This document shows positions 1 to 64,000 of a stretch of DNA of 64,000 bases, one piece after another. The position numbers were made by a program, and so were the translations under genes. The stretch covers positions 62,001 to 126,000 of the forward strand of contig JAKRSB010000081.1 of the NCBI GenBank assembly GCA_022402525.1, in the 5' to 3' direction. Every line of letters starts with the position of its first letter. Position 1 is the stretch's first letter. Origin of the DNA: Thermosynechococcaceae cyanobacterium MS004 (lineage in GTDB: Bacteria > Cyanobacteriota > Cyanobacteriia > Thermosynechococcales > Thermosynechococcaceae). The notes below the pieces were generated by a model. It was given only the letters and a program-made list of their open reading frames with translations. It was not told the DNA's origin and did no database searches.

Positions 1-981
1 TAGTACATCGCGCTCACGGGGGCTAAGGGTATCTAGGACGCTTTCTAGATCTTCGCGGAGAAGATTTTTAGAAACCTGGTCTTCGGGCGTTTCGCCATCG
101 GACTCAATAAAATCACCGAGGCGAGAATCTTCTTCTTTGCCAATGGGGGTTTCTAAGGAGATGGGAAGCTGGGCTGATTTTGCAATAAATCGCAGCTTCT
201 CGATGGTCATTTCCATTCGAGTGGCAATTTCTTCCTCCGTGGGCTTACGTCCCATCTCTTGGGACAGCAGCTTGGTGGTTTTCTTGATCCGAGAAATGGT
301 CTCGTAAAGGTGAACCGGGAGCCGAATGGTGCGGGACTGATCGGCGATCGCTCTGGTAATGGCCTGACGAATCCACCAGGTTGCGTAGGTGGAGAACTTA
401 TAGCCCTTCTCGTGGTCAAACTTTTCTGCGGCTCGAATTAGCCCCAAGCTGCCTTCTTGAATCAAATCCTGAAAGGACAGGCCCCGATTCATGTACTTTT
501 TGGCAATGGAAACCACCAGCCGTAGGTTAGACTGCACCATCTTGTCTTTGGCGCGGCGGCCTAGATGAAGGCGATGGCGGAAGGGATGGAGCGTCATGCC
601 CACGGCCTCTCCCCATTCTGCATCCAGCGGATCGCGATCCAGCTTCAGAAAGAGATCATCCCGAACGCGCTCTAGCTCTAGCAAATCAGCAATCTTGCGG
701 GCTAGCTCAATTTCTTCGTCAGCGCGCAGGAGCCGAATTCGGCCAATTTCTTGAAGGTATAGCCGAATGGAGTCTTCGGTGTAGTGCTTTTTCTTGGCCG
801 CAACGCGACGCTTACCGCCCTTGGCACTGGACTCAACCTTTTCATCCTCACTGTCGGCATCATCCGACTGAAAATCCTCTTCGTCCGATTCGTCTTGAGG
901 CTTTACTCCACCTCGAAGTAAGTTCTCAAGCTCGGTTTTAGGGGTCTTGATAGCCTCTAGTAGATTATTGGCTTGGGTCAT
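1..981 (-). CDS. sigA: RNA polymerase group 1 sigma factor (3' end outside window)
   Basis: Primary sigma factor that directs core RNA polymerase to housekeeping promoters. The reading frame is open from an ATG at 981 to the left edge (327 codons). It has an acidic, Lys-rich N-terminus, then region 1.2 ([16 protein letters not shown]), region 2 with the RNA-melting core ([17 protein letters not shown]), region 3, and the beginning of region 4 with LSPRERDVL at the edge. The last part of region 4, including the -35 recognition helix, lies outside. A GAGGA Shine-Dalgarno sits about 9 nt upstream of the ATG. The complete region 1.2 and cyanobacterial-style N-terminus favour group 1 (SigA/RpoD1) over group 2 paralogues, but group 2 cannot be fully excluded without the C-terminus. 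Confidence 0.93.
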
Positions 982-1433
982 GCCGGATTCCTCATACTCC
1001 CTGACTAAGAAAAAGGAGACGTAATTTAAGTGGACTCAAAAATGGATGGCTCAAAGCGTGGTTAATTCCCCACCCAGTAAGGGGTCTAAGCAGAGAGCAG
1101 CTTGCTTTCTCTAGATTGTTCAGCTGATTCAATTTAGAGCGCTGCTGCCTAGGGCTGTTTAGAAAGTAGGGTCAAATTTTTCCGTTACTTTTAACGTTCA
1201 CGATTGTAGCTTCTCTTACAGTTTTTGGCCGTAGGTCGACTACGCTTCTCAGTCATTATGGCGTAATCCTTTAGTCGCGCGCAGGAAAACCAGGAATGAA
1301 TGTCATTTTAGGGTCGGAATGTAAAGTTATTTGTAGATGAAGGCCTAAAAAGACTCGCATTCCGTATCAAGAGTATTTTTGAAATCGTGTCTTTTTACCT
1401 TGCTGGGCAAGGGTTTGCAGCCTGTGGTCTGGA
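982..1433. other. sigA upstream region, no gene seen
   Basis: This 452-bp gap lies between the 5' end of sigA and the 3' end of the response regulator, both on the minus strand. It should contain the sigA promoter and leader. I see no open frame with coding character, no RNA gene and no convincing terminator hairpin. Confidence 0.5.
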
Positions 1434-2132
1434 CTATTCTCGTAGCACATAGCCAACGCCACGAACAGTTTGAATCAGCCGCTTTTCTTGGTTTTCTTCG
1501 AGCTTTAGGCGGAGATATCGGACATACACCTCAATGATGTTGGAGTCTCCCATGAAGTCGTAGCCCCACACTTCTTCAAGGATGCGATCGCGGGTCAGGA
1601 CTTGGCGTGGATGGCGCATTAGATAGACCAACAGGTCAAATTCTTTGGCGGTGAGTTCAATGGCGCGATTGCTGCGCCTAATGTCTCTGGTTTTTTGATT
1701 GAGAGTGAGGTCGGCAAACTGAAGCGTTTCGGCATCTTCTTCGCCGGTACGGCGGAGTTGGGCACGCACTCTCGCCAAGAGTTCTTCTATGCTGAAGGGT
1801 TTAACCACGTAGTCATCAGCTCCGGCATCGAGTCCCGATACGCGATCGCGGATTTCGTCTTTGGCCGTGACCAAAATGATAGGGGTTTTATTTCCCGTGG
1901 TGCGCAGGCGCTGGCAGACTTCCACCCCAGCCAGTCCAGGCAGCATCCAGTCCAAAATAATGAGGTCGAGCGGATGCTCACGGGCAGCGGTCAGTCCGGC
2001 AATGCCGTCTTCGGCGATCGTCACCTGATACCCTTCTTGGGCAAGCTCCATTGCCATAAACTGCGACAGCTTGGCTTCGTCTTCGACAATTAGAATATGT
2101 GGCTGAATAGAAGGCTGGATAGGAGGTTGCAT
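1434..2132 (-). CDS. OmpR/PhoB-family response regulator
   Basis: Two-component DNA-binding response regulator. The receiver domain (about residues 12-125) has the acidic pair EDE, the phosphoacceptor Asp in IILDWMLP and the conserved Lys in YVVKPFS. A winged-helix output domain follows, ending in the typical RLIQTVRGVGYVLRE. It lies 22-34 bp downstream of the histidine kinase gene on the same strand, so they probably form a cognate pair and operon. An ATG at 2132 is used; a GTG at 2144 would add four residues, and the two starts lie in a Gln-Pro repeat (MQP, IQP). The protein resembles cyanobacterial regulators of the ManR/RppA kind, but the signal sensed cannot be told from sequence. Confidence 0.92.
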   Translation of the reverse strand: MQPPIQPSIQPHILIVEDEAKLSQFMAMELAQEGYQVTIAEDGIAGLTAAREHPLDLIILDWMLPGLAGVEVCQRLRTTGNKTPIILVTAKDEIRDRVSGLDAGADDYVVKPFSIEELLARVRAQLRRTGEEDAETLQFADLTLNQKTRDIRRSNRAIELTAKEFDLLVYLMRHPRQVLTRDRILEEVWGYDFMGDSNIIEVYVRYLRLKLEENQEKRLIQTVRGVGYVLRE

Positions 2133-2166
2133 AAGGGGTTGCACGGGGGAAGATCTGGCGGCAGGC

Positions 2167-3699
2167 TTAGAGAGTCTGGGGGGAGATGGGTAAAAGGCTG
2201 ATCGGTGGCGAAGAAGACGGTGGAGAGATGGGCAGAGATACGGTAAAGGTGCTGCCTTCGCCGAGATGGGACTGGAGCGTTACGGTGCCGCCCATGCCTT
2301 CTACAAAGGTTTTGACTAAGGCTAGCCCTAGTCCGGTGCCGCCACTGCTGCGGGTGCGGGCCTCATCGACCCGATAGAACCGCTCAAAGATGCGGGACTG
2401 ATGCTTAAGGGGAATGCCAGGACTGCGATCGCGCACATGAATCAGGGCGCGTTGCTGAACTTGCTCTAGCGTGATGTTGACGGACGTATCGGGCGTGGAG
2501 TACTTGATGGCGTTTTCGACTAAATTTACGAGCACCTGCTTTAAGCAGTGGGCGTCAGCATAAACGGGCACCACCTCAGCACCCTCTACCTGGATTTCGC
2601 GTTGACCCACCTGCCCAGCCACCTTGGCCACCTCCGCCGCAATATCATTGAGCACCAGAAGTTCGGGACGGTAGGGCATATACCCATCATCGGCTCTGGC
2701 GAGATCCAGCAGATCTTGAAGCACGCGAATGGTGTGGTCTGCCTCAGAAGATGCAATACTGAGGGCTTCTTTTTGGGGTTCGGTTAAATTTGACCCTCGA
2801 CGCTGAACGCTCTCGATATAGCCGCGCACGATGGTGAGGGGGGTGCGCAGTTCGTGGGAGACATTGCTGACAAACTGTCGCTGCTGCTCGGCTGCATTGC
2901 GCTGCTGCTGCCAAGCTTCTGACAAATGCTGGAGCAGCATGTTGAAGGTTTCGGCCAGGTCGTGGACTTCGCTGGGGGCGTGGGTAATTGTAATGCGCTT
3001 CTCCGCGAGGTCATCTACGGAAATGGCTTTGGTCATCTGGTTCATGGAGGAGAGGGGCAGCAGCAGACGGCGCGCTTCGTAGGCCACTAGTCCAATGAGC
3101 AGCACCAGCGCCATGAGGTTTGCACCCACGAGGCTTTGAATGAGCTGATAGAATTTCTGGCGGTCTTCCGTAATGTCGTGGACGACGTAGAGCATTCCAA
3201 TGGGTTTTTGGCGAAGTGTAAGCGGATTGGAGCAGAGGAGAAAGTCATAGCCCTGAAGCCGATACACCCTAGGAATGGTGCTAGAAGGCTGCTGCAAGAG
3301 CTGCTTGAATAGGGGTAAGTTCATGCTGGCCTTGCGAGCATCTAGGGGCTCTACGACAAGCAGCTCATCATTCCCCGCCTGCTTGACGCCAATCCAGAGG
3401 CTATTTGCGGCTCGGTTTTTTAGCGCTTTATTGACGCTTTCTGGCACAGACAGCATTTCCCTGTAAAGGGTAATGTCATCTTCGACGCGCTTGGCGGTTT
3501 CTTGTAGGGCCTGCTTGTGGCTGGCGATCAAAATATCTTGCGTTTTCCAGGAAGTCCAGATCGTCACCACGCTGAATCCGGTGGTCATGAGGGCGGCAAT
3601 CCGCAGGGTCAAGGTGAACTGGAGCGATCGCGGCTGCCGCAGTGCTGTGGACAGAGGACGAGACAGGCTTTGAAGCGCAGGCACTGTTGGAAGCCGCAT
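2167..3699 (-). CDS. Sensor histidine kinase (HAMP, HisKA, HATPase)
   Basis: Membrane sensor kinase of 510 residues. A first membrane segment is near residues 33-50, an extracytoplasmic sensor region of about 130 residues follows, and a second segment is near 190-207. A HAMP linker leads to the HisKA box with phosphoacceptor His (FVSNVSHELRTPL, about residue 282). The HATPase domain has an N box (LVNLVENAIKYS) and G2 box (GGTGLGLALV). The G1 box reads DRSPGIP, with Ser where the first Gly of DxGxGI is usual; this may be tolerated. The C-terminus ends in a Ser/Pro-rich tail. The downstream response regulator is the likely partner. The sensor region resembles no family I can name. Confidence 0.92.
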   Translation of the reverse strand: MRLPTVPALQSLSRPLSTALRQPRSLQFTLTLRIAALMTTGFSVVTIWTSWKTQDILIASHKQALQETAKRVEDDITLYREMLSVPESVNKALKNRAANSLWIGVKQAGNDELLVVEPLDARKASMNLPLFKQLLQQPSSTIPRVYRLQGYDFLLCSNPLTLRQKPIGMLYVVHDITEDRQKFYQLIQSLVGANLMALVLLIGLVAYEARRLLLPLSSMNQMTKAISVDDLAEKRITITHAPSEVHDLAETFNMLLQHLSEAWQQQRNAAEQQRQFVSNVSHELRTPLTIVRGYIESVQRRGSNLTEPQKEALSIASSEADHTIRVLQDLLDLARADDGYMPYRPELLVLNDIAAEVAKVAGQVGQREIQVEGAEVVPVYADAHCLKQVLVNLVENAIKYSTPDTSVNITLEQVQQRALIHVRDRSPGIPLKHQSRIFERFYRVDEARTRSSGGTGLGLALVKTFVEGMGGTVTLQSHLGEGSTFTVSLPISPPSSSPPISLLPISPQTL

Positions 3700-3711
3700 G
3701 GGGTTGGAAGT

Positions 3712-3775
3712 GAGGGCAGATGGAGACGAGGGCAGATGGAGACGAGGGCAGATGGAGACGAGGGCAGATGGAGGT
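3712..3775. repeat. 16-bp tandem repeat, four copies
   Basis: The unit GAGGGCAGATGGAGAC is repeated four times just upstream of the kinase start codon; the last copy varies at its end. It is non-coding and probably arose by slippage, like several other short repeats in this window. Confidence 0.9.
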
Positions 3776-3807
3776 GAGGGTGTCCTTATCTATAACGTGA
3801 TCTATAG

Positions 3808-3953
3808 CGTGAGTTCGACAAGAAACAACCGCCCCTCATCCTCCCATCCTTCTTCTCCCTAGGGAGAAGAAGGGGCAGTTAAAAATCAAGCTTCTTTCTT
3901 GAGCCCCTCGCCGCCTTTGGGTGAGGGGTTTCAAGTGCATCATCGAGCTCACG
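3808..3953 (+). mobile_element. MITE-like element, copy A (146 bp)
   Basis: A non-coding 146-bp element is bounded by imperfect 11-bp terminal inverted repeats: CGTGAGTTCGA on the left and TCGAGCTCACG on the right. An inner palindrome (CTTCTCCCTAGGGAGAAG) sits near the left third. A closely similar copy lies in inverted orientation at 51052-51204. Presence at two distant intergenic loci with the same ends indicates a dispersed element, probably mobilised by a transposase encoded elsewhere. No target-site duplication is obvious at this copy. Confidence 0.75.
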
Positions 3954-4068
3954 TTTCTATCAGTATTAACGAGAAAACTGGACAAGGAATGATAGCGCCC
4001 TAATCCTGAGATAAGTTTTAGCTGAGAAGCTGGCAGGCTCAGCTTCAGAAAAGCATCTGTGGGGAGCC

Positions 4069-5667
4069 TCAGCTTAGCTGTGCCACGACTTGGTCAGTCA
4101 CCAAGGTTTCCTGGGTCAGCAGGTCTTCAACCGTAATGCGGAGTGATCGCCCTTCATCCACGCGAAAGAGCGCCCGAATGCGATCGCTGCCGGGATAGCC
4201 TAGGGGCTCTAGTTTGGCAATGCTGCGCGCCCCGTCTCGGTCATTGAGGGGCTGCACCTGTCCCTGGCGGCTAGAGAGCGAGCGAGTAATCAGGCGATCT
4301 CCATCAAAGTAAATTTCGGTTCCGCTGCTCTCTTGACCCAGTTCACCCACAATTAGCTCAATGCTGGGCTGAGCATCTGTAGAGGCTCCCAGGATCAGCT
4401 CCACAGGCTCGCTCATGGGGTAGGGCTGGCCTGATGGGATGAGGGTATGCCAGCTATGGGCATTTTGTCGCCGATCCCAGTAGCGAATGCCGTAGCTGTG
4501 ATAAAGAAAGTCTTTGACCTCGACCCCTTGAAGGATCTGCAAGGCACCCTGGGCGATCGCCTCGAAGGGTTTACTGCTCGAAATTTTGGTCGTGTCAAAA
4601 TACTGCCCCACCCAGGACTGCACTGCTGGAATGAGGCTGGTGCCGCCTACCAGTAGCACGGCATCAATGGTTTCGGCGGTAATGCCCTGACGACGCGCCT
4701 GCTGAAGAACCTGGGTCATGCTTTCGTCTAGGCGCTCAAAAAACTGATGGTCTTTGAGGACTTGCTCAAACTGCGATCGCTCTAGGGATAGTTCGTAGCT
4801 CTCGAAGGTCTCTTCGTTGAAGTACACTTCCGTGGCCTGGGGCTGAAGGGAGAGCTGGATTTTCAATCGCTCCGCCAGACGCAGGGTGAGGGCACTCACG
4901 GGTAAATTTTGAGCGTTGGCAAAAAACTCCACGATCCAGCTATCGAGATCCGTCCCGCCCAGATTTTGTCCTGCCTTGGCCAGTACACGAGCAATTTGGG
5001 GGCGCTGGGTTGTGCGATCGCTTAAGTTCTTTTCGCCCCATTTCAAAATGAAGCCCATCGGCTTAGCCTGGGCGGTGCGGCGCTCAAGCTGCACAAGGGA
5101 TAAATCTAGGGTGCCGCCGCCAAAGTCAACCACCAAGACCGTATCAGCCTCGGCCTTGCCATAGCCCAACGCTGCTGCGGTCGGCTCATCCAGGAGCCTG
5201 ACCTGCTCCACCTGAAGCTGCTGGCAAAGGGTGCCAAGCCACTGGCGATAGGGTTCAAAACTATCCACGGGTACGGTCAGCACCAGGGCATCGCCCGCGT
5301 CGGGGTAGCTTGCCCTGAGCTGCTGCATCAGCGTACGGATAAACCAGTCTCCCACCTGCTCAAAGCGGATGGGCAGCCCGTCTAGCTCCGGCAGAAACCC
5401 CTGCACCGAGGCCCCAATTCCCCGCTTAAACCCACGAAAAAAACGAGGGTCGCTCTGGATATCTAGGCCGCGATCGCGCACCTGCTGTCCCACCAACACC
5501 TGCCCCTGCGCCGCATTCTCCACATAGAGCAGGCTGGGCGTCAGGGGTGGATTTTGCCCAGCTTGGTGACTAATGCCCGATAGGGACAAGGTTTCCGGCT
5601 GCTGGGTAATGGGGTTCCAGCGGGCGATCGCGGTATTGCTGGTGCCAAAATCTATCGCGTAGCTCAA
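4069..5667 (-). CDS. Hsp70-family (DnaK-like) protein
   Basis: Hsp70/actin-fold ATPase of 532 residues. The phosphate-1 motif is at the N-terminus (IDFGTSNTAIA), phosphate-2 is DFGGGTLDLSLV and the adenosine motif is VLLVGGTSLIPAV. The nucleotide-binding domain covers about 1-375; the C-terminal 150 residues are shorter than in DnaK and lack a recognisable lid, so this is an Hsp70-like protein, not a canonical chaperone. The start is a TTG with GAGAAG about 7 nt upstream; no in-frame ATG fits the conserved N-terminus. It stands alone between a MITE-like element and a barrel protein gene. Its client is unknown. Confidence 0.88.
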   Translation of the reverse strand: MSYAIDFGTSNTAIARWNPITQQPETLSLSGISHQAGQNPPLTPSLLYVENAAQGQVLVGQQVRDRGLDIQSDPRFFRGFKRGIGASVQGFLPELDGLPIRFEQVGDWFIRTLMQQLRASYPDAGDALVLTVPVDSFEPYRQWLGTLCQQLQVEQVRLLDEPTAAALGYGKAEADTVLVVDFGGGTLDLSLVQLERRTAQAKPMGFILKWGEKNLSDRTTQRPQIARVLAKAGQNLGGTDLDSWIVEFFANAQNLPVSALTLRLAERLKIQLSLQPQATEVYFNEETFESYELSLERSQFEQVLKDHQFFERLDESMTQVLQQARRQGITAETIDAVLLVGGTSLIPAVQSWVGQYFDTTKISSSKPFEAIAQGALQILQGVEVKDFLYHSYGIRYWDRRQNAHSWHTLIPSGQPYPMSEPVELILGASTDAQPSIELIVGELGQESSGTEIYFDGDRLITRSLSSRQGQVQPLNDRDGARSIAKLEPLGYPGSDRIRALFRVDEGRSLRITVEDLLTQETLVTDQVVAQLS

Positions 5668-5842
5668 GCGTGACTTCTCGGCTAGAAAGTGTTCTTTAAA
5701 ACCTACAGGGCAAAAGCCTAATTATTCACTCTCACGCATTCCTAGCGCTTCCTGGGGATGGCTGGAAATGAGCGAAAAGGAATTTCTTAGAAAGCCTTTA
5801 GCGAGATAGCCCCTAAGCACTGATTGTAGCTAGAAACTGCCG

Positions 5843-6709
5843 CTAGAAGTTATATCCCACGCCGATAAAGCCGCCGAAGTCTACATCACCCATGAAGCCC
5901 GCATTAACCCCAGCCGTTGCCGTCAGCCGAGCATTAATGGGAATATCTAACCCGCCCGTCAGCAGAGGCCCCACGTCCCCGTCGGTGGTGACGGCTAACC
6001 CTGCACCAATGTAGGGCGCAATTCTGATCCCATTGCCAGCAATGCTGCCGAGGCGAATGGGCGCAAAGTCAAAGGTTGCCGGAAGCAGGAAGGTTGCACC
6101 ATCGACAAAGTTGGTCGTGACTCCGGGACGGACAGAAAAATAGTTGCTTAAACCAATCTTGCTGTACACGATTAAACCCGTATCGCCAATGGACGAGTCG
6201 CCAATTGCCCCCAGATTTGCACCAACCCCAACATAGCTGCGGCCAGAGCGGGTTGCGCGGCCCGGATCTACGCTTGTGGGGACAACCTGCTCAGCAGGGG
6301 GGAGCTGGTCAGGGGGAGACTGGACATCTAGCTCAACAGGCGCTGGTTCAGCCTGGACGAGCTGAGGGTCTGTAGCCTGAGCCACGACAAGGGGGGAAGC
6401 GAAGCTGTGCGGCTGCATTGCGTCCGATGGGCTGACCGACAGGCTACTTGCGGATAAGCCTAAGCCTGTTTCCGTGCGGTCAGTAAAGCTGACTTCAGGA
6501 GCTGCGGCAGCTTGAGTTACGTCTTGATTTGGAACTGTGCGGATAGGAGCATTGATGGCTGGGCTGGCGGAGAAATTAGAGAGGTTCACCGGAGCCGTTT
6601 TTAGCTCGCTGGCACCTGGGGTAGATGCGGCAGAAGGCAAGTTTAGGCCCAGCAAAATCGAGCCAATAATTCCAGCAGATAGTCCGTAGGCTTGAACGCG
6701 ATTATTCAT
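5843..6709 (-). CDS. Secreted outer-membrane beta-barrel-like protein
   Basis: A protein of 288 residues with a signal peptide (residues 1-29, ending in SAA), a Pro/Ala/Gln-rich linker to about residue 150, and a C-terminal half of alternating hydrophobic strands rich in Gly (for example YVGVGANLGAIG and IRIAPYIGAGLAV). It ends in VGYNF, and a terminal Phe is the usual BAM-recognition signal of outer-membrane barrels. The start codon is an ATG preceded by AAGGAG at good spacing. It resembles the small barrel proteins common in cyanobacteria; whether it forms a channel is not shown. The 705-bp gap upstream suggests its own promoter. Confidence 0.75.
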   Translation of the reverse strand: MNNRVQAYGLSAGIIGSILLGLNLPSAASTPGASELKTAPVNLSNFSASPAINAPIRTVPNQDVTQAAAAPEVSFTDRTETGLGLSASSLSVSPSDAMQPHSFASPLVVAQATDPQLVQAEPAPVELDVQSPPDQLPPAEQVVPTSVDPGRATRSGRSYVGVGANLGAIGDSSIGDTGLIVYSKIGLSNYFSVRPGVTTNFVDGATFLLPATFDFAPIRLGSIAGNGIRIAPYIGAGLAVTTDGDVGPLLTGGLDIPINARLTATAGVNAGFMGDVDFGGFIGVGYNF

Positions 6710-7414
6710 GAAAAACTCCTTACATCATTAAGAACGTTAATGTTTTGTCTGGTTTGGCTGGTGCGCCTTAGCCTGTTTGGTCAAGCTGTTCAGCGAGCTG
6801 TTTAGCGATCTGGAGATGCGCTTCCATAGAGATGCGCTGGAGATGCACTTCAAGACGCGCTTCAGCGCTTCAACAAAGTCCTAGATTGCGATATTTCAGG
6901 ACTTCATTGAGATATCTTTAGACCACGCTCTTTGCCTTGAGAATCTGAGTTGCGGCTTTAAAAATATCCGCGCCACTTGCTCATGAAATTCAGGATAAAC
7001 TTATGCAAGATTCAGGAAGATCAAGGCTTTGCAGCGTCTTAGACCTTTTCATTAGAATCAATCTGCTAGCCATTCAACCTATATACTTGGACTGAGATTT
7101 TATTCAAAAAAGAATAATGTTTCTCAGGTTATAGTCTGAGAGACAGATACTCACTCGCTTTTCACTCATCTAAGCTCAGCTATTTTGTTTGAGAATCCAG
7201 TAGGAAAGCGTGAATGCTAATCGGGTAGCTGTTGGACTCTACCGATTCTGAAACTGTGGGGTCAGTGGCTGGTTGCTCAGCGCAATCAGCGTTGAAAACT
7301 GTATTTTTAGTAACCTCTTTCTTTCGGTAGATGTGTGGCGACTTGTTTTAGGGTTTGAGCGCTGTATTGTCTTGTTTAAGCTGAATTGAGTGTCAGAATG
7401 ATTAAAATAGGTGA
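6710..7414. other. Divergent intergenic region (705 bp), no gene seen
   Basis: This gap separates the leftward barrel-protein gene from the rightward CHAT gene and should hold both promoters. It contains degenerate local duplications around 6790-6880 (variants of GAGATGCGCTTC and AGCTGTT) and a small inverted repeat TCTCAG/CTGAGA at 7122-7141. I see no convincing coding frame. Confidence 0.45.
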
Positions 7415-7450
7415 TTGCTATTTAATTTGAATTGGAAAGGGCGGGGAAAA

Positions 7451-10378
7451 TTGAAGCGCAAGTCACGCCATCGACGCCGAAGCGGTCAATCTCCTGCGTT
7501 CATGAAGATAGGATGGCGATCGCTTCTTTGGTTAAGCCTTTGTCTATTGCTGTGTGTGCTGCCGGGGCTGGCGCTGACGCAGCGACCTGGGGCAGCGTCC
7601 TCTAGCCAGTGGGCTATTACAGGCCAGCAGCTTTACCAGTCCGGTCAATTTACAGAGGCCGCCACCGTTTGGCAAAAGGCTGCTGAGGCCTACCGTCAGA
7701 TCCAAGACCCGCTGAATGAAGCCATGGCGCTCAGTAACCTCGCCCTCACGGAGCAGCAGCTTGAGCAGTGGGAGCGTGCTAAAAATGCGATCGCCAAAAG
7801 CCTCACGCTCCTGAAGGCACAACCCCCATCCAACCCTCAGCAACAGGTTTTAGCCGCCACCCTCGATATTAAAGGACAGCTTCAGTACAGCACCGCTCAG
7901 TTTGAGGCAGCTCTCCAAACCTGGCAGGATGCGGCCAAGCTTTACCCCAAGGCAGAACCAGGCAACACGACTCAAGCGATCACCAATCAGATCAATCAAG
8001 CCCAGGCCATGCAGGCTTTAGGGCTATACCCTAGAGCCTGCCAAACTCTATTGGCTTCTTTGAGGGTGCAGCAGGCACACTGCGATCCAGGCACAGATTT
8101 TGCCAGCGCTATTCTAGATGCGGCCTCTGACGTGGCGGCTCCGCAAAAAATTACGAGCCTACGCAGCCTCGGTAATGTTCTACGCATCATGGCTCAGCCA
8201 GAACAGTCTCAACGGGTTTTGAAAATAGCCTGGAAGTTAGCGCAGCAGTCTAGCCCCGCTGACGCCGCCACCCTCACCCTCGCCCTAGGGAATACGGCAC
8301 GCTCTAGGGGCAACCTCACCGCACTGCGATCGCGGCGAGTCGCTGTGTTCAGGGCGGGTTCCCCTGTACCAGACTGCCTTGCGGACGCTCAGCCCAGTAC
8401 AGATGCCTACTATCAGCAGGCGGCGCTTTGCTACCGCCAAGCCGCTGCATCGACAGACCCCCAGACTGCCCTTCAGGCACAGCTCAATCTGCTGAACCTT
8501 GTGGTTCAGACGCGCCCGCAGCAGCGATCTGCGCTGCTGCCCCCCTTGCTGACTCAAATTCAGGAAAAAATTGTGAACTTGCCGGCCAGTCGTGCCAGCA
8601 TTGCGGCGCGACTGAAGCTGGCGCAGAGCCTTCTGTGTTTACAGCCAGTGCAGAAGGTGCAGGCTCCTGCGCTGGGTTCTCCTGTGTTGCAGTCCTGCCC
8701 ACCGTCTGATGGACAAGAGCAGCCCCAAATTTTGCCCATGATGCAGCCAGAGCGCTTAATGCAGGAGGCGCTACAGCAGGCAAAACAGCTCGGCAATTCA
8801 AGGCTAGAAGCCAATGTCATCGGCTATCTTGCCGGACTGGCCCAGCAGCGCGGAAACGTTTCAGAGGCGCAGCGCTTGACCCAAACCGCGCTGCAAAATA
8901 TTTCGACCTTTGAAAACCCTGAGCTGGCCTATCTCTGGCAGTGGCAGCTCGGTCGACTCTATCAGCTTCAGCAAAAGCCGACGGAGGCGATCGCTGCCTA
9001 TACCAATGCTTTCGATCTACTTCAGTCTCTGCGCCGCGATATCGTGGCGGTTGATTCAAATCTGCAGTTCGCCTTTCGAGATAGCGTAGAGCCAGTCTAT
9101 CGAGAGCTGGTTGATTTGCTACTCACACCGCCAGCGACCCAGGCAAGTCCCAGTCAGCAAAACCTGAAGCAAGCGCGCAGCGTCATTGAAGCGCTCCAGG
9201 TTGCGGCACTTAATAACTTTTTTAGAGAAGCCTGTGTTGAGGCGCGCCCTCAGCCCATTGATCGCTTAGATGCCAAAGCTGCAACCCTGTACGGCATTAT
9301 TTTGCCCGATCGCCTTGCGGTGATCGCGTCGATTCCAGGTAAGCCCTTGCACTACCATGCTACGCCGCTGACGAGAGCGGGGCAAAACGTCGTATCGCAA
9401 GGGCTTACCTCGGCCAGCCAGCGCCCTGAAGGAAGCTCTGCCTCTAACCGTGTGCCCAACCGTGCGTCCAACCGTGTGTCCAACCGCTCAGAGGTTGAGC
9501 GAACCCTGACTGATTTATACGCCACGCTCACGCCCTTTGTGGAGAGCGCCGCGCCGCTTCAGCCCAAGCAAAAAATCTATGACTGGCTGATTCGCCCGAT
9601 CGCCGCAGACCTTGAGCAAGCCAACATTGAAACCTTGGTCTTTGTGCTAGACGGTGCCCTGCGCAATCTGCCAGTGGCTGTCCTCCATGACGGTAGCCAG
9701 TATCTGATTGAAAAGTATCGCTTGGCGCTAACGCCAAGTCTTCAGCTTTTGACCTCCCGCACGCAGTCGCTGCAGAAGCTCAAGGTGCTAGCCGGAGGGC
9801 TTTCCGAGGCGCAAGAAACCTATCCTCCCCTGCCCGGTGTAGAGCGGGAGCTGATCGAAATCAGCGCCATTACGCAGACTGAGGCACTGCTCAACAGAGA
9901 TTTTACGCAAACACGACTGCGATCGCAGCTTGAAGCCAACCCCTTTTCCATCGTCCACTTGGCCACCCATGCCCAGTTTTCATCCAGCCTAGAAGATACC
10001 TTTTTGCTGACCTGGCAGGAGCGGGTCAATGTTAAGAATCTGGATACGCTGCTGCAAGAACGACCTGTCCTAGATTGGCCACCCATTGAGCTGCTGGTCC
10101 TGAGCGCCTGCCAAACCGCCGTAGGCGATAGCCGTTCTGCCCTAGGGCTGGCAGGCGTAGCAGTGCGATCGGGGGCGCGGAGTACCCTGGCAACCCTCTG
10201 GGCAGTACAGGATCAGTCAACGGCAGACCTCATGACGCAGTTTTATAAAGCCCTGAGCCAGTCCAATATCAGCAAGGCTGAGGCGCTCCGGCAGGGGCAG
10301 CTTGCTTTACTACACTCTGCACAATATCAGCATCCTTACTACTGGGCTCCCTTTGTCTTGGTGGGCAACTGGCAGTAG
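7451..10378 (+). CDS. TPR-CHAT protease-like protein, secreted or membrane-anchored
   Basis: A caspase-HetF-associated-with-TPR (CHAT) protein of about 975 residues. A basic N-terminus and one hydrophobic segment (WRSLLWLSLCLLLCVL) form a signal or anchor. TPR-like helical repeats fill the middle. The C-terminal CHAT peptidase domain carries the expected catalytic dyad: His in VHLATHA (about 840) and Cys in LLVLSACQTA (about 887). The start is uncertain: TTG at 7451 follows a purine-rich GGAAAGGGCGGGG, TTG at 7415 is open, and ATG at 7502 begins directly at the hydrophobic segment. DUF928 and CHASE2 genes follow, a combination common in cyanobacteria. Substrate unknown. A small Ser/Asn/Arg repeat lies near 9450-9490. 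Confidence 0.88.
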   Translation: MKRKSRHRRRSGQSPAFMKIGWRSLLWLSLCLLLCVLPGLALTQRPGAASSSQWAITGQQLYQSGQFTEAATVWQKAAEAYRQIQDPLNEAMALSNLALTEQQLEQWERAKNAIAKSLTLLKAQPPSNPQQQVLAATLDIKGQLQYSTAQFEAALQTWQDAAKLYPKAEPGNTTQAITNQINQAQAMQALGLYPRACQTLLASLRVQQAHCDPGTDFASAILDAASDVAAPQKITSLRSLGNVLRIMAQPEQSQRVLKIAWKLAQQSSPADAATLTLALGNTARSRGNLTALRSRRVAVFRAGSPVPDCLADAQPSTDAYYQQAALCYRQAAASTDPQTALQAQLNLLNLVVQTRPQQRSALLPPLLTQIQEKIVNLPASRASIAARLKLAQSLLCLQPVQKVQAPALGSPVLQSCPPSDGQEQPQILPMMQPERLMQEALQQAKQLGNSRLEANVIGYLAGLAQQRGNVSEAQRLTQTALQNISTFENPELAYLWQWQLGRLYQLQQKPTEAIAAYTNAFDLLQSLRRDIVAVDSNLQFAFRDSVEPVYRELVDLLLTPPATQASPSQQNLKQARSVIEALQVAALNNFFREACVEARPQPIDRLDAKAATLYGIILPDRLAVIASIPGKPLHYHATPLTRAGQNVVSQGLTSASQRPEGSSASNRVPNRASNRVSNRSEVERTLTDLYATLTPFVESAAPLQPKQKIYDWLIRPIAADLEQANIETLVFVLDGALRNLPVAVLHDGSQYLIEKYRLALTPSLQLLTSRTQSLQKLKVLAGGLSEAQETYPPLPGVERELIEISAITQTEALLNRDFTQTRLRSQLEANPFSIVHLATHAQFSSSLEDTFLLTWQERVNVKNLDTLLQERPVLDWPPIELLVLSACQTAVGDSRSALGLAGVAVRSGARSTLATLWAVQDQSTADLMTQFYKALSQSNISKAEALRQGQLALLHSAQYQHPYYWAPFVLVGNWQ

Positions 10379-10630
10379 GTAACAATAGGCCGTAGGCAAT
10401 AGACGCAAATGGGCACCCATTTTAGCGATCATTGGGAGCCAGGTTTATCCTGTCAAATGCATACGGTCAAACAGTCAAAACAGTAGGATATCCAGAAAAA
10501 GTTGCCTATACTGATGAGTACCTATACTGATAAAAATAGCCGCCTTATCTTGTTTGCGCACGCTCAGCAGGTAAATTATCAGTCTTGGTATCAATGCTTT
10601 GGATCAATGCTTTGGGGGAGAACCAAAATC

Positions 10631-11605
10631 ATGATTATCCGGCCTTTTTTTGCGCTAGCAGCTTCGCTAACAGTTTTAGGACTCGCCTGGATTGCTATTC
10701 CAACTCAGGGGCTTGCTGCACCAAAGAAAACAGTGGTTAAGCCTTCAGTGATTAAGTCTTTAGTGTCTAAACCCTCAAGCGTTAATCCCCCCCTCGCGAA
10801 TCTCCCACACGCCAAGCCTCCAAACCCTACTTTCTCAGCGCCGATTTCCCCAAAGATCTCCCGCCCAGCCCCATCGACCAGTTCCTCTCCCAAGGCGATC
10901 TTCACGCCGCCGCCGCATGACCAAAAGCCAGCACAGACTGTCGGCGCTGGCGTGCGCGGCATCCCCTGTGGCGAACCTGTCCCGTATTTAGGACATGAAT
11001 CTCCTTCAGAGATCAGCGATCCAGCGATCGCTCCTCAGACGAGAGCAACTCAAAGCTCTCAGCAACTTGGCCTGAGAGCGCTAATACCTTCAGGAAACCA
11101 GGGCTTGACCGTTGCGGCGCACCCTTCTTTTTGGATTTATCTTCCAAAGACGACTGCCTCACAAGTGGTCTTGAGTATCCGAGAAGAGGGTGGCGCACAG
11201 CTTTCTCAAACTTTTTTTGACCTCGCTCAGCAGTCTGGCGTCGTGAGCCTAGCGCTTCCTGAAACAACGCCTGCCTTAGAAGTTGGGAAGACCTATCAAT
11301 GGGCGGCGGTACTGGTCTGTGGAGAGCAGCCTAGCCCCAATGATCCGGTGGTGGTGTCCTGGGTGCGCCGTGTTGCGCCGACTCATTCTGTTTTGTTCAA
11401 CAATATTTCAGAAGACAGTGCTGTAGACAACGCTGTGGAGCAAGCACAGGCCTATGGGCAGCAGGGAATTTGGTTTGATGCCCTAACCACACTGGCTCAA
11501 GCGCGGCGATCGCAGCCCCACCGTCCAGAGTTGGTCACAGCCTGGACAGACTTTCTTACCTCCGCTGGACTGGAAACCCTGGCGTCAGAACCCCTCCAGG
11601 ATTGA
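10631..11605 (+). CDS. DUF928-domain secreted protein
   Basis: A protein of 324 residues with a signal peptide (MIIRPFFALAASLTVLGLAW, cleavage after GLA), a low-complexity Lys/Pro/Ser region to about residue 140, and a DUF928 domain marked by the G-LTVAAHPSFWIYLP motif and a later KTYQWAAVLVCGEQPSP segment. The ATG at 10631 is chosen because it begins the signal peptide and has GGGGAG about 10 nt upstream; a TTG at 10502 and an ATG at 10514 would give an implausible leader. The domain is periplasmic in known members and is often found beside CHAT and CHASE2 genes. Its biochemical role is unknown. Confidence 0.83.
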   Translation: MIIRPFFALAASLTVLGLAWIAIPTQGLAAPKKTVVKPSVIKSLVSKPSSVNPPLANLPHAKPPNPTFSAPISPKISRPAPSTSSSPKAIFTPPPHDQKPAQTVGAGVRGIPCGEPVPYLGHESPSEISDPAIAPQTRATQSSQQLGLRALIPSGNQGLTVAAHPSFWIYLPKTTASQVVLSIREEGGAQLSQTFFDLAQQSGVVSLALPETTPALEVGKTYQWAAVLVCGEQPSPNDPVVVSWVRRVAPTHSVLFNNISEDSAVDNAVEQAQAYGQQGIWFDALTTLAQARRSQPHRPELVTAWTDFLTSAGLETLASEPLQD

Positions 11606-11625
11606 GCCTCCTGCTTAGCCTGGGT

Positions 11626-14571
11626 CTACGGTAGATCCTTAGGTGCTAAGCACTGACTAATAATGGACTGACGGCCTTGGGGCTCAGACTGCTTAAAGTA
11701 TTCAAGGGCAATTTGGCTGGCAATGGGATAGTCACGTCCCATGTCCTGAAGGTTCGCTAAGGTACATTCAAATAGCACCTGGTCTTGCTGTCTGTTGCGG
11801 ATGATCTGCACCGTAACAGCGCCCCCAGCGAGGGCGACCCAGGCCGGAACACAGGGCAACCACCAGCTCAGTAAAAATGCAGCATAGCAGAGGCTGAACA
11901 GGCTACCGCTCCCCAGTACCGCTACCGCTGCCGCGCTGAGGGGCGACCTAAAGTACAGCCCAATGGCCGCGCCAGTGCCCGCCCAGACCAAAATCCATAG
12001 CCCTTCGAGGGGTTTTGGCCAAACCCGTAGAGGCGATCGCCCGTCTAGGGCGGCACTCAGTAGATTGCTGGCAATATTGGCGTGAATCGCCACGCCCGAC
12101 ACCCGCACCGGAGCGCCCCATAGCCCTTGTCCAAAGGGAGTCAGGAAGAAGTCATTGAGGCTTTCGGCCGTGGTGCCGATAAACACCAGGCGATCGCGCA
12201 GGCTGTCGGGGGGAAGCTTCTGTGCCAGGACATCGCGCAGCGGGACGGTGGCAAAATGGCGCTCTGTGCCGTGATAGTTGAGCAAAATTTGATAGCCGCC
12301 GGAGTCTGCCCGTACATAGCCACCGTCGTTGCCCTCAAATCGACGGATCAGAGTCTTGCCTAGGCGAATTTGTGAATCCGTACCCTGCTCTACTGCAATA
12401 TTTTTAGCGCTGAGGTAGTGCAGCGCCATTAGACTTCCTAAGCTCTGATGCAGATCATTCTGGCCCAGGCTAAGCGTCAGCAGCGCTCGCCGCACCCGTC
12501 CGTCTGCATCCACCACCTGATCGGCAAACCCGACCTGATTCTGCTGCTTTAAGATGGGCGGCGCTGCGATCGCATTTTCCACGAGTTTTTCGACCCCAAA
12601 CAGATTGGGGGTGGTTTGAGCCACGCGCACAAACGCTTGATGCCCCGGTGCAACCGGTAAATCTCTGTATAAATCTAGCCCAATTGCCTGGGGCTGCTGG
12701 GCTTTGATGGTGGAGATCGCCTCGGCCAAAACCTGATCCGGGATGGGCCACTGCCCCACCTGTCGAATGTCTGTCTCATCGATGGTCACAATCGCAATGC
12801 GCGGGTCAGTGGCTGCTGGCGATCGCCCTCGAAAAAACTGATCCAGCAAAGTCCACTCCAGTCCCTGAAATCCGCCGCACCACCGCACCCCCCAGAGCGC
12901 CAGGGTGATCGCGAGGGAAACGCTTGGCAGCCAAGCCCATTTAATTCGCCCCTGAACCGCCTCCTGCTGGGCATTATGTCTGGCGCTGGCCAACAGTTTA
13001 CTCGCTAGGGTCGCTGATTTTAGAGCCGTTTGCGCCTGCCGTTGCGCTAACTTTTGGCTGGCGACAATAAACTGATAGTCTCCGTCACCCAGACTTTTAC
13101 CTAAAGACCAGGACAAGACATCCTGTAGGGTCTGCCCCCGCAGGAGAGCGGCTTCGTTCTGGCCGTTGGAGGCCATCCAAACGGCGATCGCCTCAGCATA
13201 GGGCCGCAGTTCAGCCAGCTTGCGCTGCACCCAAGCCTCATTAAAGACCGCCGCATAAATCCGGTTGTAGACCCTCAACTTACCCTGATGCTCCACCACT
13301 AGCCCAGATAGACGCAGCTCCATTTGTTCCGCGCTGCCATCCGCCTCAAGGTCCTCTTGTAATATCCGTTGGTACAGCCCTAATAACCGCCCAGCGCGGT
13401 TTTCACTTCGCAGAATGCGGTTCTGAATCGTCCGTAAATGCTCCGGCTCATCCTGAGCCTGCCAGTTTTCAAGCAGATGCGATCGCACCACCTGCGCAAC
13501 AAACGCCTTGACCTCAGATCTCCCCACCTCAGCTTGAGTCCCAAACGGCTCGCCAGCGGAATGAGCAAGGCGCAACCCCTCTGGCTGGCTCTGCCTCACT
13601 GCACGAACCACCAAACAACAGAGCTTTTGTGTCAGAAAAGGCTGCCCACCCGTCCAGCCCAAAATTTCTTCCATCACGGCTTCAGGACAGCTCACCCAGC
13701 CCCGCAACCCTTTCGTCAATGGACTTGCCTCATCTAGCCGAAAGCCCTGGAGCTGAATTGCTTGACCCACATTCAATGGCGTCTGAGACTTATCACGAAT
13801 CAAGTCGCAGGGCGTTGCCACCCCCAGAAGCGCAAAGGTAAGGTGCGGATGAGTCTTTTCAGCCCGATCCGCTGCGGTGGCTGCACCAGTCGGTATTGTC
13901 AAATGCTGTTCCGATAGACCTTGAATGAGCGCAAAAAAGTCATCCAAAGAAAATGTTTGGCTCAGCACTCGATCGATTTCATCCACAAACACAACGATGG
14001 GCTGGCTTATATAGGGCAGCACCACCTCCTTAAGAAAGAGCTGCAGCCGCTGGACGGGGGATAAAAGCTCGCGGCGCTCTTTCCACCAAACTCGCCAGTC
14101 CACCACTGCGCTGAGCTGGCAATTGCTTACAAAACACTGCACAATTCCGGCGTACCACTTCTCTGGCGTTACCTCCTGGGTGCCCATGCCGGTCAGATCA
14201 ATAAACACGCAGACAAACCCCTCAGACTGAAGGCGCTGCATGGCTCGTACCCTTAGGCTTGACTTGCCCATCTGGCGGGAGTTAAGGACATAGCAAAATT
14301 GGCCCGCTCTCAGCGCTTCATAAAATAGCGTGTCGGCGCGACGACTTACGTAGCTGGTTGCGTCACTGTCTAGGCTTCCCCCAACTTGAAAGTCAAACGC
14401 CGCCTCTCCAAACTCGGATTCTCCAAGAGGGCGAGCGACCCTTGACTTTACCTCAATCAAGTTTGCCTCAACTAAATTTGACGCAAGCTGCGCCTCCTCT
14501 ACTTCTGGAGGATCGACTGACTCAAAAGAATTCGCGTGAGACCCACCAAGCGTGAAGTGAATGTCCGTCAT
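11626..14571 (-). CDS. AAA-like ATPase with CHASE2 sensor domain and C-terminal membrane segments
   Basis: A multidomain protein of 981 residues. The N-terminal AAA-like (AAA_35 type) STAND-related domain has a Walker A-like RQMGKSSLRVR near residue 105 and Walker B-like PIVVFVDEIDRV. After a helical region a first membrane segment leads to a CHASE2 domain (from about 595; DPRIAIVTIDETDIRQ, and IGLDLYRD), then hydrophobic segments near 865-930. CHASE2 is an extracytoplasmic sensor normally coupled to cyclases, kinases or ATPases, so this looks like a transmembrane sensor with an ATPase output. An ATG at 14571 is preferred over a TTG at 14601. It converges on the CHAT/DUF928 pair, and a second AAA_35 gene lies just upstream. 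Confidence 0.85.
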   Translation of the reverse strand: MTDIHFTLGGSHANSFESVDPPEVEEAQLASNLVEANLIEVKSRVARPLGESEFGEAAFDFQVGGSLDSDATSYVSRRADTLFYEALRAGQFCYVLNSRQMGKSSLRVRAMQRLQSEGFVCVFIDLTGMGTQEVTPEKWYAGIVQCFVSNCQLSAVVDWRVWWKERRELLSPVQRLQLFLKEVVLPYISQPIVVFVDEIDRVLSQTFSLDDFFALIQGLSEQHLTIPTGAATAADRAEKTHPHLTFALLGVATPCDLIRDKSQTPLNVGQAIQLQGFRLDEASPLTKGLRGWVSCPEAVMEEILGWTGGQPFLTQKLCCLVVRAVRQSQPEGLRLAHSAGEPFGTQAEVGRSEVKAFVAQVVRSHLLENWQAQDEPEHLRTIQNRILRSENRAGRLLGLYQRILQEDLEADGSAEQMELRLSGLVVEHQGKLRVYNRIYAAVFNEAWVQRKLAELRPYAEAIAVWMASNGQNEAALLRGQTLQDVLSWSLGKSLGDGDYQFIVASQKLAQRQAQTALKSATLASKLLASARHNAQQEAVQGRIKWAWLPSVSLAITLALWGVRWCGGFQGLEWTLLDQFFRGRSPAATDPRIAIVTIDETDIRQVGQWPIPDQVLAEAISTIKAQQPQAIGLDLYRDLPVAPGHQAFVRVAQTTPNLFGVEKLVENAIAAPPILKQQNQVGFADQVVDADGRVRRALLTLSLGQNDLHQSLGSLMALHYLSAKNIAVEQGTDSQIRLGKTLIRRFEGNDGGYVRADSGGYQILLNYHGTERHFATVPLRDVLAQKLPPDSLRDRLVFIGTTAESLNDFFLTPFGQGLWGAPVRVSGVAIHANIASNLLSAALDGRSPLRVWPKPLEGLWILVWAGTGAAIGLYFRSPLSAAAVAVLGSGSLFSLCYAAFLLSWWLPCVPAWVALAGGAVTVQIIRNRQQDQVLFECTLANLQDMGRDYPIASQIALEYFKQSEPQGRQSIISQCLAPKDLP

Positions 14572-14707
14572 GACACATGAAAAACGGGACGCAGAAGGCA
14601 AAAGCCAAGAGAACGATAGTACTCAAGAGATCCCTATTGCCTAAGACAAATAATTTTTAATTAATGAATCTTTGAGCAAATAATCTTTGATTAATGAATC
14701 TTTGAGT

Positions 14708-16084
14708 TCAATCCTTGAGTAGTAGAGCGCGACGAAAGTAATCTCGATAGAGGCTACATCGTGGCATTACTTGGTTGTCTTTCTGGTGAATCAGTCCCAT
14801 GCTGTGAAGCTGGTAGGTCTGAATTGAGCTAAGCTCCACGGGCTCTGAGGCCGTCACCACCGTACAAAATGCCTCGGCCAAAGGCGATCCAGGCTGGAGC
14901 GTTTCAAGATGACGCCTCAGGTGGTCGCGATAAATTCCCTGCTCTGTGGGTGCTTCATGGAGAAGCTGAGCCAAATCCCGATGCCCAGACCCCAATTCGT
15001 AGAGCGCCAGACTCGTCAGATAGGGATGCCCCCCAATCAGCCCCATTAAGGCTTGGACTTGCGCCTCATCCCAATTTAAGCCATACAACTGAGCTAGGGT
15101 TTTGACTTGAGTCGCCTTGAATTCGATCAGCTCAACGGGCACTCCTGCATTGAATGGCGACTGGTTAAGATCCAGCGGGATATAGCACTCTGTGGAATGG
15201 GCCAATACGAGGCGTAGCTTTTTCCATAGCGGCGAAATTTTGCCCTTCTCATGCCAGCTCCTCAGCAGCCCCAGCACATCTTCAACCACTTCAGCATAGG
15301 AAAATAGACGATCCACATTGTCTAGGGCAACCACCAGCGGCGTCGAGAGTGCCGGAAGCAGATGCTCCTCAAAATAGCCTGTACAGTTATCATTGCTGCC
15401 TAAAATCTCGGTATCCCAGGACTGCCTAAGCAAATCGGCATTATCGGGACGTAGCGTCTGCCCCACTTGCCAGCAAAGCCATCGCAGGAGCTTATCGAGA
15501 TCCGTAACCATACTGCGCTCTAGGCTGTTGAGGTCTAGATATACCGTCTGCGCACCCTGCGCCTGCGCCAAAATCCGGACGACCAGAGAGGTTTTGCCCA
15601 TCAGCCGAGGCGCTTTTATCCGAATCAGCGCGGCGGGTCTGGCAATTTCTGCGTAGCACAAAGTCTCAATCCCTTCACTTTCGATATAGAAGGGAGACTC
15701 TAGGGGGACAGGCCCTTCTGGGAAAGACAGCTTTTGCTTTCCTTCGAGCGAGGGGATTTTCGGATTGGTTTGGGGCGCAGCCTGCTGCTTTTGGAACGCG
15801 CGTTCGAGGGCGTTTTTGAAGTTATGTTTGGTTACTTCTTCGTTTAGGGCCTTGGATAGCTTTTGCCACAGCTTATTGCCAAGGTCGGCGCGGAGATAGT
15901 TGAAGGATAGGTTGTGCTGCTCTGCAATTTTTTCATAGGTCAAACCGTCCCAGGCACCCTGAAGCACCTGAATTTCTGCATCTTTAAGGTGATCGCCATA
16001 GTGCTGAAAGACAGCGGTATCTGCGGTCTTTTTAGCGTTGGCCCAAACAAAGTCTGATTGCTCCATCTCTGACGCTGCGTTCAT
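14708..16084 (-). CDS. vMAP-type AAA-like ATPase with N-terminal HTH
   Basis: A protein of 458 residues. The N-terminal 100 residues match the helix-turn-helix domain of vWA-MoxR-associated proteins (vMAP): DAEIQVLQGAWDGLTYEKIA followed by a conserved GNKLWQKLSKAL. An AAA_35-like STAND ATPase domain follows, with a Walker A-like RLMGKTSLVVRIL near residue 162 and Walker B-like LVVALDNVDRLF. Such proteins are known in cyanobacteria as part of NTP-driven conflict or signalling systems linked to CHAT proteases; that role is inferred here from family and neighbours. It lies 136 bp upstream of the AAA-CHASE2 gene, on the same strand. Confidence 0.85.
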   Translation of the reverse strand: MNAASEMEQSDFVWANAKKTADTAVFQHYGDHLKDAEIQVLQGAWDGLTYEKIAEQHNLSFNYLRADLGNKLWQKLSKALNEEVTKHNFKNALERAFQKQQAAPQTNPKIPSLEGKQKLSFPEGPVPLESPFYIESEGIETLCYAEIARPAALIRIKAPRLMGKTSLVVRILAQAQGAQTVYLDLNSLERSMVTDLDKLLRWLCWQVGQTLRPDNADLLRQSWDTEILGSNDNCTGYFEEHLLPALSTPLVVALDNVDRLFSYAEVVEDVLGLLRSWHEKGKISPLWKKLRLVLAHSTECYIPLDLNQSPFNAGVPVELIEFKATQVKTLAQLYGLNWDEAQVQALMGLIGGHPYLTSLALYELGSGHRDLAQLLHEAPTEQGIYRDHLRRHLETLQPGSPLAEAFCTVVTASEPVELSSIQTYQLHSMGLIHQKDNQVMPRCSLYRDYFRRALLLKD

Positions 16085-16154
16085 TGAGGTTTTTACAGGA
16101 GGTTCTCACGGGTGGTTTTTATGGGTGGTTTCTCCCCCATCATCCACAGAATTG

Positions 16155-16712
16155 CTAGGTTCCTTTTTTGGCCGCTATCCATTTCTGCATGTCTGAAGTT
16201 GAGTAGAGCTGAGCCATGGTCAAGTATGGCGCACTGGTGCCTTCGGGGGTTGTTACGTAAAGCACGCCGTCTTGAAAGTTATGGCTGGTGAAGAGGTTGA
16301 GCTGTCTTGCAAGGTCAAACCACTGCGCAAAGTCTTGAGGGAGGTTGGAAATTGGCACAAGCTGGCCTTGCTCACCCAGGCGATAGGCGGTGCCGATATA
16401 ACCAGTGTTGTCGTAGAGCAACTGGTGAATGTGGAGATCCAGTGCTGCTTCATCTTGAAATTGGGGCCTGTAAAAGGCTTTGATCTGTTCTTCGATATCA
16501 AGCTGATTGAGGCGGTCATGGAGTCCGGTTTTGTCGCCGTCAAAATAGGCCTGCCGCGCGATCGGGTCTTGAATAAAGGTCAGGAGAATGTCTAGGGGGA
16601 CGCCTTTATAGGTCAGCCTGGGAAAGGCTACCCCCAGCCCCAACAGCGCAAGGAGCAGAATAATCGCGCTGCCTGCGGCAACATACGGCCATTTGGAGCG
16701 TTTTGGACGCAT
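16155..16712 (-). CDS. Membrane-anchored protein of unknown function
   Basis: A protein of 185 residues with a basic N-terminus, one transmembrane helix (YVAAGSAIILLLALLGLGVAF, near residues 10-30) and a soluble domain of about 150 residues rich in aromatic residues. I do not recognise the family. The last 40 residues (TSHNFQDGVLYVTTP... QKWIAAKKGT) are well ordered and suggest a folded extracytoplasmic domain. An ATG at 16712 is used; a TTG at 16736 with AGAGG upstream is also possible. It is co-oriented with, and just upstream of, the vMAP-type gene, so they may be transcribed together. Confidence 0.65.
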   Translation of the reverse strand: MRPKRSKWPYVAAGSAIILLLALLGLGVAFPRLTYKGVPLDILLTFIQDPIARQAYFDGDKTGLHDRLNQLDIEEQIKAFYRPQFQDEAALDLHIHQLLYDNTGYIGTAYRLGEQGQLVPISNLPQDFAQWFDLARQLNLFTSHNFQDGVLYVTTPEGTSAPYLTMAQLYSTSDMQKWIAAKKGT

Positions 16713-16853
16713 TGTTTGGCGGTGTCTGACAACCAAGGTTTTAGCCTCTACACTAATAAAGCTATGCTCACAACGCTTATGCTCATAAACCCAATGGACA
16801 GGACGCTGAATTTGTTCTTAACGCTGCTCTTAACGTTGCCCTCAACCTAGCCT

Positions 16854-18947
16854 ATGTCTACCCCTCGCCTCCATCCCGATACGGTCGAACAGGTGCGTCA
16901 AGCCGCTGACATTGTAGATGTGGTAGCGGAGCATGTGGTGCTGCGTAAGCAGGGTAGAGGATTTGTGGGGTCTTGTCCGTTCCATGATGACAAATCTCCA
17001 AGTTTTAGCGTAAGTCCAGATAAGCAGTTTTACTATTGCTTTGGCTGCGGGGCGGGGGGGAATGTTTTTAAGTTCATGATGGAGCTGCAAAAGCAGTCTT
17101 TTGCGGAGGTGGTGATCAACCTCGCGCAGCGCTATCAGGTTCCGGTACAGACCCTGGCACAAGATGAGCGCCAAGCCCTTCAGCGACAATTATCGCTTAA
17201 GGAAAAGCTCTATGAGGTTATGGCGATCGCCGGAAAGTTCTATGAACATGCCCTGCGCCAGCCAAGTGGTCATCATGCCCTAACCTATGTACGACAGCGG
17301 GGGCTGTCCGATGAGACGCTTCAGTATTTTCAGGTAGGCTACGCGCCGGGTGGATGGCAGACGCTCTATACCTATCTGGTCGAGGAAAAGCAGATTCCGG
17401 TGGAGCTGGTGGAAAAGGCTGGACTCATTGTGCCTCGCCAGAATCAACAGGGCAAAAGTCAGTCGGGTCAGGATCAGAGAGGGTATTATGATCGGTTCCG
17501 CGATCGCCTAATGATTCCAATTCACGATCCGCAGAGCCGCATCATTGGGTTTGGGAGCCGTACCCTTACCAATGAAGAGCCTAAATACCTCAACTCCCCA
17601 GAAACAGAGCTATTTAATAAGGGACAAATTCTGTTTGGCCTAGACAAAGCCCGCAAGGCGATCGTGCAGCAGGATAAGGCGATCGTGGTGGAGGGCTATT
17701 TTGATGTCATTGCCCTCCATGCCGCCGATATTTCTAACGTGGTGGCCTCCATGGGTACCGCGCTGACCTCCGCCCAAATCCGTCAGCTCCTGCGCTATAC
17801 CGAATCCAACCAGATTATTCTCAACTTTGACGCGGATAAGGCAGGCCAGAAAGCCACCGATCGCGCTATTTCTGAAGTTGAAGAACTGGCGCTGCGCGGG
17901 GAAGTCCAGCTGCGGGTGCTGAACTTACCCAACGGCAAAGACGCCGATGAATTTCTAAAAGAGCAGTCACGGGATGTCTATCAGCGCCTCATTGAGTCTG
18001 CGCCGCTGTGGCTTGACTGGCAGATTCAGGCGGCCCTAGCGGGAAAAGATCTGCGTCAAGCGGATCAGTTCCAGACTGCTACCCAGTCCATTGTGAAGCT
18101 CCTGGGTAAACTGCCGAATGCTTCTCTACGCACCCACTATATCCATCGCTGCGCTGAGCTGATTAGTGAAGGCGATGCACGGCTCACCCTGCAAATTGAA
18201 GATGACCTCCGTCAGCAGGTACGAGGCCAGCGCTGGCACGGGCGATCGCAGCGCTGGCAGCGTCCAGTAGACTATAGCTGGCGGGAAGCCGCCGAAGCGC
18301 AGCTGCTCAGAATTTACCTGCACTGTCCGTTCCATCGCAGCGACGTTAAAGAAGCGCTCAAGCATAGAGATCTAGAGTTTACGTTCTCCCACCATCGATT
18401 TTTGTGGCGGCAGATTTTAGGCGTTGAGGAACAGGCTGAAACCCAGCTCGACGCGCCATCCCATCCAGAACTTCAGGGCAATATGGCCGAAGTAGACCTC
18501 ATTGAAGCACTGCAAGACCTGTGTACCGACTACGCCAAAGAAATGGATCAGGTGTACCATCTCTTGCAGCTAACCGAAACCACCGAAATCGAAATTCTGC
18601 GCCCCACCCTCTCCATCCGCACCGCCGTGGCAACCCTAGAACGCATCGCCTGCGAAAAGCGCTGTCGCCACTTTTTAGACCTACTACAGACTGCCCTCAA
18701 GGAAACCAGCATTGAGTATGAAGAACGACCCATGCTGGATGCCTACCTCACCGAAATGCTCGATACTGCCTCAGACGAGGTAGATCTGAGGCAGGCGGAA
18801 GAAGATCGATGTTTTCAGGAGCTAGAGGAGCTGAAGCGGCTCTATTACCAAGAAAAGCGCTACCTTCAGCAAATTGAGCAGCAGCGGTGTATCACCATGG
18901 GCGAACTCACCAGCGCCAGCGCCAACACCTTCTTGAATCTCAATTAG
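16854..18947 (+). CDS. dnaG: DNA primase
   Basis: DNA primase of 697 residues that makes RNA primers for the replisome. The N-terminal CHC2 zinc finger has Cys41, His44, Cys62 and Cys65 (CPFHDDKSPSF; YYCFGCG). The catalytic core carries the Toprim acidic motif VVEGYFDVIAL and the metal-binding NFDADKAGQKA. The C-terminal region from about residue 440 is a helical DnaB-interaction domain. Length is slightly above the bacterial average because of an acidic linker near 525-545 and an extended coiled C-terminus. The ATG at 16854 directly begins the conserved N-terminal helix. It is divergent from the anchored-protein gene. Confidence 0.97.
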   Translation: MSTPRLHPDTVEQVRQAADIVDVVAEHVVLRKQGRGFVGSCPFHDDKSPSFSVSPDKQFYYCFGCGAGGNVFKFMMELQKQSFAEVVINLAQRYQVPVQTLAQDERQALQRQLSLKEKLYEVMAIAGKFYEHALRQPSGHHALTYVRQRGLSDETLQYFQVGYAPGGWQTLYTYLVEEKQIPVELVEKAGLIVPRQNQQGKSQSGQDQRGYYDRFRDRLMIPIHDPQSRIIGFGSRTLTNEEPKYLNSPETELFNKGQILFGLDKARKAIVQQDKAIVVEGYFDVIALHAADISNVVASMGTALTSAQIRQLLRYTESNQIILNFDADKAGQKATDRAISEVEELALRGEVQLRVLNLPNGKDADEFLKEQSRDVYQRLIESAPLWLDWQIQAALAGKDLRQADQFQTATQSIVKLLGKLPNASLRTHYIHRCAELISEGDARLTLQIEDDLRQQVRGQRWHGRSQRWQRPVDYSWREAAEAQLLRIYLHCPFHRSDVKEALKHRDLEFTFSHHRFLWRQILGVEEQAETQLDAPSHPELQGNMAEVDLIEALQDLCTDYAKEMDQVYHLLQLTETTEIEILRPTLSIRTAVATLERIACEKRCRHFLDLLQTALKETSIEYEERPMLDAYLTEMLDTASDEVDLRQAEEDRCFQELEELKRLYYQEKRYLQQIEQQRCITMGELTSASANTFLNLN

Positions 18948-18948
18948 G

Positions 18949-19030
18949 AAGCTAAGTTGAGTAGAAAGCTAAGTTGAGTAGAAAGCTAAGTTGAGCTAGC
19001 AAGCTAAGTTGAGTAGAAAGCTAAGTTGAG
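18949..19030. repeat. 17-bp tandem repeat, five copies
   Basis: The unit AAGCTAAGTTGAGTAGA occurs five times directly after the dnaG stop codon; the third copy has a one-base insertion and change. It fills most of the gap before the P450 gene. Confidence 0.92.
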
Positions 19031-19117
19031 TCAGCCAGCCGCACCATTTAATTCTTGAACACTCAGCCCTTAAACACTCAGCCCTTTCGAGCGCCGTATC
19101 CCAATGAATCACGTTTA

Positions 19118-20464
19118 ATGAATCACGTTCTACCCAGTGGCCCTCAAGCCCATCCCTTTTTGCAGCTTCTACAGTGGATTGGTCGTCCCGTTGGAATCAT
19201 GGAAGACTGCGCTCGGCGCTATGGCGATTTGTTTACACTGCGGTTGGGGCCAATCGGGCCCGTGGTTTTTTGTAGTCATCCGCAGATGCTTCAAGAAATT
19301 TTTACCCTCGAAGCGCACAGCTTTTATGCTGGAGCGGGCAACCAACTGCTGCGGCCACTCCTTGGCGATACCTCCCTCATTTTGCTCGATGGCGATCGCC
19401 ATCAGCGCCAGCGGCAGCTTCTAGTGCCACCCTTTCACGGGGAGCGAACCCGAACCTATAGCAATCTCATTGTCGAGATTACCCAGCAGGTCTCAGCAGG
19501 TTGGCAGTTGGGCCAACCCTTTACGGTGCGCTCAGCCCTTCAAAATATTTCACTACAGGTGATTTTGCAGGCTGTTTTTGGCATCACCGACCCCCAGCGA
19601 TACCATACCCTAAGCCAGCTCCTGCCGACCTTGATTGACCGCGTCAGCTCGCCCCTGAGCTCTAGCATTTTATTTTTACCCTCGCTTCAGCAGGACTGGG
19701 GTGCCTGGAGTCCCTGGGGACAGTTTATTCGCCAGCGATCGCAGCTGAACCAGTTGCTTTACCAAGAAATTGCCGAGCGTCGTGCTGACCTAGACCCAGA
19801 GCGTTCAGACATTCTGACCCTCATGCTCATGGCAAGGGATGAAGAGGGACAGCCCATGACCGATGTCGAACTCCGGGATGAGCTGGTCACGCTGCTGATG
19901 GCTGGCCATGAAACCACCGCATCTGCGATGACCTGGGCGTTATACTGGCTCGCGCGATCGCCTGCGATCGCCACTCGTCTGCTGGCTGAGCTAGAGTCCT
20001 GCGACGACCTCAACGATGCCAAAACCCTGAGTCGGTTGCCCTACCTCTCCGCCGTCTGTAGTGAAACCCTCAGAATTTACCCCGTCGCCCCCATTGCCTT
20101 TCCACGGATCTTATTAGAGCCTCGTACCCTAATGGGACAAACCTTTGAGCGTGGCACCTACCTTGCCCCCTGCATCTATTTAACCCATCACCGTTCCGAC
20201 CTGTACCCCAACCCCGATGTCTTTGACCCAGATCGCTTTTTATCGCGAACCTATTCACCCTACGAATTTGTCGGCTTTGGTGGGGGCAATCGTCGCTGCT
20301 TGGGGATGTCCCTGGCGCTCTTCGAGATGAAGCGGGTCTTAGCGACGCTGCTCACCCAGTTTCGATTTGAGCTATTGGATACACGCCCAGTGCGGCCCGT
20401 GCGTCGGGGCGTCACTCTTGCGCCCCCCGCTCAGTTTGCCCTGCGGCCCGTTGCGCTGCGTTGA
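19118..20464 (+). CDS. Cytochrome P450, CYP110-like
   Basis: A heme-thiolate monooxygenase of 448 residues. Visible P450 marks are the I-helix oxygen-activation motif AGHETTAS, the K-helix ETLRIYP (ExxR) and the heme loop FGGGNRRCLGMSLALFEMK with the proximal Cys. The N-terminal pattern (LPSGP, YGDLFTLRLGP, and FHGERTRTY) matches the cyanobacterial CYP110 family, whose members hydroxylate fatty acids, alkanes or terpenoids. The ATG at 19118 is preferred; a TTG at 19055 would add 21 residues encoded by repeated CTCAGCCCTT-type DNA. No redox partner is adjacent. Substrate unknown. Confidence 0.93.
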   Translation: MNHVLPSGPQAHPFLQLLQWIGRPVGIMEDCARRYGDLFTLRLGPIGPVVFCSHPQMLQEIFTLEAHSFYAGAGNQLLRPLLGDTSLILLDGDRHQRQRQLLVPPFHGERTRTYSNLIVEITQQVSAGWQLGQPFTVRSALQNISLQVILQAVFGITDPQRYHTLSQLLPTLIDRVSSPLSSSILFLPSLQQDWGAWSPWGQFIRQRSQLNQLLYQEIAERRADLDPERSDILTLMLMARDEEGQPMTDVELRDELVTLLMAGHETTASAMTWALYWLARSPAIATRLLAELESCDDLNDAKTLSRLPYLSAVCSETLRIYPVAPIAFPRILLEPRTLMGQTFERGTYLAPCIYLTHHRSDLYPNPDVFDPDRFLSRTYSPYEFVGFGGGNRRCLGMSLALFEMKRVLATLLTQFRFELLDTRPVRPVRRGVTLAPPAQFALRPVALR

Positions 20465-20684
20465 TTTAAATGCCAATGATGTTTCTAATTCGGTAACGGC
20501 TCACCATACGCCCCAAAACGAAGGCATGCTTGTTTCAGAGCCGTTAATTACCAGTGCTTTAGTGCTTTAGTTCTGTAGGAGCCACCAATCTCCTGTTATT
20601 TAAGCCCGTCACTGAATCCCATCATTTAAGAAAGTTCTTGCGTTGAGGTCGTCTAGCAGATTAATAATGAGGGTGCATTGAGCT

Positions 20685-20720
20685 TACTCATTGAATGTAC
20701 TCATTGAATGTACTCAATGA
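20685..20720. repeat. 13-bp tandem repeat, nearly three copies
   Basis: TACTCATTGAATG is repeated twice and followed by a partial third copy, in the 286-bp gap upstream of the DUF3038 gene. The rest of the gap (20465-20750) shows no gene. Confidence 0.85.
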
Positions 20721-20750
20721 CGCCCTAAACAGAAGACTCTAAAAGACGCC

Positions 20751-21353
20751 ATGAACCCTCCCGGCAGCGCAATTTCACCCAGTGCTTGGCCTGATGCCAG
20801 TCCGTGGAATATTGCTGCGCCCGATGGCGCTCAGCTTGACAATATTAAGACCCAAATTGACCTCGTGCTGCTGGCGCTGGAGTCTTTGGTCGGGATTGGC
20901 TCAGAGGCGATGCTGGAGGCGGCCGTAGAGCTAGGCATTCAAGAGGTCGTGAGCGATCGCGTGGCGCTCTGGCGGCTGCGGCAGTCTAACCCTATCCGCA
21001 AGGGAACGGGAGGCCGCAAGAAGCTAGACATTGAGGAGGCGAGAGCCTTGGTGATGATGAGCTGTCACTTGGCGCAAAAACATCATGAGGCCATTCGTCG
21101 GGCGGTCTGTGTCCTAGAAACCCTAACGGAAAATAATCAGCCCCCCCACCAAGCCGCCCAGCTTGGAGACTATCTCGACCAGTTTACGAACCTCTACCAA
21201 GACCGCATGGAGGATGAGCACCGCACCACCGCAGCCTTAAGTGATCTAGGCTTAAAACTATTAATAGACCTGCTATTTTACGGCAGCACTCAAGGTGTAC
21301 GTCGGCTGTGGATGGCGCTCCTAGACCGCACTGCTCCAGCCCCTCGCATCTAA
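20751..21353 (+). CDS. DUF3038-domain protein
   Basis: A soluble, mostly helical protein of 200 residues. The core (LDLVLLALESLVGIGSEAML, VALWRLRQSNPIRKGTGGRK) is typical of DUF3038, a family found almost only in cyanobacteria. The next gene on the same strand is a DUF4335 protein, the usual neighbour of DUF3038, so the two probably work together. No enzymatic motif is visible and the function is unknown. Confidence 0.85.
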   Translation: MNPPGSAISPSAWPDASPWNIAAPDGAQLDNIKTQIDLVLLALESLVGIGSEAMLEAAVELGIQEVVSDRVALWRLRQSNPIRKGTGGRKKLDIEEARALVMMSCHLAQKHHEAIRRAVCVLETLTENNQPPHQAAQLGDYLDQFTNLYQDRMEDEHRTTAALSDLGLKLLIDLLFYGSTQGVRRLWMALLDRTAPAPRI

Positions 21354-21457
21354 TGCGCGATGAACGCGCGATCGCCCTGGATTAACCCTTCCCCCAAGCA
21401 AGCATCTTAAGCAAGTACCTCAAGCAAGCATCTCAAGCAAGCACCCAAACAAGCGTC

Positions 21458-22942
21458 ATGCCTGTCCTCCCTCGCCCCATTTCTCGCATCTACACCCCGC
21501 CCACCTGCACCCTAGAGGTGACGGCGCAGCCTTCGGCACTGTCCCGCTGGACAGGAAACCCGACGGTCAAGTCCCTTCAGTTTTTATTGAGTTTTGAGGG
21601 GTTGAGCCAGGGCGATCGCAACCCCATTGAGCTACGAGGTGATCAAACCCAGCTTGCCAACCTTTCCCAAGTTGTGACCGACTATATCCAAGTGCTCTTG
21701 GCCAGCCGCTCAACGGACTTATCCCTTCAGGTCAGCACTTCTCAGTCCAGCGCCCAGACCAGCGCCCAGACAAGTATTCTTCAAGCGAGCAAAATTGCCG
21801 AAACCGAGCCCACGCCTGTTGTCTCAGCCCCGGCAATGGATGCCTTCTCCGCCATCCAGCTACACCCTCGCTCACTCCTGACCCATGAACTAGTCCTTGG
21901 CAGCTTAGCCAACGAGCAGTCTGGCGATCGCCTCCTGCTGAAAGTCTCTGAACTCTACGACCTTGCCACTGCCCTAGAGGAATCCACCGCTGACCTCCAG
22001 CAGCTCCCAGCCCTCGCCGCCGCCCCCACATGGCGCACGGCTTTGCCCTTACGCAGCGCTGCGGCCATTGTCCTCACCGTTGGGCTAGGTGCAGTGGCCT
22101 GGCGCTTTTTCCAGCCCGGCCTAGTAGCCGTTAATCAAACTGAGCAATCATCAGGCACCACCACAGCCCTTGCCCCACCCTCAGCAGGTCTTACCCCTAA
22201 AGCGCTACCCTCCCTAAGTCCACGGCCTTCCACGCCCTTGAACCTTCCCAAAATTCAGCTTCCCTCCCGTTCCAATGCGCCTCTCAGTGCGTCTCCCAAT
22301 GCGCCCTCTGGTACGGCTGGGGCTGACTCTTTAGGTTCTTCTCGTGGTGATAGCCTACCTTCTGACAACTTGGATCGGGAAGAATTGAATCGGGGAGAAT
22401 TGAATCAGGGAGGAGACTCCCTTGCGGGTGAGACTGCGCGCGTCCCCAGCGACGCATCCCAGGCCGATCGCCAGCAAGCTTCTGGAGAAATTGCGATCGC
22501 CCCTGCGGCCCCTGCCCCGGCTCAAAGAATTTATGGTGCTTCATCCGAGCCCCGGAGTCGCTCACAAGCCTTGGAATCTGCCCCTGATGCGGCACTCAAT
22601 GCGGCACCTGCACCCAGTTCCCGTCAGCAGATCGGCCAATCTAGCCTCTTTGACACCATTGGCCAAGTTGCAGAGGTGCGAGACTATGTGGCGACGCGCT
22701 GGCGGCCTGCCTCCCCTCCTGCTAGAGCTTTAGAGTATCGGTTAACCCTCAATCCCAACGGTTCTTTGGCCCAAGTGGAGCCATTGGGCGCATCTGCCCA
22801 GCAGTACCTCAGCGCCCTGCCGCTGCCAGCAGTACAGACTCCCTTCGTCTCTGCGATCGCCAATGGGGGTAGACCCACGGTACGCCTAGTGCTGAACCCT
22901 GATGGAACGGTACAGACTTTCCTAGATGGTTCGGGACGATAA
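21458..22942 (+). CDS. DUF4335-domain membrane protein
   Basis: A protein of 494 residues. The N-terminus (YTPPTCTLEV, SRWTGNPTVKSLQFLLSFE) is the conserved start of DUF4335. A single transmembrane helix near residues 195-216 is followed by a long Ser/Pro/Ala-rich linker and a small C-terminal domain from about 400 (YRLTLNPNGSLAQVEPLG). The linker contains an in-frame tandem repeat (LNREELNRGELNQGG). Paired with DUF3038 upstream; dusA starts at or just before its stop codon, so the three may share a transcript. Function unknown. Confidence 0.82.
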   Translation: MPVLPRPISRIYTPPTCTLEVTAQPSALSRWTGNPTVKSLQFLLSFEGLSQGDRNPIELRGDQTQLANLSQVVTDYIQVLLASRSTDLSLQVSTSQSSAQTSAQTSILQASKIAETEPTPVVSAPAMDAFSAIQLHPRSLLTHELVLGSLANEQSGDRLLLKVSELYDLATALEESTADLQQLPALAAAPTWRTALPLRSAAAIVLTVGLGAVAWRFFQPGLVAVNQTEQSSGTTTALAPPSAGLTPKALPSLSPRPSTPLNLPKIQLPSRSNAPLSASPNAPSGTAGADSLGSSRGDSLPSDNLDREELNRGELNQGGDSLAGETARVPSDASQADRQQASGEIAIAPAAPAPAQRIYGASSEPRSRSQALESAPDAALNAAPAPSSRQQIGQSSLFDTIGQVAEVRDYVATRWRPASPPARALEYRLTLNPNGSLAQVEPLGASAQQYLSALPLPAVQTPFVSAIANGGRPTVRLVLNPDGTVQTFLDGSGR

Positions 22943-22949
22943 TAAACCT

Positions 22950-23975
22950 ATGATCCAGACCGCCCAACTGCCTGAACTAGATCAAACGCAGCGCCCAGCG
23001 ATCGCCTATCCCTTGAGCGTTGCTCCGATGATGGATCGCACCGATCGCCATTTTCGGTACTTCGTGCGGCAGATGACCCAGCACACCTTGCTCTATACCG
23101 AAATGGTCACTAGCGCCGCCATTCTGCATGGCGATCGCGAGCGGCTGCTGGGGTTCTCGCCAGCAGAAAAGCCCCTTGCGCTTCAGTTGGGTGGGGATGA
23201 CCCTAAGGCGTTGGCAATCTGCGCCCAAATTGCCGCTGACTGGGGCTATGACGAAGTTAACTTGAATGTGGGATGCCCTAGCGATCGCGTCCAGAGTGGC
23301 CACTTTGGAGCCTGCCTGATGGCGAATCCTGCCCAAGTTGCAGACTGCGTTGCCGCGATGGGACAGGCCAGCAATCTGCCCGTCACCGTCAAGCATCGCA
23401 TTGGCATTGATGACCAAGACCGCTACGAAGATATGGTGCGATTTGTCCAAATCGTCGCCACAGCGGGCTGTCAGCGCTTTACAGTACATGCCCGCAAAGC
23501 ATGGCTCAAGGGGCTAAGCCCCAAGGAAAACCGCGATATTCCACCCTTGCGCTATGGCGATGTGTATCGACTTAAACAAGACTTTCCTGAGCTGATGATT
23601 GAGATCAATGGCGGTATTCAGACCCTTGCCCAAGCGCAGGCTCATCTGGGGCAAGTAGACGCCGTCATGATAGGGCGGGCTGCCTACGATAATCCCTATC
23701 TTTTAGCCACCGCAGATCGAGATATTTACGGTGCAGAAACCCCCGTGAAATCGCGTCAGGCGATCGCAGAGGCCATGATTCCCTATACCGTACACTGGGT
23801 TGAGCAAGGGTTTAAGCCCCACAAAGTAACGCGCCATCTGCTTCAGCTCTTTGCTGGACAGCCCGGAAGTCGTCTGTGGAAGCGCTACCTCACAGAACAT
23901 AGCTCAATCGACAACCATTCAGGCGTGATTCAGGAAGCCCTCAGACTGATGGTGTTGAATTCAGAGTGTGAATAA
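22950..23975 (+). CDS. dusA: tRNA-dihydrouridine synthase (DusA type)
   Basis: An FMN-dependent enzyme that reduces uridines in the D-loop of tRNA. Seen are the N-terminal SVAPMMDRTDRHFRYF, the catalytic Cys region NVGCPSDRVQSGHFGACLM, the FMN/substrate Lys and His in VKHRIGIDD and FTVHARKAWLKGLSPKENR, and the glycine motif EINGGIQTL. The extended match to the DusA signature supports the U20/U20a subtype. The start is uncertain: ATG at 22950 lies 7 bp after the DUF4335 stop, and ATG at 22926 would overlap that gene by 17 bp. Confidence 0.95.
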   Translation: MIQTAQLPELDQTQRPAIAYPLSVAPMMDRTDRHFRYFVRQMTQHTLLYTEMVTSAAILHGDRERLLGFSPAEKPLALQLGGDDPKALAICAQIAADWGYDEVNLNVGCPSDRVQSGHFGACLMANPAQVADCVAAMGQASNLPVTVKHRIGIDDQDRYEDMVRFVQIVATAGCQRFTVHARKAWLKGLSPKENRDIPPLRYGDVYRLKQDFPELMIEINGGIQTLAQAQAHLGQVDAVMIGRAAYDNPYLLATADRDIYGAETPVKSRQAIAEAMIPYTVHWVEQGFKPHKVTRHLLQLFAGQPGSRLWKRYLTEHSSIDNHSGVIQEALRLMVLNSECE

Positions 23976-24227
23976 AAAAGGCTCAGCCTTAGCCTAACAC
24001 CCCCTTTAGGGAAGATTTCAGCCTATTAATAAGCGTCTAGCATAGTTTAGGGCTATCCTATATCGCCTTTGGGATCAGGACTGATGGAGTAAGGCTGATC
24101 CTGGAGGGGCTGGCATCCAAGTCATGATGGACATCCCAACTGAGACTTCTGTGACCGATTTTTTTTCATCCAAACCCATCCAGCAACCCACCCAGCAACC
24201 CTAAAAACACTTGAGGAGCGTTTTTCT

Positions 24228-25307
24228 GTGCAGAGTACATCACAATTTAATCAGGCTCAGTTTAATCAGGCTCAATCTAATCAGGCTCAACTTGATCATG
24301 CTCGACTGCGCTGGATGACGCTGGGTGCCTCAGAGCCTTCTGCTGATGATGGGTCAGAAATTATTCAGGGGTTAAGCCAAACGCCCAAAACGCTACCCTG
24401 TCGCTATTTCTACGATGACTTGGGGTCTGCGCTATTTGAAAAAATCTGTGACCTGCCTGAATACTACCCAACTCGCACGGAGCAAGGGCTACTCGAAACC
24501 TATGCGGCTGAAGTTGCGGCGCTGACTGGCTCTTGTGAGTTGGTCGAACTGGGCAGCGGCAGCTCTCGCAAAACACGGCTGATTCTTGATGCCTACAGCC
24601 AGTTAGATGACCATCTTCAGTATTGCCCCATTGACGTGAGTGCAGGTATCCTCAAAATCACTGCCCTGGATCTGCTAGATCAGTATCCAACCCTGCGCCT
24701 TTGCGGACTGGCAGGCACCTATGAGCAGGCCCTCGCCAAGCTGCCCCGCACGACTCCCAAAAACCGAATGCTGATCTTTTTGGGCAGCACCCTTGGCAAC
24801 CTGAATGATGCGGAGTGCCATAATTTTCTAGACCTGATTCAAACAGCCCTCCAGCCCGGCGAGTTTTTTCTGTTGGGGGTTGATTTACAAAAGCCAGCCG
24901 CCATTCTAGAAGCGGCTTATAACGACGCGCAGGGCGTTACGGCTGCCTTTAACCTCAATATCTTGACCCATCTGAATCGTCGGTTTCAGGGTAATTTTGA
25001 CCTATCGAAATTTGAGCATTGGGCGTTCTATCGTGCAGATGCTGCTGCGGGGCTGTCTCAAATTGAAATGCATTTGCGCAGCCTTCAGGCGCAGACCGTT
25101 TCCCTGGAAGCGCTCAATTTTGAAGTTGCTCTGGAGGCGGGCGAAACCCTGCGGACTGAAATTTCCCGTAAGTTCCATCTCCCTACCCTGACGGAGATGC
25201 TGGAGAACCACGCGATCGCCCCGCTAAAAACCTGGACTGACCCAAAATCCTGGTTTGCCCTTCTGCTCTGCCAGCGCCAATGTACGCCAGGCGTGGACTG
25301 CCCATAG
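24228..25307 (+). CDS. egtD: L-histidine N-alpha-methyltransferase
   Basis: A SAM-dependent enzyme that trimethylates histidine to hercynine, the first step of ergothioneine synthesis. The SAM site ELGSGSSRKTR is at residues 107-117 and the conserved CRYFYDDLGSALFE at 58-71. A GTG start is chosen because GAGGAG lies about 10 nt upstream. The first 21 residues are made of a tandem FNQAQ-type repeat (15-bp DNA unit) and are probably a recent extension. No egtB is adjacent in this window, although in many cyanobacteria the two are neighbours. Confidence 0.93.
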   Translation: MQSTSQFNQAQFNQAQSNQAQLDHARLRWMTLGASEPSADDGSEIIQGLSQTPKTLPCRYFYDDLGSALFEKICDLPEYYPTRTEQGLLETYAAEVAALTGSCELVELGSGSSRKTRLILDAYSQLDDHLQYCPIDVSAGILKITALDLLDQYPTLRLCGLAGTYEQALAKLPRTTPKNRMLIFLGSTLGNLNDAECHNFLDLIQTALQPGEFFLLGVDLQKPAAILEAAYNDAQGVTAAFNLNILTHLNRRFQGNFDLSKFEHWAFYRADAAAGLSQIEMHLRSLQAQTVSLEALNFEVALEAGETLRTEISRKFHLPTLTEMLENHAIAPLKTWTDPKSWFALLLCQRQCTPGVDCP

Positions 25308-25528
25308 TCCTCCCATAGTCCTCAACAGGTATCTGCAACTTTTGTAGCGAAGATTGGTCTATAGTCCTCATGGGCAAAACTTGAGGGTGGCTCGTTGTAG
25401 TTGAGATAATGTCCAGCCGACATAACATCCCGCCGACACAAGATTCATACAAGTGAACCATCCGTACAATAGGAACAGTGAGGAAGCGATCGCCCCTTGG
25501 GATTGCTAGGTAGGGGAGAACTAAATTG

Positions 25529-26431
25529 ATGGTTCAATCGATCCGTTCGCAATACGCCATTAAACAAATCATTCATCAACGCTATGAAGTCCTGCAGCAG
25601 CTTGGAAACAGTAGCTTTGCCCAGACGTATCTGGTGAATGACTTAGTGCAGCCAGACCAGGGACGAGCTGTCTTAAAGCTCCTGAAGCCGAAACACCGTG
25701 ACCAATCGTTTGTGAACCTGGCCCATTCGCTGTTTCAGCAAGAAGTCGAAATCCTGAAGGCCCTCGGACATCACCCTTCTATTCCAGCCCTTCTAGCAGA
25801 GCTGAATCAGGATGGCGAGATCGGCCTAGTGCAAACCTTTATCGAAGGGACTTCCCTCCATACGGCCTTTCGTCAACATCAATTTTGGTCAGAGGCAGAG
25901 CTGGTTAAGTTTTTAACCTCAGCCTTAACCATTCTCGATATGCTGCATGGTGCTGGATTTGTCCATTGCGACCTTACCCCTGCCCACTGGATTCAGCCCT
26001 TTGGTGCAAAGCCTCTGGTGCTGATTGACTTCAATAGCGCCCAAAGAGTATCTACAACCTCAAAGCGCTTAGCCACAACGCCTGATCTAGCCAGCGGCTT
26101 TACCATTGGCACCCGAAGCTATATGGCACCAGAGCAACTCCAGGGGCACGCGGACTGTAGGACTGATTTATATGCCCTTGGTCTCATTTCGCTTCAGGGC
26201 ATCACAGGGCGATCGCCTATGCAGCTCAGCCGCAATATCCAGGGGGAGATTTCCTGGCAGTCTCCCATTCCGCTAAAAACTGCGCTCATTGATATTCTGA
26301 CCCACCTTGTGCGCTACCGTCCTCAGGATCGGTATCAGTCTGCGGCGGCGGTACTGGATGACCTAACGTACATTCAGCCCAAGCGTTGGCAGTGGTGGAG
26401 GCTAAAGCGATCGGGCTATTCAGTGGTCTAG
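25529..26431 (+). CDS. Divergent Ser/Thr kinase-like protein, possible pseudokinase
   Basis: A protein of 300 residues with a protein-kinase fold and no extra domain. Lys50 (AVLKLL) and a C-helix Glu near 73 are present. The catalytic loop reads HCDLTPAHW instead of HRDLKPxN: the Asp is kept, but Lys and the metal-binding Asn are replaced by Thr and His. The DFG motif is DFN and the Gly-rich loop is LGNSSFAQTY, with only one Gly. The APE region is normal (SYMAPEQL). These changes suggest weak or no catalysis. An ATG at 25529 with TAGGGGAG upstream is chosen. Confidence 0.85.
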   Translation: MVQSIRSQYAIKQIIHQRYEVLQQLGNSSFAQTYLVNDLVQPDQGRAVLKLLKPKHRDQSFVNLAHSLFQQEVEILKALGHHPSIPALLAELNQDGEIGLVQTFIEGTSLHTAFRQHQFWSEAELVKFLTSALTILDMLHGAGFVHCDLTPAHWIQPFGAKPLVLIDFNSAQRVSTTSKRLATTPDLASGFTIGTRSYMAPEQLQGHADCRTDLYALGLISLQGITGRSPMQLSRNIQGEISWQSPIPLKTALIDILTHLVRYRPQDRYQSAAAVLDDLTYIQPKRWQWWRLKRSGYSVV

Positions 26432-26560
26432 CAATGGTCTACGTAACGGCCTAGAGGATCTTTTTCTTAACGCTTAAGACACTCAATCGGTTGATGCGGC
26501 ACAATTTTTGTAACGCACAGTAGAGCGTGCTGAAGCGTGAGCGGTATTGTGATGGAAAGT

Positions 26561-26599
26561 TGTATAAATTCTTAAAATACCTTCCGTGAAATTTATACA
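26561..26599. promoter_or_regulatory. Perfect 10-bp inverted repeat upstream of the DUF2235 gene
   Basis: TGTATAAATT at 26561-26570 is matched exactly by AATTTATACA at 26590-26599, with a 19-bp spacer. It lies about 60 bp upstream of the DUF2235 start. It could be a two-site operator or an RNA hairpin in the leader; its left arm also resembles a -10 box (TATAAA). Confidence 0.5.
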
Positions 26600-26660
26600 G
26601 ACGCTAGAAATCAACGCTGAGTCAGGGTAATTTGCGATTTTCTCAGAGGAGGATCAGCCC

Positions 26661-27692
26661 ATGAAGCGCCTCGTTGTTTGCTGCGACGGCACCTGGAATG
26701 GCCTGTCGGGGAAATATCCAACCAACGTGCGGAAGCTCCGCGATGCAGTGCAAGCAATGGATGCCCAAGGCATCAAGCAAGCTGTATTTTACCAAGAGGG
26801 ATTGGGGACAAAGTGGCACGATCTCTTTGTGGGGGGTGCCTTTGGCTGGGGGATTGATGAAAATATTTCTGAGGTCTACCGATTCCTCTGTTTGAACTAT
26901 GCGCCTGGGGATGAGGTCTATTGTTTTGGCTTTAGTCGGGGAGCCTACACGGTACGGAGCTTAATTGGGCTGATCTATTGCTCTGGGCTGCTGCGCCCCT
27001 CAGAGATTAGCCGAATTCCAGAAGCCTATCGCCTCTACCGCGATCGCAATATCAGGCCCTCTAACCCCATTGCAGAGGAATTCCGGCGCAAGTTTGGCGA
27101 TCGCATTTCCATTAAAGTCTTGGGCTGCTGGGATACGGTAGGGTCTCTCGGCATTCCAGATTTGGTGCCCTTCATCCCCCTTGACCAGCTCATCAATCGT
27201 AAATACCAGTTCCACGATACTCAGCTCAGTGCCATTATCCAAAACGCCTTCCACGCGATCGCCATTGACGAACGACGCAAATCTTTTGTCGCAACGCACA
27301 TGGAGCCAAGCGACAAAAATCCAAATCAGGTGATTCGTGAAGTTTGGTTTCCGGGCACCCACGGCTGCGTGGGCGGCGGCACCCTCGCCAATCAGGGGCT
27401 ATCGGATGGGGCGCTACAGTGGATGGTTCAGCAGGTGTCGGCACTAAATTTAGCCATTGACCCGCGCCTATCAGATAGTCTCTTGCTGAACCCGCTCCTT
27501 AGCTTTGACACCAGCCTCGGCATCTTTCGCCTCGCGGGCGTCCAGGATCGTGATATCAAGCCTACGGATGCTTGGCACGAGAGCGTCCAAAAACGCTGGT
27601 GCGATCGCTCAGACTATCGCCCAAAAAAGCTGCAAGCAGCGCTAGGAGACAAGTTAGCGAAGGCCTGTCCTGCCAGTACCCCTGCGCCCTAG
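26661..27692 (+). CDS. DUF2235 alpha/beta-hydrolase (phospholipase-like)
   Basis: A protein of 343 residues. The N-terminus KRLVVCCDGTWNG and the nucleophile elbow GFSRGAYTVRSL are the signature of DUF2235, a family that includes Tle1-type phospholipases of type VI secretion. An Asp in CWDTVGSLG and a late His (FPGTHGCVGGG) complete a plausible Ser-Asp-His triad. There are no type VI genes in this window and no signal peptide, so a cytoplasmic lipase or esterase role is equally possible. AGAGGAGG lies about 8 nt before the ATG. It ends 4 bp inside the convergent YciI-like gene. Confidence 0.88.
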   Translation: MKRLVVCCDGTWNGLSGKYPTNVRKLRDAVQAMDAQGIKQAVFYQEGLGTKWHDLFVGGAFGWGIDENISEVYRFLCLNYAPGDEVYCFGFSRGAYTVRSLIGLIYCSGLLRPSEISRIPEAYRLYRDRNIRPSNPIAEEFRRKFGDRISIKVLGCWDTVGSLGIPDLVPFIPLDQLINRKYQFHDTQLSAIIQNAFHAIAIDERRKSFVATHMEPSDKNPNQVIREVWFPGTHGCVGGGTLANQGLSDGALQWMVQQVSALNLAIDPRLSDSLLLNPLLSFDTSLGIFRLAGVQDRDIKPTDAWHESVQKRWCDRSDYRPKKLQAALGDKLAKACPASTPAP

Positions 27693-27949
27693 ACCTGCAC
27701 CCATTCGTGCAGGTCATACTCCACGCAGTGATTCAGCACCAGAGGATCTTCCTGGACAAGCGCTTGAGCCTGAGCTAAATCCTGAGCCTGAAACAGCAGC
27801 ATTCCGCCCCGACTCTCTTTCCAGTAGCCCGTTTTGGCCTGGTGGCCTGCGGTATTCAGCGACTCAACATAGGCTTTATGGGCTGGCACAAACTGGTCAA
27901 AGGTAGACTTATCGACAATGCCGCGCTCAATTTTGACAAACCAGGGCAT
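27689..27949 (-). CDS. YciI-family protein
   Basis: A small protein of 86 residues with the ferredoxin-like alpha+beta layout of YciI: an initial strand (PWFVKIERG), an AHKAYVESLNTAG helix, and the late motif AQALVQEDPLVLNHCVEYDLHEW. YciI proteins are small cytoplasmic proteins, some with dehydrochlorinase-like or dimeric stress roles; no specific function is known here. It overlaps the end of the convergent DUF2235 gene by 4 bp and lies downstream of mtnP on the same strand. Confidence 0.85.
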   Translation of the reverse strand: MPWFVKIERGIVDKSTFDQFVPAHKAYVESLNTAGHQAKTGYWKESRGGMLLFQAQDLAQAQALVQEDPLVLNHCVEYDLHEWVQV

Positions 27950-28016
27950 GAACTTTCTCTCGGTCGGTATTGCGTAAGGGTTTCTCCACGCTTTAGTCCC
28001 TACAGGGTTTTAGTCC

Positions 28017-28889
28017 CTACAGGTATTTCTGAAGCAGCAGCGCCAGCTTTTCTTTGGTTGCAGGTGGGACTTGATCCAGGGGCGTAATGATGGCGTATTT
28101 CAAAGCATCATGGGCTTTGGAGATTGGATAGGATGTGCTCAGACGCTTCACGCTTTCTTGAATCACGCGCTGGGCGTTCTGGGCATTTTTTTGCAGATTT
28201 TGAATCACCATTTCGACGGTAACGCTGTCATGGTCTGGATGCCAGCAGTCGTAGTCCGTAGACAAAGCGAGGGTGGCGTAGGCTATTTCTGCCTCACGGG
28301 CCAGCTTGGCTTCTTGCAGGTTGGTCATACCAATAATGGTGCCGCCCCAGCTTCGGTAAAGGTTTGACTCAGCTTGGGTGGAAAAGGCTGGTCCTTCCAT
28401 ACAGACATAGGTGCCGCCGCGATGGAGGGTGACATCAGATAAGTTGAGAGAGGCGATCGCGTCTCCTAAAATCTGAGCCAATGCCGCACAAATGGGTTCG
28501 CCAAAGCTGACGTGGCCGACAATGCCATCCCCAAAGAACGTCGAGACGCGCAGTCGAGTCCGGTCAATAAACTGGTCGGGAATAACCATATCTAAGGGCT
28601 TAACTTCAGCCTGGAGTGACCCCACGGCAGAGGCTGAAATAATGTACTCAACGCCCAGGGATTTTAAGGCATAGATATTGGCGCGGAAGGGGAGTTCTGT
28701 GGGCGTTAGGGTATGGTGTCGCCCATGACGCGCTAAGAAGGCAACCCGTGTACCGTCCAGGGTGCCCAAAATCACGGCATCTGAGGGGGAACCAAAGGGG
28801 GTATCGATTTGGCGCTCTTCAATATCCTTAAGCGCCTCCATTTTGTAAAGGCCACTGCCCCCAATAATGCCAATCCTTGCCTCAGCCAT
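28017..28889 (-). CDS. mtnP: S-methyl-5'-thioadenosine phosphorylase
   Basis: Phosphorolyses methylthioadenosine to adenine and methylthioribose-1-phosphate in methionine salvage. The N-terminal [10 protein letters not shown], the phosphate-binding [11 protein letters not shown], the purine-site [15 protein letters not shown] and the [17 protein letters not shown] motif (Met-Thr in the nucleoside site) are all present. Length (290 residues) is normal. It is followed on the same strand by the YciI gene after 67 bp. Other salvage genes are not in the window. Confidence 0.96.
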
Positions 28890-29157
28890 AACGATGCTCT
28901 CTTATATTTTATTCCTTTTGTAGTGTAGGAGGGCAGGCGCATTTTGCCTACGCTTACCCCTGTTCTGGAGTCTTTATCTTCTATGACCCCTTGAAGAAAA
29001 GCGATCGCCCCCTCCGCAACTGCGATCGCCTTCCCAGCTTTGCTTCTCTAGCCGTTGGTTGCTGCCAGAATTACCTGCATCAACCCAGTGATCGTGTCGA
29101 GCAGGGTGGAGATGAGGATGGCGATCGCTAAAAATAAATGGCGCAACTGTGGGATGG

Positions 29158-29395
29158 GGAGATCAGTGACCGGACAATTGCGCATGCCCTGCATAAGACT
29201 GGGTTGACGCGAAAAAAAGACCTACGGCTCCCAAGAACGCGATGAACTCAAGCGCCAAGCATACTTGGCGCACATTCTTGGCGCACATAGAGTCTATTGA
29301 GCTAGCGAAAATCGTCTATGCAGACGAAGCAGGAATGGACAATCGAGACGAATACGCCTACGGATGGAACGAAAAGGAGGAGCGTTTTCATTGCA
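29158..29395 (+). pseudogene. Decayed IS630-type transposase fragment
   Basis: Translation in two frames gives pieces of an IS630/Tc1-type transposase: ISDRTIAHALHKTGLTRKK, then (shifted at a run of A) KKTYGSQERDELKRQAYLAHI, then (shifted back after a duplicated CTTGGCGCACAT) KIVYADEAGMDNRDEYAYGWN. The last piece contains the first catalytic Asp region of the DDE domain. The N-terminal HTH and the C-terminal DDE residues are missing, so it is a relic. The rest of the 28890-29472 gap shows no gene I can support. Confidence 0.75.
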
Positions 29396-29472
29396 GTGAG
29401 ATGCTCCCCAAACTGAATCCTTGTTTAGGGAGCATCAGAATCAAGTCAGCACAAAACCCGTCTAGCCGCCAA

Positions 29473-30849
29473 CTAGGAGATGGCTTTCAAGGTCACTTGA
29501 ATACCATGTCTAGCCCGAAGTGTAATCGAGGGCTGTAGTTCGATCTTTTGATTGGCAACAAGATCTAGCTCAAATTTCTGGGCGATCGCGGCTAGCAACA
29601 ACACCGCCTCCATCATCGCAAAACTCTTGCCAATACAGACACGAGGGCCATCACCAAACGGGAAATAGACCCCGCGAGGGAATTGCTTTTCTAGGTCGTC
29701 TGCCCATCGCTCCGGTTGAAACACTTCGGGGTTATTAAAGTACCGTGGATCGCGGTGCATTGCCCATTGACTCGCCAATACGGTCGCTCCTTTCGGGATG
29801 ACATAACCATCCAATTCATAATCTGCAATGGCTTCCCGTGATACATCGGTCGCTGGTGGATAGAGTCGCATGGATTCCTTGAGAACCCAATTTGTGTAAA
29901 CCAACTGGGGCAGATCCGCTAAACTGGGCACTCGACCCTTCAGCACGGTTTTCAGTTCAGCATTAAGTTTTGCTCGCACTTGGGGATGCTGAGCAAGCAA
30001 CATCCAGGTCCACGAGAGTGCGTTAGCAGTCGTTTCATGACCTGCCAAAATCAAGGTTAAAACTTCATCGCGTAACTGGGTATCGGTCATCCGGGAGCCA
30101 TCATCTGCGTCTTCTACCTGCATTAACATCCCAAGCAAGTCGTTCCCTGCTGTATTGGTGGTTCGCCGCTGGTTGATCATGGCAGACACCGTTTCATCTA
30201 ACAGTTCGATTGCCGATTGCAGTTGCTTATCCATAGCCTCAGAGGATAGATCAGCCTCCGAGGCGGGCATTTCACCAATTTCACTCAAAGCTGCCTTAAT
30301 ACCGATCGCCTCTCGATGTTCCACCCAGTTCATGGCCACATCAAGGGCATGGGCAATACTCCCTGCGGCAGAGTCCTGAACATCCTGGCTAAACAGGGTT
30401 TTCATCACGATGTTGAGCGTCAGGCGCATCATTTCCTCATGGACATCCAGGACTGAGCCATCCTGCCATGTTGCCAACATCCGTTGGGTGTATTCCACCA
30501 TCACCTCCCCATAGCTCTTAATTTGCTGCTGATGGAAGACGGGCTGAGAGAGTCGTCGTTGCCGCAGCCAGAAATCTCCTTCACTGGTCAATAGTCCATT
30601 GCCTAAGATGCTCCGGAGCTGCTGCAAGTCTTTTGCTTTGATGAACGAGAGGCGATCTTTGAGGACTTGGGTAATGTAGTCAGGGTTGGTCAGGAGGCAA
30701 AAGAGTTCATCGCCTAGCTGCAAAGGGATGATGCCTTGGCCTTGATAGTCTTGGGTACAACGCTGGGTAAATCCAAGGCGATCAAGGCTGATCTCACGTA
30801 GTGCAGAAGCCACATCGGGATGGGGAAGGGTCATTAAATCTTGCGGCAT
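29473..30849 (-). CDS. Cytochrome P450 (second, unrelated to CYP110)
   Basis: A heme-thiolate monooxygenase of 458 residues. The I-helix motif is AGHETTANALSW, the K-helix ESMRLYPP (ExxR) and the heme loop FGDGPRVCIGKSFAMME with the ligand Cys. It is clearly different from the CYP110 gene at 19 kb and closer to CYP102/CYP4-like bacterial enzymes. An ATG at 30849 preceded by GGAGGAA is chosen over an upstream start. It is transcribed divergently from a TetR regulator, with operator-like sites between them, so induction by a substrate-like ligand is likely. Confidence 0.94.
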   Translation of the reverse strand: MPQDLMTLPHPDVASALREISLDRLGFTQRCTQDYQGQGIIPLQLGDELFCLLTNPDYITQVLKDRLSFIKAKDLQQLRSILGNGLLTSEGDFWLRQRRLSQPVFHQQQIKSYGEVMVEYTQRMLATWQDGSVLDVHEEMMRLTLNIVMKTLFSQDVQDSAAGSIAHALDVAMNWVEHREAIGIKAALSEIGEMPASEADLSSEAMDKQLQSAIELLDETVSAMINQRRTTNTAGNDLLGMLMQVEDADDGSRMTDTQLRDEVLTLILAGHETTANALSWTWMLLAQHPQVRAKLNAELKTVLKGRVPSLADLPQLVYTNWVLKESMRLYPPATDVSREAIADYELDGYVIPKGATVLASQWAMHRDPRYFNNPEVFQPERWADDLEKQFPRGVYFPFGDGPRVCIGKSFAMMEAVLLLAAIAQKFELDLVANQKIELQPSITLRARHGIQVTLKAIS

Positions 30850-30883
30850 TGTGGGTTCCTCCAGAATGATTTGCGCTACAATG

Positions 30884-30922
30884 TGAGCATTGCTCATGAT
30901 TTGACAATATGAGCATCATTCA
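30884..30922. promoter_or_regulatory. Probable TetR operators between P450 and regulator genes
   Basis: Two related 13-bp sites, TGAGCATTGCTCA (30884-30896, nearly perfect palindrome) and TGAGCATCATTCA (30910-30922), lie 26 bp apart. A longer inverted repeat TTGACAA/TTGTCAA (30901-30907 and 30927-30933) encloses the second site. On the minus strand its TTGACA could act as a -35 box for the P450, with a poor -10 (ATATTG) 17 bp downstream. Confidence 0.6.
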
Positions 30923-30984
30923 TGTTTTGTCAAGCAAGAAGTGAGCAATCCTCGCTTTTTGATCCTAAGAAGAGGAGTAAACCG

Positions 30985-31623
30985 ATGTTTGACAGGTCAT
31001 CCAGTGTCAGCACGATCCGACGTAAGCCCAACCAAGCCCGCAGTCAGGAACGAGTCAACCGCATTCTCGATGTGGCAGAAGCGTTGTTTGTTTCGCAGGG
31101 CTATGCTGCCACCACGACCAACGAGATCGCCAAACAGGCCCAAGTGCCCATTGGCTCGCTCTACCAGTTTTTTTCAGACAAGAAAGCGATCGTACAAGCT
31201 TTAACGGTTCGCTATAATCAGCTTCTCCGCGAACGTTTAGCACTTTTCAGTACGGCAGAACTCACAAAATTACCGTTATCTACTTATGTGGAGCAGTTGA
31301 TTGACACCACCACTCAGTTCTTCAATGACTATCCCGGATACTATGCCATTTTTATGGAAGTCCAAGGATCGGTGCCTGAAGTCCAGGAAGTCGAAGATAC
31401 TGCTGACGCTCAACTCGTTGCAGATTTGGCAAGGTCGCTTGTGCAACGAGACGCTAGTAAAGATACGGTAGATTATGAAATAGTCACTTTTGTCTTAGTA
31501 AAGGCGATCGGTTCACTCGTATGGCTATCCCTTGGTCAAGAGCAAGCATTTCAGCAGCGATTGATTGTAGAAGCAAAACGGCTGGCGCTCAGCTATCTGC
31601 AGAGTTATTTTCCATCCAGTTAA
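30985..31623 (+). CDS. TetR/AcrR-family transcriptional regulator
   Basis: A regulator of 212 residues. The N-terminal HTH (about residues 22-68; RILDVAEALFVSQGY, TTTNEIAKQAQVPIGSLYQFF) is classical TetR. The C-terminal helical domain is ligand-binding and unassigned; it contains TRxF-like TTQFFNDYPGYYAIFMEVQ. The ATG at 30985 is chosen because AGAGGAG lies 7 nt upstream; an ATG at 30922 would overlap the operator region. Divergent to a P450 gene, so it probably represses that gene and itself. Confidence 0.92.
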   Translation: MFDRSSSVSTIRRKPNQARSQERVNRILDVAEALFVSQGYAATTTNEIAKQAQVPIGSLYQFFSDKKAIVQALTVRYNQLLRERLALFSTAELTKLPLSTYVEQLIDTTTQFFNDYPGYYAIFMEVQGSVPEVQEVEDTADAQLVADLARSLVQRDASKDTVDYEIVTFVLVKAIGSLVWLSLGQEQAFQQRLIVEAKRLALSYLQSYFPSS

Positions 31624-31659
31624 GTGCGAGTTGACAACCCGTTGCACGCCAGCCTGATC

Positions 31660-31935
31660 AAAAGTCCCTCGAAATAAAGATTTTTTTAAGGAATGGGGTT
31701 GACTAGGCTCACAAGGTATCCTTGCTCGGATTAAAACCGGGCGATGTTATGCCCATCGCTACCCATTACTTCTAGGCAAGTATGAACTTCACTGACCTCA
31801 GGGTAAGCCAGCCATTGTAAGAGTTCTTGATATCCCTCAGAGGAGTTTTCCATTGCTTTCGGTTTACGTTGACCGTTGGCTAACACCAGACAAACATGAG
31901 ACAAACATGGATTTTACTTTTGCCTACATGATCCG
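31660..31935 (-). pseudogene. Decayed IS110-type transposase fragment
   Basis: Minus-strand translation gives VGKSKIHVCL, VLANGQRKPKAMENSSEGYQ, ELLQWL, VHTCLEVMGSDGHNIARF, and SEQGYLVSLVNPIP. These match the N-terminal DEDD domain of IS110-family transposases (first catalytic Asp region and the CLE-TG and VVNP motifs). An 11-bp direct duplication (CATGTTTGTCT) shifts the frame and two in-frame TAA stops follow, so it is inactive. The C-terminal half is missing. The remainder of the gap to rlmN shows no gene. Confidence 0.72.
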
Positions 31936-32064
31936 TTCTCAAGATACAAATCAACCCGCTCAACAGCATAGAGATTGAGTGCCTCCATCTAGGAAATACC
32001 TGTCACTTTTGCACCTGTCACTTTTGTACGTTTCACTTTTGTCCTATTCGGTTTGTCTTGCTCT

Positions 32065-33171
32065 ATGCCTAAAGCTGCTGCCTCATCGCGCTTTGCTCCC
32101 ACGCTCCAAGCCCCTTTGCTGACGCTAAAAGACTGTACGGTGAAGTCTTTGCCGCCGCTCTTAGGCGCGACGAAAACTCAGCTCACAGACTGGGTGCAGG
32201 CACAGGGGCAGCCTGCTTATCGAGGGCAGCAGCTTCACCAGTGGATTTATCAGAAAGGGGCGCGATCGCTCCTGGACATTACGGTTTTTCCGAAACAGTG
32301 GCGGGAGATGGTGGCGGATATCCCCGTGGGCCGCTCTGAGCTGCACCATCGCTCAGAAGCGCAGGACGGCACGGTTAAGTTTTTGCTGCGGCTCGCGGAT
32401 GGGCAAATTATTGAGACGGTCGGTATTCCAACGGCGCGCAGATTGACGGTGTGCGTTTCGTCTCAGGTGGGCTGCGCCATGGGGTGCGACTTTTGCGCCA
32501 CGGGGAAGGGCGGTTTTTTGCGACATCTCGCCTGCCACGAAATTGTAGATCAGGTCTTGACCGTCCAAGAAGACTTTCAGGAGCGCGTCAGCAACATTGT
32601 CTTTATGGGCATGGGTGAACCGCTCTTGAATTTGGAGAATGTGACCGCAGCCGTTCGGTCACTGAATGAAGACATTGGCATCGGCCAGCGCTCCATTACC
32701 ATCTCGACCGTAGGCATTCCGGGTCGCATTCGCCAGCTTGCCGAGTATGACCTTCAGGTTACGCTGGCAGTGAGTCTGCACGCCTCTAACCAGACCCTGC
32801 GCGAAAAACTGGTACCCAGCGCCAAGCATTATCGCCTTGAAGCCCTGCTGGCTGACTGTCGAGCCTACGTGGAGCGTACTGGTCGCCGCATTAGCTTTGA
32901 GTACATTGTGCTGGCGGGGTTCAATGACCGGACAGAACATGCCTTTGAACTGGCAAAGCTGCTGCGAGGTTTTCAGGCCCATGTGAACCTAATTCCCTAC
33001 AACCCCATCAACGAAGTAGATTACCAGCGCCCCACGCCGCAGCAGCTCCAGGCCTTTCTGCAAGTGCTACAGCGTCAGCATATTGCCGCCAGCATTCGCC
33101 AGTCCCGTGGTCTTGACCAAGATGCCGCCTGCGGCCAGCTCCGCGCCTCTCTTGCGGAATCAGTGGGTTAA
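32065..33171 (+). CDS. rlmN: 23S rRNA (adenine2503-C2)-methyltransferase / tRNA methyltransferase
   Basis: A radical-SAM enzyme of 368 residues that methylates C2 of A2503 in 23S rRNA, and often A37 in tRNA. The [4Fe-4S] cluster motif is CAMGCDFC. The N-terminal accessory domain ([17 protein letters not shown]) and the GMGEPLLN motif are present, as is the catalytic Cys near the end ([13 protein letters not shown]). An ATG at 32065 is used; a TTG at 32053 is also open. It overlaps the convergent lipoate ligase-like gene by 4 bp. Confidence 0.96.
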
Positions 33172-33950
33172 CCCTCGGTACCGTAAGCCTCAGCACCGTA
33201 AGCCTCAGCACCGAAAACCTCCGCATCAGGAAGATAGGAACCAATCGCTTCCCACTCCGTAGAATCTAGGGGACTGACTGTAAATTCAACGCCAAACTCT
33301 TGGGTCGCCGCCTGAATCAGTCCGTCGATGACTTGAGAAATTGCTGGATAAGGATTGGGCTGAATCGCCGAAGTGATTGATTCGCCAAACACCTGACGCC
33401 ACAGATCAGGATCGGCCGCAATTTGCATCGCTCCATGCTGAAGTACGGTCTGTCCGCGCCAAGCTTGGGCGCTACCAATGAGCTTTTCTCCGTTGGGTTT
33501 TACCAGGTCAGCCGCCGTGGCGCTTTCAAAGCAGTTAACCTGGCGGTGGTAGCCACGCCCTGCCTTGCCAAACTGTAGCTCTACGTTGAGCGATCGCCAT
33601 CCCTCCACCAAAAATCGGCAAAGATATTCATAGGCTTCACGGCGATGTCCAGACTGGTGGGGCACTACCAAACTGTAGGTCAAGTCACCCCCATGCAGTA
33701 CCGCCCGCCCCCCCGTCGGTCGCCGCACCAAGTCAAGGGGCTGATCCTTGTACCTTAACCCCTGCCAATGCTGCGGCCAGGATTGCTGATGTCGCCCTAA
33801 AGAAATGGCAGCGGGTGTCCAGCTATAAAACCGAAGCGCTGGAGGGTGGAGCCCCGCGTGACACTGCTCAAACAGCCAAGCGTCGATCGCCATCTGGTAT
33901 CGCCCAGCCCCCTGCCAATGGGGAATCAATCGCCAATTTTTCGTTGTCAA
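33168..33950 (-). CDS. Lipoate/octanoate protein ligase-family protein
   Basis: A protein of 260 residues with the biotin/lipoate ligase fold. Seen are the N-terminal [26 protein letters not shown], the conserved [22 protein letters not shown] and the catalytic-Lys region [12 protein letters not shown]. Members transfer lipoyl or octanoyl groups to carrier proteins; the exact type (LplA, LipM or LipL) is not resolved. The start is a TTG, as no upstream in-frame ATG exists before a stop. The C-terminus ([14 protein letters not shown]) is a 15-bp tandem DNA repeat read as protein. Confidence 0.88.
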
Positions 33951-34122
33951 GTTTGCATCATCAACTTTGTATCATCAGTTTTGCGTCATGACTTGCACCA
34001 TGATTTGCGTCCTGATCTGTCTGCCTCATCGCCTTTCTTCTGCATGGACTGCGATACTATTTTGAACACCCATTTGAACACCCATCCATCTTTGCTGCCA
34101 GTTCCCCTCGTCTCCCTGCCCT

Positions 34123-34464
34123 ATGGTTACGATTGTCATCACGTTTAATATTAGTCTGGCGATCGCCTGCCTATTCCTATTCTGGTGGCTTCTCCAGCTC
34201 CAGCAAAAGCTGCGACGGGCCAATCATGCGCTCATCCTGGCAGAATCTAAAACCCATCGTGTCCTACACAACGCCCCCTACTATATTCATCAGGGGCAGC
34301 AGGGCACCCAGCAGCTACGCCAATCTCTTGCTCAGCTAGGCGTCATGCAGCAGTCTATTAATCGCTGGATTGCACTCATCAGCCTCGTGCGATTGATTAA
34401 ACCAAGCAGAATAAAGGCATATAGGATATTGTCATCTCAAAAAAGCCGTTTTCAGGGGAAATAA
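34123..34464 (+). CDS. Small membrane-anchored protein of unknown function
   Basis: A protein of 113 residues with an N-terminal transmembrane helix (ITFNISLAIACLFLFWWLLQL) and a basic, amphipathic C-terminal half. I recognise no family. It starts 7 bp upstream in operon order from a YtxH-type protein and on the same strand as a DUF948 protein, both of which are also single-pass anchored proteins, so the three may form one envelope-associated set. Confidence 0.65.
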   Translation: MVTIVITFNISLAIACLFLFWWLLQLQQKLRRANHALILAESKTHRVLHNAPYYIHQGQQGTQQLRQSLAQLGVMQQSINRWIALISLVRLIKPSRIKAYRILSSQKSRFQGK

Positions 34465-34470
34465 GTCAAG

Positions 34471-34794
34471 ATGTCACACAGACGCTCAGGTTTATTTATT
34501 GGTGGAGTGTTGCTTGGAACAGCACTAGGCACCGTAGCCGGATGGCTGAGTGCCCCCCGCCCAGGCCGTGAAACCCGCGAAATTCTTAAGAAGTCTGCTG
34601 AGGCTCTACCAGAATTAGCGGAAGACTTATCCGCAAACCTTCAGCTTCAGGCTAACCGCCTTTCCGTCTCCGCCCTACAGCGATGGGATGATACCCTAGA
34701 CCAGCTCAAAGAAGCGCTCAATGCTGGCATAGAAGCCGCCAATGCCCAGCGCCAGACCCTAGAGGGGATAAAAAAAGAAGATGATGCCGCCTAG
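34471..34794 (+). CDS. YtxH-domain protein
   Basis: A protein of 107 residues. A glycine-rich transmembrane segment (GLFIGGVLLGTALGTVAGWLSAP) is followed by the RPGRETREILK motif typical of YtxH and a long amphipathic helix. YtxH proteins are general-stress-related membrane proteins of unclear mechanism. It begins 7 bp after the preceding gene, indicating co-transcription. Confidence 0.85.
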   Translation: MSHRRSGLFIGGVLLGTALGTVAGWLSAPRPGRETREILKKSAEALPELAEDLSANLQLQANRLSVSALQRWDDTLDQLKEALNAGIEAANAQRQTLEGIKKEDDAA

Positions 34795-34853
34795 CCCTAC
34801 CTCCGTCCCAAAGACTCGACCCATTCCCCAGCAGATCGCTTAAATCTACTGCC

Positions 34854-34924
34854 CAGTAGACCCATTACCCAGTAGACCCATTACCCAGTAGACTCATTAT
34901 CCACTAGACCCATTGTCCACTAGA
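34854..34924. repeat. 16-bp tandem repeat, about four and a half copies
   Basis: Variants of CAGTAGACCCATTACC follow one another in the gap between the YtxH and DUF948 genes. Later copies diverge (CACTAGACCCATTGTC). Confidence 0.88.
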
Positions 34925-34965
34925 GCTACAGCGCCTCAAATAATCCGGAGCGCCCCAAGAAAACC

Positions 34966-35607
34966 GTGACCGAACCTGTATTTTGGCTAGCCTGCTCTTT
35001 TGTCCTTGTTGCCGTTTGTTTGGCAGCGGTTTTAATGGCGGCTATTCCTGCGCTACAGGAACTTGCCCGTGCCTCCCGCAGCGCGGAGAAGCTTTTTGAT
35101 ACGCTCTACCGAGAATTGCCGCCCACCCTAGAGGCCATTCGGTTGACCGGTCTGGAAATTAGCGATCTTACCGATGATCTCAGCGAGGGGGTTGAGAGTG
35201 CAGGAAAGGTTGCCCAACAGTTTGACCAGGGACTTCGGAGCGCTCAGCGCCAGGTACAGGGAATGGGCACCACAACCCAGAGCGTTTTTGTGGGAGTACA
35301 GGCAGCTTGGAAAACGCTCATGCGCCCAACATCAAAGTCGAGGGCTAAGTCCAATAAGGGTCGATCTAGTAACGCTAAATCGAATCGTGCCCGACAGCGT
35401 CCCTCAGCCAGAACCCGCGATCGCCTCACAGACTCTCCCTCAACCACAGGCCGCGATCGCTCCCCTTACGACGAACCCCAGTGGCCAACCAACGCTGACT
35501 CAACCCCTGAGACTGGTTCAACCCTTGAAGCTGGTTCAACCCCTGAAGCGATCGCCCCTGACCTAGCGGAAGATCTTCTCAACCCAGATCCTTTGCCCGA
35601 CGAGTAA
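34966..35607 (+). CDS. DUF948-domain membrane protein
   Basis: A protein of 213 residues with a GTG start. The N-terminal transmembrane helix (residues 5-27) is followed by the DUF948 region (PALQELARASRSAEKLFDTL, IRLTGLEISDLTDDLSEGV) predicted to be coiled coil. From about residue 122 the protein is basic and low in complexity (Lys/Arg/Ser/Asn), then acidic, with a tandem repeat (TPETGSTLEAGSTPEA). DUF948 and YtxH genes are frequent neighbours. Function unknown. Confidence 0.82.
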   Translation: MTEPVFWLACSFVLVAVCLAAVLMAAIPALQELARASRSAEKLFDTLYRELPPTLEAIRLTGLEISDLTDDLSEGVESAGKVAQQFDQGLRSAQRQVQGMGTTTQSVFVGVQAAWKTLMRPTSKSRAKSNKGRSSNAKSNRARQRPSARTRDRLTDSPSTTGRDRSPYDEPQWPTNADSTPETGSTLEAGSTPEAIAPDLAEDLLNPDPLPDE

Positions 35608-36022
35608 TCCTGTTGATTTTCTATCGACACAGATCTGAGTCGTCCACCTAGCTCTGAGTCCATCTAGCCCAGATGAGCAAGCTATCCTAGGCTGAGCAAG
35701 CTATCCTATTAGATACGAAATCTATAGCTTGCCCCAGAATCTATAGGATTGAGTCCAGCATTTCACCGACTCAACATCGATTTCCCCATCACTCCTCTCA
35801 CGCCAGCAAGATTGACCGCTTCCCAGCCCTTCCTCAACGCTGTGACCACGCTCACTGAGGCAATCTCAGCGGGTGTTATAGTAGCTGCCAGGTTGGGATT
35901 GTGCGTTTTTCTGGTCTTTTTTGTTGACTTTGACCGTTCATTTTCTTTGACCGTTCACCCTTAATTCAGCCTCATTCATTTAACATCTACTCAATACAGT
36001 GGTCGTCAGGAGTTAAAGCATC
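35608..36022. other. Intergenic region with a 20-bp direct repeat, no gene seen
   Basis: The 415-bp gap upstream of hpnH contains TGAGCAAGCTATCCTA twice (35674-35710), and related CTATAG-rich segments up to 35755. A frame from 35749 to 35964 is open but has no recognisable domain, no Shine-Dalgarno and a composition unlike its neighbours. Confidence 0.45.
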
Positions 36023-37036
36023 ATGGGAATCCCCCTTAAGCAAGCCGTAGAGATTGGAGCCTACCTGGTTAAACAGCGTCTTCAAGGCCGCAAGCATTTT
36101 CCCCTTGTTCTCATGCTAGAGCCGCTGTTTCGCTGCAATTTAGCCTGCACGGGCTGCGGTAAGATTCAGCACCCTCTCGAAATTCTGCGTCAGCACCTTA
36201 GTCCAGAAGAATGCTTTGCCGCAGCCGAAGAATGTGGTGCCCCCGTCGTTTCTATCCCTGGAGGGGAACCTCTCCTGCATCCCCAAATTGATGAAATTGT
36301 TGCTGGACTGGTCGCACGGCGCAAGTTTGTCATCATGTGCACCAACGGCATTCTGCTTGAAAAAAACCTCCACAAATTCAAGCCCTCTCCCTACTTCAGC
36401 ATCATGGTTCACTTGGATGGGCTAAAAGAGCATCACGACCAGTGCGTAGACCGAGAAGGGGTTTTTGATGTGGCGGTGCAGGCCATTAAGGCCGCTAAGG
36501 CCAAAGGCTTCCGCGTTAATACCAACACCACTGTGTTTGAAGGCGCAGAGCCTGAAGAGATGCAGAAGTTCTTTGACTTCTTGACAGAGCTTGGCACAGA
36601 TGGAATCAACGTTTCTCCAGGCTATAGCTATGAGTGGGCACCCGATCAAGACCACTTCCTGAAGCGAGAGCAAACCAAAGCGCTATTCCGTCAAATTTTA
36701 GCGCCCTACAAAACAGGCAAGAAAAACTGGGTCTTCAATCACAACCCCCTCTTCTTAGACTTCTTGACAGGCGAAAAAGACTACGAATGCACGCCTTGGG
36801 GTAGCCCTAGCTACAGTGTTTTAGGGTGGCAAAAGCCTTGCTATCTGCTGAATGAAGGCTATTACAAAACCTTCAAGGAGCTGATTGAAAATACTAAATG
36901 GGAGGACTACGGTCGGGCCAGCGGAAACCCTAAATGCCAAGACTGCATGGTGCACTGCGGCTATGAGCCTACAGCGGCGATGGACGCGATGCAGCCAGCC
37001 AATATGGGCCGTGCGGTGGCGGGTCTTTTTAGCTAG
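36023..37036 (+). CDS. hpnH: Adenosyl-hopene transferase (radical SAM)
   Basis: A radical-SAM enzyme of 337 residues that attaches a 5'-deoxyadenosyl group to diploptene, the first step in making extended C35 hopanoids. The cluster motif CNLACTGC and the flanking [22 protein letters not shown] and [16 protein letters not shown] match HpnH closely. A second Cys cluster lies near the C-terminus ([12 protein letters not shown]). GGAG precedes the ATG by about 11 nt. No other hopanoid gene is in this window. Confidence 0.95.
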
Positions 37037-37295
37037 AAACAGCTCAGCCAGCAGCTTCTGATGACCTGGGTCAACAGCCAGCGCGCTGGTGCTGCTTCTC
37101 CTTGCAGCAGCTCTTTAAAGCTGTCCCTTTAGCGTGAGTTGCGCCAAGGTAAATCAGGCTAAGCTATTTGTATGAGCTACTTGTATGCTTGATTTATCTT
37201 GGCTGTTTTGCTTCAGCAGCTTTTGCCTTTGCAAGCCTGAGCGCTTTGCTGACTCAGCTTTACTCGTTGATTTTGTTTTACTACAGATCTAAACC

Positions 37296-37553
37296 ATGTC
37301 TGCCAAAGTTGAAATCTATACCTGGGCAACCTGTCCCTTCTGCATTCGTGCGAAGCAGTTGTTGAAGCGGAAGGGCGTAGACTTTACGGAATACAGCATT
37401 GATGGAGATCATGCAGCCCGTGCGGCTATGGCCGAGCGCGCTCAAGGCCGCCGCTCTGTCCCGCAGATTTTTATTGACGATCGCCACATTGGTGGCTGTG
37501 ATGATATTCATGATCTAGATGCCCAGGGCAAACTGGATGCTTTGCTTGTCTGA
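37296..37553 (+). CDS. grxC: Glutaredoxin 3 type
   Basis: A thiol-disulfide oxidoreductase of 85 residues. The active site CPFC lies at residues 14-17 (TWATCPFCIRA), and the cis-Pro and GSH-binding segments SVPQIFIDDRHIGGCDDI follow. Dithiol class, standard length. It reduces protein disulfides using glutathione in the cytoplasm. It stands alone between hpnH and the convergent M1 peptidase. Confidence 0.95.
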   Translation: MSAKVEIYTWATCPFCIRAKQLLKRKGVDFTEYSIDGDHAARAAMAERAQGRRSVPQIFIDDRHIGGCDDIHDLDAQGKLDALLV

Positions 37554-37563
37554 AGACATTTAG

Positions 37564-37706
37564 GCCGGTGAATCTAGGCCTACACATTCAAGGCTACAAG
37601 TTCAGGGCTACCAATTCAGGGCTACAAATTCAGGCGGATGAATTCAGAGCTACAAATTCATCGGCCTAAATTCAGGGCTATAAATTCAGAGCTACAAATT
37701 CAGACC
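37564..37706. repeat. About 14-bp degenerate tandem repeat
   Basis: Eight or more variants of the unit AATTCAGGGCTACA fill the gap between the convergent grxC and M1 peptidase genes, with interspersed GGCGGATG/CATCGGCC segments. Confidence 0.88.
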
Positions 37707-37719
37707 GATGCAACAGTCC

Positions 37720-40410
37720 CTAAGGTTTTTTCTCGGAGGCTTTCGCTTCTAGCTGAGCCAATCGGCTTTTTAAGTCTTGGTTGGCTTTTTTTAAGTCTTC
37801 CAGGTCGCTCTGCAGCGTTTTGAGGTTCTGGGCCGAGCCAACTTTGTTCTGTACCGATAGCACCGCTTCCTCTGCGATCCGCCGCACCCGACCATCGGGC
37901 GTGCGCTCTGCAAGCTGTCGCAGTAATGCGATCGCCTTAGGGGTTTCCATTTGACCCAGCGCCGTCACCACGGACACCTGAGTCAAGAAAAAGGATTCAT
38001 CGGCAAGAATCGCCAAGCGCTCCAAAATTTGGGTGAGCTGGGCAGGTTCCTGACCCGCCGCGATCGCCCCCAGGGCCCGCACTGCGGCTAGCCTTAACGC
38101 TTGAGGGGTTCCTGGAGTGGTGTAGTCCAGAAGCAGCGTGAGGGCAGCACTCGAAGACTTGAGCTGGCTTAGACCCGTGATCGCCCCACCCCGTACGGTT
38201 TCATTCCAGCCGCTGCGCTCCTTAAGGACGGTTTTGAAGAGTTTAATGACCTTTTCTTCCTTGGGCTTGTCTTGAAAGATGGAGGCGGCGATCGCGCCGA
38301 TGGACTGAATAGCGGCTGCTTCAACCAGGTAGCTAGGGTCGCCTTTTTCGGCAATGGCCTTCAGGAGCTTGTAGCTGTCGGTGGTTTTAAAGGTGGCGAT
38401 CGCGCTGACCACGGCACGTCGCACACGGGCATCTTCGTCCTTAAGGCCCGCTTTCAGCGCATCAAAGGCTTGGTCAAGCTTAATGCCAGAGAGCAGTTGC
38501 GCTACCTCTAAGCGAACCCCCCAGAACGCATCGGACTTAAGGGCTTGACCGAGGGCATGAACCGCCTCCAGGGTACCTTTTTCTGCGATCGCCTCGGCGG
38601 CATAGATGCGGGAGACGGGGTCAGGGTCGTACTGAAGCTGGGCTTTTAGCTCTGGGAAGGGGTAGTCCAGGGTAACGGTTTTGAGATAGTGGTTGCCTGC
38701 ATCAAAACTCACAAAGCTGGGCTTCTCGCTGAGGGGAATGTAGAAGGTCTGCGTTTTTTCCTGCACCTGTAGGCTCAGGGTTTGCAAAACAGAAACGCTT
38801 TTGCGCCTCACCACGCTGAAGGCGATGGGCAGCTTCAGGTTAAACGCATCGGTTGCCTTCTCTCCCACTTGAGTTTGAGTCACGGTTAGCTTCGCCAGCT
38901 TTGCTTCGTTCTCCCAGCTATAGGACACCTTATAGTCCGGGTGTCCGCCTCGATAGACATACTGGTCAAACAAAAACGCTAGGTTACGCCCCGTAGATTT
39001 TTCGATCGCCCGCAGTAAGTCAATGGTTTCCACCGTGCGGTGGGCATTGTCCTGCACAAAGGTCTGAATCGCTCGCCAGAATAGCTCATCCCCCAGTTCC
39101 GCCCGAATCATGTGGTAGATGCAGGCACCCTTCTCGTACAGATGGCGATCGTACAGCTCGATCGCCTCTCGGTACACATGGGTCACCACAGGCCGACGGT
39201 AGCGGGTACTATCTTCCCGGAAATAGTTGCGGGCTTCCTGGAGGCGATAGTAGGCTGCATCCGCCGCGCCGTATTCATGATCCGTCCACATCACCTCAGA
39301 GTAAGAGGCCATGCCTTCTTTGAGCCATGCATGGGACCAGTGCTTAATCACCACCAAGTCCCCAAACCACTGGTGAGCCAGCTCATGGGCCACGAGGGTT
39401 TCCGTGGAGCGGTTATCCAGGGCAGCGCGTTCGTCTAAGAGGCAGCGATCAGTCAGGAGGGTGGTAGAAGTATTCTCCATGCCGCCAAAGATAAAGTCGT
39501 CTACGCAGACTTGGGCGTACTTCGGATAGGCGTAGGGATAGCCATAGTGCTGACTAAAAAATTCAATCATGCGCGGCGTTTTACCCATACTGCGCAGGGC
39601 GTCGTCTTTACGGGACTGCTCCACGTAGTAGGTCACTGGAATCTGTTTCCCATTGGGATGCTGCCAGGTATCCGTCAGTTCGGCAAAGTCTCCGATGGCC
39701 AGGGTCATGAGATAGGTCGGATGCACCTGCTCCTGGGACCAGTGATAAATTGTATCGGTACCGTCTGCGATCGCCTCTAGAAGCACACCATTCGAGATTG
39801 CGCGGTAGGGCTGGGGCACCCGCACCCGAATTTCTGACGTTGCGAGCTGACCAGGATAGTCAAAGCAGGGAAACCAAAAGCGAGAGTCTTCATCTTCGCC
39901 CTGAGTCCAGACCTGAACAGGCTTGTGGGGGTAGTTGGCATCTGGCCCAATAAAGTAGAGGCCGCGCTGGGGTTGGGCTGCACCGTAGTGAATGGTGAGG
40001 GTGATCGACTTGCCCAAGACCGTGGGCTGCTTGAGGTAGATAGTGAGCTGCTGACCATCGTAGTCAAAGGCTTGTTTTGAGCGCCCCACCTTGACGGATT
40101 GAATGTCTAGCTGCACCGCATCCAAGACAAACTGACTGATACCGCTGCGCACGGGGTTAAGGCGAATTTGACAGGTGCCCTCAAAACTTTGGGCGGCGAG
40201 GTCCAGCGCCAGGTCTAAAAAGATATGCTCTACCTGTCCGGGACGGTCTGGATTGTAGTGGGGACGTGCGCCAGGGAGTTCAAAAGACTTGTGCTGGGGC
40301 GCTTCTGTGTCAAAGAAATAGCCCTCAAAACAATAGCTAGACAGCCCATGACGGTTTAACAATCCCACTCGGCTCACCTTTTCGCTATACACACGACTTT
40401 TCTTTCCCAC
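37720..40410 (-). CDS. M1-family metallopeptidase with C-terminal HEAT repeats
   Basis: A zinc aminopeptidase of 896 residues. The N-terminal beta domain begins FELPGARPHYNPDRPGQVEH. The exopeptidase motif GGMENTS is at 309-315, and the zinc site HELAHQWFGD has His342, Glu343, His346 and the third ligand Glu365 (WLKEGMASY). From about residue 590 the protein has HEAT-like repeats (LAQVSVVTALGQM and similar), then a coiled-coil tail (LKTLQSDLEDLKKANQDL). The start is a GTG at 40410; the first 30 residues look less conserved, so an internal start is possible. No signal peptide is seen, suggesting cytoplasmic peptide turnover. Confidence 0.92.
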   Translation of the reverse strand: MGKKSRVYSEKVSRVGLLNRHGLSSYCFEGYFFDTEAPQHKSFELPGARPHYNPDRPGQVEHIFLDLALDLAAQSFEGTCQIRLNPVRSGISQFVLDAVQLDIQSVKVGRSKQAFDYDGQQLTIYLKQPTVLGKSITLTIHYGAAQPQRGLYFIGPDANYPHKPVQVWTQGEDEDSRFWFPCFDYPGQLATSEIRVRVPQPYRAISNGVLLEAIADGTDTIYHWSQEQVHPTYLMTLAIGDFAELTDTWQHPNGKQIPVTYYVEQSRKDDALRSMGKTPRMIEFFSQHYGYPYAYPKYAQVCVDDFIFGGMENTSTTLLTDRCLLDERAALDNRSTETLVAHELAHQWFGDLVVIKHWSHAWLKEGMASYSEVMWTDHEYGAADAAYYRLQEARNYFREDSTRYRRPVVTHVYREAIELYDRHLYEKGACIYHMIRAELGDELFWRAIQTFVQDNAHRTVETIDLLRAIEKSTGRNLAFLFDQYVYRGGHPDYKVSYSWENEAKLAKLTVTQTQVGEKATDAFNLKLPIAFSVVRRKSVSVLQTLSLQVQEKTQTFYIPLSEKPSFVSFDAGNHYLKTVTLDYPFPELKAQLQYDPDPVSRIYAAEAIAEKGTLEAVHALGQALKSDAFWGVRLEVAQLLSGIKLDQAFDALKAGLKDEDARVRRAVVSAIATFKTTDSYKLLKAIAEKGDPSYLVEAAAIQSIGAIAASIFQDKPKEEKVIKLFKTVLKERSGWNETVRGGAITGLSQLKSSSAALTLLLDYTTPGTPQALRLAAVRALGAIAAGQEPAQLTQILERLAILADESFFLTQVSVVTALGQMETPKAIALLRQLAERTPDGRVRRIAEEAVLSVQNKVGSAQNLKTLQSDLEDLKKANQDLKSRLAQLEAKASEKKP

Positions 40411-40792
40411 CTTAACTGAATTTTTAGTCCACCCCGCCCCTGAGCGCTCCTAAACCCGGAATGGTGGGGGTAAATTTTGGTGGATTTTAGTCCCGATGAT
40501 CCAGATCACAAATTACGATTGGCGTAATCACAATCTCCACTAATCTGCATCACCACACCAAGCCTAAAAACCGAGCATCATAATCTCAATAAGAAACCTC
40601 AATAAGAAATCTCAATAAGAAACCTCGATAGAACCTCAATAAAACCTTAGGAAAGTCCTCGTAAAGTAACTTACTCATCATCGCTTTCTGGATATTGGCC
40701 CAAGGTTAAGACAGGCACTAAACTGGCCCAGCGAACGTCCCCTATACTCTCGTCATAATCCCTCTCGTCAGTCAGATGCAGGAGCAGCTCCC
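40411..40792. other. Divergent intergenic region with palindrome and tandem repeat
   Basis: This 382-bp gap separates the leftward M1 gene from the rightward kinase gene. It contains a palindrome ATTACG-N5-CGTAAT (40512-40528) that could be an operator, and about five copies of a CCTCAATAAGAAA-like 13-bp unit (about 40585-40650). No gene is seen. Confidence 0.5.
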
Positions 40793-42997
40793 ATGGATGA
40801 ATTCAATGCAACAGGCAATGCAGCAGGTCAAATCCTGAGTCGGCGCTATAAAGTACGGAACATCCTGGGTTCTGGGGGAATGTCCCAAGCCTTTCTGGCG
40901 GAAGATACCCAGCGCCCTAGCAATCCACAGTGCGTGGTGAAAAAGCTCCAGCCGCTGTCTCAAGACCCCAAACTTTTGGCGATCGCCAGAACCCTATTCC
41001 ATCGCGAAGCCGAAGTGCTGGAGCATCTGGGGGAGCACGATCAGATTCCGCGCTTACTGGCTCACTTTGAAGAAGACCAAGAGTTTTATCTGGTCGAAGA
41101 ATTCATTGACGGCCAGCCCCTCTCCGCTGAACTGTTGCCGGGGCAACCCTGGACTGAAGCAAAAGTCGTCCAGTTTTTGCTCGAAATTTTACCGATTCTG
41201 GAATATATTCACGGCCAAAACGTCATTCACCGAGACATTAAGCCCGACAACATTATTCGCCGCCGCCAAGACGGAAAGTTTGTGCTCATTGACTTTGGCG
41301 CTGTGCGTCAGGTTCAGGCAGACTTAACGGCTTCCAATCCAGCCTTGGCCGCCACCATCGTAGGGACGTTAGGCTACATGCCCACAGAGCAAGCCTGTGG
41401 CCATCCTAAGCTCAACAGCGACCTCTACGCCCTTGGGATTATCTGCCTTCAGGCACTCACCGGCTTAATGCTGACCCAACTCCCCATTAACAACGAAACC
41501 GGTGAGTTCCAGTGGCCGGAGTACATTCCGGTGAGTCCTGGACTCACCGCAGTCATTACCAAAATGGTGCGCAACCACACCAAGGATCGCTATCCCAACG
41601 CAACGGAGGCGCTTAACGCCGTGAAAAATCTACAGTCCAACAGCAGCACGCCCTACAGTGCTAATCCCTACATGGAGACTCAGGTTTCCTCCCCGCAGTT
41701 CCGGGCCCCTCAGCCCCAGTCCAGCCCACAGGTTCAGCCGCTCTCTCAGCCGCTCTCTCAGCCTCTGTCCCAACCGCTCTCTCAGCCCCTATCGCAGCCC
41801 CAAAAATCGCGTAAGCCCCTTGCCCTGATTGGGGTTGGTCTTGCCGCTGCGGCGGGCGTCGCCCTGCTCGGTAACCAGGTTTTGAGCCTGATTACCAGCC
41901 GTCCGCAAGGCACCTTTGGAGGCGATCGCGTTTTAGACATTGGCATCCTGTCCAGCGCCAGACCAGAGCGCAAGGCGGCTGACGAGGCGCTAGTCACCTA
42001 TCTCAAAGCCCAAATCCAGGAGCAGTTTGGCGACAAGGCGACGATAAAACTTCATGCCATCAATCTCTCTGAGGACAACGCCGCAGAGCAAGCCAAACAG
42101 GCCATTAAGACCAAAAAATGGGACTTGGCCTTTACAATGTCGCCCATGCTTTCCGCCACCGCTGTGGCCAACCAATATAAATTTGTGGCCAGAATGTCCC
42201 CCAACCGCGCCCAAAGTGAGTCGGTGCTGTTTGTCCGCAAAGATAGCCCCATCCAGTCGATTGATGACCTCAAGGCAGACAAAACGATCGCCCTTGCCGA
42301 CTTCAACAGTGCCCAAGGCTTTTACATGCCCGTGTATGACCTCTACGGCAAAACCTTACGAGTGGATATGAACAACAGCCCCTCGGAAAGTATTAAAAAA
42401 GTGCGGTCTGGAGCGGTAGACGTGGGGGCCAGCGTCTTTACGCGAACCTTGAGAGAAGCCAAAGACCTGCGAGTGCTGCACCAAAGCCGCGCGATTCCGC
42501 TGGCGGGGGTCTATGTTTCCCCGACCCTCACATCTCAAGATCAGAAATATGTTGCTGACACGCTGCTTAAAGCACCCGCTGATCTCCAGGAAAAGGCTCG
42601 CTATGGCGCAGGTCAAGCCATTGACTATACAGAATTCCTCAAGGTTGTCAGCCGTGTTGAAGCGGTCACCAGCTGCTCCAACTGGCAGGTCAATCCGGTG
42701 CGGTTCTTCTGCGATGATCCGGCTGTGGCGACTTCAGTCGCTGGGGGAGAGGGCATTGTCGGCACAACCAATGGCTACCGTGCTTATCAAGATCGGCTGG
42801 AGTTTATCCTCCAGGGCGTAGATGGCAAAACGTACCGACTGGTGCTGCCTCGCACTGTCCTAGATACAGATCCAAACTTGGATACACCCACCGCCCTAAA
42901 CTTTAGGAAAGTATCCGTTCAGTCTGTGCAGCCCACCAAGGTCAAAGGGATGTCTGAACTTCGCATTACAGCACCAGGGCAACTCCTGGTACTCTAG
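40793..42997 (+). CDS. Ser/Thr protein kinase fused to a PhnD-like periplasmic binding domain
   Basis: A protein of 734 residues. The N-terminal Hanks-type kinase (about 20-280) is intact: Gly loop LGSGGMSQAF, Lys50, HRDIKPDN (146-153), DFG (167-169). A linker with a tandem QPLS repeat leads to one transmembrane helix (about 342-366). The outer part (about 380-610) resembles PhnD/SsuA-type phosphate/phosphonate-binding proteins (VLDIGILSSARPERK, WDLAFTMSPMLSATA, KVRSGAVDVGAS), with a final beta-rich segment. The layout suggests a receptor kinase that binds a small ligand outside and signals inside. AGGAG precedes the ATG. Ligand and targets are unknown. Confidence 0.9.
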   Translation: MDEFNATGNAAGQILSRRYKVRNILGSGGMSQAFLAEDTQRPSNPQCVVKKLQPLSQDPKLLAIARTLFHREAEVLEHLGEHDQIPRLLAHFEEDQEFYLVEEFIDGQPLSAELLPGQPWTEAKVVQFLLEILPILEYIHGQNVIHRDIKPDNIIRRRQDGKFVLIDFGAVRQVQADLTASNPALAATIVGTLGYMPTEQACGHPKLNSDLYALGIICLQALTGLMLTQLPINNETGEFQWPEYIPVSPGLTAVITKMVRNHTKDRYPNATEALNAVKNLQSNSSTPYSANPYMETQVSSPQFRAPQPQSSPQVQPLSQPLSQPLSQPLSQPLSQPQKSRKPLALIGVGLAAAAGVALLGNQVLSLITSRPQGTFGGDRVLDIGILSSARPERKAADEALVTYLKAQIQEQFGDKATIKLHAINLSEDNAAEQAKQAIKTKKWDLAFTMSPMLSATAVANQYKFVARMSPNRAQSESVLFVRKDSPIQSIDDLKADKTIALADFNSAQGFYMPVYDLYGKTLRVDMNNSPSESIKKVRSGAVDVGASVFTRTLREAKDLRVLHQSRAIPLAGVYVSPTLTSQDQKYVADTLLKAPADLQEKARYGAGQAIDYTEFLKVVSRVEAVTSCSNWQVNPVRFFCDDPAVATSVAGGEGIVGTTNGYRAYQDRLEFILQGVDGKTYRLVLPRTVLDTDPNLDTPTALNFRKVSVQSVQPTKVKGMSELRITAPGQLLVL

Positions 42998-43131
42998 CAT
43001 CACGATGATTGACATCACGATGATTGAGTCCTTCGCTCCATGCTGATGTCACGACCGATGATGCCGCGTATAGCGCGATCGCTGGCGTCACCATCACTCT
43101 CCCCTCACCTACCGTTCACGAGCACATACCC

Positions 43132-43902
43132 ATGAAACTACGGCATCGCGGATTGATTATTGCAGGCGTCATTGGTTCTTTTTGCTTCGGCGGTGCCCTT
43201 TATGCCAGCCCTTACTTCTCGCTCTATCAGATGTACCAGGCTGTAGAAAAGAAGGATTTAGAAGGCGTGGCTAGCCATGTGGACTTTCCTGCACTGCGCG
43301 AAAGTGTCAAGACCAATCTCCGCACCATCATTTCCAAAGAGACTTCTGAGCAAAATAATCCTTTGGCCAGTATGTTTGGGTCGGTGGTGAATGGCTTTGT
43401 GCTTGACCCCGTGGTGGATTCTGTCGTAACGCCCTCTGGGGTGGCGGCACTGATGGAGGGACAGCAGCTTCAGTTAGGCGATCGCGGAGATCAGCCCGAA
43501 GCCGCTCAGCTTTCCCAGCGCGTCAGCGATATTGAGGTCAAAAGTCAGTATGAGTCGTTTAATCAGTTTGCGGTATCGGTGAAGCAGAAGGGAGAGGGGG
43601 CAGAACCTGTCACGCTCCTGCTGTCTCGAAATGGACTGGGGTGGAAGGTGACGGGCGTGCGCTTCCCCAGTTCTCTTGCCTTTGCGAAGGGGCTATTGCC
43701 CAAGAATGCTGTCCCCGATCTAAACGATATTGGCGGCTCCGCCTCTAAGCTGTTCAAGGGATTTGATTTCAAAGGGCTACTTGAGCCGGATCAATCTGGG
43801 TCAGACTCTGGTGTGGATCAAGGTGAGCCGGATCGGCCTGGATCGGAGCGAATTGAGTCTGGTCAATCTGGGTCAGAACGACTTCAGCTCGATCAAATTT
43901 AG
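43132..43902 (+). CDS. DUF2939-domain protein
   Basis: A protein of 256 residues with an N-terminal signal anchor (LIIAGVIGSFCFGGALYAS) and the DUF2939 region (SPYFSLYQMYQAVEKKDLEGVASHVDFPALRESVK). The ATG at 43132 directly begins the anchor; an upstream ATG-free extension to 43024 is unlikely. The last 35 residues are a Ser/Gly/Asp/Gln-rich repeat (DQSGSDSGVDQGEPDRPGSE) encoded by DNA repeats that continue past the stop to about 43940. It follows the kinase fusion gene after 134 bp on the same strand. Function unknown. Confidence 0.83.
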   Translation: MKLRHRGLIIAGVIGSFCFGGALYASPYFSLYQMYQAVEKKDLEGVASHVDFPALRESVKTNLRTIISKETSEQNNPLASMFGSVVNGFVLDPVVDSVVTPSGVAALMEGQQLQLGDRGDQPEAAQLSQRVSDIEVKSQYESFNQFAVSVKQKGEGAEPVTLLLSRNGLGWKVTGVRFPSSLAFAKGLLPKNAVPDLNDIGGSASKLFKGFDFKGLLEPDQSGSDSGVDQGEPDRPGSERIESGQSGSERLQLDQI

Positions 43903-43951
43903 CGGCCAAATTGAGTGGCCAAATTGAGCGGCCAAATTTAGCGGCGCGTGC

Positions 43952-45457
43952 TTAAAGCTGTTCAATGAGGCGATCGCCCACCCGTAGGGCATTGGCGATG
44001 ATGGTAAGAGCAGGGCTGGTGCTGGCGTTAGAGGGGAAAAAGCTGCTGTCTACCACGTAGAGGTTTTCTACGTCATGGGCGCGGCAGTTGGGGTCGAGTA
44101 CCGAAGTGGCGGGGTCTTCGCCAAAGCGGCAGGTGCCGCACTGGTTGGCCAAGACCTGAAGCGGACTTTCCCCTTTGGGGTGAATGATTTGCTGAAATCC
44201 AGGCAGGGTCTTTTCAACGGTTTTGAGCACATCCGTCCAGCGATAAATCAGGCGATCGTGGGCTTCGCGGTTGTTGGCGGTGTAGTCCACAATGATCTTG
44301 GAACCTTCTACCCGCACCTGGTTTTTGGGGTTGGGCAAGTCTTCCGTCTGTGCCCACCAGCCGATGGATCGCGTCGCAAGCTGCTTCAATCCGAAACCGG
44401 GCAAAAACCGAGCCAGTACCGAAAACATCGGCGGGGCTTCGGCAAAAATAATGTCCGTGAGCAGTCCGCCTGCGCTTTGGATATGCCCCATAGGGTAGGG
44501 GAAATCCGCATCGCCCCAGTAAAAATCATTCACCGATACGGTCTTTTGGAAGCTGCCGGAATTGGACTGGTTGCTGAGCTGTACCACTACAGTAATCAGA
44601 CTTTTCATCAAGTTTTGCCCCACCAGTCCAGAGCTGTTGGCTAAGCCGTTGGGGTAGACATCGTTCTTGGAGCGCAGCAACAGCGCTGCTGTGTTGATGG
44701 CACCGCAGGCCAGCACCACAATCTCGCCCAAAAACAAGAAGGGCTGTCCGCCCACTTCGGCCTCGACGCCCTTGACGGCGCGCCCGGAGGGGTTGGTGTG
44801 GAGCTGTACTACCTTTGCTCCAGTTTTGAGGGTGACGTTGGGATGGGTTAAGGCTGGGGCAATGCCGCTGACTTCAGAGTCGTTGGTGGGGTCGTCTTCT
44901 TGGCGGGTGAGGCCAAGGGGTAGGGCGGAAGGATGGAGGTTCTGCTGGGCGATCGCCTCAACGATGGACTCAATCTGTGGCTCCTGGGCGATCGCAGGGA
45001 AAGGGTAGTCTGCGCTATGGGGCGGCTCCGTGGGGTCGTTTACGGCCTGCCCATGCACTTTATAAAGGGCTTCGGCTTCGGTGTAGTAGGGTTCAAAGTC
45101 GGCGTACTTGACGCACCACTCCGGCGAGATCCCGTTTTGATGCTGCACTGCCTCAAAATCTCGTTCTCGGAAGCGCTGGAGGACGGCACCATAAATCTTG
45201 GTGTTGCCGCCTACGGCATAGTTCATTTGGGGCGAGAAGGGTTCACCTGCGCGGTCATACCACTGCTCTGGGGCATGGTAGCGCTCCCGCTTAAAGATAT
45301 CCACATTGCTGCGATTTTGTTCTTCCAGGGGCATAAAGTCGCCCCGCTCTAGAATCAGGATTTTTTTGCCCGTCGGAGCCAGCTTCTGCGCCAGGGTGCC
45401 ACCCCCTGCCCCTGTGCCAACAATAATCACATCGTAGATCTGGTCGTCAATAATCAT
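43952..45457 (-). CDS. GMC-family FAD oxidoreductase
   Basis: A flavoenzyme of 501 residues. The FAD-binding Rossmann motif VGTGAGGGTLAQKLA is at the N-terminus, followed by the GMC signature NYAVGGNTKIYGA and late residues SFFPSNASTSPALTIIANALR. The active-site region includes CGTCRFGEDPATSVLDPNCRAH. Members oxidise alcohols, sugars or sterol-like substrates; the substrate here is unknown. It lies 69 bp downstream of ctaE on the same strand, so it may be co-transcribed with the oxidase operon. Confidence 0.9.
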   Translation of the reverse strand: MIIDDQIYDVIIVGTGAGGGTLAQKLAPTGKKILILERGDFMPLEEQNRSNVDIFKRERYHAPEQWYDRAGEPFSPQMNYAVGGNTKIYGAVLQRFRERDFEAVQHQNGISPEWCVKYADFEPYYTEAEALYKVHGQAVNDPTEPPHSADYPFPAIAQEPQIESIVEAIAQQNLHPSALPLGLTRQEDDPTNDSEVSGIAPALTHPNVTLKTGAKVVQLHTNPSGRAVKGVEAEVGGQPFLFLGEIVVLACGAINTAALLLRSKNDVYPNGLANSSGLVGQNLMKSLITVVVQLSNQSNSGSFQKTVSVNDFYWGDADFPYPMGHIQSAGGLLTDIIFAEAPPMFSVLARFLPGFGLKQLATRSIGWWAQTEDLPNPKNQVRVEGSKIIVDYTANNREAHDRLIYRWTDVLKTVEKTLPGFQQIIHPKGESPLQVLANQCGTCRFGEDPATSVLDPNCRAHDVENLYVVDSSFFPSNASTSPALTIIANALRVGDRLIEQL

Positions 45458-45526
45458 ACGGCTGCCTCACGACTACACGCCTTACTGTCAGATGCCTCAC
45501 TGTCAGACGCCTTACTGCTACACGCC
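45458..45526. repeat. About 15-bp tandem repeat between ctaE and the GMC gene
   Basis: Four variants of GCCTTACTGTCAGAC occupy the whole 69-bp gap. Confidence 0.85.
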
Positions 45527-46183
45527 TTACTTCCACACATAAATCAGCACAAACAAGAGAATCCAGATCACGTCAACAAAGTGCCAGAACAACGAAGTTG
45601 CCGCTACCCCAAACTCGCCCTTATCGTAGTTGCCCGGAATAAACGATCGCCCCAGCATAATGAGCTGTAGCAATACCCCCGTCAGCACGTGCAGCCCGTG
45701 GAATCCGGTAAGTAGATAAAAAGAGCCGCCAAAAACACCATCGGTAAACCCAAAGGGCAAGCCGCTCCACTCCACCGCCTGCCCATACAAGAAGTAGCTG
45801 CCCATGATCGCAGTCAGCAGCCAAAAGGCCCGAAAACCCCAGAGGTTCTTGTTGTGGAGAAACCGCTCCGCAATATAAATCACGAAGCTGCTAGAGACGA
45901 GCACCACCGTATTGATGGCGGGTTCACGGATTTCTAAGCCCGTCACGCCAGGGGGGAGCCATTCCAGTGCCGAGGTTTTGTAGACCACGTAGCCTACAAA
46001 AAAGCTCAAGAAAATCACGCTCTCTGACAGCAGAAACACGATAAAGCCAAACATCCGGTTGCCCGCGTCGTCGTGGGTATGGGCGGAATGAGCCGAATGT
46101 GCCGAATGAGCAGCATGAGTCTCAAGGGGTTGGCTGATCTCCCCTTGAGCGTTGAGGGTCGGGTCAAGCTCAGCGGGATTCAT
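45527..46183 (-). CDS. ctaE: Terminal oxidase subunit III (ARTO type)
   Basis: Subunit III of a heme-copper oxidase, 218 residues, with five predicted membrane segments (from FGFIVFLLSESVIFLSFFVGY to VDVIWILLFVLIYVW) and the conserved GFHGLHVLTGV and FHFVD-like WHFVDVIWI. The N-terminus is unusual: a His-rich run (HAAHSAHSAHSAHTHDD) made by a 9-bp tandem repeat. It overlaps the ctaD stop by 14 bp. Part of the operon DUF2231-DUF2231-ctaC-ctaD-ctaE. Confidence 0.93.
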   Translation of the reverse strand: MNPAELDPTLNAQGEISQPLETHAAHSAHSAHSAHTHDDAGNRMFGFIVFLLSESVIFLSFFVGYVVYKTSALEWLPPGVTGLEIREPAINTVVLVSSSFVIYIAERFLHNKNLWGFRAFWLLTAIMGSYFLYGQAVEWSGLPFGFTDGVFGGSFYLLTGFHGLHVLTGVLLQLIMLGRSFIPGNYDKGEFGVAATSLFWHFVDVIWILLFVLIYVWK

Positions 46184-47852
46184 GGGCCACCTCTAAAGCA
46201 TCAGGGTTTGCAACCAGGGGTTCATCTTTGCCGTAGCCGTAGGGTTCGGCAATCACAATAGGCAGCTCCTCAAAATTCTCGGCACTAGGGGGAGAGGAAA
46301 TCAACCACTCCAGCCCGATCGCCCGCCAAGGATTTTTGGGAGCCTTCTCGCCCTGTACCCAGGAACCAATAAAGTTCAGCAAAAAGGGCAGGGTCGAGAT
46401 TCCCAGCAAAAAGCCCCCTAAGCTGGCAATCACGTTCCAAAAGGCAAATTCTGGGTCGTAGGAGGCCACACGGCGCGGCATTCCCATCAGTCCTAAGGGG
46501 TGCATGGGGAAAAAATTAAGGTTTGTGCCCAAAAAGGTGAGGGCAAAGTGGAGTTTACCCAGTCCCTCGGAGTACATTCGCCCCGTCATTTTAGGGAACC
46601 AGTGGTACAGCGCTGCGTACATCCCCATCACCACGGCACCGTAGATCACGTAGTGGAAATGCCCCACCACAAAATAGGTGTTGTTGACATGGATATCAAA
46701 GGGCACCGCCGCTAGCATAATGCCCGTCACCCCCGCAAACACAAACATGGTCAGCCCCCCCAAGGCAAACAACATGGGGGTATTGAGGCGCAGCTTGCCG
46801 CCCCAGATGGTGGCCACCCAGGCAAAGACCTTGATCCCCGTCGGGACAGAAATCAGCATCGTGGTGGCCATAAACAGCATCCGCATCCAGCCTGGGGTGC
46901 CGCTGGCAAACATATGGTGCACCCAAACCACGCCGCTCAGCCCCGTAATAATCAGGGAAGAAATGGCGACCACCTTATAGCCAAACAGGGGCTTACGGGC
47001 ATAGACCGGAAAGATCTCAGAAAATACGCCAAAAATCGGCAGAATAATCACGTAGACCGCTGGGTGGGAATAAAACCAGAAAAAATGCTGGAACAGGATT
47101 GGGTCGCCCCCCTTGGCGGGGTCAAAAAAGCTGGTGCCCGCCGTGATGTCAAGCAGCAGCATGACGGCCCCAGCGGTCAGGGCTGGAAGGCCAAAGAGCT
47201 GAATAATTTGGGCAGCCAGTACCGTCCACACAAACACCGGCATCCGAAACCAGGTCATGCCGGGGGCGCGCATTCGGGCGATCGTGGTGACAAAGTTCAC
47301 GGCACCCATGATGGAGGCCACACCGGAGATGGCTACCGCCAATAGCCAGAGGGTTTGCCCCGTAATCAGATTGCCCGTGGGGTTTTGGAGACTCACAGGA
47401 GGATAGGCCCACCAGCCGGACTGGGCGGGGCCGCCGGGGACGAAAAAGCTGGCCATTAAAATAAACCCAAACACGGGCACCATCCAAAAGGCCACGGCAT
47501 TGAGGCGCGGGAAAGCCATATCCTGGGCCCCGATCATCAGGGGTACCAGGTAATTGGATAGCCCCAACAAAGCCGGAAACGTCCACAAAAACAGCATGAT
47601 GGTGCCATGCATGGTGAACATGGCGTTGTATACAGCGCGATCGACGAGATCAGATTCTGGCGTGATCAGCTCACCCCGCATGATCATGGCCAGTAGACCA
47701 CCCACCAAAAAGAAAAAGAAGGCCGTCACCAGGTACTGAATGCCGATGACCTTATGATCGGTGCTGAAGCTAAAGAAGCGCCGCCAGTTATCCGGTGCAC
47801 CGGGAAGTGGCTGCTCGACCTGGGCGATCGCCTCTACAGAAAGATTCGTCAT
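46170..47852 (-). CDS. ctaD: Terminal oxidase subunit I (ARTO type)
   Basis: The catalytic heme-copper subunit, 560 residues with twelve membrane segments. Heme ligand His is in FTMHGTIMLFLW; CuB ligands and the cross-linked Tyr are in WFYSHPAVYVIILP and VHHMFASG; the second heme pair is VGHFHYVIYG. All catalytic ligands are kept, so the enzyme should reduce oxygen. Its start overlaps the ctaC stop in an ATGA arrangement. The subunit II lacks CuA, so electrons probably come from plastoquinol and not cytochrome c. Confidence 0.96.
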   Translation of the reverse strand: MTNLSVEAIAQVEQPLPGAPDNWRRFFSFSTDHKVIGIQYLVTAFFFFLVGGLLAMIMRGELITPESDLVDRAVYNAMFTMHGTIMLFLWTFPALLGLSNYLVPLMIGAQDMAFPRLNAVAFWMVPVFGFILMASFFVPGGPAQSGWWAYPPVSLQNPTGNLITGQTLWLLAVAISGVASIMGAVNFVTTIARMRAPGMTWFRMPVFVWTVLAAQIIQLFGLPALTAGAVMLLLDITAGTSFFDPAKGGDPILFQHFFWFYSHPAVYVIILPIFGVFSEIFPVYARKPLFGYKVVAISSLIITGLSGVVWVHHMFASGTPGWMRMLFMATTMLISVPTGIKVFAWVATIWGGKLRLNTPMLFALGGLTMFVFAGVTGIMLAAVPFDIHVNNTYFVVGHFHYVIYGAVVMGMYAALYHWFPKMTGRMYSEGLGKLHFALTFLGTNLNFFPMHPLGLMGMPRRVASYDPEFAFWNVIASLGGFLLGISTLPFLLNFIGSWVQGEKAPKNPWRAIGLEWLISSPPSAENFEELPIVIAEPYGYGKDEPLVANPDALEVAHESR

Positions 47853-48796
47853 GGGTTACTCACTTCACCGCTAGGGGGATTGCTAGAGGGACTGGTTGAG
47901 ACATTTACGAGGGGTGGGGCGGCGGGTTCAACAATTTTCCAGCCAGGGCTAATGGGATTTTGAGCCAGACGATATTCATCAAAGGCGCGGTTGTAGGCCA
48001 CCGTGGGCGGCTGGGCAGCAGCGGCGGTGAGCCACTGCTCGTAGGCTTCGGGGGAATCCACCACGACATCCGCCTGCATTGCAGCAAAGTAGGTACCGCT
48101 GTATTGGGAATCTCGCAGGCGATAGCGTCCTTCTCGGATGGGCGTAAATTCAAAATCAATGGCGCGACCCGGAATAATATCCTGCTTAATCCGAAAGGCC
48201 GGTACAAAGAACCCGTGCAGCACATCCTCCGACTGCAACACCAGCTTGACCCGCTGGTTATTGGGCAGATGTAGCTCCGTGCTGGTGACGTTGCGATCAG
48301 GGTAGCGAAACTCCCACACCCACTGACGGGCGTGGACTTCGATGGGGGCGATCGCCCCTGAACCCTCATCTGCTGGCGCGACATCCTTGGCGGGCGCGGC
48401 CATTGCTATACCCGTTTTGTGGACGTGCTCCATCGGCCCTAGAATCGACATCTGGTCATAGATTTGATAGCTGTAGAAGGCAATCCAGATCACCAAGGCA
48501 AAGGGGATCGCCGTCCAGATAATTTCTAAGGGCACATTGCCTTCTATGGGGGGGCCATCGCTGGTGTCGTACTTACCCGCCTGCTGGAACAGCACCGCAT
48601 AGACAATCACGCCAATGACGCCCAGAAAAATAAACGTCCCCAGCGCCACCAAAAAGCTAAAGAGCTGATCCACCAAGATCGATTCAGCAGAAGCCTGGGG
48701 GGGAAACCAGCCGTAGGACTGCTGCCCCATCCACAGGCTAATCAGGGTAAGGGCGATCGCAGCGGTTCCGATGCTGACAATAAGACGAAGGTTCAT
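47849..48796 (-). CDS. ctaC: Terminal oxidase subunit II lacking the CuA site (ARTO type)
   Basis: Subunit II, 315 residues, with two membrane helices (about 43-71 and 90-110) and a cupredoxin domain. His194 of the CuA set is kept (DVLHGFFVP), but the CxxxCxxxH part reads D229-SQY-S233-GTY-F237, ending in Met240. Both bridging Cys, the Glu and the second His are therefore gone. This is the known hallmark of the cyanobacterial alternative respiratory terminal oxidase (ARTO), thought to be a quinol oxidase. The Pro/Ser-rich C-terminal tail is unlikely to be functional. Confidence 0.95.
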   Translation of the reverse strand: MNLRLIVSIGTAAIALTLISLWMGQQSYGWFPPQASAESILVDQLFSFLVALGTFIFLGVIGVIVYAVLFQQAGKYDTSDGPPIEGNVPLEIIWTAIPFALVIWIAFYSYQIYDQMSILGPMEHVHKTGIAMAAPAKDVAPADEGSGAIAPIEVHARQWVWEFRYPDRNVTSTELHLPNNQRVKLVLQSEDVLHGFFVPAFRIKQDIIPGRAIDFEFTPIREGRYRLRDSQYSGTYFAAMQADVVVDSPEAYEQWLTAAAAQPPTVAYNRAFDEYRLAQNPISPGWKIVEPAAPPLVNVSTSPSSNPPSGEVSNP

Positions 48797-48801
48797 TAGA
48801 T

Positions 48802-49407
48802 TTAGCCTCCCAACACATTTGGGTTTTCGCCTAGGCGCAGCAGGCGGTCAGCACTGACATGCACCCCAAACTCACCGGCCAGGTGCGCGCCCAGCGTCCC
48901 GTGGGCAAACATCAGCACAAAAATGAAAAGGCCAGCCGCCAAGTAACCCCACTGGACCTGCCGCGCCATATCTCTGCGCCACAGGAACCGCTGGAATCCT
49001 CGCCAAATTGCCATCCCCACAATCAGCAGCAGCAACACAACGCCACCGACCCCATGCCAAAGCATGGTTTCCATCGCCTGTAAGCCCCAAGCACTGGTCA
49101 CATCCGCTGGAGGTTCCGCCAGCAAAATTTCGTAAAACCCTGCCGCCACGGTAAAAAAGGTAATGACGGCAGCAGCCACCATGTTGTACCAGCCCACATC
49201 AAAAAAGTTGGAGCGGGTGGCAGGGATGGCCAGAAACTTAAAAATGGGCTTTTCGAGGGGAAATAAAACGCCCACAATATCAAAGGCGATCGCCACAATA
49301 AACAGCCCCAAGGTCAAATGCACCAGATTGGGATGGATGGGCAGTGCATAGGGCAGCCCATTGGCTCCAAGCTGTCCCTTAAGCTGATCGATCAAGTCCG
49401 AACTCAT
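48802..49407 (-). CDS. DUF2231 membrane protein (second of two)
   Basis: A protein of 201 residues with four predicted membrane helices and the DUF2231 signature LPIHPNLVHLTLGLFIVAIAFDI. It lies 5 bp upstream of ctaC and overlaps the preceding DUF2231 gene by 4 bp (ATGA), so it is translationally coupled in the oxidase operon. DUF2231 proteins often accompany oxidases; conserved His in the membrane helices could bind heme, but this is inference. Confidence 0.85.
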   Translation of the reverse strand: MSSDLIDQLKGQLGANGLPYALPIHPNLVHLTLGLFIVAIAFDIVGVLFPLEKPIFKFLAIPATRSNFFDVGWYNMVAAAVITFFTVAAGFYEILLAEPPADVTSAWGLQAMETMLWHGVGGVVLLLLIVGMAIWRGFQRFLWRRDMARQVQWGYLAAGLFIFVLMFAHGTLGAHLAGEFGVHVSADRLLRLGENPNVLGG

Positions 49408-49907
49408 TGCTTAAACACTCCCTTTCGCACTGCTTCCACTACCGGAACCGTGTGGAGTCCATACACCCACACCAGCAGATCTCCTAAATAGACCTGCACC
49501 AGCACCAGCACCGTGAGCAGTCCCCCCACCCCCAGAAACGAGACGGGTAGGGTTTTAGGATCACGCGATCGCAGGATATAGCGCCAAGCCGTCACCGCCG
49601 CCAGCACCCCAGACAGCGACCAGCCCAGCAGCGTATGAAGGTTGAGGGTTCCCGTTGCCGCAGAATAGGGTTCTGCCAAACCCGCCTCTACCTGCCCAAA
49701 AATAATGGCAACAAAAATAGAAATCGTCCCAAAAAACAAATTCCACCAGCTCACCTCATAGAGCCGAGGATTGCGTGTAAAGTAGCCAATGACATCACAC
49801 AGCACGGCAAACAGCACCATCGCAATCACAAAATGCACCACAATCGGGTGCATGGTGTCTGGGTAGGGCAGGTTGTGTTCATTCAGCGGGGGAAGGTACT
49901 CCAGCAT
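49404..49907 (-). CDS. DUF2231 membrane protein (first of two)
   Basis: A protein of 167 residues with four predicted membrane helices. The motif YPDTMHPIVVHFVIAMVLFAVL matches DUF2231. It is the first gene of the oxidase operon; the promoter must lie in the 98-bp gap (49908-50005) shared with the divergent ThuA-like gene. Sequence similarity to the next gene suggests an old tandem duplication. Confidence 0.84.
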   Translation of the reverse strand: MLEYLPPLNEHNLPYPDTMHPIVVHFVIAMVLFAVLCDVIGYFTRNPRLYEVSWWNLFFGTISIFVAIIFGQVEAGLAEPYSAATGTLNLHTLLGWSLSGVLAAVTAWRYILRSRDPKTLPVSFLGVGGLLTVLVLVQVYLGDLLVWVYGLHTVPVVEAVRKGVFKQ

Positions 49908-50017
49908 GATTATTTTTACTGAACCATCAAAGCTTTAGGAACGTTGCACGTACCAGTTTAGAGCAAGTGCCGAATTAGTTCCTGTTCAGCCGCTTACCCT
50001 TTCCCATGAGAAGCGCT

Positions 50018-50923
50018 ATGAATCGTCCCCTCAGAATTTTGCTGCAAACCACAATTCCTACAGCCGAAGAGGATTGGAGCATTGCCCGATTTTCTTTGCT
50101 TGCCCAATACCTGTCTTCCCTGACGCGAGAGGATGGAACGACTCTATGTAAAGTTGTCGCGCGCGATCGCCAGCCCGATGAGCACGGCAACGATCCGGTC
50201 TTAAGCACCCTGGCACAATCTGACTTCGATCAGCTTTGGCTGTTTGCTGTGGATAGTGGCAATGGAATCAGTGACGCAGACTGTAGAGGCATTACCGAAT
50301 TTAGGCAGCAAGGTGGTGGTATGTTGGCAACCCGCGACCACATGGACTTAGGCATCTCACTGTGTCAGCTTGGCGACATTGGGGCGGCCCACTTTTTCCA
50401 TAGCCAAAACCCAGAACCCGATCCTGCCCGGCACTGCATTGACGACCCCTACACAACCTATATTTCTTACCCGAACTATCACTCAGGGCGCAATGGCGAC
50501 TGTCAAAGAATTACAGCGCAACACCCCGTTCATCCACTGCTGCACAACCCAGAGAGTCCGGGTGGGGTTATTGAATTTCTACCAGCCCACCCTCATGAAG
50601 GCGCAGTTGGTGCACCTGCCAACGCTCAGGCTCGCGTGATTGCAGCGGGTCAAAGCCTCGTTACAGGACGCACGTTCAACATTGCCGTAGCGTTTGAGCA
50701 TGAACCGGACGAGCACGGCAATCGCCTGGGACGGGCTGTAGCGCAGTCCACGTTTCATCACTTTTGTGACTACAACTGGGACGTTAGCCAAGGCTGTCCC
50801 AGCTTTGTGGATGAGCCTCCCGGAAACACCATGCAAACGCAGCCGAGAGCGCTACCAGATCTCAAAGCCTATCTTCGGAATTTGGCTTTGTGGCTCAGCG
50901 ATCTAGAGGTAATGAGTGAGTGA
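50018..50923 (+). CDS. ThuA/GATase-like protein of unknown function
   Basis: A soluble protein of about 301 residues. The start (RPLRILLQTTIPTAEEDWSIARFS), the FRQQGGGMLATRDHMDLG segment and the late VAFEHEPDEHGNRLGRAVAQSTFHHF give a pattern like ThuA-type or class I glutamine-amidotransferase-like folds, but the usual catalytic Cys nucleophile is not evident. The family is not confidently identified. An ATG at 50018 with GAGAAG just upstream is used; an ATG at 50006 is also possible. It is divergent from the oxidase operon. Confidence 0.75.
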   Translation: MNRPLRILLQTTIPTAEEDWSIARFSLLAQYLSSLTREDGTTLCKVVARDRQPDEHGNDPVLSTLAQSDFDQLWLFAVDSGNGISDADCRGITEFRQQGGGMLATRDHMDLGISLCQLGDIGAAHFFHSQNPEPDPARHCIDDPYTTYISYPNYHSGRNGDCQRITAQHPVHPLLHNPESPGGVIEFLPAHPHEGAVGAPANAQARVIAAGQSLVTGRTFNIAVAFEHEPDEHGNRLGRAVAQSTFHHFCDYNWDVSQGCPSFVDEPPGNTMQTQPRALPDLKAYLRNLALWLSDLEVMSE

Positions 50924-51051
50924 GGCGGTAAGAGTGAGACTAGGGCTGATGCCGATTCATCCTAGCCCAGTCTGCTGTAGCTCCTAGGTTTGGATTGTCC
51001 GATGGGTTCTCTGTTCCGTACATCTGTCCTTGGCGGTTGATCCAAAAATAA

Positions 51052-51204
51052 CGTGAGTTCGATGATGCACTTGAAGCCCTTCACCCCAAACCCTTCTCCC
51101 AAAGGCGAGGGGCTTAAGAAGCTTGATTTTTAATTGCCCCTCCTTCTCCCTAGGGAGAAGGAGGGTGGGAGGATGAGGGGCGGTTGTTTCTTGTCGAACT
51201 CACG
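51052..51204 (-). mobile_element. MITE-like element, copy B (153 bp)
   Basis: A non-coding element in inverted orientation to copy A (3808-3953). It has the same 11-bp ends (CGTGAGTTCGA and TCGAACTCACG, here a perfect inverted pair), the same CCCTAGGG-centred inner palindrome and closely matching interior, with a few small indels. A TAA flanks both ends and could be a 3-bp target duplication. Together the two copies define the element. Confidence 0.75.
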
Positions 51205-51221
51205 TAAGAAAAAGCTCCATT

Positions 51222-51449
51222 TCATCTCATTTTTTCGAGCTTCTCAAGTATTTTCTCTTCTTCCCGCTTAAGTTCTGCTTCTTTTTTTGTTTCTGGCTCA
51301 ACTTTAGCGACCCTGGTTTTTGAATTTGCGTTCTATTCCTGACTTTCTTTGTTTGTCTTTATTTCTTTTGCTTGGAATTCATTTCTCTGTTGCTGCGCTT
51401 TATTCTCTTGATGCATGATTTCTTTTCGCAAATAATTAGATAGTATCAT
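51222..51449 (-). pseudogene. Lys/Glu-rich coiled-coil frame interrupted by a stop
   Basis: One minus-strand frame runs from an ATG at 51449 (MILSNYLRKEIMHQENKAQQ) to a TAG at 51333-51335 and continues in the same frame (AKVEPETKKEAELKREEEKI) to a TGA at 51222-51224. The strongly charged, Lys/Glu/Gln-rich composition looks like coiled coil, unlike random AT-rich DNA, so this may be a gene broken by a nonsense mutation. It directly abuts MITE copy B. The rest of the AT-rich 51210-51691 stretch shows no gene. Confidence 0.4.
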
Positions 51450-51691
51450 TTATTATTTGTTCTTATTAAATCGAAGCAATTAACATCAGAGACCATCTCA
51501 ATCTGGTTGACAAAATTGAAATCAGCAGTGAATTAAACAACAGAAGTAAAGAATTATGCAAATTGAATTTAGACAAGGGATTTAGGAAATATTTTAGATT
51601 AACTGATAAATATATGCTAAGAAAACTCTAGTTATATTCTGATATGTCAGGCAAAAGCATAAAATGATTCATTCGTAATCATTTTTGGCTG

Positions 51692-53005
51692 ATGCAAGAA
51701 AATAAAACTGGTGCCCTCACTTCCCAGACAAACCAGTTTGTCTATCCAAGCATGAGAAGTGCTTTCATATTGCTGACGATTTGCTTTGCAGCCTGGGGGG
51801 TTGCGGCAAATATGACTGACCCATTGGTCAAAGTCTTCAGTAAAATTTTTACGATGAGTTCTCTCCAGGCAGCTCTTGTTCAATTTTCCTATTACGGAGC
51901 CTACTTTTGTCTAGCGCTGCCAGCGGCTTTTATTAACAGCCGATTTTCTTATAAAGTGGGCGTCCTGACCGGGCTAGGGATGGCGACGGTGGGTGCTTTT
52001 GCCTTTTACCCAGCCAGCCTAAGTATGACCTACGGCTTTTTTCTGGCCGCGTTGTTTATTCTTGCCGCTGGGCTGTCAATTTTAGAAACCTCGGCGAACC
52101 CCTTTATTATTGCGATGGGACCAGAGCACAATGCAACCCGTCGGCTCAACTTTGCCCAGGCGTTTAATCCCTTAGGGACCAACCTGGGTGTATTTCTTGC
52201 TGCGACTTTAATTTTGCCAAAGCTCAACTCCGCCACGGCGGCACAAAGAGCGGCTATGGCTCCAGAGGCACTGCGCTCAATCCAGGCAGCAGAGCTTAAC
52301 GCAGTGATGGTGCCCTATGTTGGTATGGCCTTTATGCTGCTTGCTATTTGGGTTCTTATTGCCTGCCTCAAAGTGCCTGTTTCCCAGGATTCAAAGGCGC
52401 TGGACATACCGCAGGTTAATTTTTTGTCCACAGCAAAGCGACTCTTTGCCAATGCCCTCTATCGTTGGGGCGTTCTGGCTCAATTTTTTAATGTTGCGGC
52501 TCAGACCTGCACCTGGACGTTTACGATCCAATATGTGCAAGAAACAATTGGAGGGAATGAAGCCGCCGCTGGTAATTACCTACAGTATAGTCTTCTGGTT
52601 TTTCTGGTGTCTCGGTTTGTGATGACTTGGTTGATGGGGTTTATTCGGCCCACAGTGCTTTTGAGCGCTTTAGCGCTATTAGGGAATGTGCTGTGTGTTT
52701 ATGCGGTGCTCAACCCTAATCTGTCTGGGGTGTGGGCAGTGGTGATGATTTCGGCTTGCTTGTCTCTAATGTTTCCGACCATTTATGGCGTTGCGCTATT
52801 TGGCCTCGGTGAGGATACCAAGTTTGGTGCGGCTGGCTTGGTGATGGCGATTTTGGGCGGAGCATTGATGCCGCTTGTGCAGGGCTTGCTGATTGATAAG
52901 TTTGGTGCTGCATTTTCTTACATCACGCCGGCTCTTTGTTTTTTGGTCGTGGCGGGCTATGGCTTTTTTACCTTGAAGGCGGTTCATGGAAGGCCAGCAG
53001 CCTAA
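51692..53005 (+). CDS. fucP: FucP-type sugar:proton symporter (MFS)
   Basis: A 437-residue major-facilitator transporter with twelve predicted membrane helices. The segments AWGVAANMTDPLVKVF, LETSANPFIIAMGPEHNATRR and LNFAQAFNPLGTNLGVFL match the L-fucose/galactose/glucose:H+ symporter (FucP/GluP) family. The true sugar is not certain. Local composition upstream is AT-rich, unlike the surroundings, so this gene may have been acquired laterally. No sugar catabolic genes are adjacent. Confidence 0.85.
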   Translation: MQENKTGALTSQTNQFVYPSMRSAFILLTICFAAWGVAANMTDPLVKVFSKIFTMSSLQAALVQFSYYGAYFCLALPAAFINSRFSYKVGVLTGLGMATVGAFAFYPASLSMTYGFFLAALFILAAGLSILETSANPFIIAMGPEHNATRRLNFAQAFNPLGTNLGVFLAATLILPKLNSATAAQRAAMAPEALRSIQAAELNAVMVPYVGMAFMLLAIWVLIACLKVPVSQDSKALDIPQVNFLSTAKRLFANALYRWGVLAQFFNVAAQTCTWTFTIQYVQETIGGNEAAAGNYLQYSLLVFLVSRFVMTWLMGFIRPTVLLSALALLGNVLCVYAVLNPNLSGVWAVVMISACLSLMFPTIYGVALFGLGEDTKFGAAGLVMAILGGALMPLVQGLLIDKFGAAFSYITPALCFLVVAGYGFFTLKAVHGRPAA

Positions 53006-53142
53006 AAAAAGTTGGCACTCTACAATACTGCCTTTGTTCTTCCGGTGCCCCCCATCTGTAGGCGATCGCTTACAGATGGGGACAACAACAACTGAACCCT
53101 ATCCCTCGATACGATACTTGCCCAAGCTAAGACTTGCCCAAG

Positions 53143-53739
53143 CTACAGAAATGAACAGGATTTCCGAATCGCCTGACTGAGACGTTTTTGATAGTCCCGC
53201 GCTGAAATATTGTGGGCACCAAAGCGCTCTAGGTGAGGGTTCATGAGCTGGGCATCAAACATCACAAACCCCCGCGATCGCAGATGCTCCACTAGCTTTA
53301 CCATCGCGACCTTGGACCCATCTGGGATGGCAAAAAACATCGATTCGCCAATAAACATGCCGTTGATGCTCAGACCCAAAATTCCGCCTGCCAGCTCATT
53401 CTCCTGCCAAGTTTCAAAACTGTAGGCCCAGCCTGCCTTATAGAGTGTTCGATAGACATCCTTAAGCTCAGCCGAAATCCAGGTCGTCTCCCGATTGGCG
53501 CACCCTTCCACCACGGCTTCAAAATCTTCATTGATCGCAACCCTGAAGCGCTCTTGGTTGAGCACCCGCCGCAGCGATCGCGGGATATGAAACCGCTCGT
53601 CTAGGGGAATCAGCGTCCGCTCCCGGCTGGTATACCAGGACAGTTCCGCACCATCCTCTTCGGCCATCAAGAAATAACCCTGACGGTAGCCCTCAATAAT
53701 GGCCTCAATATCAATCCACAAACCGTCATCCTTTGGCAT
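53143..53739 (-). CDS. aat: Leucyl/phenylalanyl-tRNA--protein transferase
   Basis: Transfers Leu or Phe to N-terminal Lys/Arg of proteins for N-degron degradation by ClpS/ClpAP. The 198-residue protein has YRQGYFLMAEEDGAELSWY, RRVLNQERFRVAINEDFEAV, and the active region AYSFETWQENELAGGILGLSINGMFIGESMF. An ATG at 53739 is chosen; longer versions would overlap the divergent prenyltransferase start. Length is at the short end of the family. Confidence 0.93.
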   Translation of the reverse strand: MPKDDGLWIDIEAIIEGYRQGYFLMAEEDGAELSWYTSRERTLIPLDERFHIPRSLRRVLNQERFRVAINEDFEAVVEGCANRETTWISAELKDVYRTLYKAGWAYSFETWQENELAGGILGLSINGMFIGESMFFAIPDGSKVAMVKLVEHLRSRGFVMFDAQLMNPHLERFGAHNISARDYQKRLSQAIRKSCSFL

Positions 53740-53768
53740 TATGAGAGACAACCCACTCGTTCTCCAAG

Positions 53769-54659
53769 ATGACATCAACCCAGCCGGATTACAAACCCTC
53801 CACCTCCTGGGGCGAAATTATTCGCCTCTTACGCTGGCATAAACCAGAAGGCCGCCTCATTTTGATGATTCCGGCACTCTGGGCGGTAATTTTAGCCAGT
53901 CGCGCTGAACCCCCAGCCCTATTGGTCTTGGTCATTATTGCTGGCACAATTGCCACCAGTGCCGCAGGCTGTGTGGTCAATGACCTCTGGGATCACAACA
54001 TTGACCCCCAGGTGGAGCGCACCCGCACCCGTCCCCTAGCGGCAAAAACTCTGACGATTCAGGTTGGGGTAGTGGTGCTGCTGATTTCATTGCTGTGCGC
54101 CTTTGGACTATCGCTTTACCTGACCCCCCTAAGCTTCTGGCTGAGCGTGGCAGCCGTTCCGGTGATTATTCTGTATCCCCTGGCGAAGCGATTTTTTCCG
54201 GTGCCGCAGTTGGTTTTATCCATTGCTTGGGGTTTTGCGGTCTTAATTAGCTGGAGTGCGGTTACGGGCAGCTTGACGCTCGGAACGGGGATACTCTGGG
54301 GGGTGACGGTGTTGTGGACGTTGGGGTTCGACACCATCTACGCCATGCCCGATCGCCCCGATGATCGTCGTCTGGGGGTCAACTCTAGTGCATTATTCTT
54401 TGGCCAATACGTCGAGTGGGCGATCGCCAGCTTTTTGCTAGGAACCGTAGTTCTGCTCGGAATTTTGGGGCACTTTCTGGCGCTCCATATCGGCTATTGG
54501 GTCAGTCTAGCCATTGCCACAGTATTGTGGGGGCGGGAAGTCTGGATTTTACGGCGATCGGCGCAGCTTCCAGCAAAAGTCTACGGACAGCTCTTTCGAG
54601 AAAATGTCTGGATTGGGTTTATTTTGCTGACCGGGATGATCTTCGGCTGTCGCCTATAG
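53769..54659 (+). CDS. ubiA: 4-hydroxybenzoate polyprenyltransferase (UbiA family)
   Basis: A membrane prenyltransferase of 296 residues with about eight helices. The first aspartate-rich motif is NDLWDHNIDPQVERTRTRPL and the second DTIYAMPDRPDDRRLGVNSS. It probably attaches a solanesyl or related chain to 4-hydroxybenzoate in plastoquinone synthesis, as for the cyanobacterial enzyme of this type. It is divergent from aat with only 29 bp between starts, so the promoters overlap. Confidence 0.93.
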   Translation: MTSTQPDYKPSTSWGEIIRLLRWHKPEGRLILMIPALWAVILASRAEPPALLVLVIIAGTIATSAAGCVVNDLWDHNIDPQVERTRTRPLAAKTLTIQVGVVVLLISLLCAFGLSLYLTPLSFWLSVAAVPVIILYPLAKRFFPVPQLVLSIAWGFAVLISWSAVTGSLTLGTGILWGVTVLWTLGFDTIYAMPDRPDDRRLGVNSSALFFGQYVEWAIASFLLGTVVLLGILGHFLALHIGYWVSLAIATVLWGREVWILRRSAQLPAKVYGQLFRENVWIGFILLTGMIFGCRL

Positions 54660-54771
54660 CCCATGCCTATCAGCCACGCAGGTGTCGCTGAGCTGCCTTC
54701 ATTGTTGGCCTTGCAGAGCGGCGTTGTTAGTTTACAAGGCCAGCTTTACTGTGATAGGTTAGATCACCTAA

Positions 54772-54845
54772 GGACGCATAGCTCAGTTGGTTAGAGCACC
54801 ACGTTGACATCGTGGGGGTCTCCCGTTCGAGTCGGGATGTGTCCA
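54772..54845 (+). tRNA. tRNA-Val (GAC)
   Basis: A complete cloverleaf: acceptor stem GGACGCA/TGTGTCC, D stem GCTC/GAGC, anticodon stem CCACG/CGTGG with loop TTGACAT (anticodon GAC at 54806-54808), T arm TCCCG TTCGAGT CGGGA, and discriminator A. No CCA is encoded. It is the likely integration site for the element to its right. Confidence 0.97.
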
Positions 54846-54852
54846 TTCTCTC

Positions 54853-54876
54853 AAACCCGCTCTAGTGGCGGGTTTT
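54853..54876 (+). terminator. Rho-independent terminator after tRNA-Val
   Basis: The hairpin AAACCCGC / GCGGGTTT with a 7-nt loop is followed by TTTG, 8 bp beyond the tRNA. Confidence 0.8.
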
Positions 54877-54973
54877 GCCGTTTTGATCTACGCTTGCAAT
54901 TTAGCGAGACTTTGCAAAACGCAAGTGTAAGGCAGTCTAGAGAAGTGATTCTAGCGTTACTGATGAGAGCCAA

Positions 54974-54995
54974 TTGTGATCATGAATGATCACAA
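54974..54995. promoter_or_regulatory. Perfect 10-bp palindrome directly before the integrase start
   Basis: TTGTGATCAT, a 2-bp spacer, and ATGATCACAA form a perfect inverted repeat immediately before the ATG at 54997. It could be an operator for autoregulation or an RNA hairpin that limits integrase translation. Confidence 0.6.
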
Positions 54996-54996
54996 A

Positions 54997-56100
54997 ATGA
55001 AGCGCACCCCTAGAGGTGGGGTGACAGTCCAGGTGCTTAAAGAGCGGCTCCGGCTAGTCTGGAGCCATGGGGGCAAGCGCTATTTTTTGAGCCTAGGGCT
55101 GGCCGATACAAAGCTTAACCGCTTAGCTGCTGACATTAAGGCGCGGCAAATTGAGGCGGACATTGTTACGGCAAACTTTGACCCCACGCTAAACAAGTAC
55201 AGGGGGGAGGGTCGCCGCACAACGGACATGCTGGTGACTCAGCTTTTTGAGCGATTCACGGATTACAAGTCCAAGCGAGTTGACTTGCGGACGCTCCAGA
55301 AATATCGGGCGCTGCTGGGGCATCTATCGGATTACTTTGGGCAAGGCGCGATCGCCCAGGTCAGAGAGAGGGAAGCTGAGAAATTCAAGGATTGGATGTT
55401 GAGTCGAATGGGGCCAGGGACTTTTAGGGATTACCTAAGCCTTGTAAATGCCTGTTGGCTATGGGGAATTAGGCAAGGGCTAATCCAGGTCAACCCTTGG
55501 GCAGATTTGAAGGTCAGGGTTAATCCTAAGCAGCGGCCTAAGCCGTTTACCCGTGAAGAAATAAAGAAAATTGTTGAAGGGTTTCGTGCCCATTCCCGAT
55601 GGAATGTTTATGGCGATTTTGTAGAGTTTTTATTCGGGACGGGGTGTCGGACTGGGGAAGCCGTGGGGTTGCGATGGCAGCATGTTTCTGAAGATTTTCA
55701 GACCGTTTGGATTGGGGAGTCTATTAGCCGTGGGCGAAGAAAGACCACCAAAACCAACAGGGCGCGTTACATTACACTGTCGCCTCGACTAAGCAAATTA
55801 CTGCAAAGCCGAAAGCCTTTAGATGCGGACTCAGATGAGCTGGTGTTTTGCAGCCCTCAAGGGTTTGCCATTGATGACCACAATTTTAGAAACCGCGCCT
55901 GGACAGATGTGCTGACCCTTGCTGGGGTTGAATACCGCAAGCCTTACAGCACTCGGTCAACCCTTATCAGCCATTTGCTGGATATGGGGCGATCGCCTGC
56001 TGAGGTTGCTGAGTTGGTGGGCGATGATGTTGCGACTATCTACAAGTTTTATGCAGGGAACGTGACCTCACGGCCTCGCTTGCCAAACCTGCTAGATTAA
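54997..56100 (+). CDS. int: Tyrosine recombinase (phage-type integrase)
   Basis: Site-specific recombinase of 367 residues. The N-terminal arm- and core-binding part covers about 1-180; the catalytic domain carries Arg218 (GCRTGEAVGL), Lys252, Arg320 and the nucleophile Tyr352 (IYKFYAG). The HxxR box reads YSTR and the second His position (LGH) is GDD, changes also seen in some phage integrases. An ATG at 54997 is used; earlier GTG 54976 and ATG 54982 lie in the palindrome. Its end overlaps the convergent excisionase-like gene by 4 bp. Located beside tRNA-Val, the likely target. Confidence 0.93.
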   Translation: MKRTPRGGVTVQVLKERLRLVWSHGGKRYFLSLGLADTKLNRLAADIKARQIEADIVTANFDPTLNKYRGEGRRTTDMLVTQLFERFTDYKSKRVDLRTLQKYRALLGHLSDYFGQGAIAQVREREAEKFKDWMLSRMGPGTFRDYLSLVNACWLWGIRQGLIQVNPWADLKVRVNPKQRPKPFTREEIKKIVEGFRAHSRWNVYGDFVEFLFGTGCRTGEAVGLRWQHVSEDFQTVWIGESISRGRRKTTKTNRARYITLSPRLSKLLQSRKPLDADSDELVFCSPQGFAIDDHNFRNRAWTDVLTLAGVEYRKPYSTRSTLISHLLDMGRSPAEVAELVGDDVATIYKFYAGNVTSRPRLPNLLD

Positions 56101-56423
56101 CGCTTCTTCGGCTGGTTTCTTTGAATCCAGGCGGCGATCGCTAACTTGTGCTGAGCTTCGTCTTGACGGTTGCGTTGCCAGTCTAGCAACAGTTCTCGGT
56201 TATAGAGATGCCCCTTCCCCTGGGGGAAATAATGCACCCCTGCTGTCCAAAAGGATCGGCGGTATGTATGAATGGTTTGCTGATGGACGCCTAATAGCTG
56301 AGCAGCTTGCTGAAGGGTGATCTCGTTTTGTGCAGGAGCCTGGTTTTGGGTCAGCAATTGCTCAAGAACGACTGTTAATTTTTCGACGGCTGCTGCCAGT
56401 TGGTCACGCTCTAATGCCTGCAT
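56097..56423 (-). CDS. HTH protein, probable excisionase
   Basis: A protein of 108 residues. A MerR-like HTH_17 motif (ITLQQAAQLLGVHQQTIHTYRRSFW) with a predicted wing is near the middle, and a helical N-terminus (AAVEKLTVVLEQLL) may dimerise. Size, fold and position tail-to-tail with the integrase suggest a recombination directionality factor. The 80-bp gap to the next gene holds no gene. Confidence 0.75.
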   Translation of the reverse strand: MQALERDQLAAAVEKLTVVLEQLLTQNQAPAQNEITLQQAAQLLGVHQQTIHTYRRSFWTAGVHYFPQGKGHLYNRELLLDWQRNRQDEAQHKLAIAAWIQRNQPKKR

Positions 56424-56503
56424 TTAATCCTCCAGTAACTTCAAATCGCTCAATAAACAGGGGTACAACGGCGCTCCAAAATCAACCCAAGCAACGGACT
56501 GAG

Positions 56504-57175
56504 CTAGATGGGCACCAAAACTCTGGACGATGCCGACTTTCCCAGCCAAAGCCAGCGGTGAGTTACCTTTTGCCCTGGGCTGAAAGCAGTATCATTTGGC
56601 GCAGAAGCAGTACCAGATGGTGCAGAAGCAGTACCATTTGGTGCAGATTGGGTCACAAAATCTAGCTGCTGTCGCATGAAAAGTTTTTCACCAATGCCGT
56701 CTACATCCACTAGCACTAGGCCAAAGGTTTCAGCTCCCTGAACCGTGGCAAGCATCCCAGTCAGGTGCTCCAGCGGCGGGCCAGCTAAGACGATCCGGAC
56801 GCGATCGCCTATCTTTAGTTCGTCCAATAGGCCGTACTGAATGGCCATAGACATTTCGTCTTCTTCGTAGTCCTCCAATGACGGCATGGGAACTGGCTCC
56901 GGCACATATAGCGGGTGGATAACTTCTGCCCGCCAAACAGGGACAACCCCGCCGCCGTCGAGCTGTACTGTGAGCTTCTCAGTTTCCAGAACCGTTGCAC
57001 TGCGCCAGTTGTAGCCCATGAGGACTCGCACCCTATCACCAGCCCTCGCCCAGCCCTTTACTTTTTCTAGCGGAATATGGCGCGGCTGATCGTCAACTAG
57101 GACAAGCGCGTGGGTATCGGTGCAGTCGGTGACTGGGTAGGGGATGAGGCGATCGCCCCAGCAGAAGGTTTTCAT
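56504..57175 (-). CDS. Phage early protein with SH3/KOW-like repeats
   Basis: A 223-residue protein of unknown function. At least three segments have the pattern GDRVRI-GxLxxV-x-LVxVD (GDRVRVLMGYNWRSATVLE; KIGDRVRIVLAG... TGMLATVQ), typical of small SH3/KOW-type beta barrels. A tandem repeat (SAPNGTASAPSGTASAPND) near residue 185 is encoded by 21-bp DNA repeats. Similar modules occur in the Dam fusion at the far end of the operon, so the two may share an ancestor. The gene upstream is 2 bp away. Confidence 0.7.
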   Translation of the reverse strand: MKTFCWGDRLIPYPVTDCTDTHALVLVDDQPRHIPLEKVKGWARAGDRVRVLMGYNWRSATVLETEKLTVQLDGGGVVPVWRAEVIHPLYVPEPVPMPSLEDYEEDEMSMAIQYGLLDELKIGDRVRIVLAGPPLEHLTGMLATVQGAETFGLVLVDVDGIGEKLFMRQQLDFVTQSAPNGTASAPSGTASAPNDTAFSPGQKVTHRWLWLGKSASSRVLVPI

Positions 57176-57177
57176 GC

Positions 57178-57372
57178 TTAATCTCCTGATTCAAAGACGA
57201 GGCGATCGCCGGTGACTTTGATCCGCCACTCTGGATGGTTGGCAATGTCCTGGGCAATCAGCGATCGCGTTGCCGGAAAGAGCCGCCACTCTGAGCTGAG
57301 CCGATGGAAGCGATGCTCTAGGTCACTGGTAGCGGCGATCGCGTTTCTTGGGGGGTTGTTTGGGATTGGCAT
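57178..57372 (-). CDS. Small phage protein of unknown function
   Basis: A protein of 64 residues (LEHRFHRLSSEWRLFPATRS near the middle, WRIKVTGDRLVFESGD at the end) that I cannot assign. It overlaps the 3' end of the replisome-organizer-like gene by 55 bp in another frame; no later in-frame Met exists, so the overlap seems real if the gene is real. A longer start at 57489 would be read wholly inside that gene. Confidence 0.5.
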   Translation of the reverse strand: MPIPNNPPRNAIAATSDLEHRFHRLSSEWRLFPATRSLIAQDIANHPEWRIKVTGDRLVFESGD

Positions 57373-58523
57373 AGCTTTGGCTTCAGGGGTTTGATGGCAT
57401 CCAGCAGGTCGATCAGCTCGGCATCGTGCAGCATGGAAAACGCGGTTTCTTTCCCGGCAAGCAGCCAAGCGGTTGCCCCCCGCTGGCATGTCCAGCGGCC
57501 CGTTTGCTGCATGTACCGCGCAGCATCTTGATGGCTCCAGTTCAAGTACTTGAGATGCACCTGAATGGCGCTGATAGTATCGCTGAGGTCTACTGGCAGG
57601 CAGGCAGCTACTTGGCGCTGTGCCTCTTCCGCTGGCGATTGAGGCTGAGGCTTGGGCGGTGCTGTAGCCTCTGTGAATTTCTGCCAGAGCAGATGGCCTG
57701 ATTTCTGTATCCAGCTCTGGGCAGCGCTTTCAGCATCAACAGGGCGCTCAGGCAGGCGCTGAGCTTTCTGCACCACGGAATCCCAAAAGACTGGGTGCGC
57801 GCCAGGTGCAACGAAGTCTGCCCAGCGCGTAATTCCAAAAATTTTGGGCGGTGACGGCGGGGCGGAACTTTGGCCTTCAGTGGTCTGAGGCTTGCTTGCA
57901 AGGTTGGATTTTGTTTCGGGCGCGTCCGGTTCAGTGGCGATCGCGGCTTCTTTGTCTGCTGCAACTGGCTCCAACTCCGAAGGAAGCGAAGCGACCATCT
58001 CTCTCTCTCTGCTGGTGAGAGGGGTAGGGGAGAGAGAGATGTTTTCTGGATCTGGATCTGGATCTAAGTCTTGATCTGGATCTAAGTCTGTATCTATTGC
58101 GTGACATCGCGTGACTAGGGCGTGACTAGGGCGTGACTGGGGCGTGACATCGCGTGACGCATCCTCGCTAATATCCTTGTGCTTGGCTCTCTGTCTACGT
58201 TTTCGCTCTCGCGTTGCTTCAGGCTTATCTGATAGTTTTTCATGCTGCCTAGACTCCCAGTGAATAATCCGAAGCCCACTAGGGCTAAACTCAATCATCC
58301 CTTTTGCAACTAGCTTGTCTCGGTAGTAGAGCCAGTCCTGAGTCGTATTGAACTCACAGGCATCGGCTATGTCTTCGTCATCTGCTGCGATAAATCCACG
58401 ATCTTTGTTTTGGCTTGCTAAGACCAAGAGGGCTACCCATGCCCACTTTTCTTGAGCGGTAAAACGCCGGAGTTTGATGTCATTCAACACATCATGATGA
58501 AGTTTGAACCAGGTTATGGCCAT
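57318..58523 (-). CDS. Replisome-organizer-like protein with winged-helix N-terminus
   Basis: A protein of 401 residues. The N-terminal 100 residues (WFKLHHDVLNDIKLRRFTAQ, WAWVALLVLAS, DWLYYRDKLVAKGMI) resemble the winged-helix domain of phage replisome organizers and DnaD-like initiators. A low-complexity linker includes a tandem DLDPDQDLDPDPDP and SREREM; the C-terminal part (DAARYMQQTGRWTCQRGATAW) may load a helicase. The role in element replication is inferred from this and its place in the early operon. Confidence 0.7.
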   Translation of the reverse strand: MAITWFKLHHDVLNDIKLRRFTAQEKWAWVALLVLASQNKDRGFIAADDEDIADACEFNTTQDWLYYRDKLVAKGMIEFSPSGLRIIHWESRQHEKLSDKPEATRERKRRQRAKHKDISEDASRDVTPQSRPSHALVTRCHAIDTDLDPDQDLDPDPDPENISLSPTPLTSREREMVASLPSELEPVAADKEAAIATEPDAPETKSNLASKPQTTEGQSSAPPSPPKIFGITRWADFVAPGAHPVFWDSVVQKAQRLPERPVDAESAAQSWIQKSGHLLWQKFTEATAPPKPQPQSPAEEAQRQVAACLPVDLSDTISAIQVHLKYLNWSHQDAARYMQQTGRWTCQRGATAWLLAGKETAFSMLHDAELIDLLDAIKPLKPKLCQSQTTPQETRSPLPVT

Positions 58524-58529
58524 GATTGG

Positions 58530-59051
58530 CTATGCCTCCATCGCAGTTATCACAGCGTTTGTCTTCTCACCCAGCTCAAATAGGTCAAACTGTTTGATGG
58601 CTTTAGCAAATGGAAGGACATCTCGATTCCAATCGCCGTATTTTTCAATGACAGCGCGAAACTCTTCAAGGTCGTGACCCACAGAGACTAGATTGCTTTC
58701 CTCGTCAAGTTGCAGATGGCAAAGCTCGTGAAATAATAATGGCTCCTGTTTTTCTGGATTACCCATCCAGAAAAACCAATCAATGACGATCAGGATGTCA
58801 GCCCCATCGCTAATTAACCGCTCTTGTGGACTAAGAATTTTGACCGTAGCCAAAGTTCGTCGCCCCTTTCTGTGGCTAATTTTTTTCTTGAACAGTAAAC
58901 GAAACTTGTAGGTTGATAAGCTCCGGTGTTCATCCGTCGCCAGAACAACTGAGAGCACATCGTAAACAGGCTGTGGGCAGTCCGCAAAATCCCCTGATTC
59001 CTTTTGGTCAGGGACAGCTTTATGGATTTTGATCTTGGTTGGAGTAAGCAC
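58530..59051 (-). CDS. Putative phage metallopeptidase
   Basis: A protein of 173 residues with a zinc-peptidase motif HELCH (His108, Glu109, His112) and a downstream GHDLEEFRAV (125-134), the pattern of the putative phage metallopeptidase family. It is often in early regions of phages; the target is unknown. The next gene starts 6 bp downstream. Confidence 0.82.
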   Translation of the reverse strand: MLTPTKIKIHKAVPDQKESGDFADCPQPVYDVLSVVLATDEHRSLSTYKFRLLFKKKISHRKGRRTLATVKILSPQERLISDGADILIVIDWFFWMGNPEKQEPLLFHELCHLQLDEESNLVSVGHDLEEFRAVIEKYGDWNRDVLPFAKAIKQFDLFELGEKTNAVITAMEA

Positions 59052-59053
59052 TT

Positions 59054-59251
59054 TTAATCTCCATAACTTTTACGCTGCATTTTTCGATAGCCAGTGCGGG
59101 GGACTCTGTGTCGTCTCCCGATAGACCAGCCGATCAGGAACTCGCCGTCGGTTTTTTCGACTCGGATTGTGCGGGGGCTGCTACCATCTACTGACTCGTA
59201 ATACCCATCTGCTGCATTAGGGATGCTGATGTGGCTATTAGGGCTCGGCAT
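59054..59251 (-). CDS. Small phage protein of unknown function
   Basis: A basic protein of 65 residues (ADGYYESVDGSSPRTIRVEK, FLIGWSIGRRHRVPRTGYR). The ATG at 59251 has GAGGAGG at good spacing, within the end of the gene before it. I do not recognise the family. Confidence 0.6.
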   Translation of the reverse strand: MPSPNSHISIPNAADGYYESVDGSSPRTIRVEKTDGEFLIGWSIGRRHRVPRTGYRKMQRKSYGD

Positions 59252-59253
59252 GA

Positions 59254-59394
59254 TTACACCTCCTCTGCCCTGATTGTGATAGTGCGCCATCGGGAGCGGA
59301 ATTTTCGGGCGATCGCTTTGGTTCGACGGCTTTTTAGCAAGGCGAGATATATTGGCCGTGGAAGGCCGTAGGAATAAAGAATTTTGCTTTTCAT
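59254..59394 (-). CDS. Very small basic protein in the overlapping early operon
   Basis: A frame of 46 codons (MKSKILYSYGLPRPIYLALL, then an Arg/Lys-rich tail) starts at an ATG that overlaps the TGA of the preceding gene (ATGA) and stops 2 bp before the next ATG, containing that gene's Shine-Dalgarno. This tight packing supports translation. It may bind nucleic acid. Confidence 0.55.
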   Translation of the reverse strand: MKSKILYSYGLPRPIYLALLKSRRTKAIARKFRSRWRTITIRAEEV

Positions 59395-59561
59395 GAGGCT
59401 TGATAGTCCTTCAAAAAATCAATGTATGGCTGGCAGGTATCGGCCAATAGCCACTGCCGATAACCGTCAAATTCAACTAGGTAATGACTGGGCTGCTGCA
59501 AGTCGATTTGAATAATTCGACCAATTCTGCCTGTGGTGGTGCGAACAATTTGGCCAATCAT
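59391..59561 (-). CDS. Small phage protein with an SH3-like pattern
   Basis: A frame of 56 codons (MIGQIVRTTTGRIGRIIQID, VEFDGYRQWLLADTCQPY) overlapping both neighbours by 4 bp (ATGA at each end). The short strands with Gly resemble a small SH3-like barrel. Coupling to its neighbours is the main support. Confidence 0.6.
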   Translation of the reverse strand: MIGQIVRTTTGRIGRIIQIDLQQPSHYLVEFDGYRQWLLADTCQPYIDFLKDYQAS

Positions 59562-59779
59562 TTGGCAGTCTCTTGATATTCTTTGGCAAAGTTCAAAATG
59601 GCCTCCACGGCCTCAAGACCCAGCCCTCTCTCGATTTGGATGGCTGGCACCTTGCTTTTAGGGGCAAGGATTCTCGCTACTCCTTCAAAGCTCTTGCCAC
59701 AAGCAGGTTTTGAGGCATCTACCCGGAGGTTTTCTCCGTCTAGGCTAAAAGTCAATATGCTGCCGTCTGAAAGTTTCAT
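59558..59779 (-). CDS. Small phage protein of unknown function
   Basis: A protein of 73 residues (MKLSDGSILTFSLDGENLRV, GVARILAPKSKVPAIQIERG). The ATG at 59779 follows GGAGG 4 nt upstream, so the longer frame to 59887 is not used. It ends in an ATGA overlap with the next gene. Confidence 0.65.
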   Translation of the reverse strand: MKLSDGSILTFSLDGENLRVDASKPACGKSFEGVARILAPKSKVPAIQIERGLGLEAVEAILNFAKEYQETAK

Positions 59780-59891
59780 GATTCCTCCAAGATTTTTAGT
59801 AAAGCGATCGCCCTGATAGCCAAGGAGGGCGATCGCGGTTTTCCCGTCATGAGTCCTGCGTGTTTTGCTCGGATGCGCAGCCCCCAAAAGT

Positions 59892-60371
59892 TCAGAGAAT
59901 AAAGTTCGCTCCGGTGCAAATATCTGTAGTGGTGAGAATGTCTTCAGGGACTAGAATTCCGTGGGTATTCCAGGTGCGATTCGGGATAACTCGTTTTGGG
60001 AAGCAGCTTTCCCATGAGCGCATCCGCCCCTTAAGCCTTGAAGCATCTAGGATGATGACCCGCCGCTTTTTGGGCTGATACAGCACCACCCAGCCTGCCT
60101 TTGTGGTGTACGCCCAGCCCTCTTTGACGACGACTGAATTACGCTCAACTGAGATGGTTTCGAGAAAGAAGTTACCTGTCGTCTCGCTCTTGGCATCGCA
60201 TTTATATTCAACGAAGTGTTGCTTGCCTCGGTACTCGAACACTCGGTCGATGCCGTTCCGCTGTTGGGCTGGGGTGGCTGGCGTAATGGTGTACCAACGC
60301 TGAAAATATTGGTCTAGCTCTAGCTCGGCTTGCTGGCCTTGCTTGTGCTGTGTGGCGAATTGGTATGGCAT
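59892..60371 (-). CDS. PD-(D/E)XK nuclease-like protein
   Basis: A protein of 159 residues. The pattern GID42RVFEYRGKQHFVE55YK57CD fits the catalytic D-(E)xK core of PD-(D/E)XK nucleases, as in phage recombination or Holliday-junction enzymes. ATG at 60371 is preceded by AGGAGA and lies 2 bp after the Dam fusion gene. Substrate unknown. Confidence 0.7.
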   Translation of the reverse strand: MPYQFATQHKQGQQAELELDQYFQRWYTITPATPAQQRNGIDRVFEYRGKQHFVEYKCDAKSETTGNFFLETISVERNSVVVKEGWAYTTKAGWVVLYQPKKRRVIILDASRLKGRMRSWESCFPKRVIPNRTWNTHGILVPEDILTTTDICTGANFIL

Positions 60372-60373
60372 GA

Positions 60374-62248
60374 CTACTCTCCTAGGAGTTCTGGTACTAG
60401 GGGCTGGCAAACGGTGCCTAGGGGCGAATAGGCGCGGAAAAACTTATCGGGGTCTGGCCCTCGGTAGAAAATCACGACCCCAAAGAAGGAGCTGTTATCG
60501 TTGCCTAGAAACTTCACGGATTTGTGAATCAATACGAAGGCGGTGCATAGTTCACACAGCATTTCAAACCAGGCTGGGCGGCAGTCGCACTTGGCCAAGA
60601 AGAATAGGTGTCCTGGCGCTTCGTTGGCCTTGACGGCAAATTCTTCCATCCGCGAAAAGGGAGGGTTTACCCAAATGCTCTCGGCTTCCCAGGGTTGGGA
60701 AAGTCCATCGTCTTCAATGGTGTAAACCGTTTCAGCCGGGACGTTCGGGCTGTGGTGGCTATTGCTGGCTGGGTCTAGGCCAAAGCGGTCTGTACCTACT
60801 ACTTCAAGGGCTGGCTTCCAGACCCATTCAGGGGTGTAGTGCTCATCGGTTCCTGTTCTGGCTGCGATGAACTCAGGCTCAGGTGCAGGCACTACACTTG
60901 CAGGCTCTAGCCCCCAGACTTTTCCGCCAGATCTGACAGTAATCATCGTGGGAGAGGCGCGACCAATAAATTCGCCTACGATGGTTTCACCCGTTACTAT
61001 GAAAACCCCAGAGACGCGATCGCCTGCTTTAAACTCTGGTTCCCCCTGAGGCGTGACGCCTTCCTCTTCTGTCGTTGTCTCTACTGCGTGACCATAGTAT
61101 TGGTCACGCTCTTGATCCGTAGCAGCTCTCAGAGTTAGGCTTACCACCCCACAGCGATCGCCGGCTGCCGTGATGATTATTGAATAATGGCTGCGGCGAA
61201 GATCGGGGCAGTCTAGCTCTAGAGTGCCGACCTCATACCTGGTTGTGGGATTGTAAAATCCGGCTACAAGTTCGCCAGCATTAAAGCCTGGGATTACGCG
61301 ATCGCCCTGTTTATCTTCCGCATGGGTTTCTTCTGGTTCATCTGGAGGATCGGCGGGGCTGTCCTCACCTTCGCTTGGCTCTGGTTCCGCTCTCTCTAAA
61401 ACTGAGGCATGGTCGATCAGGGTGCATTTGTCGGATTCTAGGCCCAGATATTTATTGCCAACTCTAGTAACAACCCCTTCAATCACTCCCCCATCTTTAA
61501 GGTCAATACCCCGCACCAAGTCACCGACTTTAAACTTAGGCTCACTGGGCACTGGGGGAGGCTCTGGGGCATCGTTCAGGTATTTCGCAGCCTCTTGGGC
61601 TGAAGGACGGCGCAAGGTGGCAGCATCAGCGTAGAGTTTCTGTCCTTTCTGATTGATTAGGGCCACTACGTTTTGACCTGGCCCTAAGCCGACCATTTCT
61701 CCAATAACCGATTGCCCGGAGAAAGGATGCACCCCTGCTAACAAATCACCTGGCTCAGCCTGTTGGAATACCTCAAAGGGGGCTGGCTGTGTAACGCGAT
61801 CGCTCTCTTCACCCTTAGCAGCGGCGATCGCCTGCTTTGCTGTGGTGTAGGCGATTGTCTCGCCTGACTCAGCGCGGCTAATCAATTCAGTTCGCACCGA
61901 GTCAGGTGTAGAAGGTGAGGCAATTAGGTATAGTGCCGAAGTTGCTAAATCCAAATCGGTAAAATTTACCGTTTTGAAACTTTTAAACACGCTCATAAAT
62001 TTTCGAGCGGTGCTGTCTGACATCCCAAACTCTTTCTCGATCCAGTCCGTGAACTGCCCATGTCCTAGCCAATCTTTGACCTGCACCAGGTGCTGTCCAA
62101 TATCCCAAATATCTTGGGCTGTACGACGCATCAGGTTCTTAATGGCGTCACGGTGCAAAATGACCGCTTCTTTTGTTGTGGGGTCTAAGACGGCATAGTC
62201 AAAGCTCAGTTGGACTATTTCAGTCGTAGTCACGGTGGTTCCCCTCAT
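60374..62248 (-). CDS. DUF3102 - SH3-like repeats - Dam adenine methyltransferase fusion
   Basis: A protein of 624 residues with three parts. The N-terminal 145 residues match DUF3102 (RTAQDIWDIGQHLVQVKDWL, FGMSDSTARKFMSVFKSF), a ParB/KorB-like DNA-binding helical domain. The middle has four repeats (about 165-215, 238-286, 321-375, 404-455) of the GDxVxG-xGxIxG type. The C-terminal 160 residues are a phage Dam-like N6-adenine methyltransferase (DEHYTPEWVWKPA, DPASNSHHSPN, VNPPFSRMEEF). ATG at 62248 is used; GTG at 62233 with AGGGGA upstream is also good. It overlaps the small membrane gene before it. Confidence 0.85.
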   Translation of the reverse strand: MRGTTVTTTEIVQLSFDYAVLDPTTKEAVILHRDAIKNLMRRTAQDIWDIGQHLVQVKDWLGHGQFTDWIEKEFGMSDSTARKFMSVFKSFKTVNFTDLDLATSALYLIASPSTPDSVRTELISRAESGETIAYTTAKQAIAAAKGEESDRVTQPAPFEVFQQAEPGDLLAGVHPFSGQSVIGEMVGLGPGQNVVALINQKGQKLYADAATLRRPSAQEAAKYLNDAPEPPPVPSEPKFKVGDLVRGIDLKDGGVIEGVVTRVGNKYLGLESDKCTLIDHASVLERAEPEPSEGEDSPADPPDEPEETHAEDKQGDRVIPGFNAGELVAGFYNPTTRYEVGTLELDCPDLRRSHYSIIITAAGDRCGVVSLTLRAATDQERDQYYGHAVETTTEEEGVTPQGEPEFKAGDRVSGVFIVTGETIVGEFIGRASPTMITVRSGGKVWGLEPASVVPAPEPEFIAARTGTDEHYTPEWVWKPALEVVGTDRFGLDPASNSHHSPNVPAETVYTIEDDGLSQPWEAESIWVNPPFSRMEEFAVKANEAPGHLFFLAKCDCRPAWFEMLCELCTAFVLIHKSVKFLGNDNSSFFGVVIFYRGPDPDKFFRAYSPLGTVCQPLVPELLGE

Positions 62249-62375
62249 ATTCTTCGTCTGAGAGCGCTGCGCTGGATCTGCTGCCTGTTATCGCAAAAAC
62301 CACTAAAAGCGTGAGTAGCATTGCAGCGGCGGAGAAAATTACAACACCCAGGATTGAAAAGAAAATCCAGATCAT
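62220..62375 (-). CDS. Small single-pass membrane protein
   Basis: A frame of 51 codons starting MIWIFFSILGVVIFSAAAML, with one membrane helix and an acidic C-terminal tail (SDEEYEGNHRDYD). It has GAGGAG upstream, an ATGA overlap with the preceding gene and overlaps the start of the Dam fusion gene by 29 bp. The location in an early operon argues against a holin. Confidence 0.6.
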   Translation of the reverse strand: MIWIFFSILGVVIFSAAAMLLTLLVVFAITGSRSSAALSDEEYEGNHRDYD

Positions 62376-62560
62376 GTCAGCAGCTCCTCTCCTCTAAGGA
62401 TTCTGGGGTAAACGTACTTCCACCCCTCCGCAACGAGTTCTTTTACTGGCAGCACATGACCTAGGCTGGCTGGTGCGCTAACGTACAGGCGATCGCCGAT
62501 GTAGGCGTTGAGATGTCCACCAAAAATAAGGATTGTTTTGGGGCTGGGGTTAGTAGGCAT
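62372..62560 (-). CDS. Small phage protein of unknown function
   Basis: A protein of 62 residues (NPSPKTILIFGGHLNAYIGD, ELVAEGWKYVYPRILRGEEL). The family is not recognised. It ends in an ATGA overlap with the membrane protein gene and overlaps the gene before it by 11 bp. Confidence 0.6.
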   Translation of the reverse strand: MPTNPSPKTILIFGGHLNAYIGDRLYVSAPASLGHVLPVKELVAEGWKYVYPRILRGEELLT

Positions 62561-62786
62561 TTAGCACCTCGCCTGACAGCACCTGTGCAACTCGAAGGGC
62601 AAGACTTTTTTGATGGTCTGTCTGGGCAAAGACTTTTTGAAATTCTTGGGCGCGCTCAAGGTGTCTGTTGACTTCAGTGGCCATCTCTTCAGATGAGTCT
62701 GCATACTCGCTAACGGCATAATGCAGCGCCAGTCCTTGCAGTGTGGCCAGATTTTTGTAGAATTCCAGTTCATTCACTTCATTCAT
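62550..62786 (-). CDS. Small helical phage protein
   Basis: A 78-residue helical protein (MNEVNELEFYKNLATLQGLA, VNRHLERAQEFQKVFAQTDH). An ATG at 62786 is used; the longer frame reaches into the preceding gene. It overlaps that gene by 8 bp. Unknown function. Confidence 0.6.
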   Translation of the reverse strand: MNEVNELEFYKNLATLQGLALHYAVSEYADSSEEMATEVNRHLERAQEFQKVFAQTDHQKSLALRVAQVLSGEVLNAY

Positions 62787-63051
62787 GGGTTTTGAATAGT
62801 TGCTCCCTGTCCAATTGCCTCCGAGCCGCAAGCTTGGAAGGATCGCCCTCAAGGTTCTTGGGGGCTGTTTCCTCATCTAATGCTTTGTCTAGTGCCTCGG
62901 CAACGTTCAGCCAATGAGGACAAAATTCATTTGCCAATGGCTCAATCTGGTTTTTGATGAGGCGCTTGAGTAGTCCTGGGGCAGCGCCTAGGCCGCACTC
63001 AAGCTCAAGAATTAGGCGATTGTCTTTAATCTCAAGGCGAAGTCTGCTCAT
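62779..63051 (-). CDS. Small phage protein, first gene of the early operon
   Basis: A 90-residue protein with a short beta start (MSRLRLEIKDNRLILELECG) and a long amphipathic helical part (LKRLIKNQIEPLANEFC). The family is not recognised. It seems to be first in the leftward operon that continues to 56504; a promoter would lie in the gap to its right. Confidence 0.6.
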   Translation of the reverse strand: MSRLRLEIKDNRLILELECGLGAAPGLLKRLIKNQIEPLANEFCPHWLNVAEALDKALDEETAPKNLEGDPSKLAARRQLDREQLFKTHE

Positions 63052-63312
63052 TGGGTTTAGTGGTTGTGGGTGAGTGGCTGTGGGGAGGAAGGCGATCGCC
63101 CTAGAGCAAGGCGATCGCGGTTAACCCTAGGAGTGCCGTTTTTAACGGGGTGACGCTCCCCGTGTCGGTTTTTACGGCTCTAGTAATGGGGTTTTACGAA
63201 AGGCCATCCTCAAGGGAGAAGGGCTACAACTGTGTGATGCAGCAGCGCAGCAGAAACACGCCCGACTAGCAGGCTGAGTTTCTATTCGGCTGGGGGAAAG
63301 ATTTAAGCGGCG
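63052..63312. other. Gap before the early operon, hairpin and HIP1 sites
   Basis: The 261-bp gap contains two HIP1 sites (about 63092 and 63111) and a hairpin ACGGGG-N7-CCCCGT (63145-63163) without a clean T run on the strand of the flanking genes. No gene is seen. Confidence 0.45.
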
Positions 63313-63525
63313 CTATGCCGCGTTTTCTGAATATTTTTCAGGGAAAAGCTGAGACAAAGGAATTCCGGTTTTTTCGGAAATAGCTTTTTCAACTCTTCGT
63401 GAATTGGCAAGCCGCCACACGACTCGGCGCACCGCATTAGGCGATTTGCAGCCTAGCTCTCTGCTTAGCAGAGAGTATGAGGAGCCTTGATCTCGCAAGG
63501 CAAGCCAGATAAGCTCAGGTCGCAT
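63313..63525 (-). CDS. Cro/Ner-like DNA-binding protein
   Basis: A 70-residue protein with a helix-turn-helix of Ner/Nlp or XRE type (SYSLLSRELGCKSPNAVRRV, then VEKAISEKTGIPLSQLFPEK). An ATG at 63525 is used instead of a TTG at 63579, which would overlap the operator. Divergent to the repressor gene, it is probably the Cro-like arm of the switch. Confidence 0.75.
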   Translation of the reverse strand: MRPELIWLALRDQGSSYSLLSRELGCKSPNAVRRVVWRLANSRRVEKAISEKTGIPLSQLFPEKYSENAA

Positions 63526-63552
63526 AGGTTTCTTTTTTAGAACTAGATCTAG

Positions 63553-63605
63553 TTTCCTGCATTTAGCAGGAAAAGTCAATCTTTATTCCCGCATTTCCCA
63601 GGAAA
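63553..63605. promoter_or_regulatory. Twin 21-bp operators of the immunity switch
   Basis: Site 1, TTTCCTGC-ATTTA-GCAGGAAA (63553-63573), is a perfect inverted repeat. Site 2 (63585-63605) matches it at 17 of 21 positions and is less symmetric (TTCCCGC... CAGGAAA). Their centres are 32 bp apart. Site 2 overlaps the repressor's ribosome binding site. Confidence 0.75.
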
Positions 63606-63607
63606 TT

Positions 63608-64000
63608 ATGTCTGAATCTTTTGGAGAACGGTTGAAACGCTTGATAAATAAGGAGTTTGAATCGGTCAGTGAATTTGCCAGGAAGATCAAGAAGTCTTCT
63701 AAAACAGTTGACACCTGGCTTCCTAGTCCTACCAGAGAGAGATTAAGTCGGCCAAGAAAGCAGGAAGATCTGGACGCGATCGCTGAAGCCCTTAAGGTGT
63801 CAGTAGCCTACCTGTTAACTGGGGAAGATAGTCTTCTGGAGCCGAAAGGCATTGCCACGCCAGAAGAGTTGGGCACGGTGGCATACGTTAACCTAATTAA
63901 CGTGACAGTAGGTGCAGGGAATGGTCACTACGTGCAGTCTGAAGAAGTGATCGAGGTTCTTGAAATCTCTAAGTTTTTCTTGAGAGCCTACGGGCTTTCA
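63608..64000 (+). CDS. CI/LexA-like phage repressor (3' end outside window)
   Basis: 131 codons are open to the right edge. The N-terminus is an XRE-type HTH (FGERLKRLINKEFESVSEFA, KSSKTVDTWL, LKVSVAYLLTGED). From about residue 90 the sequence (VNLINVTVGAGNGHYVQSEE) looks like the start of an S24 peptidase domain, with an Ala-Gly of the self-cleavage type. It would repress the early operon and be inactivated by RecA on DNA damage; that is inferred from the family. Confidence 0.88.
   Translation, partial: MSESFGERLKRLINKEFESVSEFARKIKKSSKTVDTWLPSPTRERLSRPRKQEDLDAIAEALKVSVAYLLTGEDSLLEPKGIATPEELGTVAYVNLINVTVGAGNGHYVQSEEVIEVLEISKFFLRAYGLS

Follow-up and report, generated by a model that had tools for sequence, protein, structure and literature searches.

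The window, meaning the whole 64,000-nucleotide stretch of cyanobacterial DNA analysed here, carries on its minus strand a gene that joins a DUF3102 domain, four small repeats and a Dam-type methyltransferase in a single protein, with a second gene of putative nuclease type directly downstream. The features of this locus and of the prophage end in which it is found are as follows.

54772..54845, plus strand: tRNA-Val(gac), the prophage integration site
54804..54847, plus strand: left attachment core, a 44-bp exact repeat of the 3' half of tRNA-Val
54976..56100, plus strand: phage integrase (phrog_1, E 8e-49)
59892..60371, minus strand: putative PD-(D/E)XK nuclease-type protein, 159 aa (family alignment, model and structural matches)
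60374..62248, minus strand: DUF3102 - four repeats - Dam fusion (single open frame, 624 aa)
60389..60871, minus strand: Dam-type N6-adenine methyltransferase domain, residues 460-620 (PF05869, phrog_111 and model)
60656..60667, minus strand: catalytic NPPF (motif IV), residues 528-531 (alignments)
60878..61036, minus strand: repeat R4, residues 405-457 (pairwise and profile tests)
61118..61288, minus strand: repeat R3, residues 321-377 (pairwise and profile tests)
61382..61537, minus strand: repeat R2, residues 238-289 (pairwise and profile tests), the best modelled of the four, a predicted four-strand small barrel
61601..61756, minus strand: repeat R1, residues 165-216 (pairwise and profile tests)
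61799..62221, minus strand: DUF3102 domain, residues 10-150 (Pfam, alignment of 18 relatives, model and VIA-align)

The element is a complete prophage of about 40.5 kb (contig positions 116804-157294) integrated in tRNA-Val. The second copy of the 44-bp core lies at contig position 157294 (window coordinate 95294, past the window end), and the region between the two attachment copies holds the integrase, a repressor-like gene and the genes for the portal, major head protein, tape measure, terminase and tail. The fusion gene is part of a leftward early operon, near the genes of a DnaD-like loader and a phage metallopeptidase. Just upstream of it, a search for operator-like repeats and palindromes revealed nothing notable, the one imperfect pair of 9 nt being located inside the gene. 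GATC is rarer in the prophage than in the left host flank (3.9 versus 5.5 per kb), and the densities of HIP1 (GCGATCGC) in prophage and left host flank are closer than those of GATC (1.2 versus 1.5 per kb).

The preliminary description had placed DUF3102, four repeats and a Dam methyltransferase in one protein at 60374-62248, and both the open frame and the Pfam matches agree with it, with the proviso that translation may really start at residue 6, where a GTG (62233) follows AGGGG. PF11300 (DUF3102) matches residues 46-92 (30.3 bits, E 5e-7; curated cut-off of 24.4 passed), and 20 columns are invariant in the 18-row alignment of this domain. PF05869 (Dam) matches residues 466-584 (40.1 bits, E 4e-10; curated cut-off of 28.1 passed) and, in PHROGs, the C-terminal part of the fusion corresponds to the DNA methyltransferase family phrog_111 (E 2e-21). 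Alignments reveal the motifs of the Dam domain to be intact, namely LDPAS (the SAM-binding D-P-[AC]) and NPPF (the catalytic [DN]PP[YFW]). The ParB_N CTPase domain PF02195 has no Pfam match in the fusion protein at E <= 1, sequence searches returned no reliable solved relative of the protein, and the defence-system library PADLOC gave nothing for the locus beyond a weak 'orphan methyltransferase' match.

The AlphaFold2 model of the fusion, built on 45 aligned rows, reaches a pLDDT of about 95 in both the DUF3102 and the Dam part. The DUF3102 part is predicted to be all-helical and resembles, by its predicted fold, a Noc/ParB-like DNA-binding domain, with a moderate VIA-align Z of 8.1 to the DNA-binding region of Noc (7nfu; rmsd 2.5 A over 99 aa). 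Noc is a relative of ParB, and the earlier suggestion of a ParB-like N-terminal domain is supported at the level of predicted fold. The Dam part likewise has moderate Z values to E. coli Dam (8.9) and T4Dam (8.8). Ranked first by VIA-align for this phage domain (60389-60871) is PCIF1/CAPAM, a cap-specific adenosine methyltransferase of eukaryotes (Z 10.4), which likewise uses an NPPF motif. Missing Foldseek or VIA-align matches were given no weight as evidence.

Between these two domains lie the repeats, units of about 52 aa that share an xxGDxVxG-type start and, further on, another conserved glycine. Their kinship goes beyond chance: none of 2000 shuffles reached the pairwise scores of R1-R4 and R2-R4, R3-R4 has p = 0.002, and a leave-one-out profile built on three repeats, with the remaining sequence masked, finds the fourth in every case (E 0.003, 0.005, 0.02 and 3e-8). 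The linkers between R2, R3, R4 and Dam are acidic and proline-rich, which makes a beads-on-a-string arrangement of these parts likely. In the AlphaFold2 model R2 has four strands and a short helix (pLDDT about 70), R1 has three strands of low confidence, and R3 and R4 are left unmodelled (pLDDT about 30), as expected where the alignment is only one or two rows deep. The matches of the repeats to small barrels of the Hfq/Sm type in Foldseek have high probability, yet E values of 0.15 or more. Of the four SH3-like repeats previously proposed, their mutual homology is thus upheld and their barrel nature only in part: a small-barrel fold is plausible, and no firmer than that, because R2 is weakly modelled, R3 and R4 are unmodelled and the Hfq-type matches are poor in E.

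Searched alone, the repeat region has no relative in the 386 cyanobacterial genomes. The middle regions of four other loci (L095, L017, L004 and L013) and a further protein of the same prophage (window 56504-57175) were tried as homologues with the repeat profile and were not significant, the lowest p values being 0.036 and 0.044, uncorrected, and that of L095 being 0.30, so occurrence of the same repeats elsewhere is not claimed. The protein at 56504-57175, of 223 aa, resembles a string of small GD-type barrels and weakly matches ProQ_C (E 0.0013, below the cut-off), with no measurable kinship to the four repeats.

Matches to the fusion protein occur in 28 of the 386 cyanobacterial genomes, its own included, and are mostly to DUF3102 alone and in some cases to the methyltransferase alone; the whole fusion was found nowhere else in this phylum search. 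Scans of genome and viral contigs with the single protein gave nothing, or Dam relatives only, and DUF3102 relatives beyond the cyanobacterial search needed alignment-based scans, which found 42 loci among bacterial genomes and another 26 among viral contigs. A methyltransferase motif is present in the tail of five of the 26 viral DUF3102 proteins, comprising Dam (L095 and L084), phrog_799 (L085 and L086) and MT-A70 (L090), and in none (0/48) of the DUF3102 frames of cellular loci. DUF3102 is therefore partnered in viruses by a middle region with Dam (L095), by bare Dam, by phrog_799 methyltransferases and by MT-A70. The preliminary description knew of no such fusion with four repeats; L095, a viral contig from IMG/VR, has the same order of DUF3102, middle region and Dam. 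The three-part layout is rare, not unique, and phage methyltransferases with N-terminal ParB-type domains have been published (PMC12704722). Because L095 shares the order and such ParB-methyltransferase fusions are published, the layout alone is a rare variant of an already known architecture. The combination of DUF3102 with a methyltransferase was not found in a literature search, nor, judged by titles and abstracts, do any of the three papers that mention DUF3102 deal with its function.

A different arrangement is seen on cyanobacterial chromosomes (L005, L008, L010, L044, L055, L056, L071 and others), where DUF3102 is followed by an N6_N4-like tail of the ParB-linked type in which other residues stand in place of the DPP[YW] and FxGxG-type motifs, for example TSDDW and FPWLP. 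The resemblance to N6_N4 comes from one weak Pfam match (E 0.15) together with a reading of the sequences, and the tail is apparently a conserved inactive methyltransferase of many filamentous cyanobacteria. A viral ORF of 1137 aa (L136, IMG/VR 3300018719_000003, 1091-4501) combines a cytosine-methylase-like stretch, RNase HII, an SH3-like segment, a DUF3102-like stretch and Dam.

What the preliminary description of the fusion leaves out is the nearly coupled PD-(D/E)XK gene directly downstream, which recurs with methyltransferases. The stop codon of the methyltransferase, TAG, is followed by two bases and then by the ATG of the gene at 59892-60371, whose product is a PD-(D/E)XK-type protein and putative nuclease, as judged by an invariant E/D/E-x-K pattern in the family alignment (E16, D42, E55 and K57), a confident model (pLDDT 89.5) and the nearest solved structures. 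I-Ssp6803I is the nearest solved fold (Foldseek E 4.5e-5, VIA Z 9.6), together with Hjc (VIA Z 8.4, rmsd 2.5, 98 aa) and RecU (Z about 6.4-7.0), and restriction enzymes score a little lower (HinP1I, VIA Z 7.9; PvuII, 6.9), the values for I-Ssp6803I, Hjc and HinP1I being within about 2 of each other. In Pfam, the window protein has no match to PF11645 (PDDEXK_5), and one of its relatives matches this family weakly (E 0.015, below the cut-off). A coat protein (6scl) that came up as a solved relative was judged a chance match, leaving the nuclease without a reliable solved relative by sequence. Tblastn with three family members as queries found none in isolated phages. The chromosomal relatives in cyanobacteria have no adjacent methyltransferase, so the family can stand alone. 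Three of these chromosomal relatives (L118, L119 and L121) lie beside a DUF7226 gene (two with DUF6293_C), with no methyltransferase seen, and this is perhaps another two-gene system.

Relatives of the nuclease were first met beside the DUF3102-methyltransferase fusions L095 and L086. Two scans of viral contigs with nuclease-only profiles, leaving out these two seeds and counting L203=L228 and L209=L210 once each, produced ten loci (L203, L204, L205, L208, L209/L210, L211, L227, L229, L230 and L231). Eight of the ten, a raw count from small numbers, are closely preceded on their strand by a methyltransferase ORF: four Dam (L204, L205, L227 and L230), three phrog_799 (L208, L209 and L231) and one MT-A70 (L229). 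No methyltransferase adjoins the nuclease in L203 and in the short contig L211. DUF3102 fusions with a neighbour of the nuclease family are L086 (phrog_799), L090 (MT-A70, from the DUF3102 scan) and L095 (Dam), the last with the gene order reversed and the nuclease upstream of the fusion. Weaker associations of nuclease and methylase come from the Dam scan (L135 and L195), in which about 77 of 80 loci have no recognisable nuclease partner in the locus DNA examined. An ATGA/GTGA overlap of stop and start is found in L205, L227, L231, L090 and L135, and small methylase-nuclease overlaps in L208, L209 and L230; the gap is about 0.2 kb in L204 and 2 nt in the window.

The aligned viral nucleases are 30-36% identical to the window protein, so a single phage copied several times does not account for these loci. 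In the nuclease tree, which has a long window row and resolves many other branches poorly, the partners of phrog_799 form one clade (support 100/100), and methylase class changes 6 times on the tree compared to 10.0 with shuffled labels (0/200 as low). The N-terminal parts of the methylases differ inside this clade, with DUF3102 in L086 and a ParB-type domain in L209. A literature search did not find a PD-(D/E)XK nuclease partner of such phage methyltransferases.

The reading preferred here, with a probability of roughly 0.45, sees in the fusion the modifying member of a restriction-modification-like pair carried by the prophage, with the DUF3102/repeat part serving to tether or autoregulate the methylase. 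The Dam domain would methylate adenine in DNA, and the DUF3102 head and four repeats would hold the methylase on particular DNA or repress its own operon. Precedent for autoregulation is offered by M.EcoRII and M.SsoII, whose N-terminal HTH regions repress their own operons. The downstream PD-(D/E)XK protein would cut DNA without the mark, whether that of a competing phage or of the host, and phage DNA bearing the mark would be protected. A role of the fusion in DNA targeting or protection of the element is plausible on account of its predicted ParB/Noc-like head, its intact methyltransferase motifs and the completeness of the prophage. What is observed are the domains and repeats, catalytic residues that are intact in both proteins, the close gene order and the recurrence in diverged viruses with three unrelated methyltransferase families. 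From these we infer a nuclease that is active, methylation-sensitive and cognate, as well as what the DUF3102/repeat part binds. Several findings speak against the pair, namely the closeness of the nuclease fold to a homing endonuclease and to Holliday-junction resolvases, with restriction enzymes slightly lower, the chromosomal relatives and L203 and L211 that lack a methylase, the reversed order in L095, the many Dam loci that have no partner and the PADLOC result, which went no further than a weak orphan-methyltransferase match.

The main rival, which seems rather unlikely, holds that an ordinary phage orphan anti-restriction methylase lies beside a Holliday-junction resolvase or recombination nuclease of the replication module, the two being neighbours through early-gene packing. 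The Z scores of Hjc and RecU, the DnaD-like loader and metallopeptidase genes close by and the demonstration that phage orphan methylases protect against restriction (PMC4190342) are in keeping with this rival. Early-region packing alone, however, predicts neither immediate overlap with three unrelated methylase families nor the co-segregation of nuclease subclade and methylase class, and while the fold fits both readings, the restriction-modification-like pair is favoured because of the three methylase families and the tight coupling.

Improbable, but consistent with the predicted Noc/ParB-like fold of the head, is an epigenetic or transcriptional regulator of the prophage, whereby DUF3102 and the repeats would bring Dam to operators and methylation would switch phage or host promoters. 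The position of the fusion gene in the early operon beside the repressor region would suit this role, as would the prophage Dam PamA, which methylates GATC and changes the expression of host genes (PMC12435837), but the lack of a notable operator-like repeat just upstream argues against a regulator, and the coupled nuclease is left unexplained. Very improbable is a free-standing homing endonuclease that is merely mobile and became inserted next to methylase genes. I-Ssp6803I as best structural match and the one weak PDDEXK_5 match in the family both point to a homing enzyme, yet such an enzyme should adjoin many different genes rather than a methylase in 8/10 loci, and these methylases are from unrelated families, share no insertion site and are tightly arranged with the nuclease.

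Beyond the window, the restriction-modification-like pair leads to a wider proposal, put forward still more tentatively, that some 'orphan' phage methyltransferases belong to a mobile two-gene module, a phage-borne and tethered form of restriction-modification. Such a module would combine a methyltransferase, drawn from one of three or more unrelated families, an exchangeable DNA-binding head (DUF3102, ParB-type or other, sometimes with barrel-like repeats) and one conserved small PD-(D/E)XK family of nucleases translated directly after the methyltransferase. The recurrent nuclease partner, more than the layout alone, is the part of the finding most worth the attention of a specialist. The usual view of phage DNA methyltransferases as orphans that counter restriction stems from the lack of a visible cognate nuclease, and a recurrent, tightly coupled PD-(D/E)XK partner would, if true, change this view for a subset of them. 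It would point to phages bearing a restriction weapon of their own, or else a nuclease guided by methylation, and DUF3102 would gain a candidate role in such enzymes, that of their DNA-binding head.

Among known systems, the phage Dam/N6-adenine methyltransferases (PF05869, phrog_111) are alike in their D-P-[AC] and NPP[YF] motifs and in a predicted fold like that of E. coli Dam and T4Dam. PamA of the S. aureus mosaic phage phi11, described as an orphan that methylates GATC (PMC12435837), is a bare methylase without DUF3102 and repeats, unlike the window fusion. The ParB-CTPase - methyltransferase fusions, as presented in the available portion of their source (PMC12704722), likewise carry a ParB-type DNA-binding N-terminus and a DNA methyltransferase on a prophage, whereas the head of the window protein is DUF3102 without PF02195 and is followed by four repeats; a linked PD-(D/E)XK gene is not mentioned in that portion. 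L095 (IMG/VR 3300032328_001218) is similar in its DUF3102, middle region with SH3-like-looking segments and Dam, and in an adjoining gene of the same nuclease family, but no homology to the four repeats is recognisable in its middle, and its nuclease gene lies upstream rather than downstream. I-Ssp6803I and Hjc/RecU are the closest solved folds of the neighbouring protein, whose gene is linked to methylases and not to an intron. Type II restriction-modification systems with PvuII and HinP1I likewise have adjacent methylase and PD-(D/E)XK genes; the window pair, a candidate for such a system, differs in its location on a prophage and in the DNA-binding head and repeats of its methylase, and has in common with them adjacent methyltransferase and nuclease genes (2-nt spacing), the PD-(D/E)XK residues and the predicted fold.
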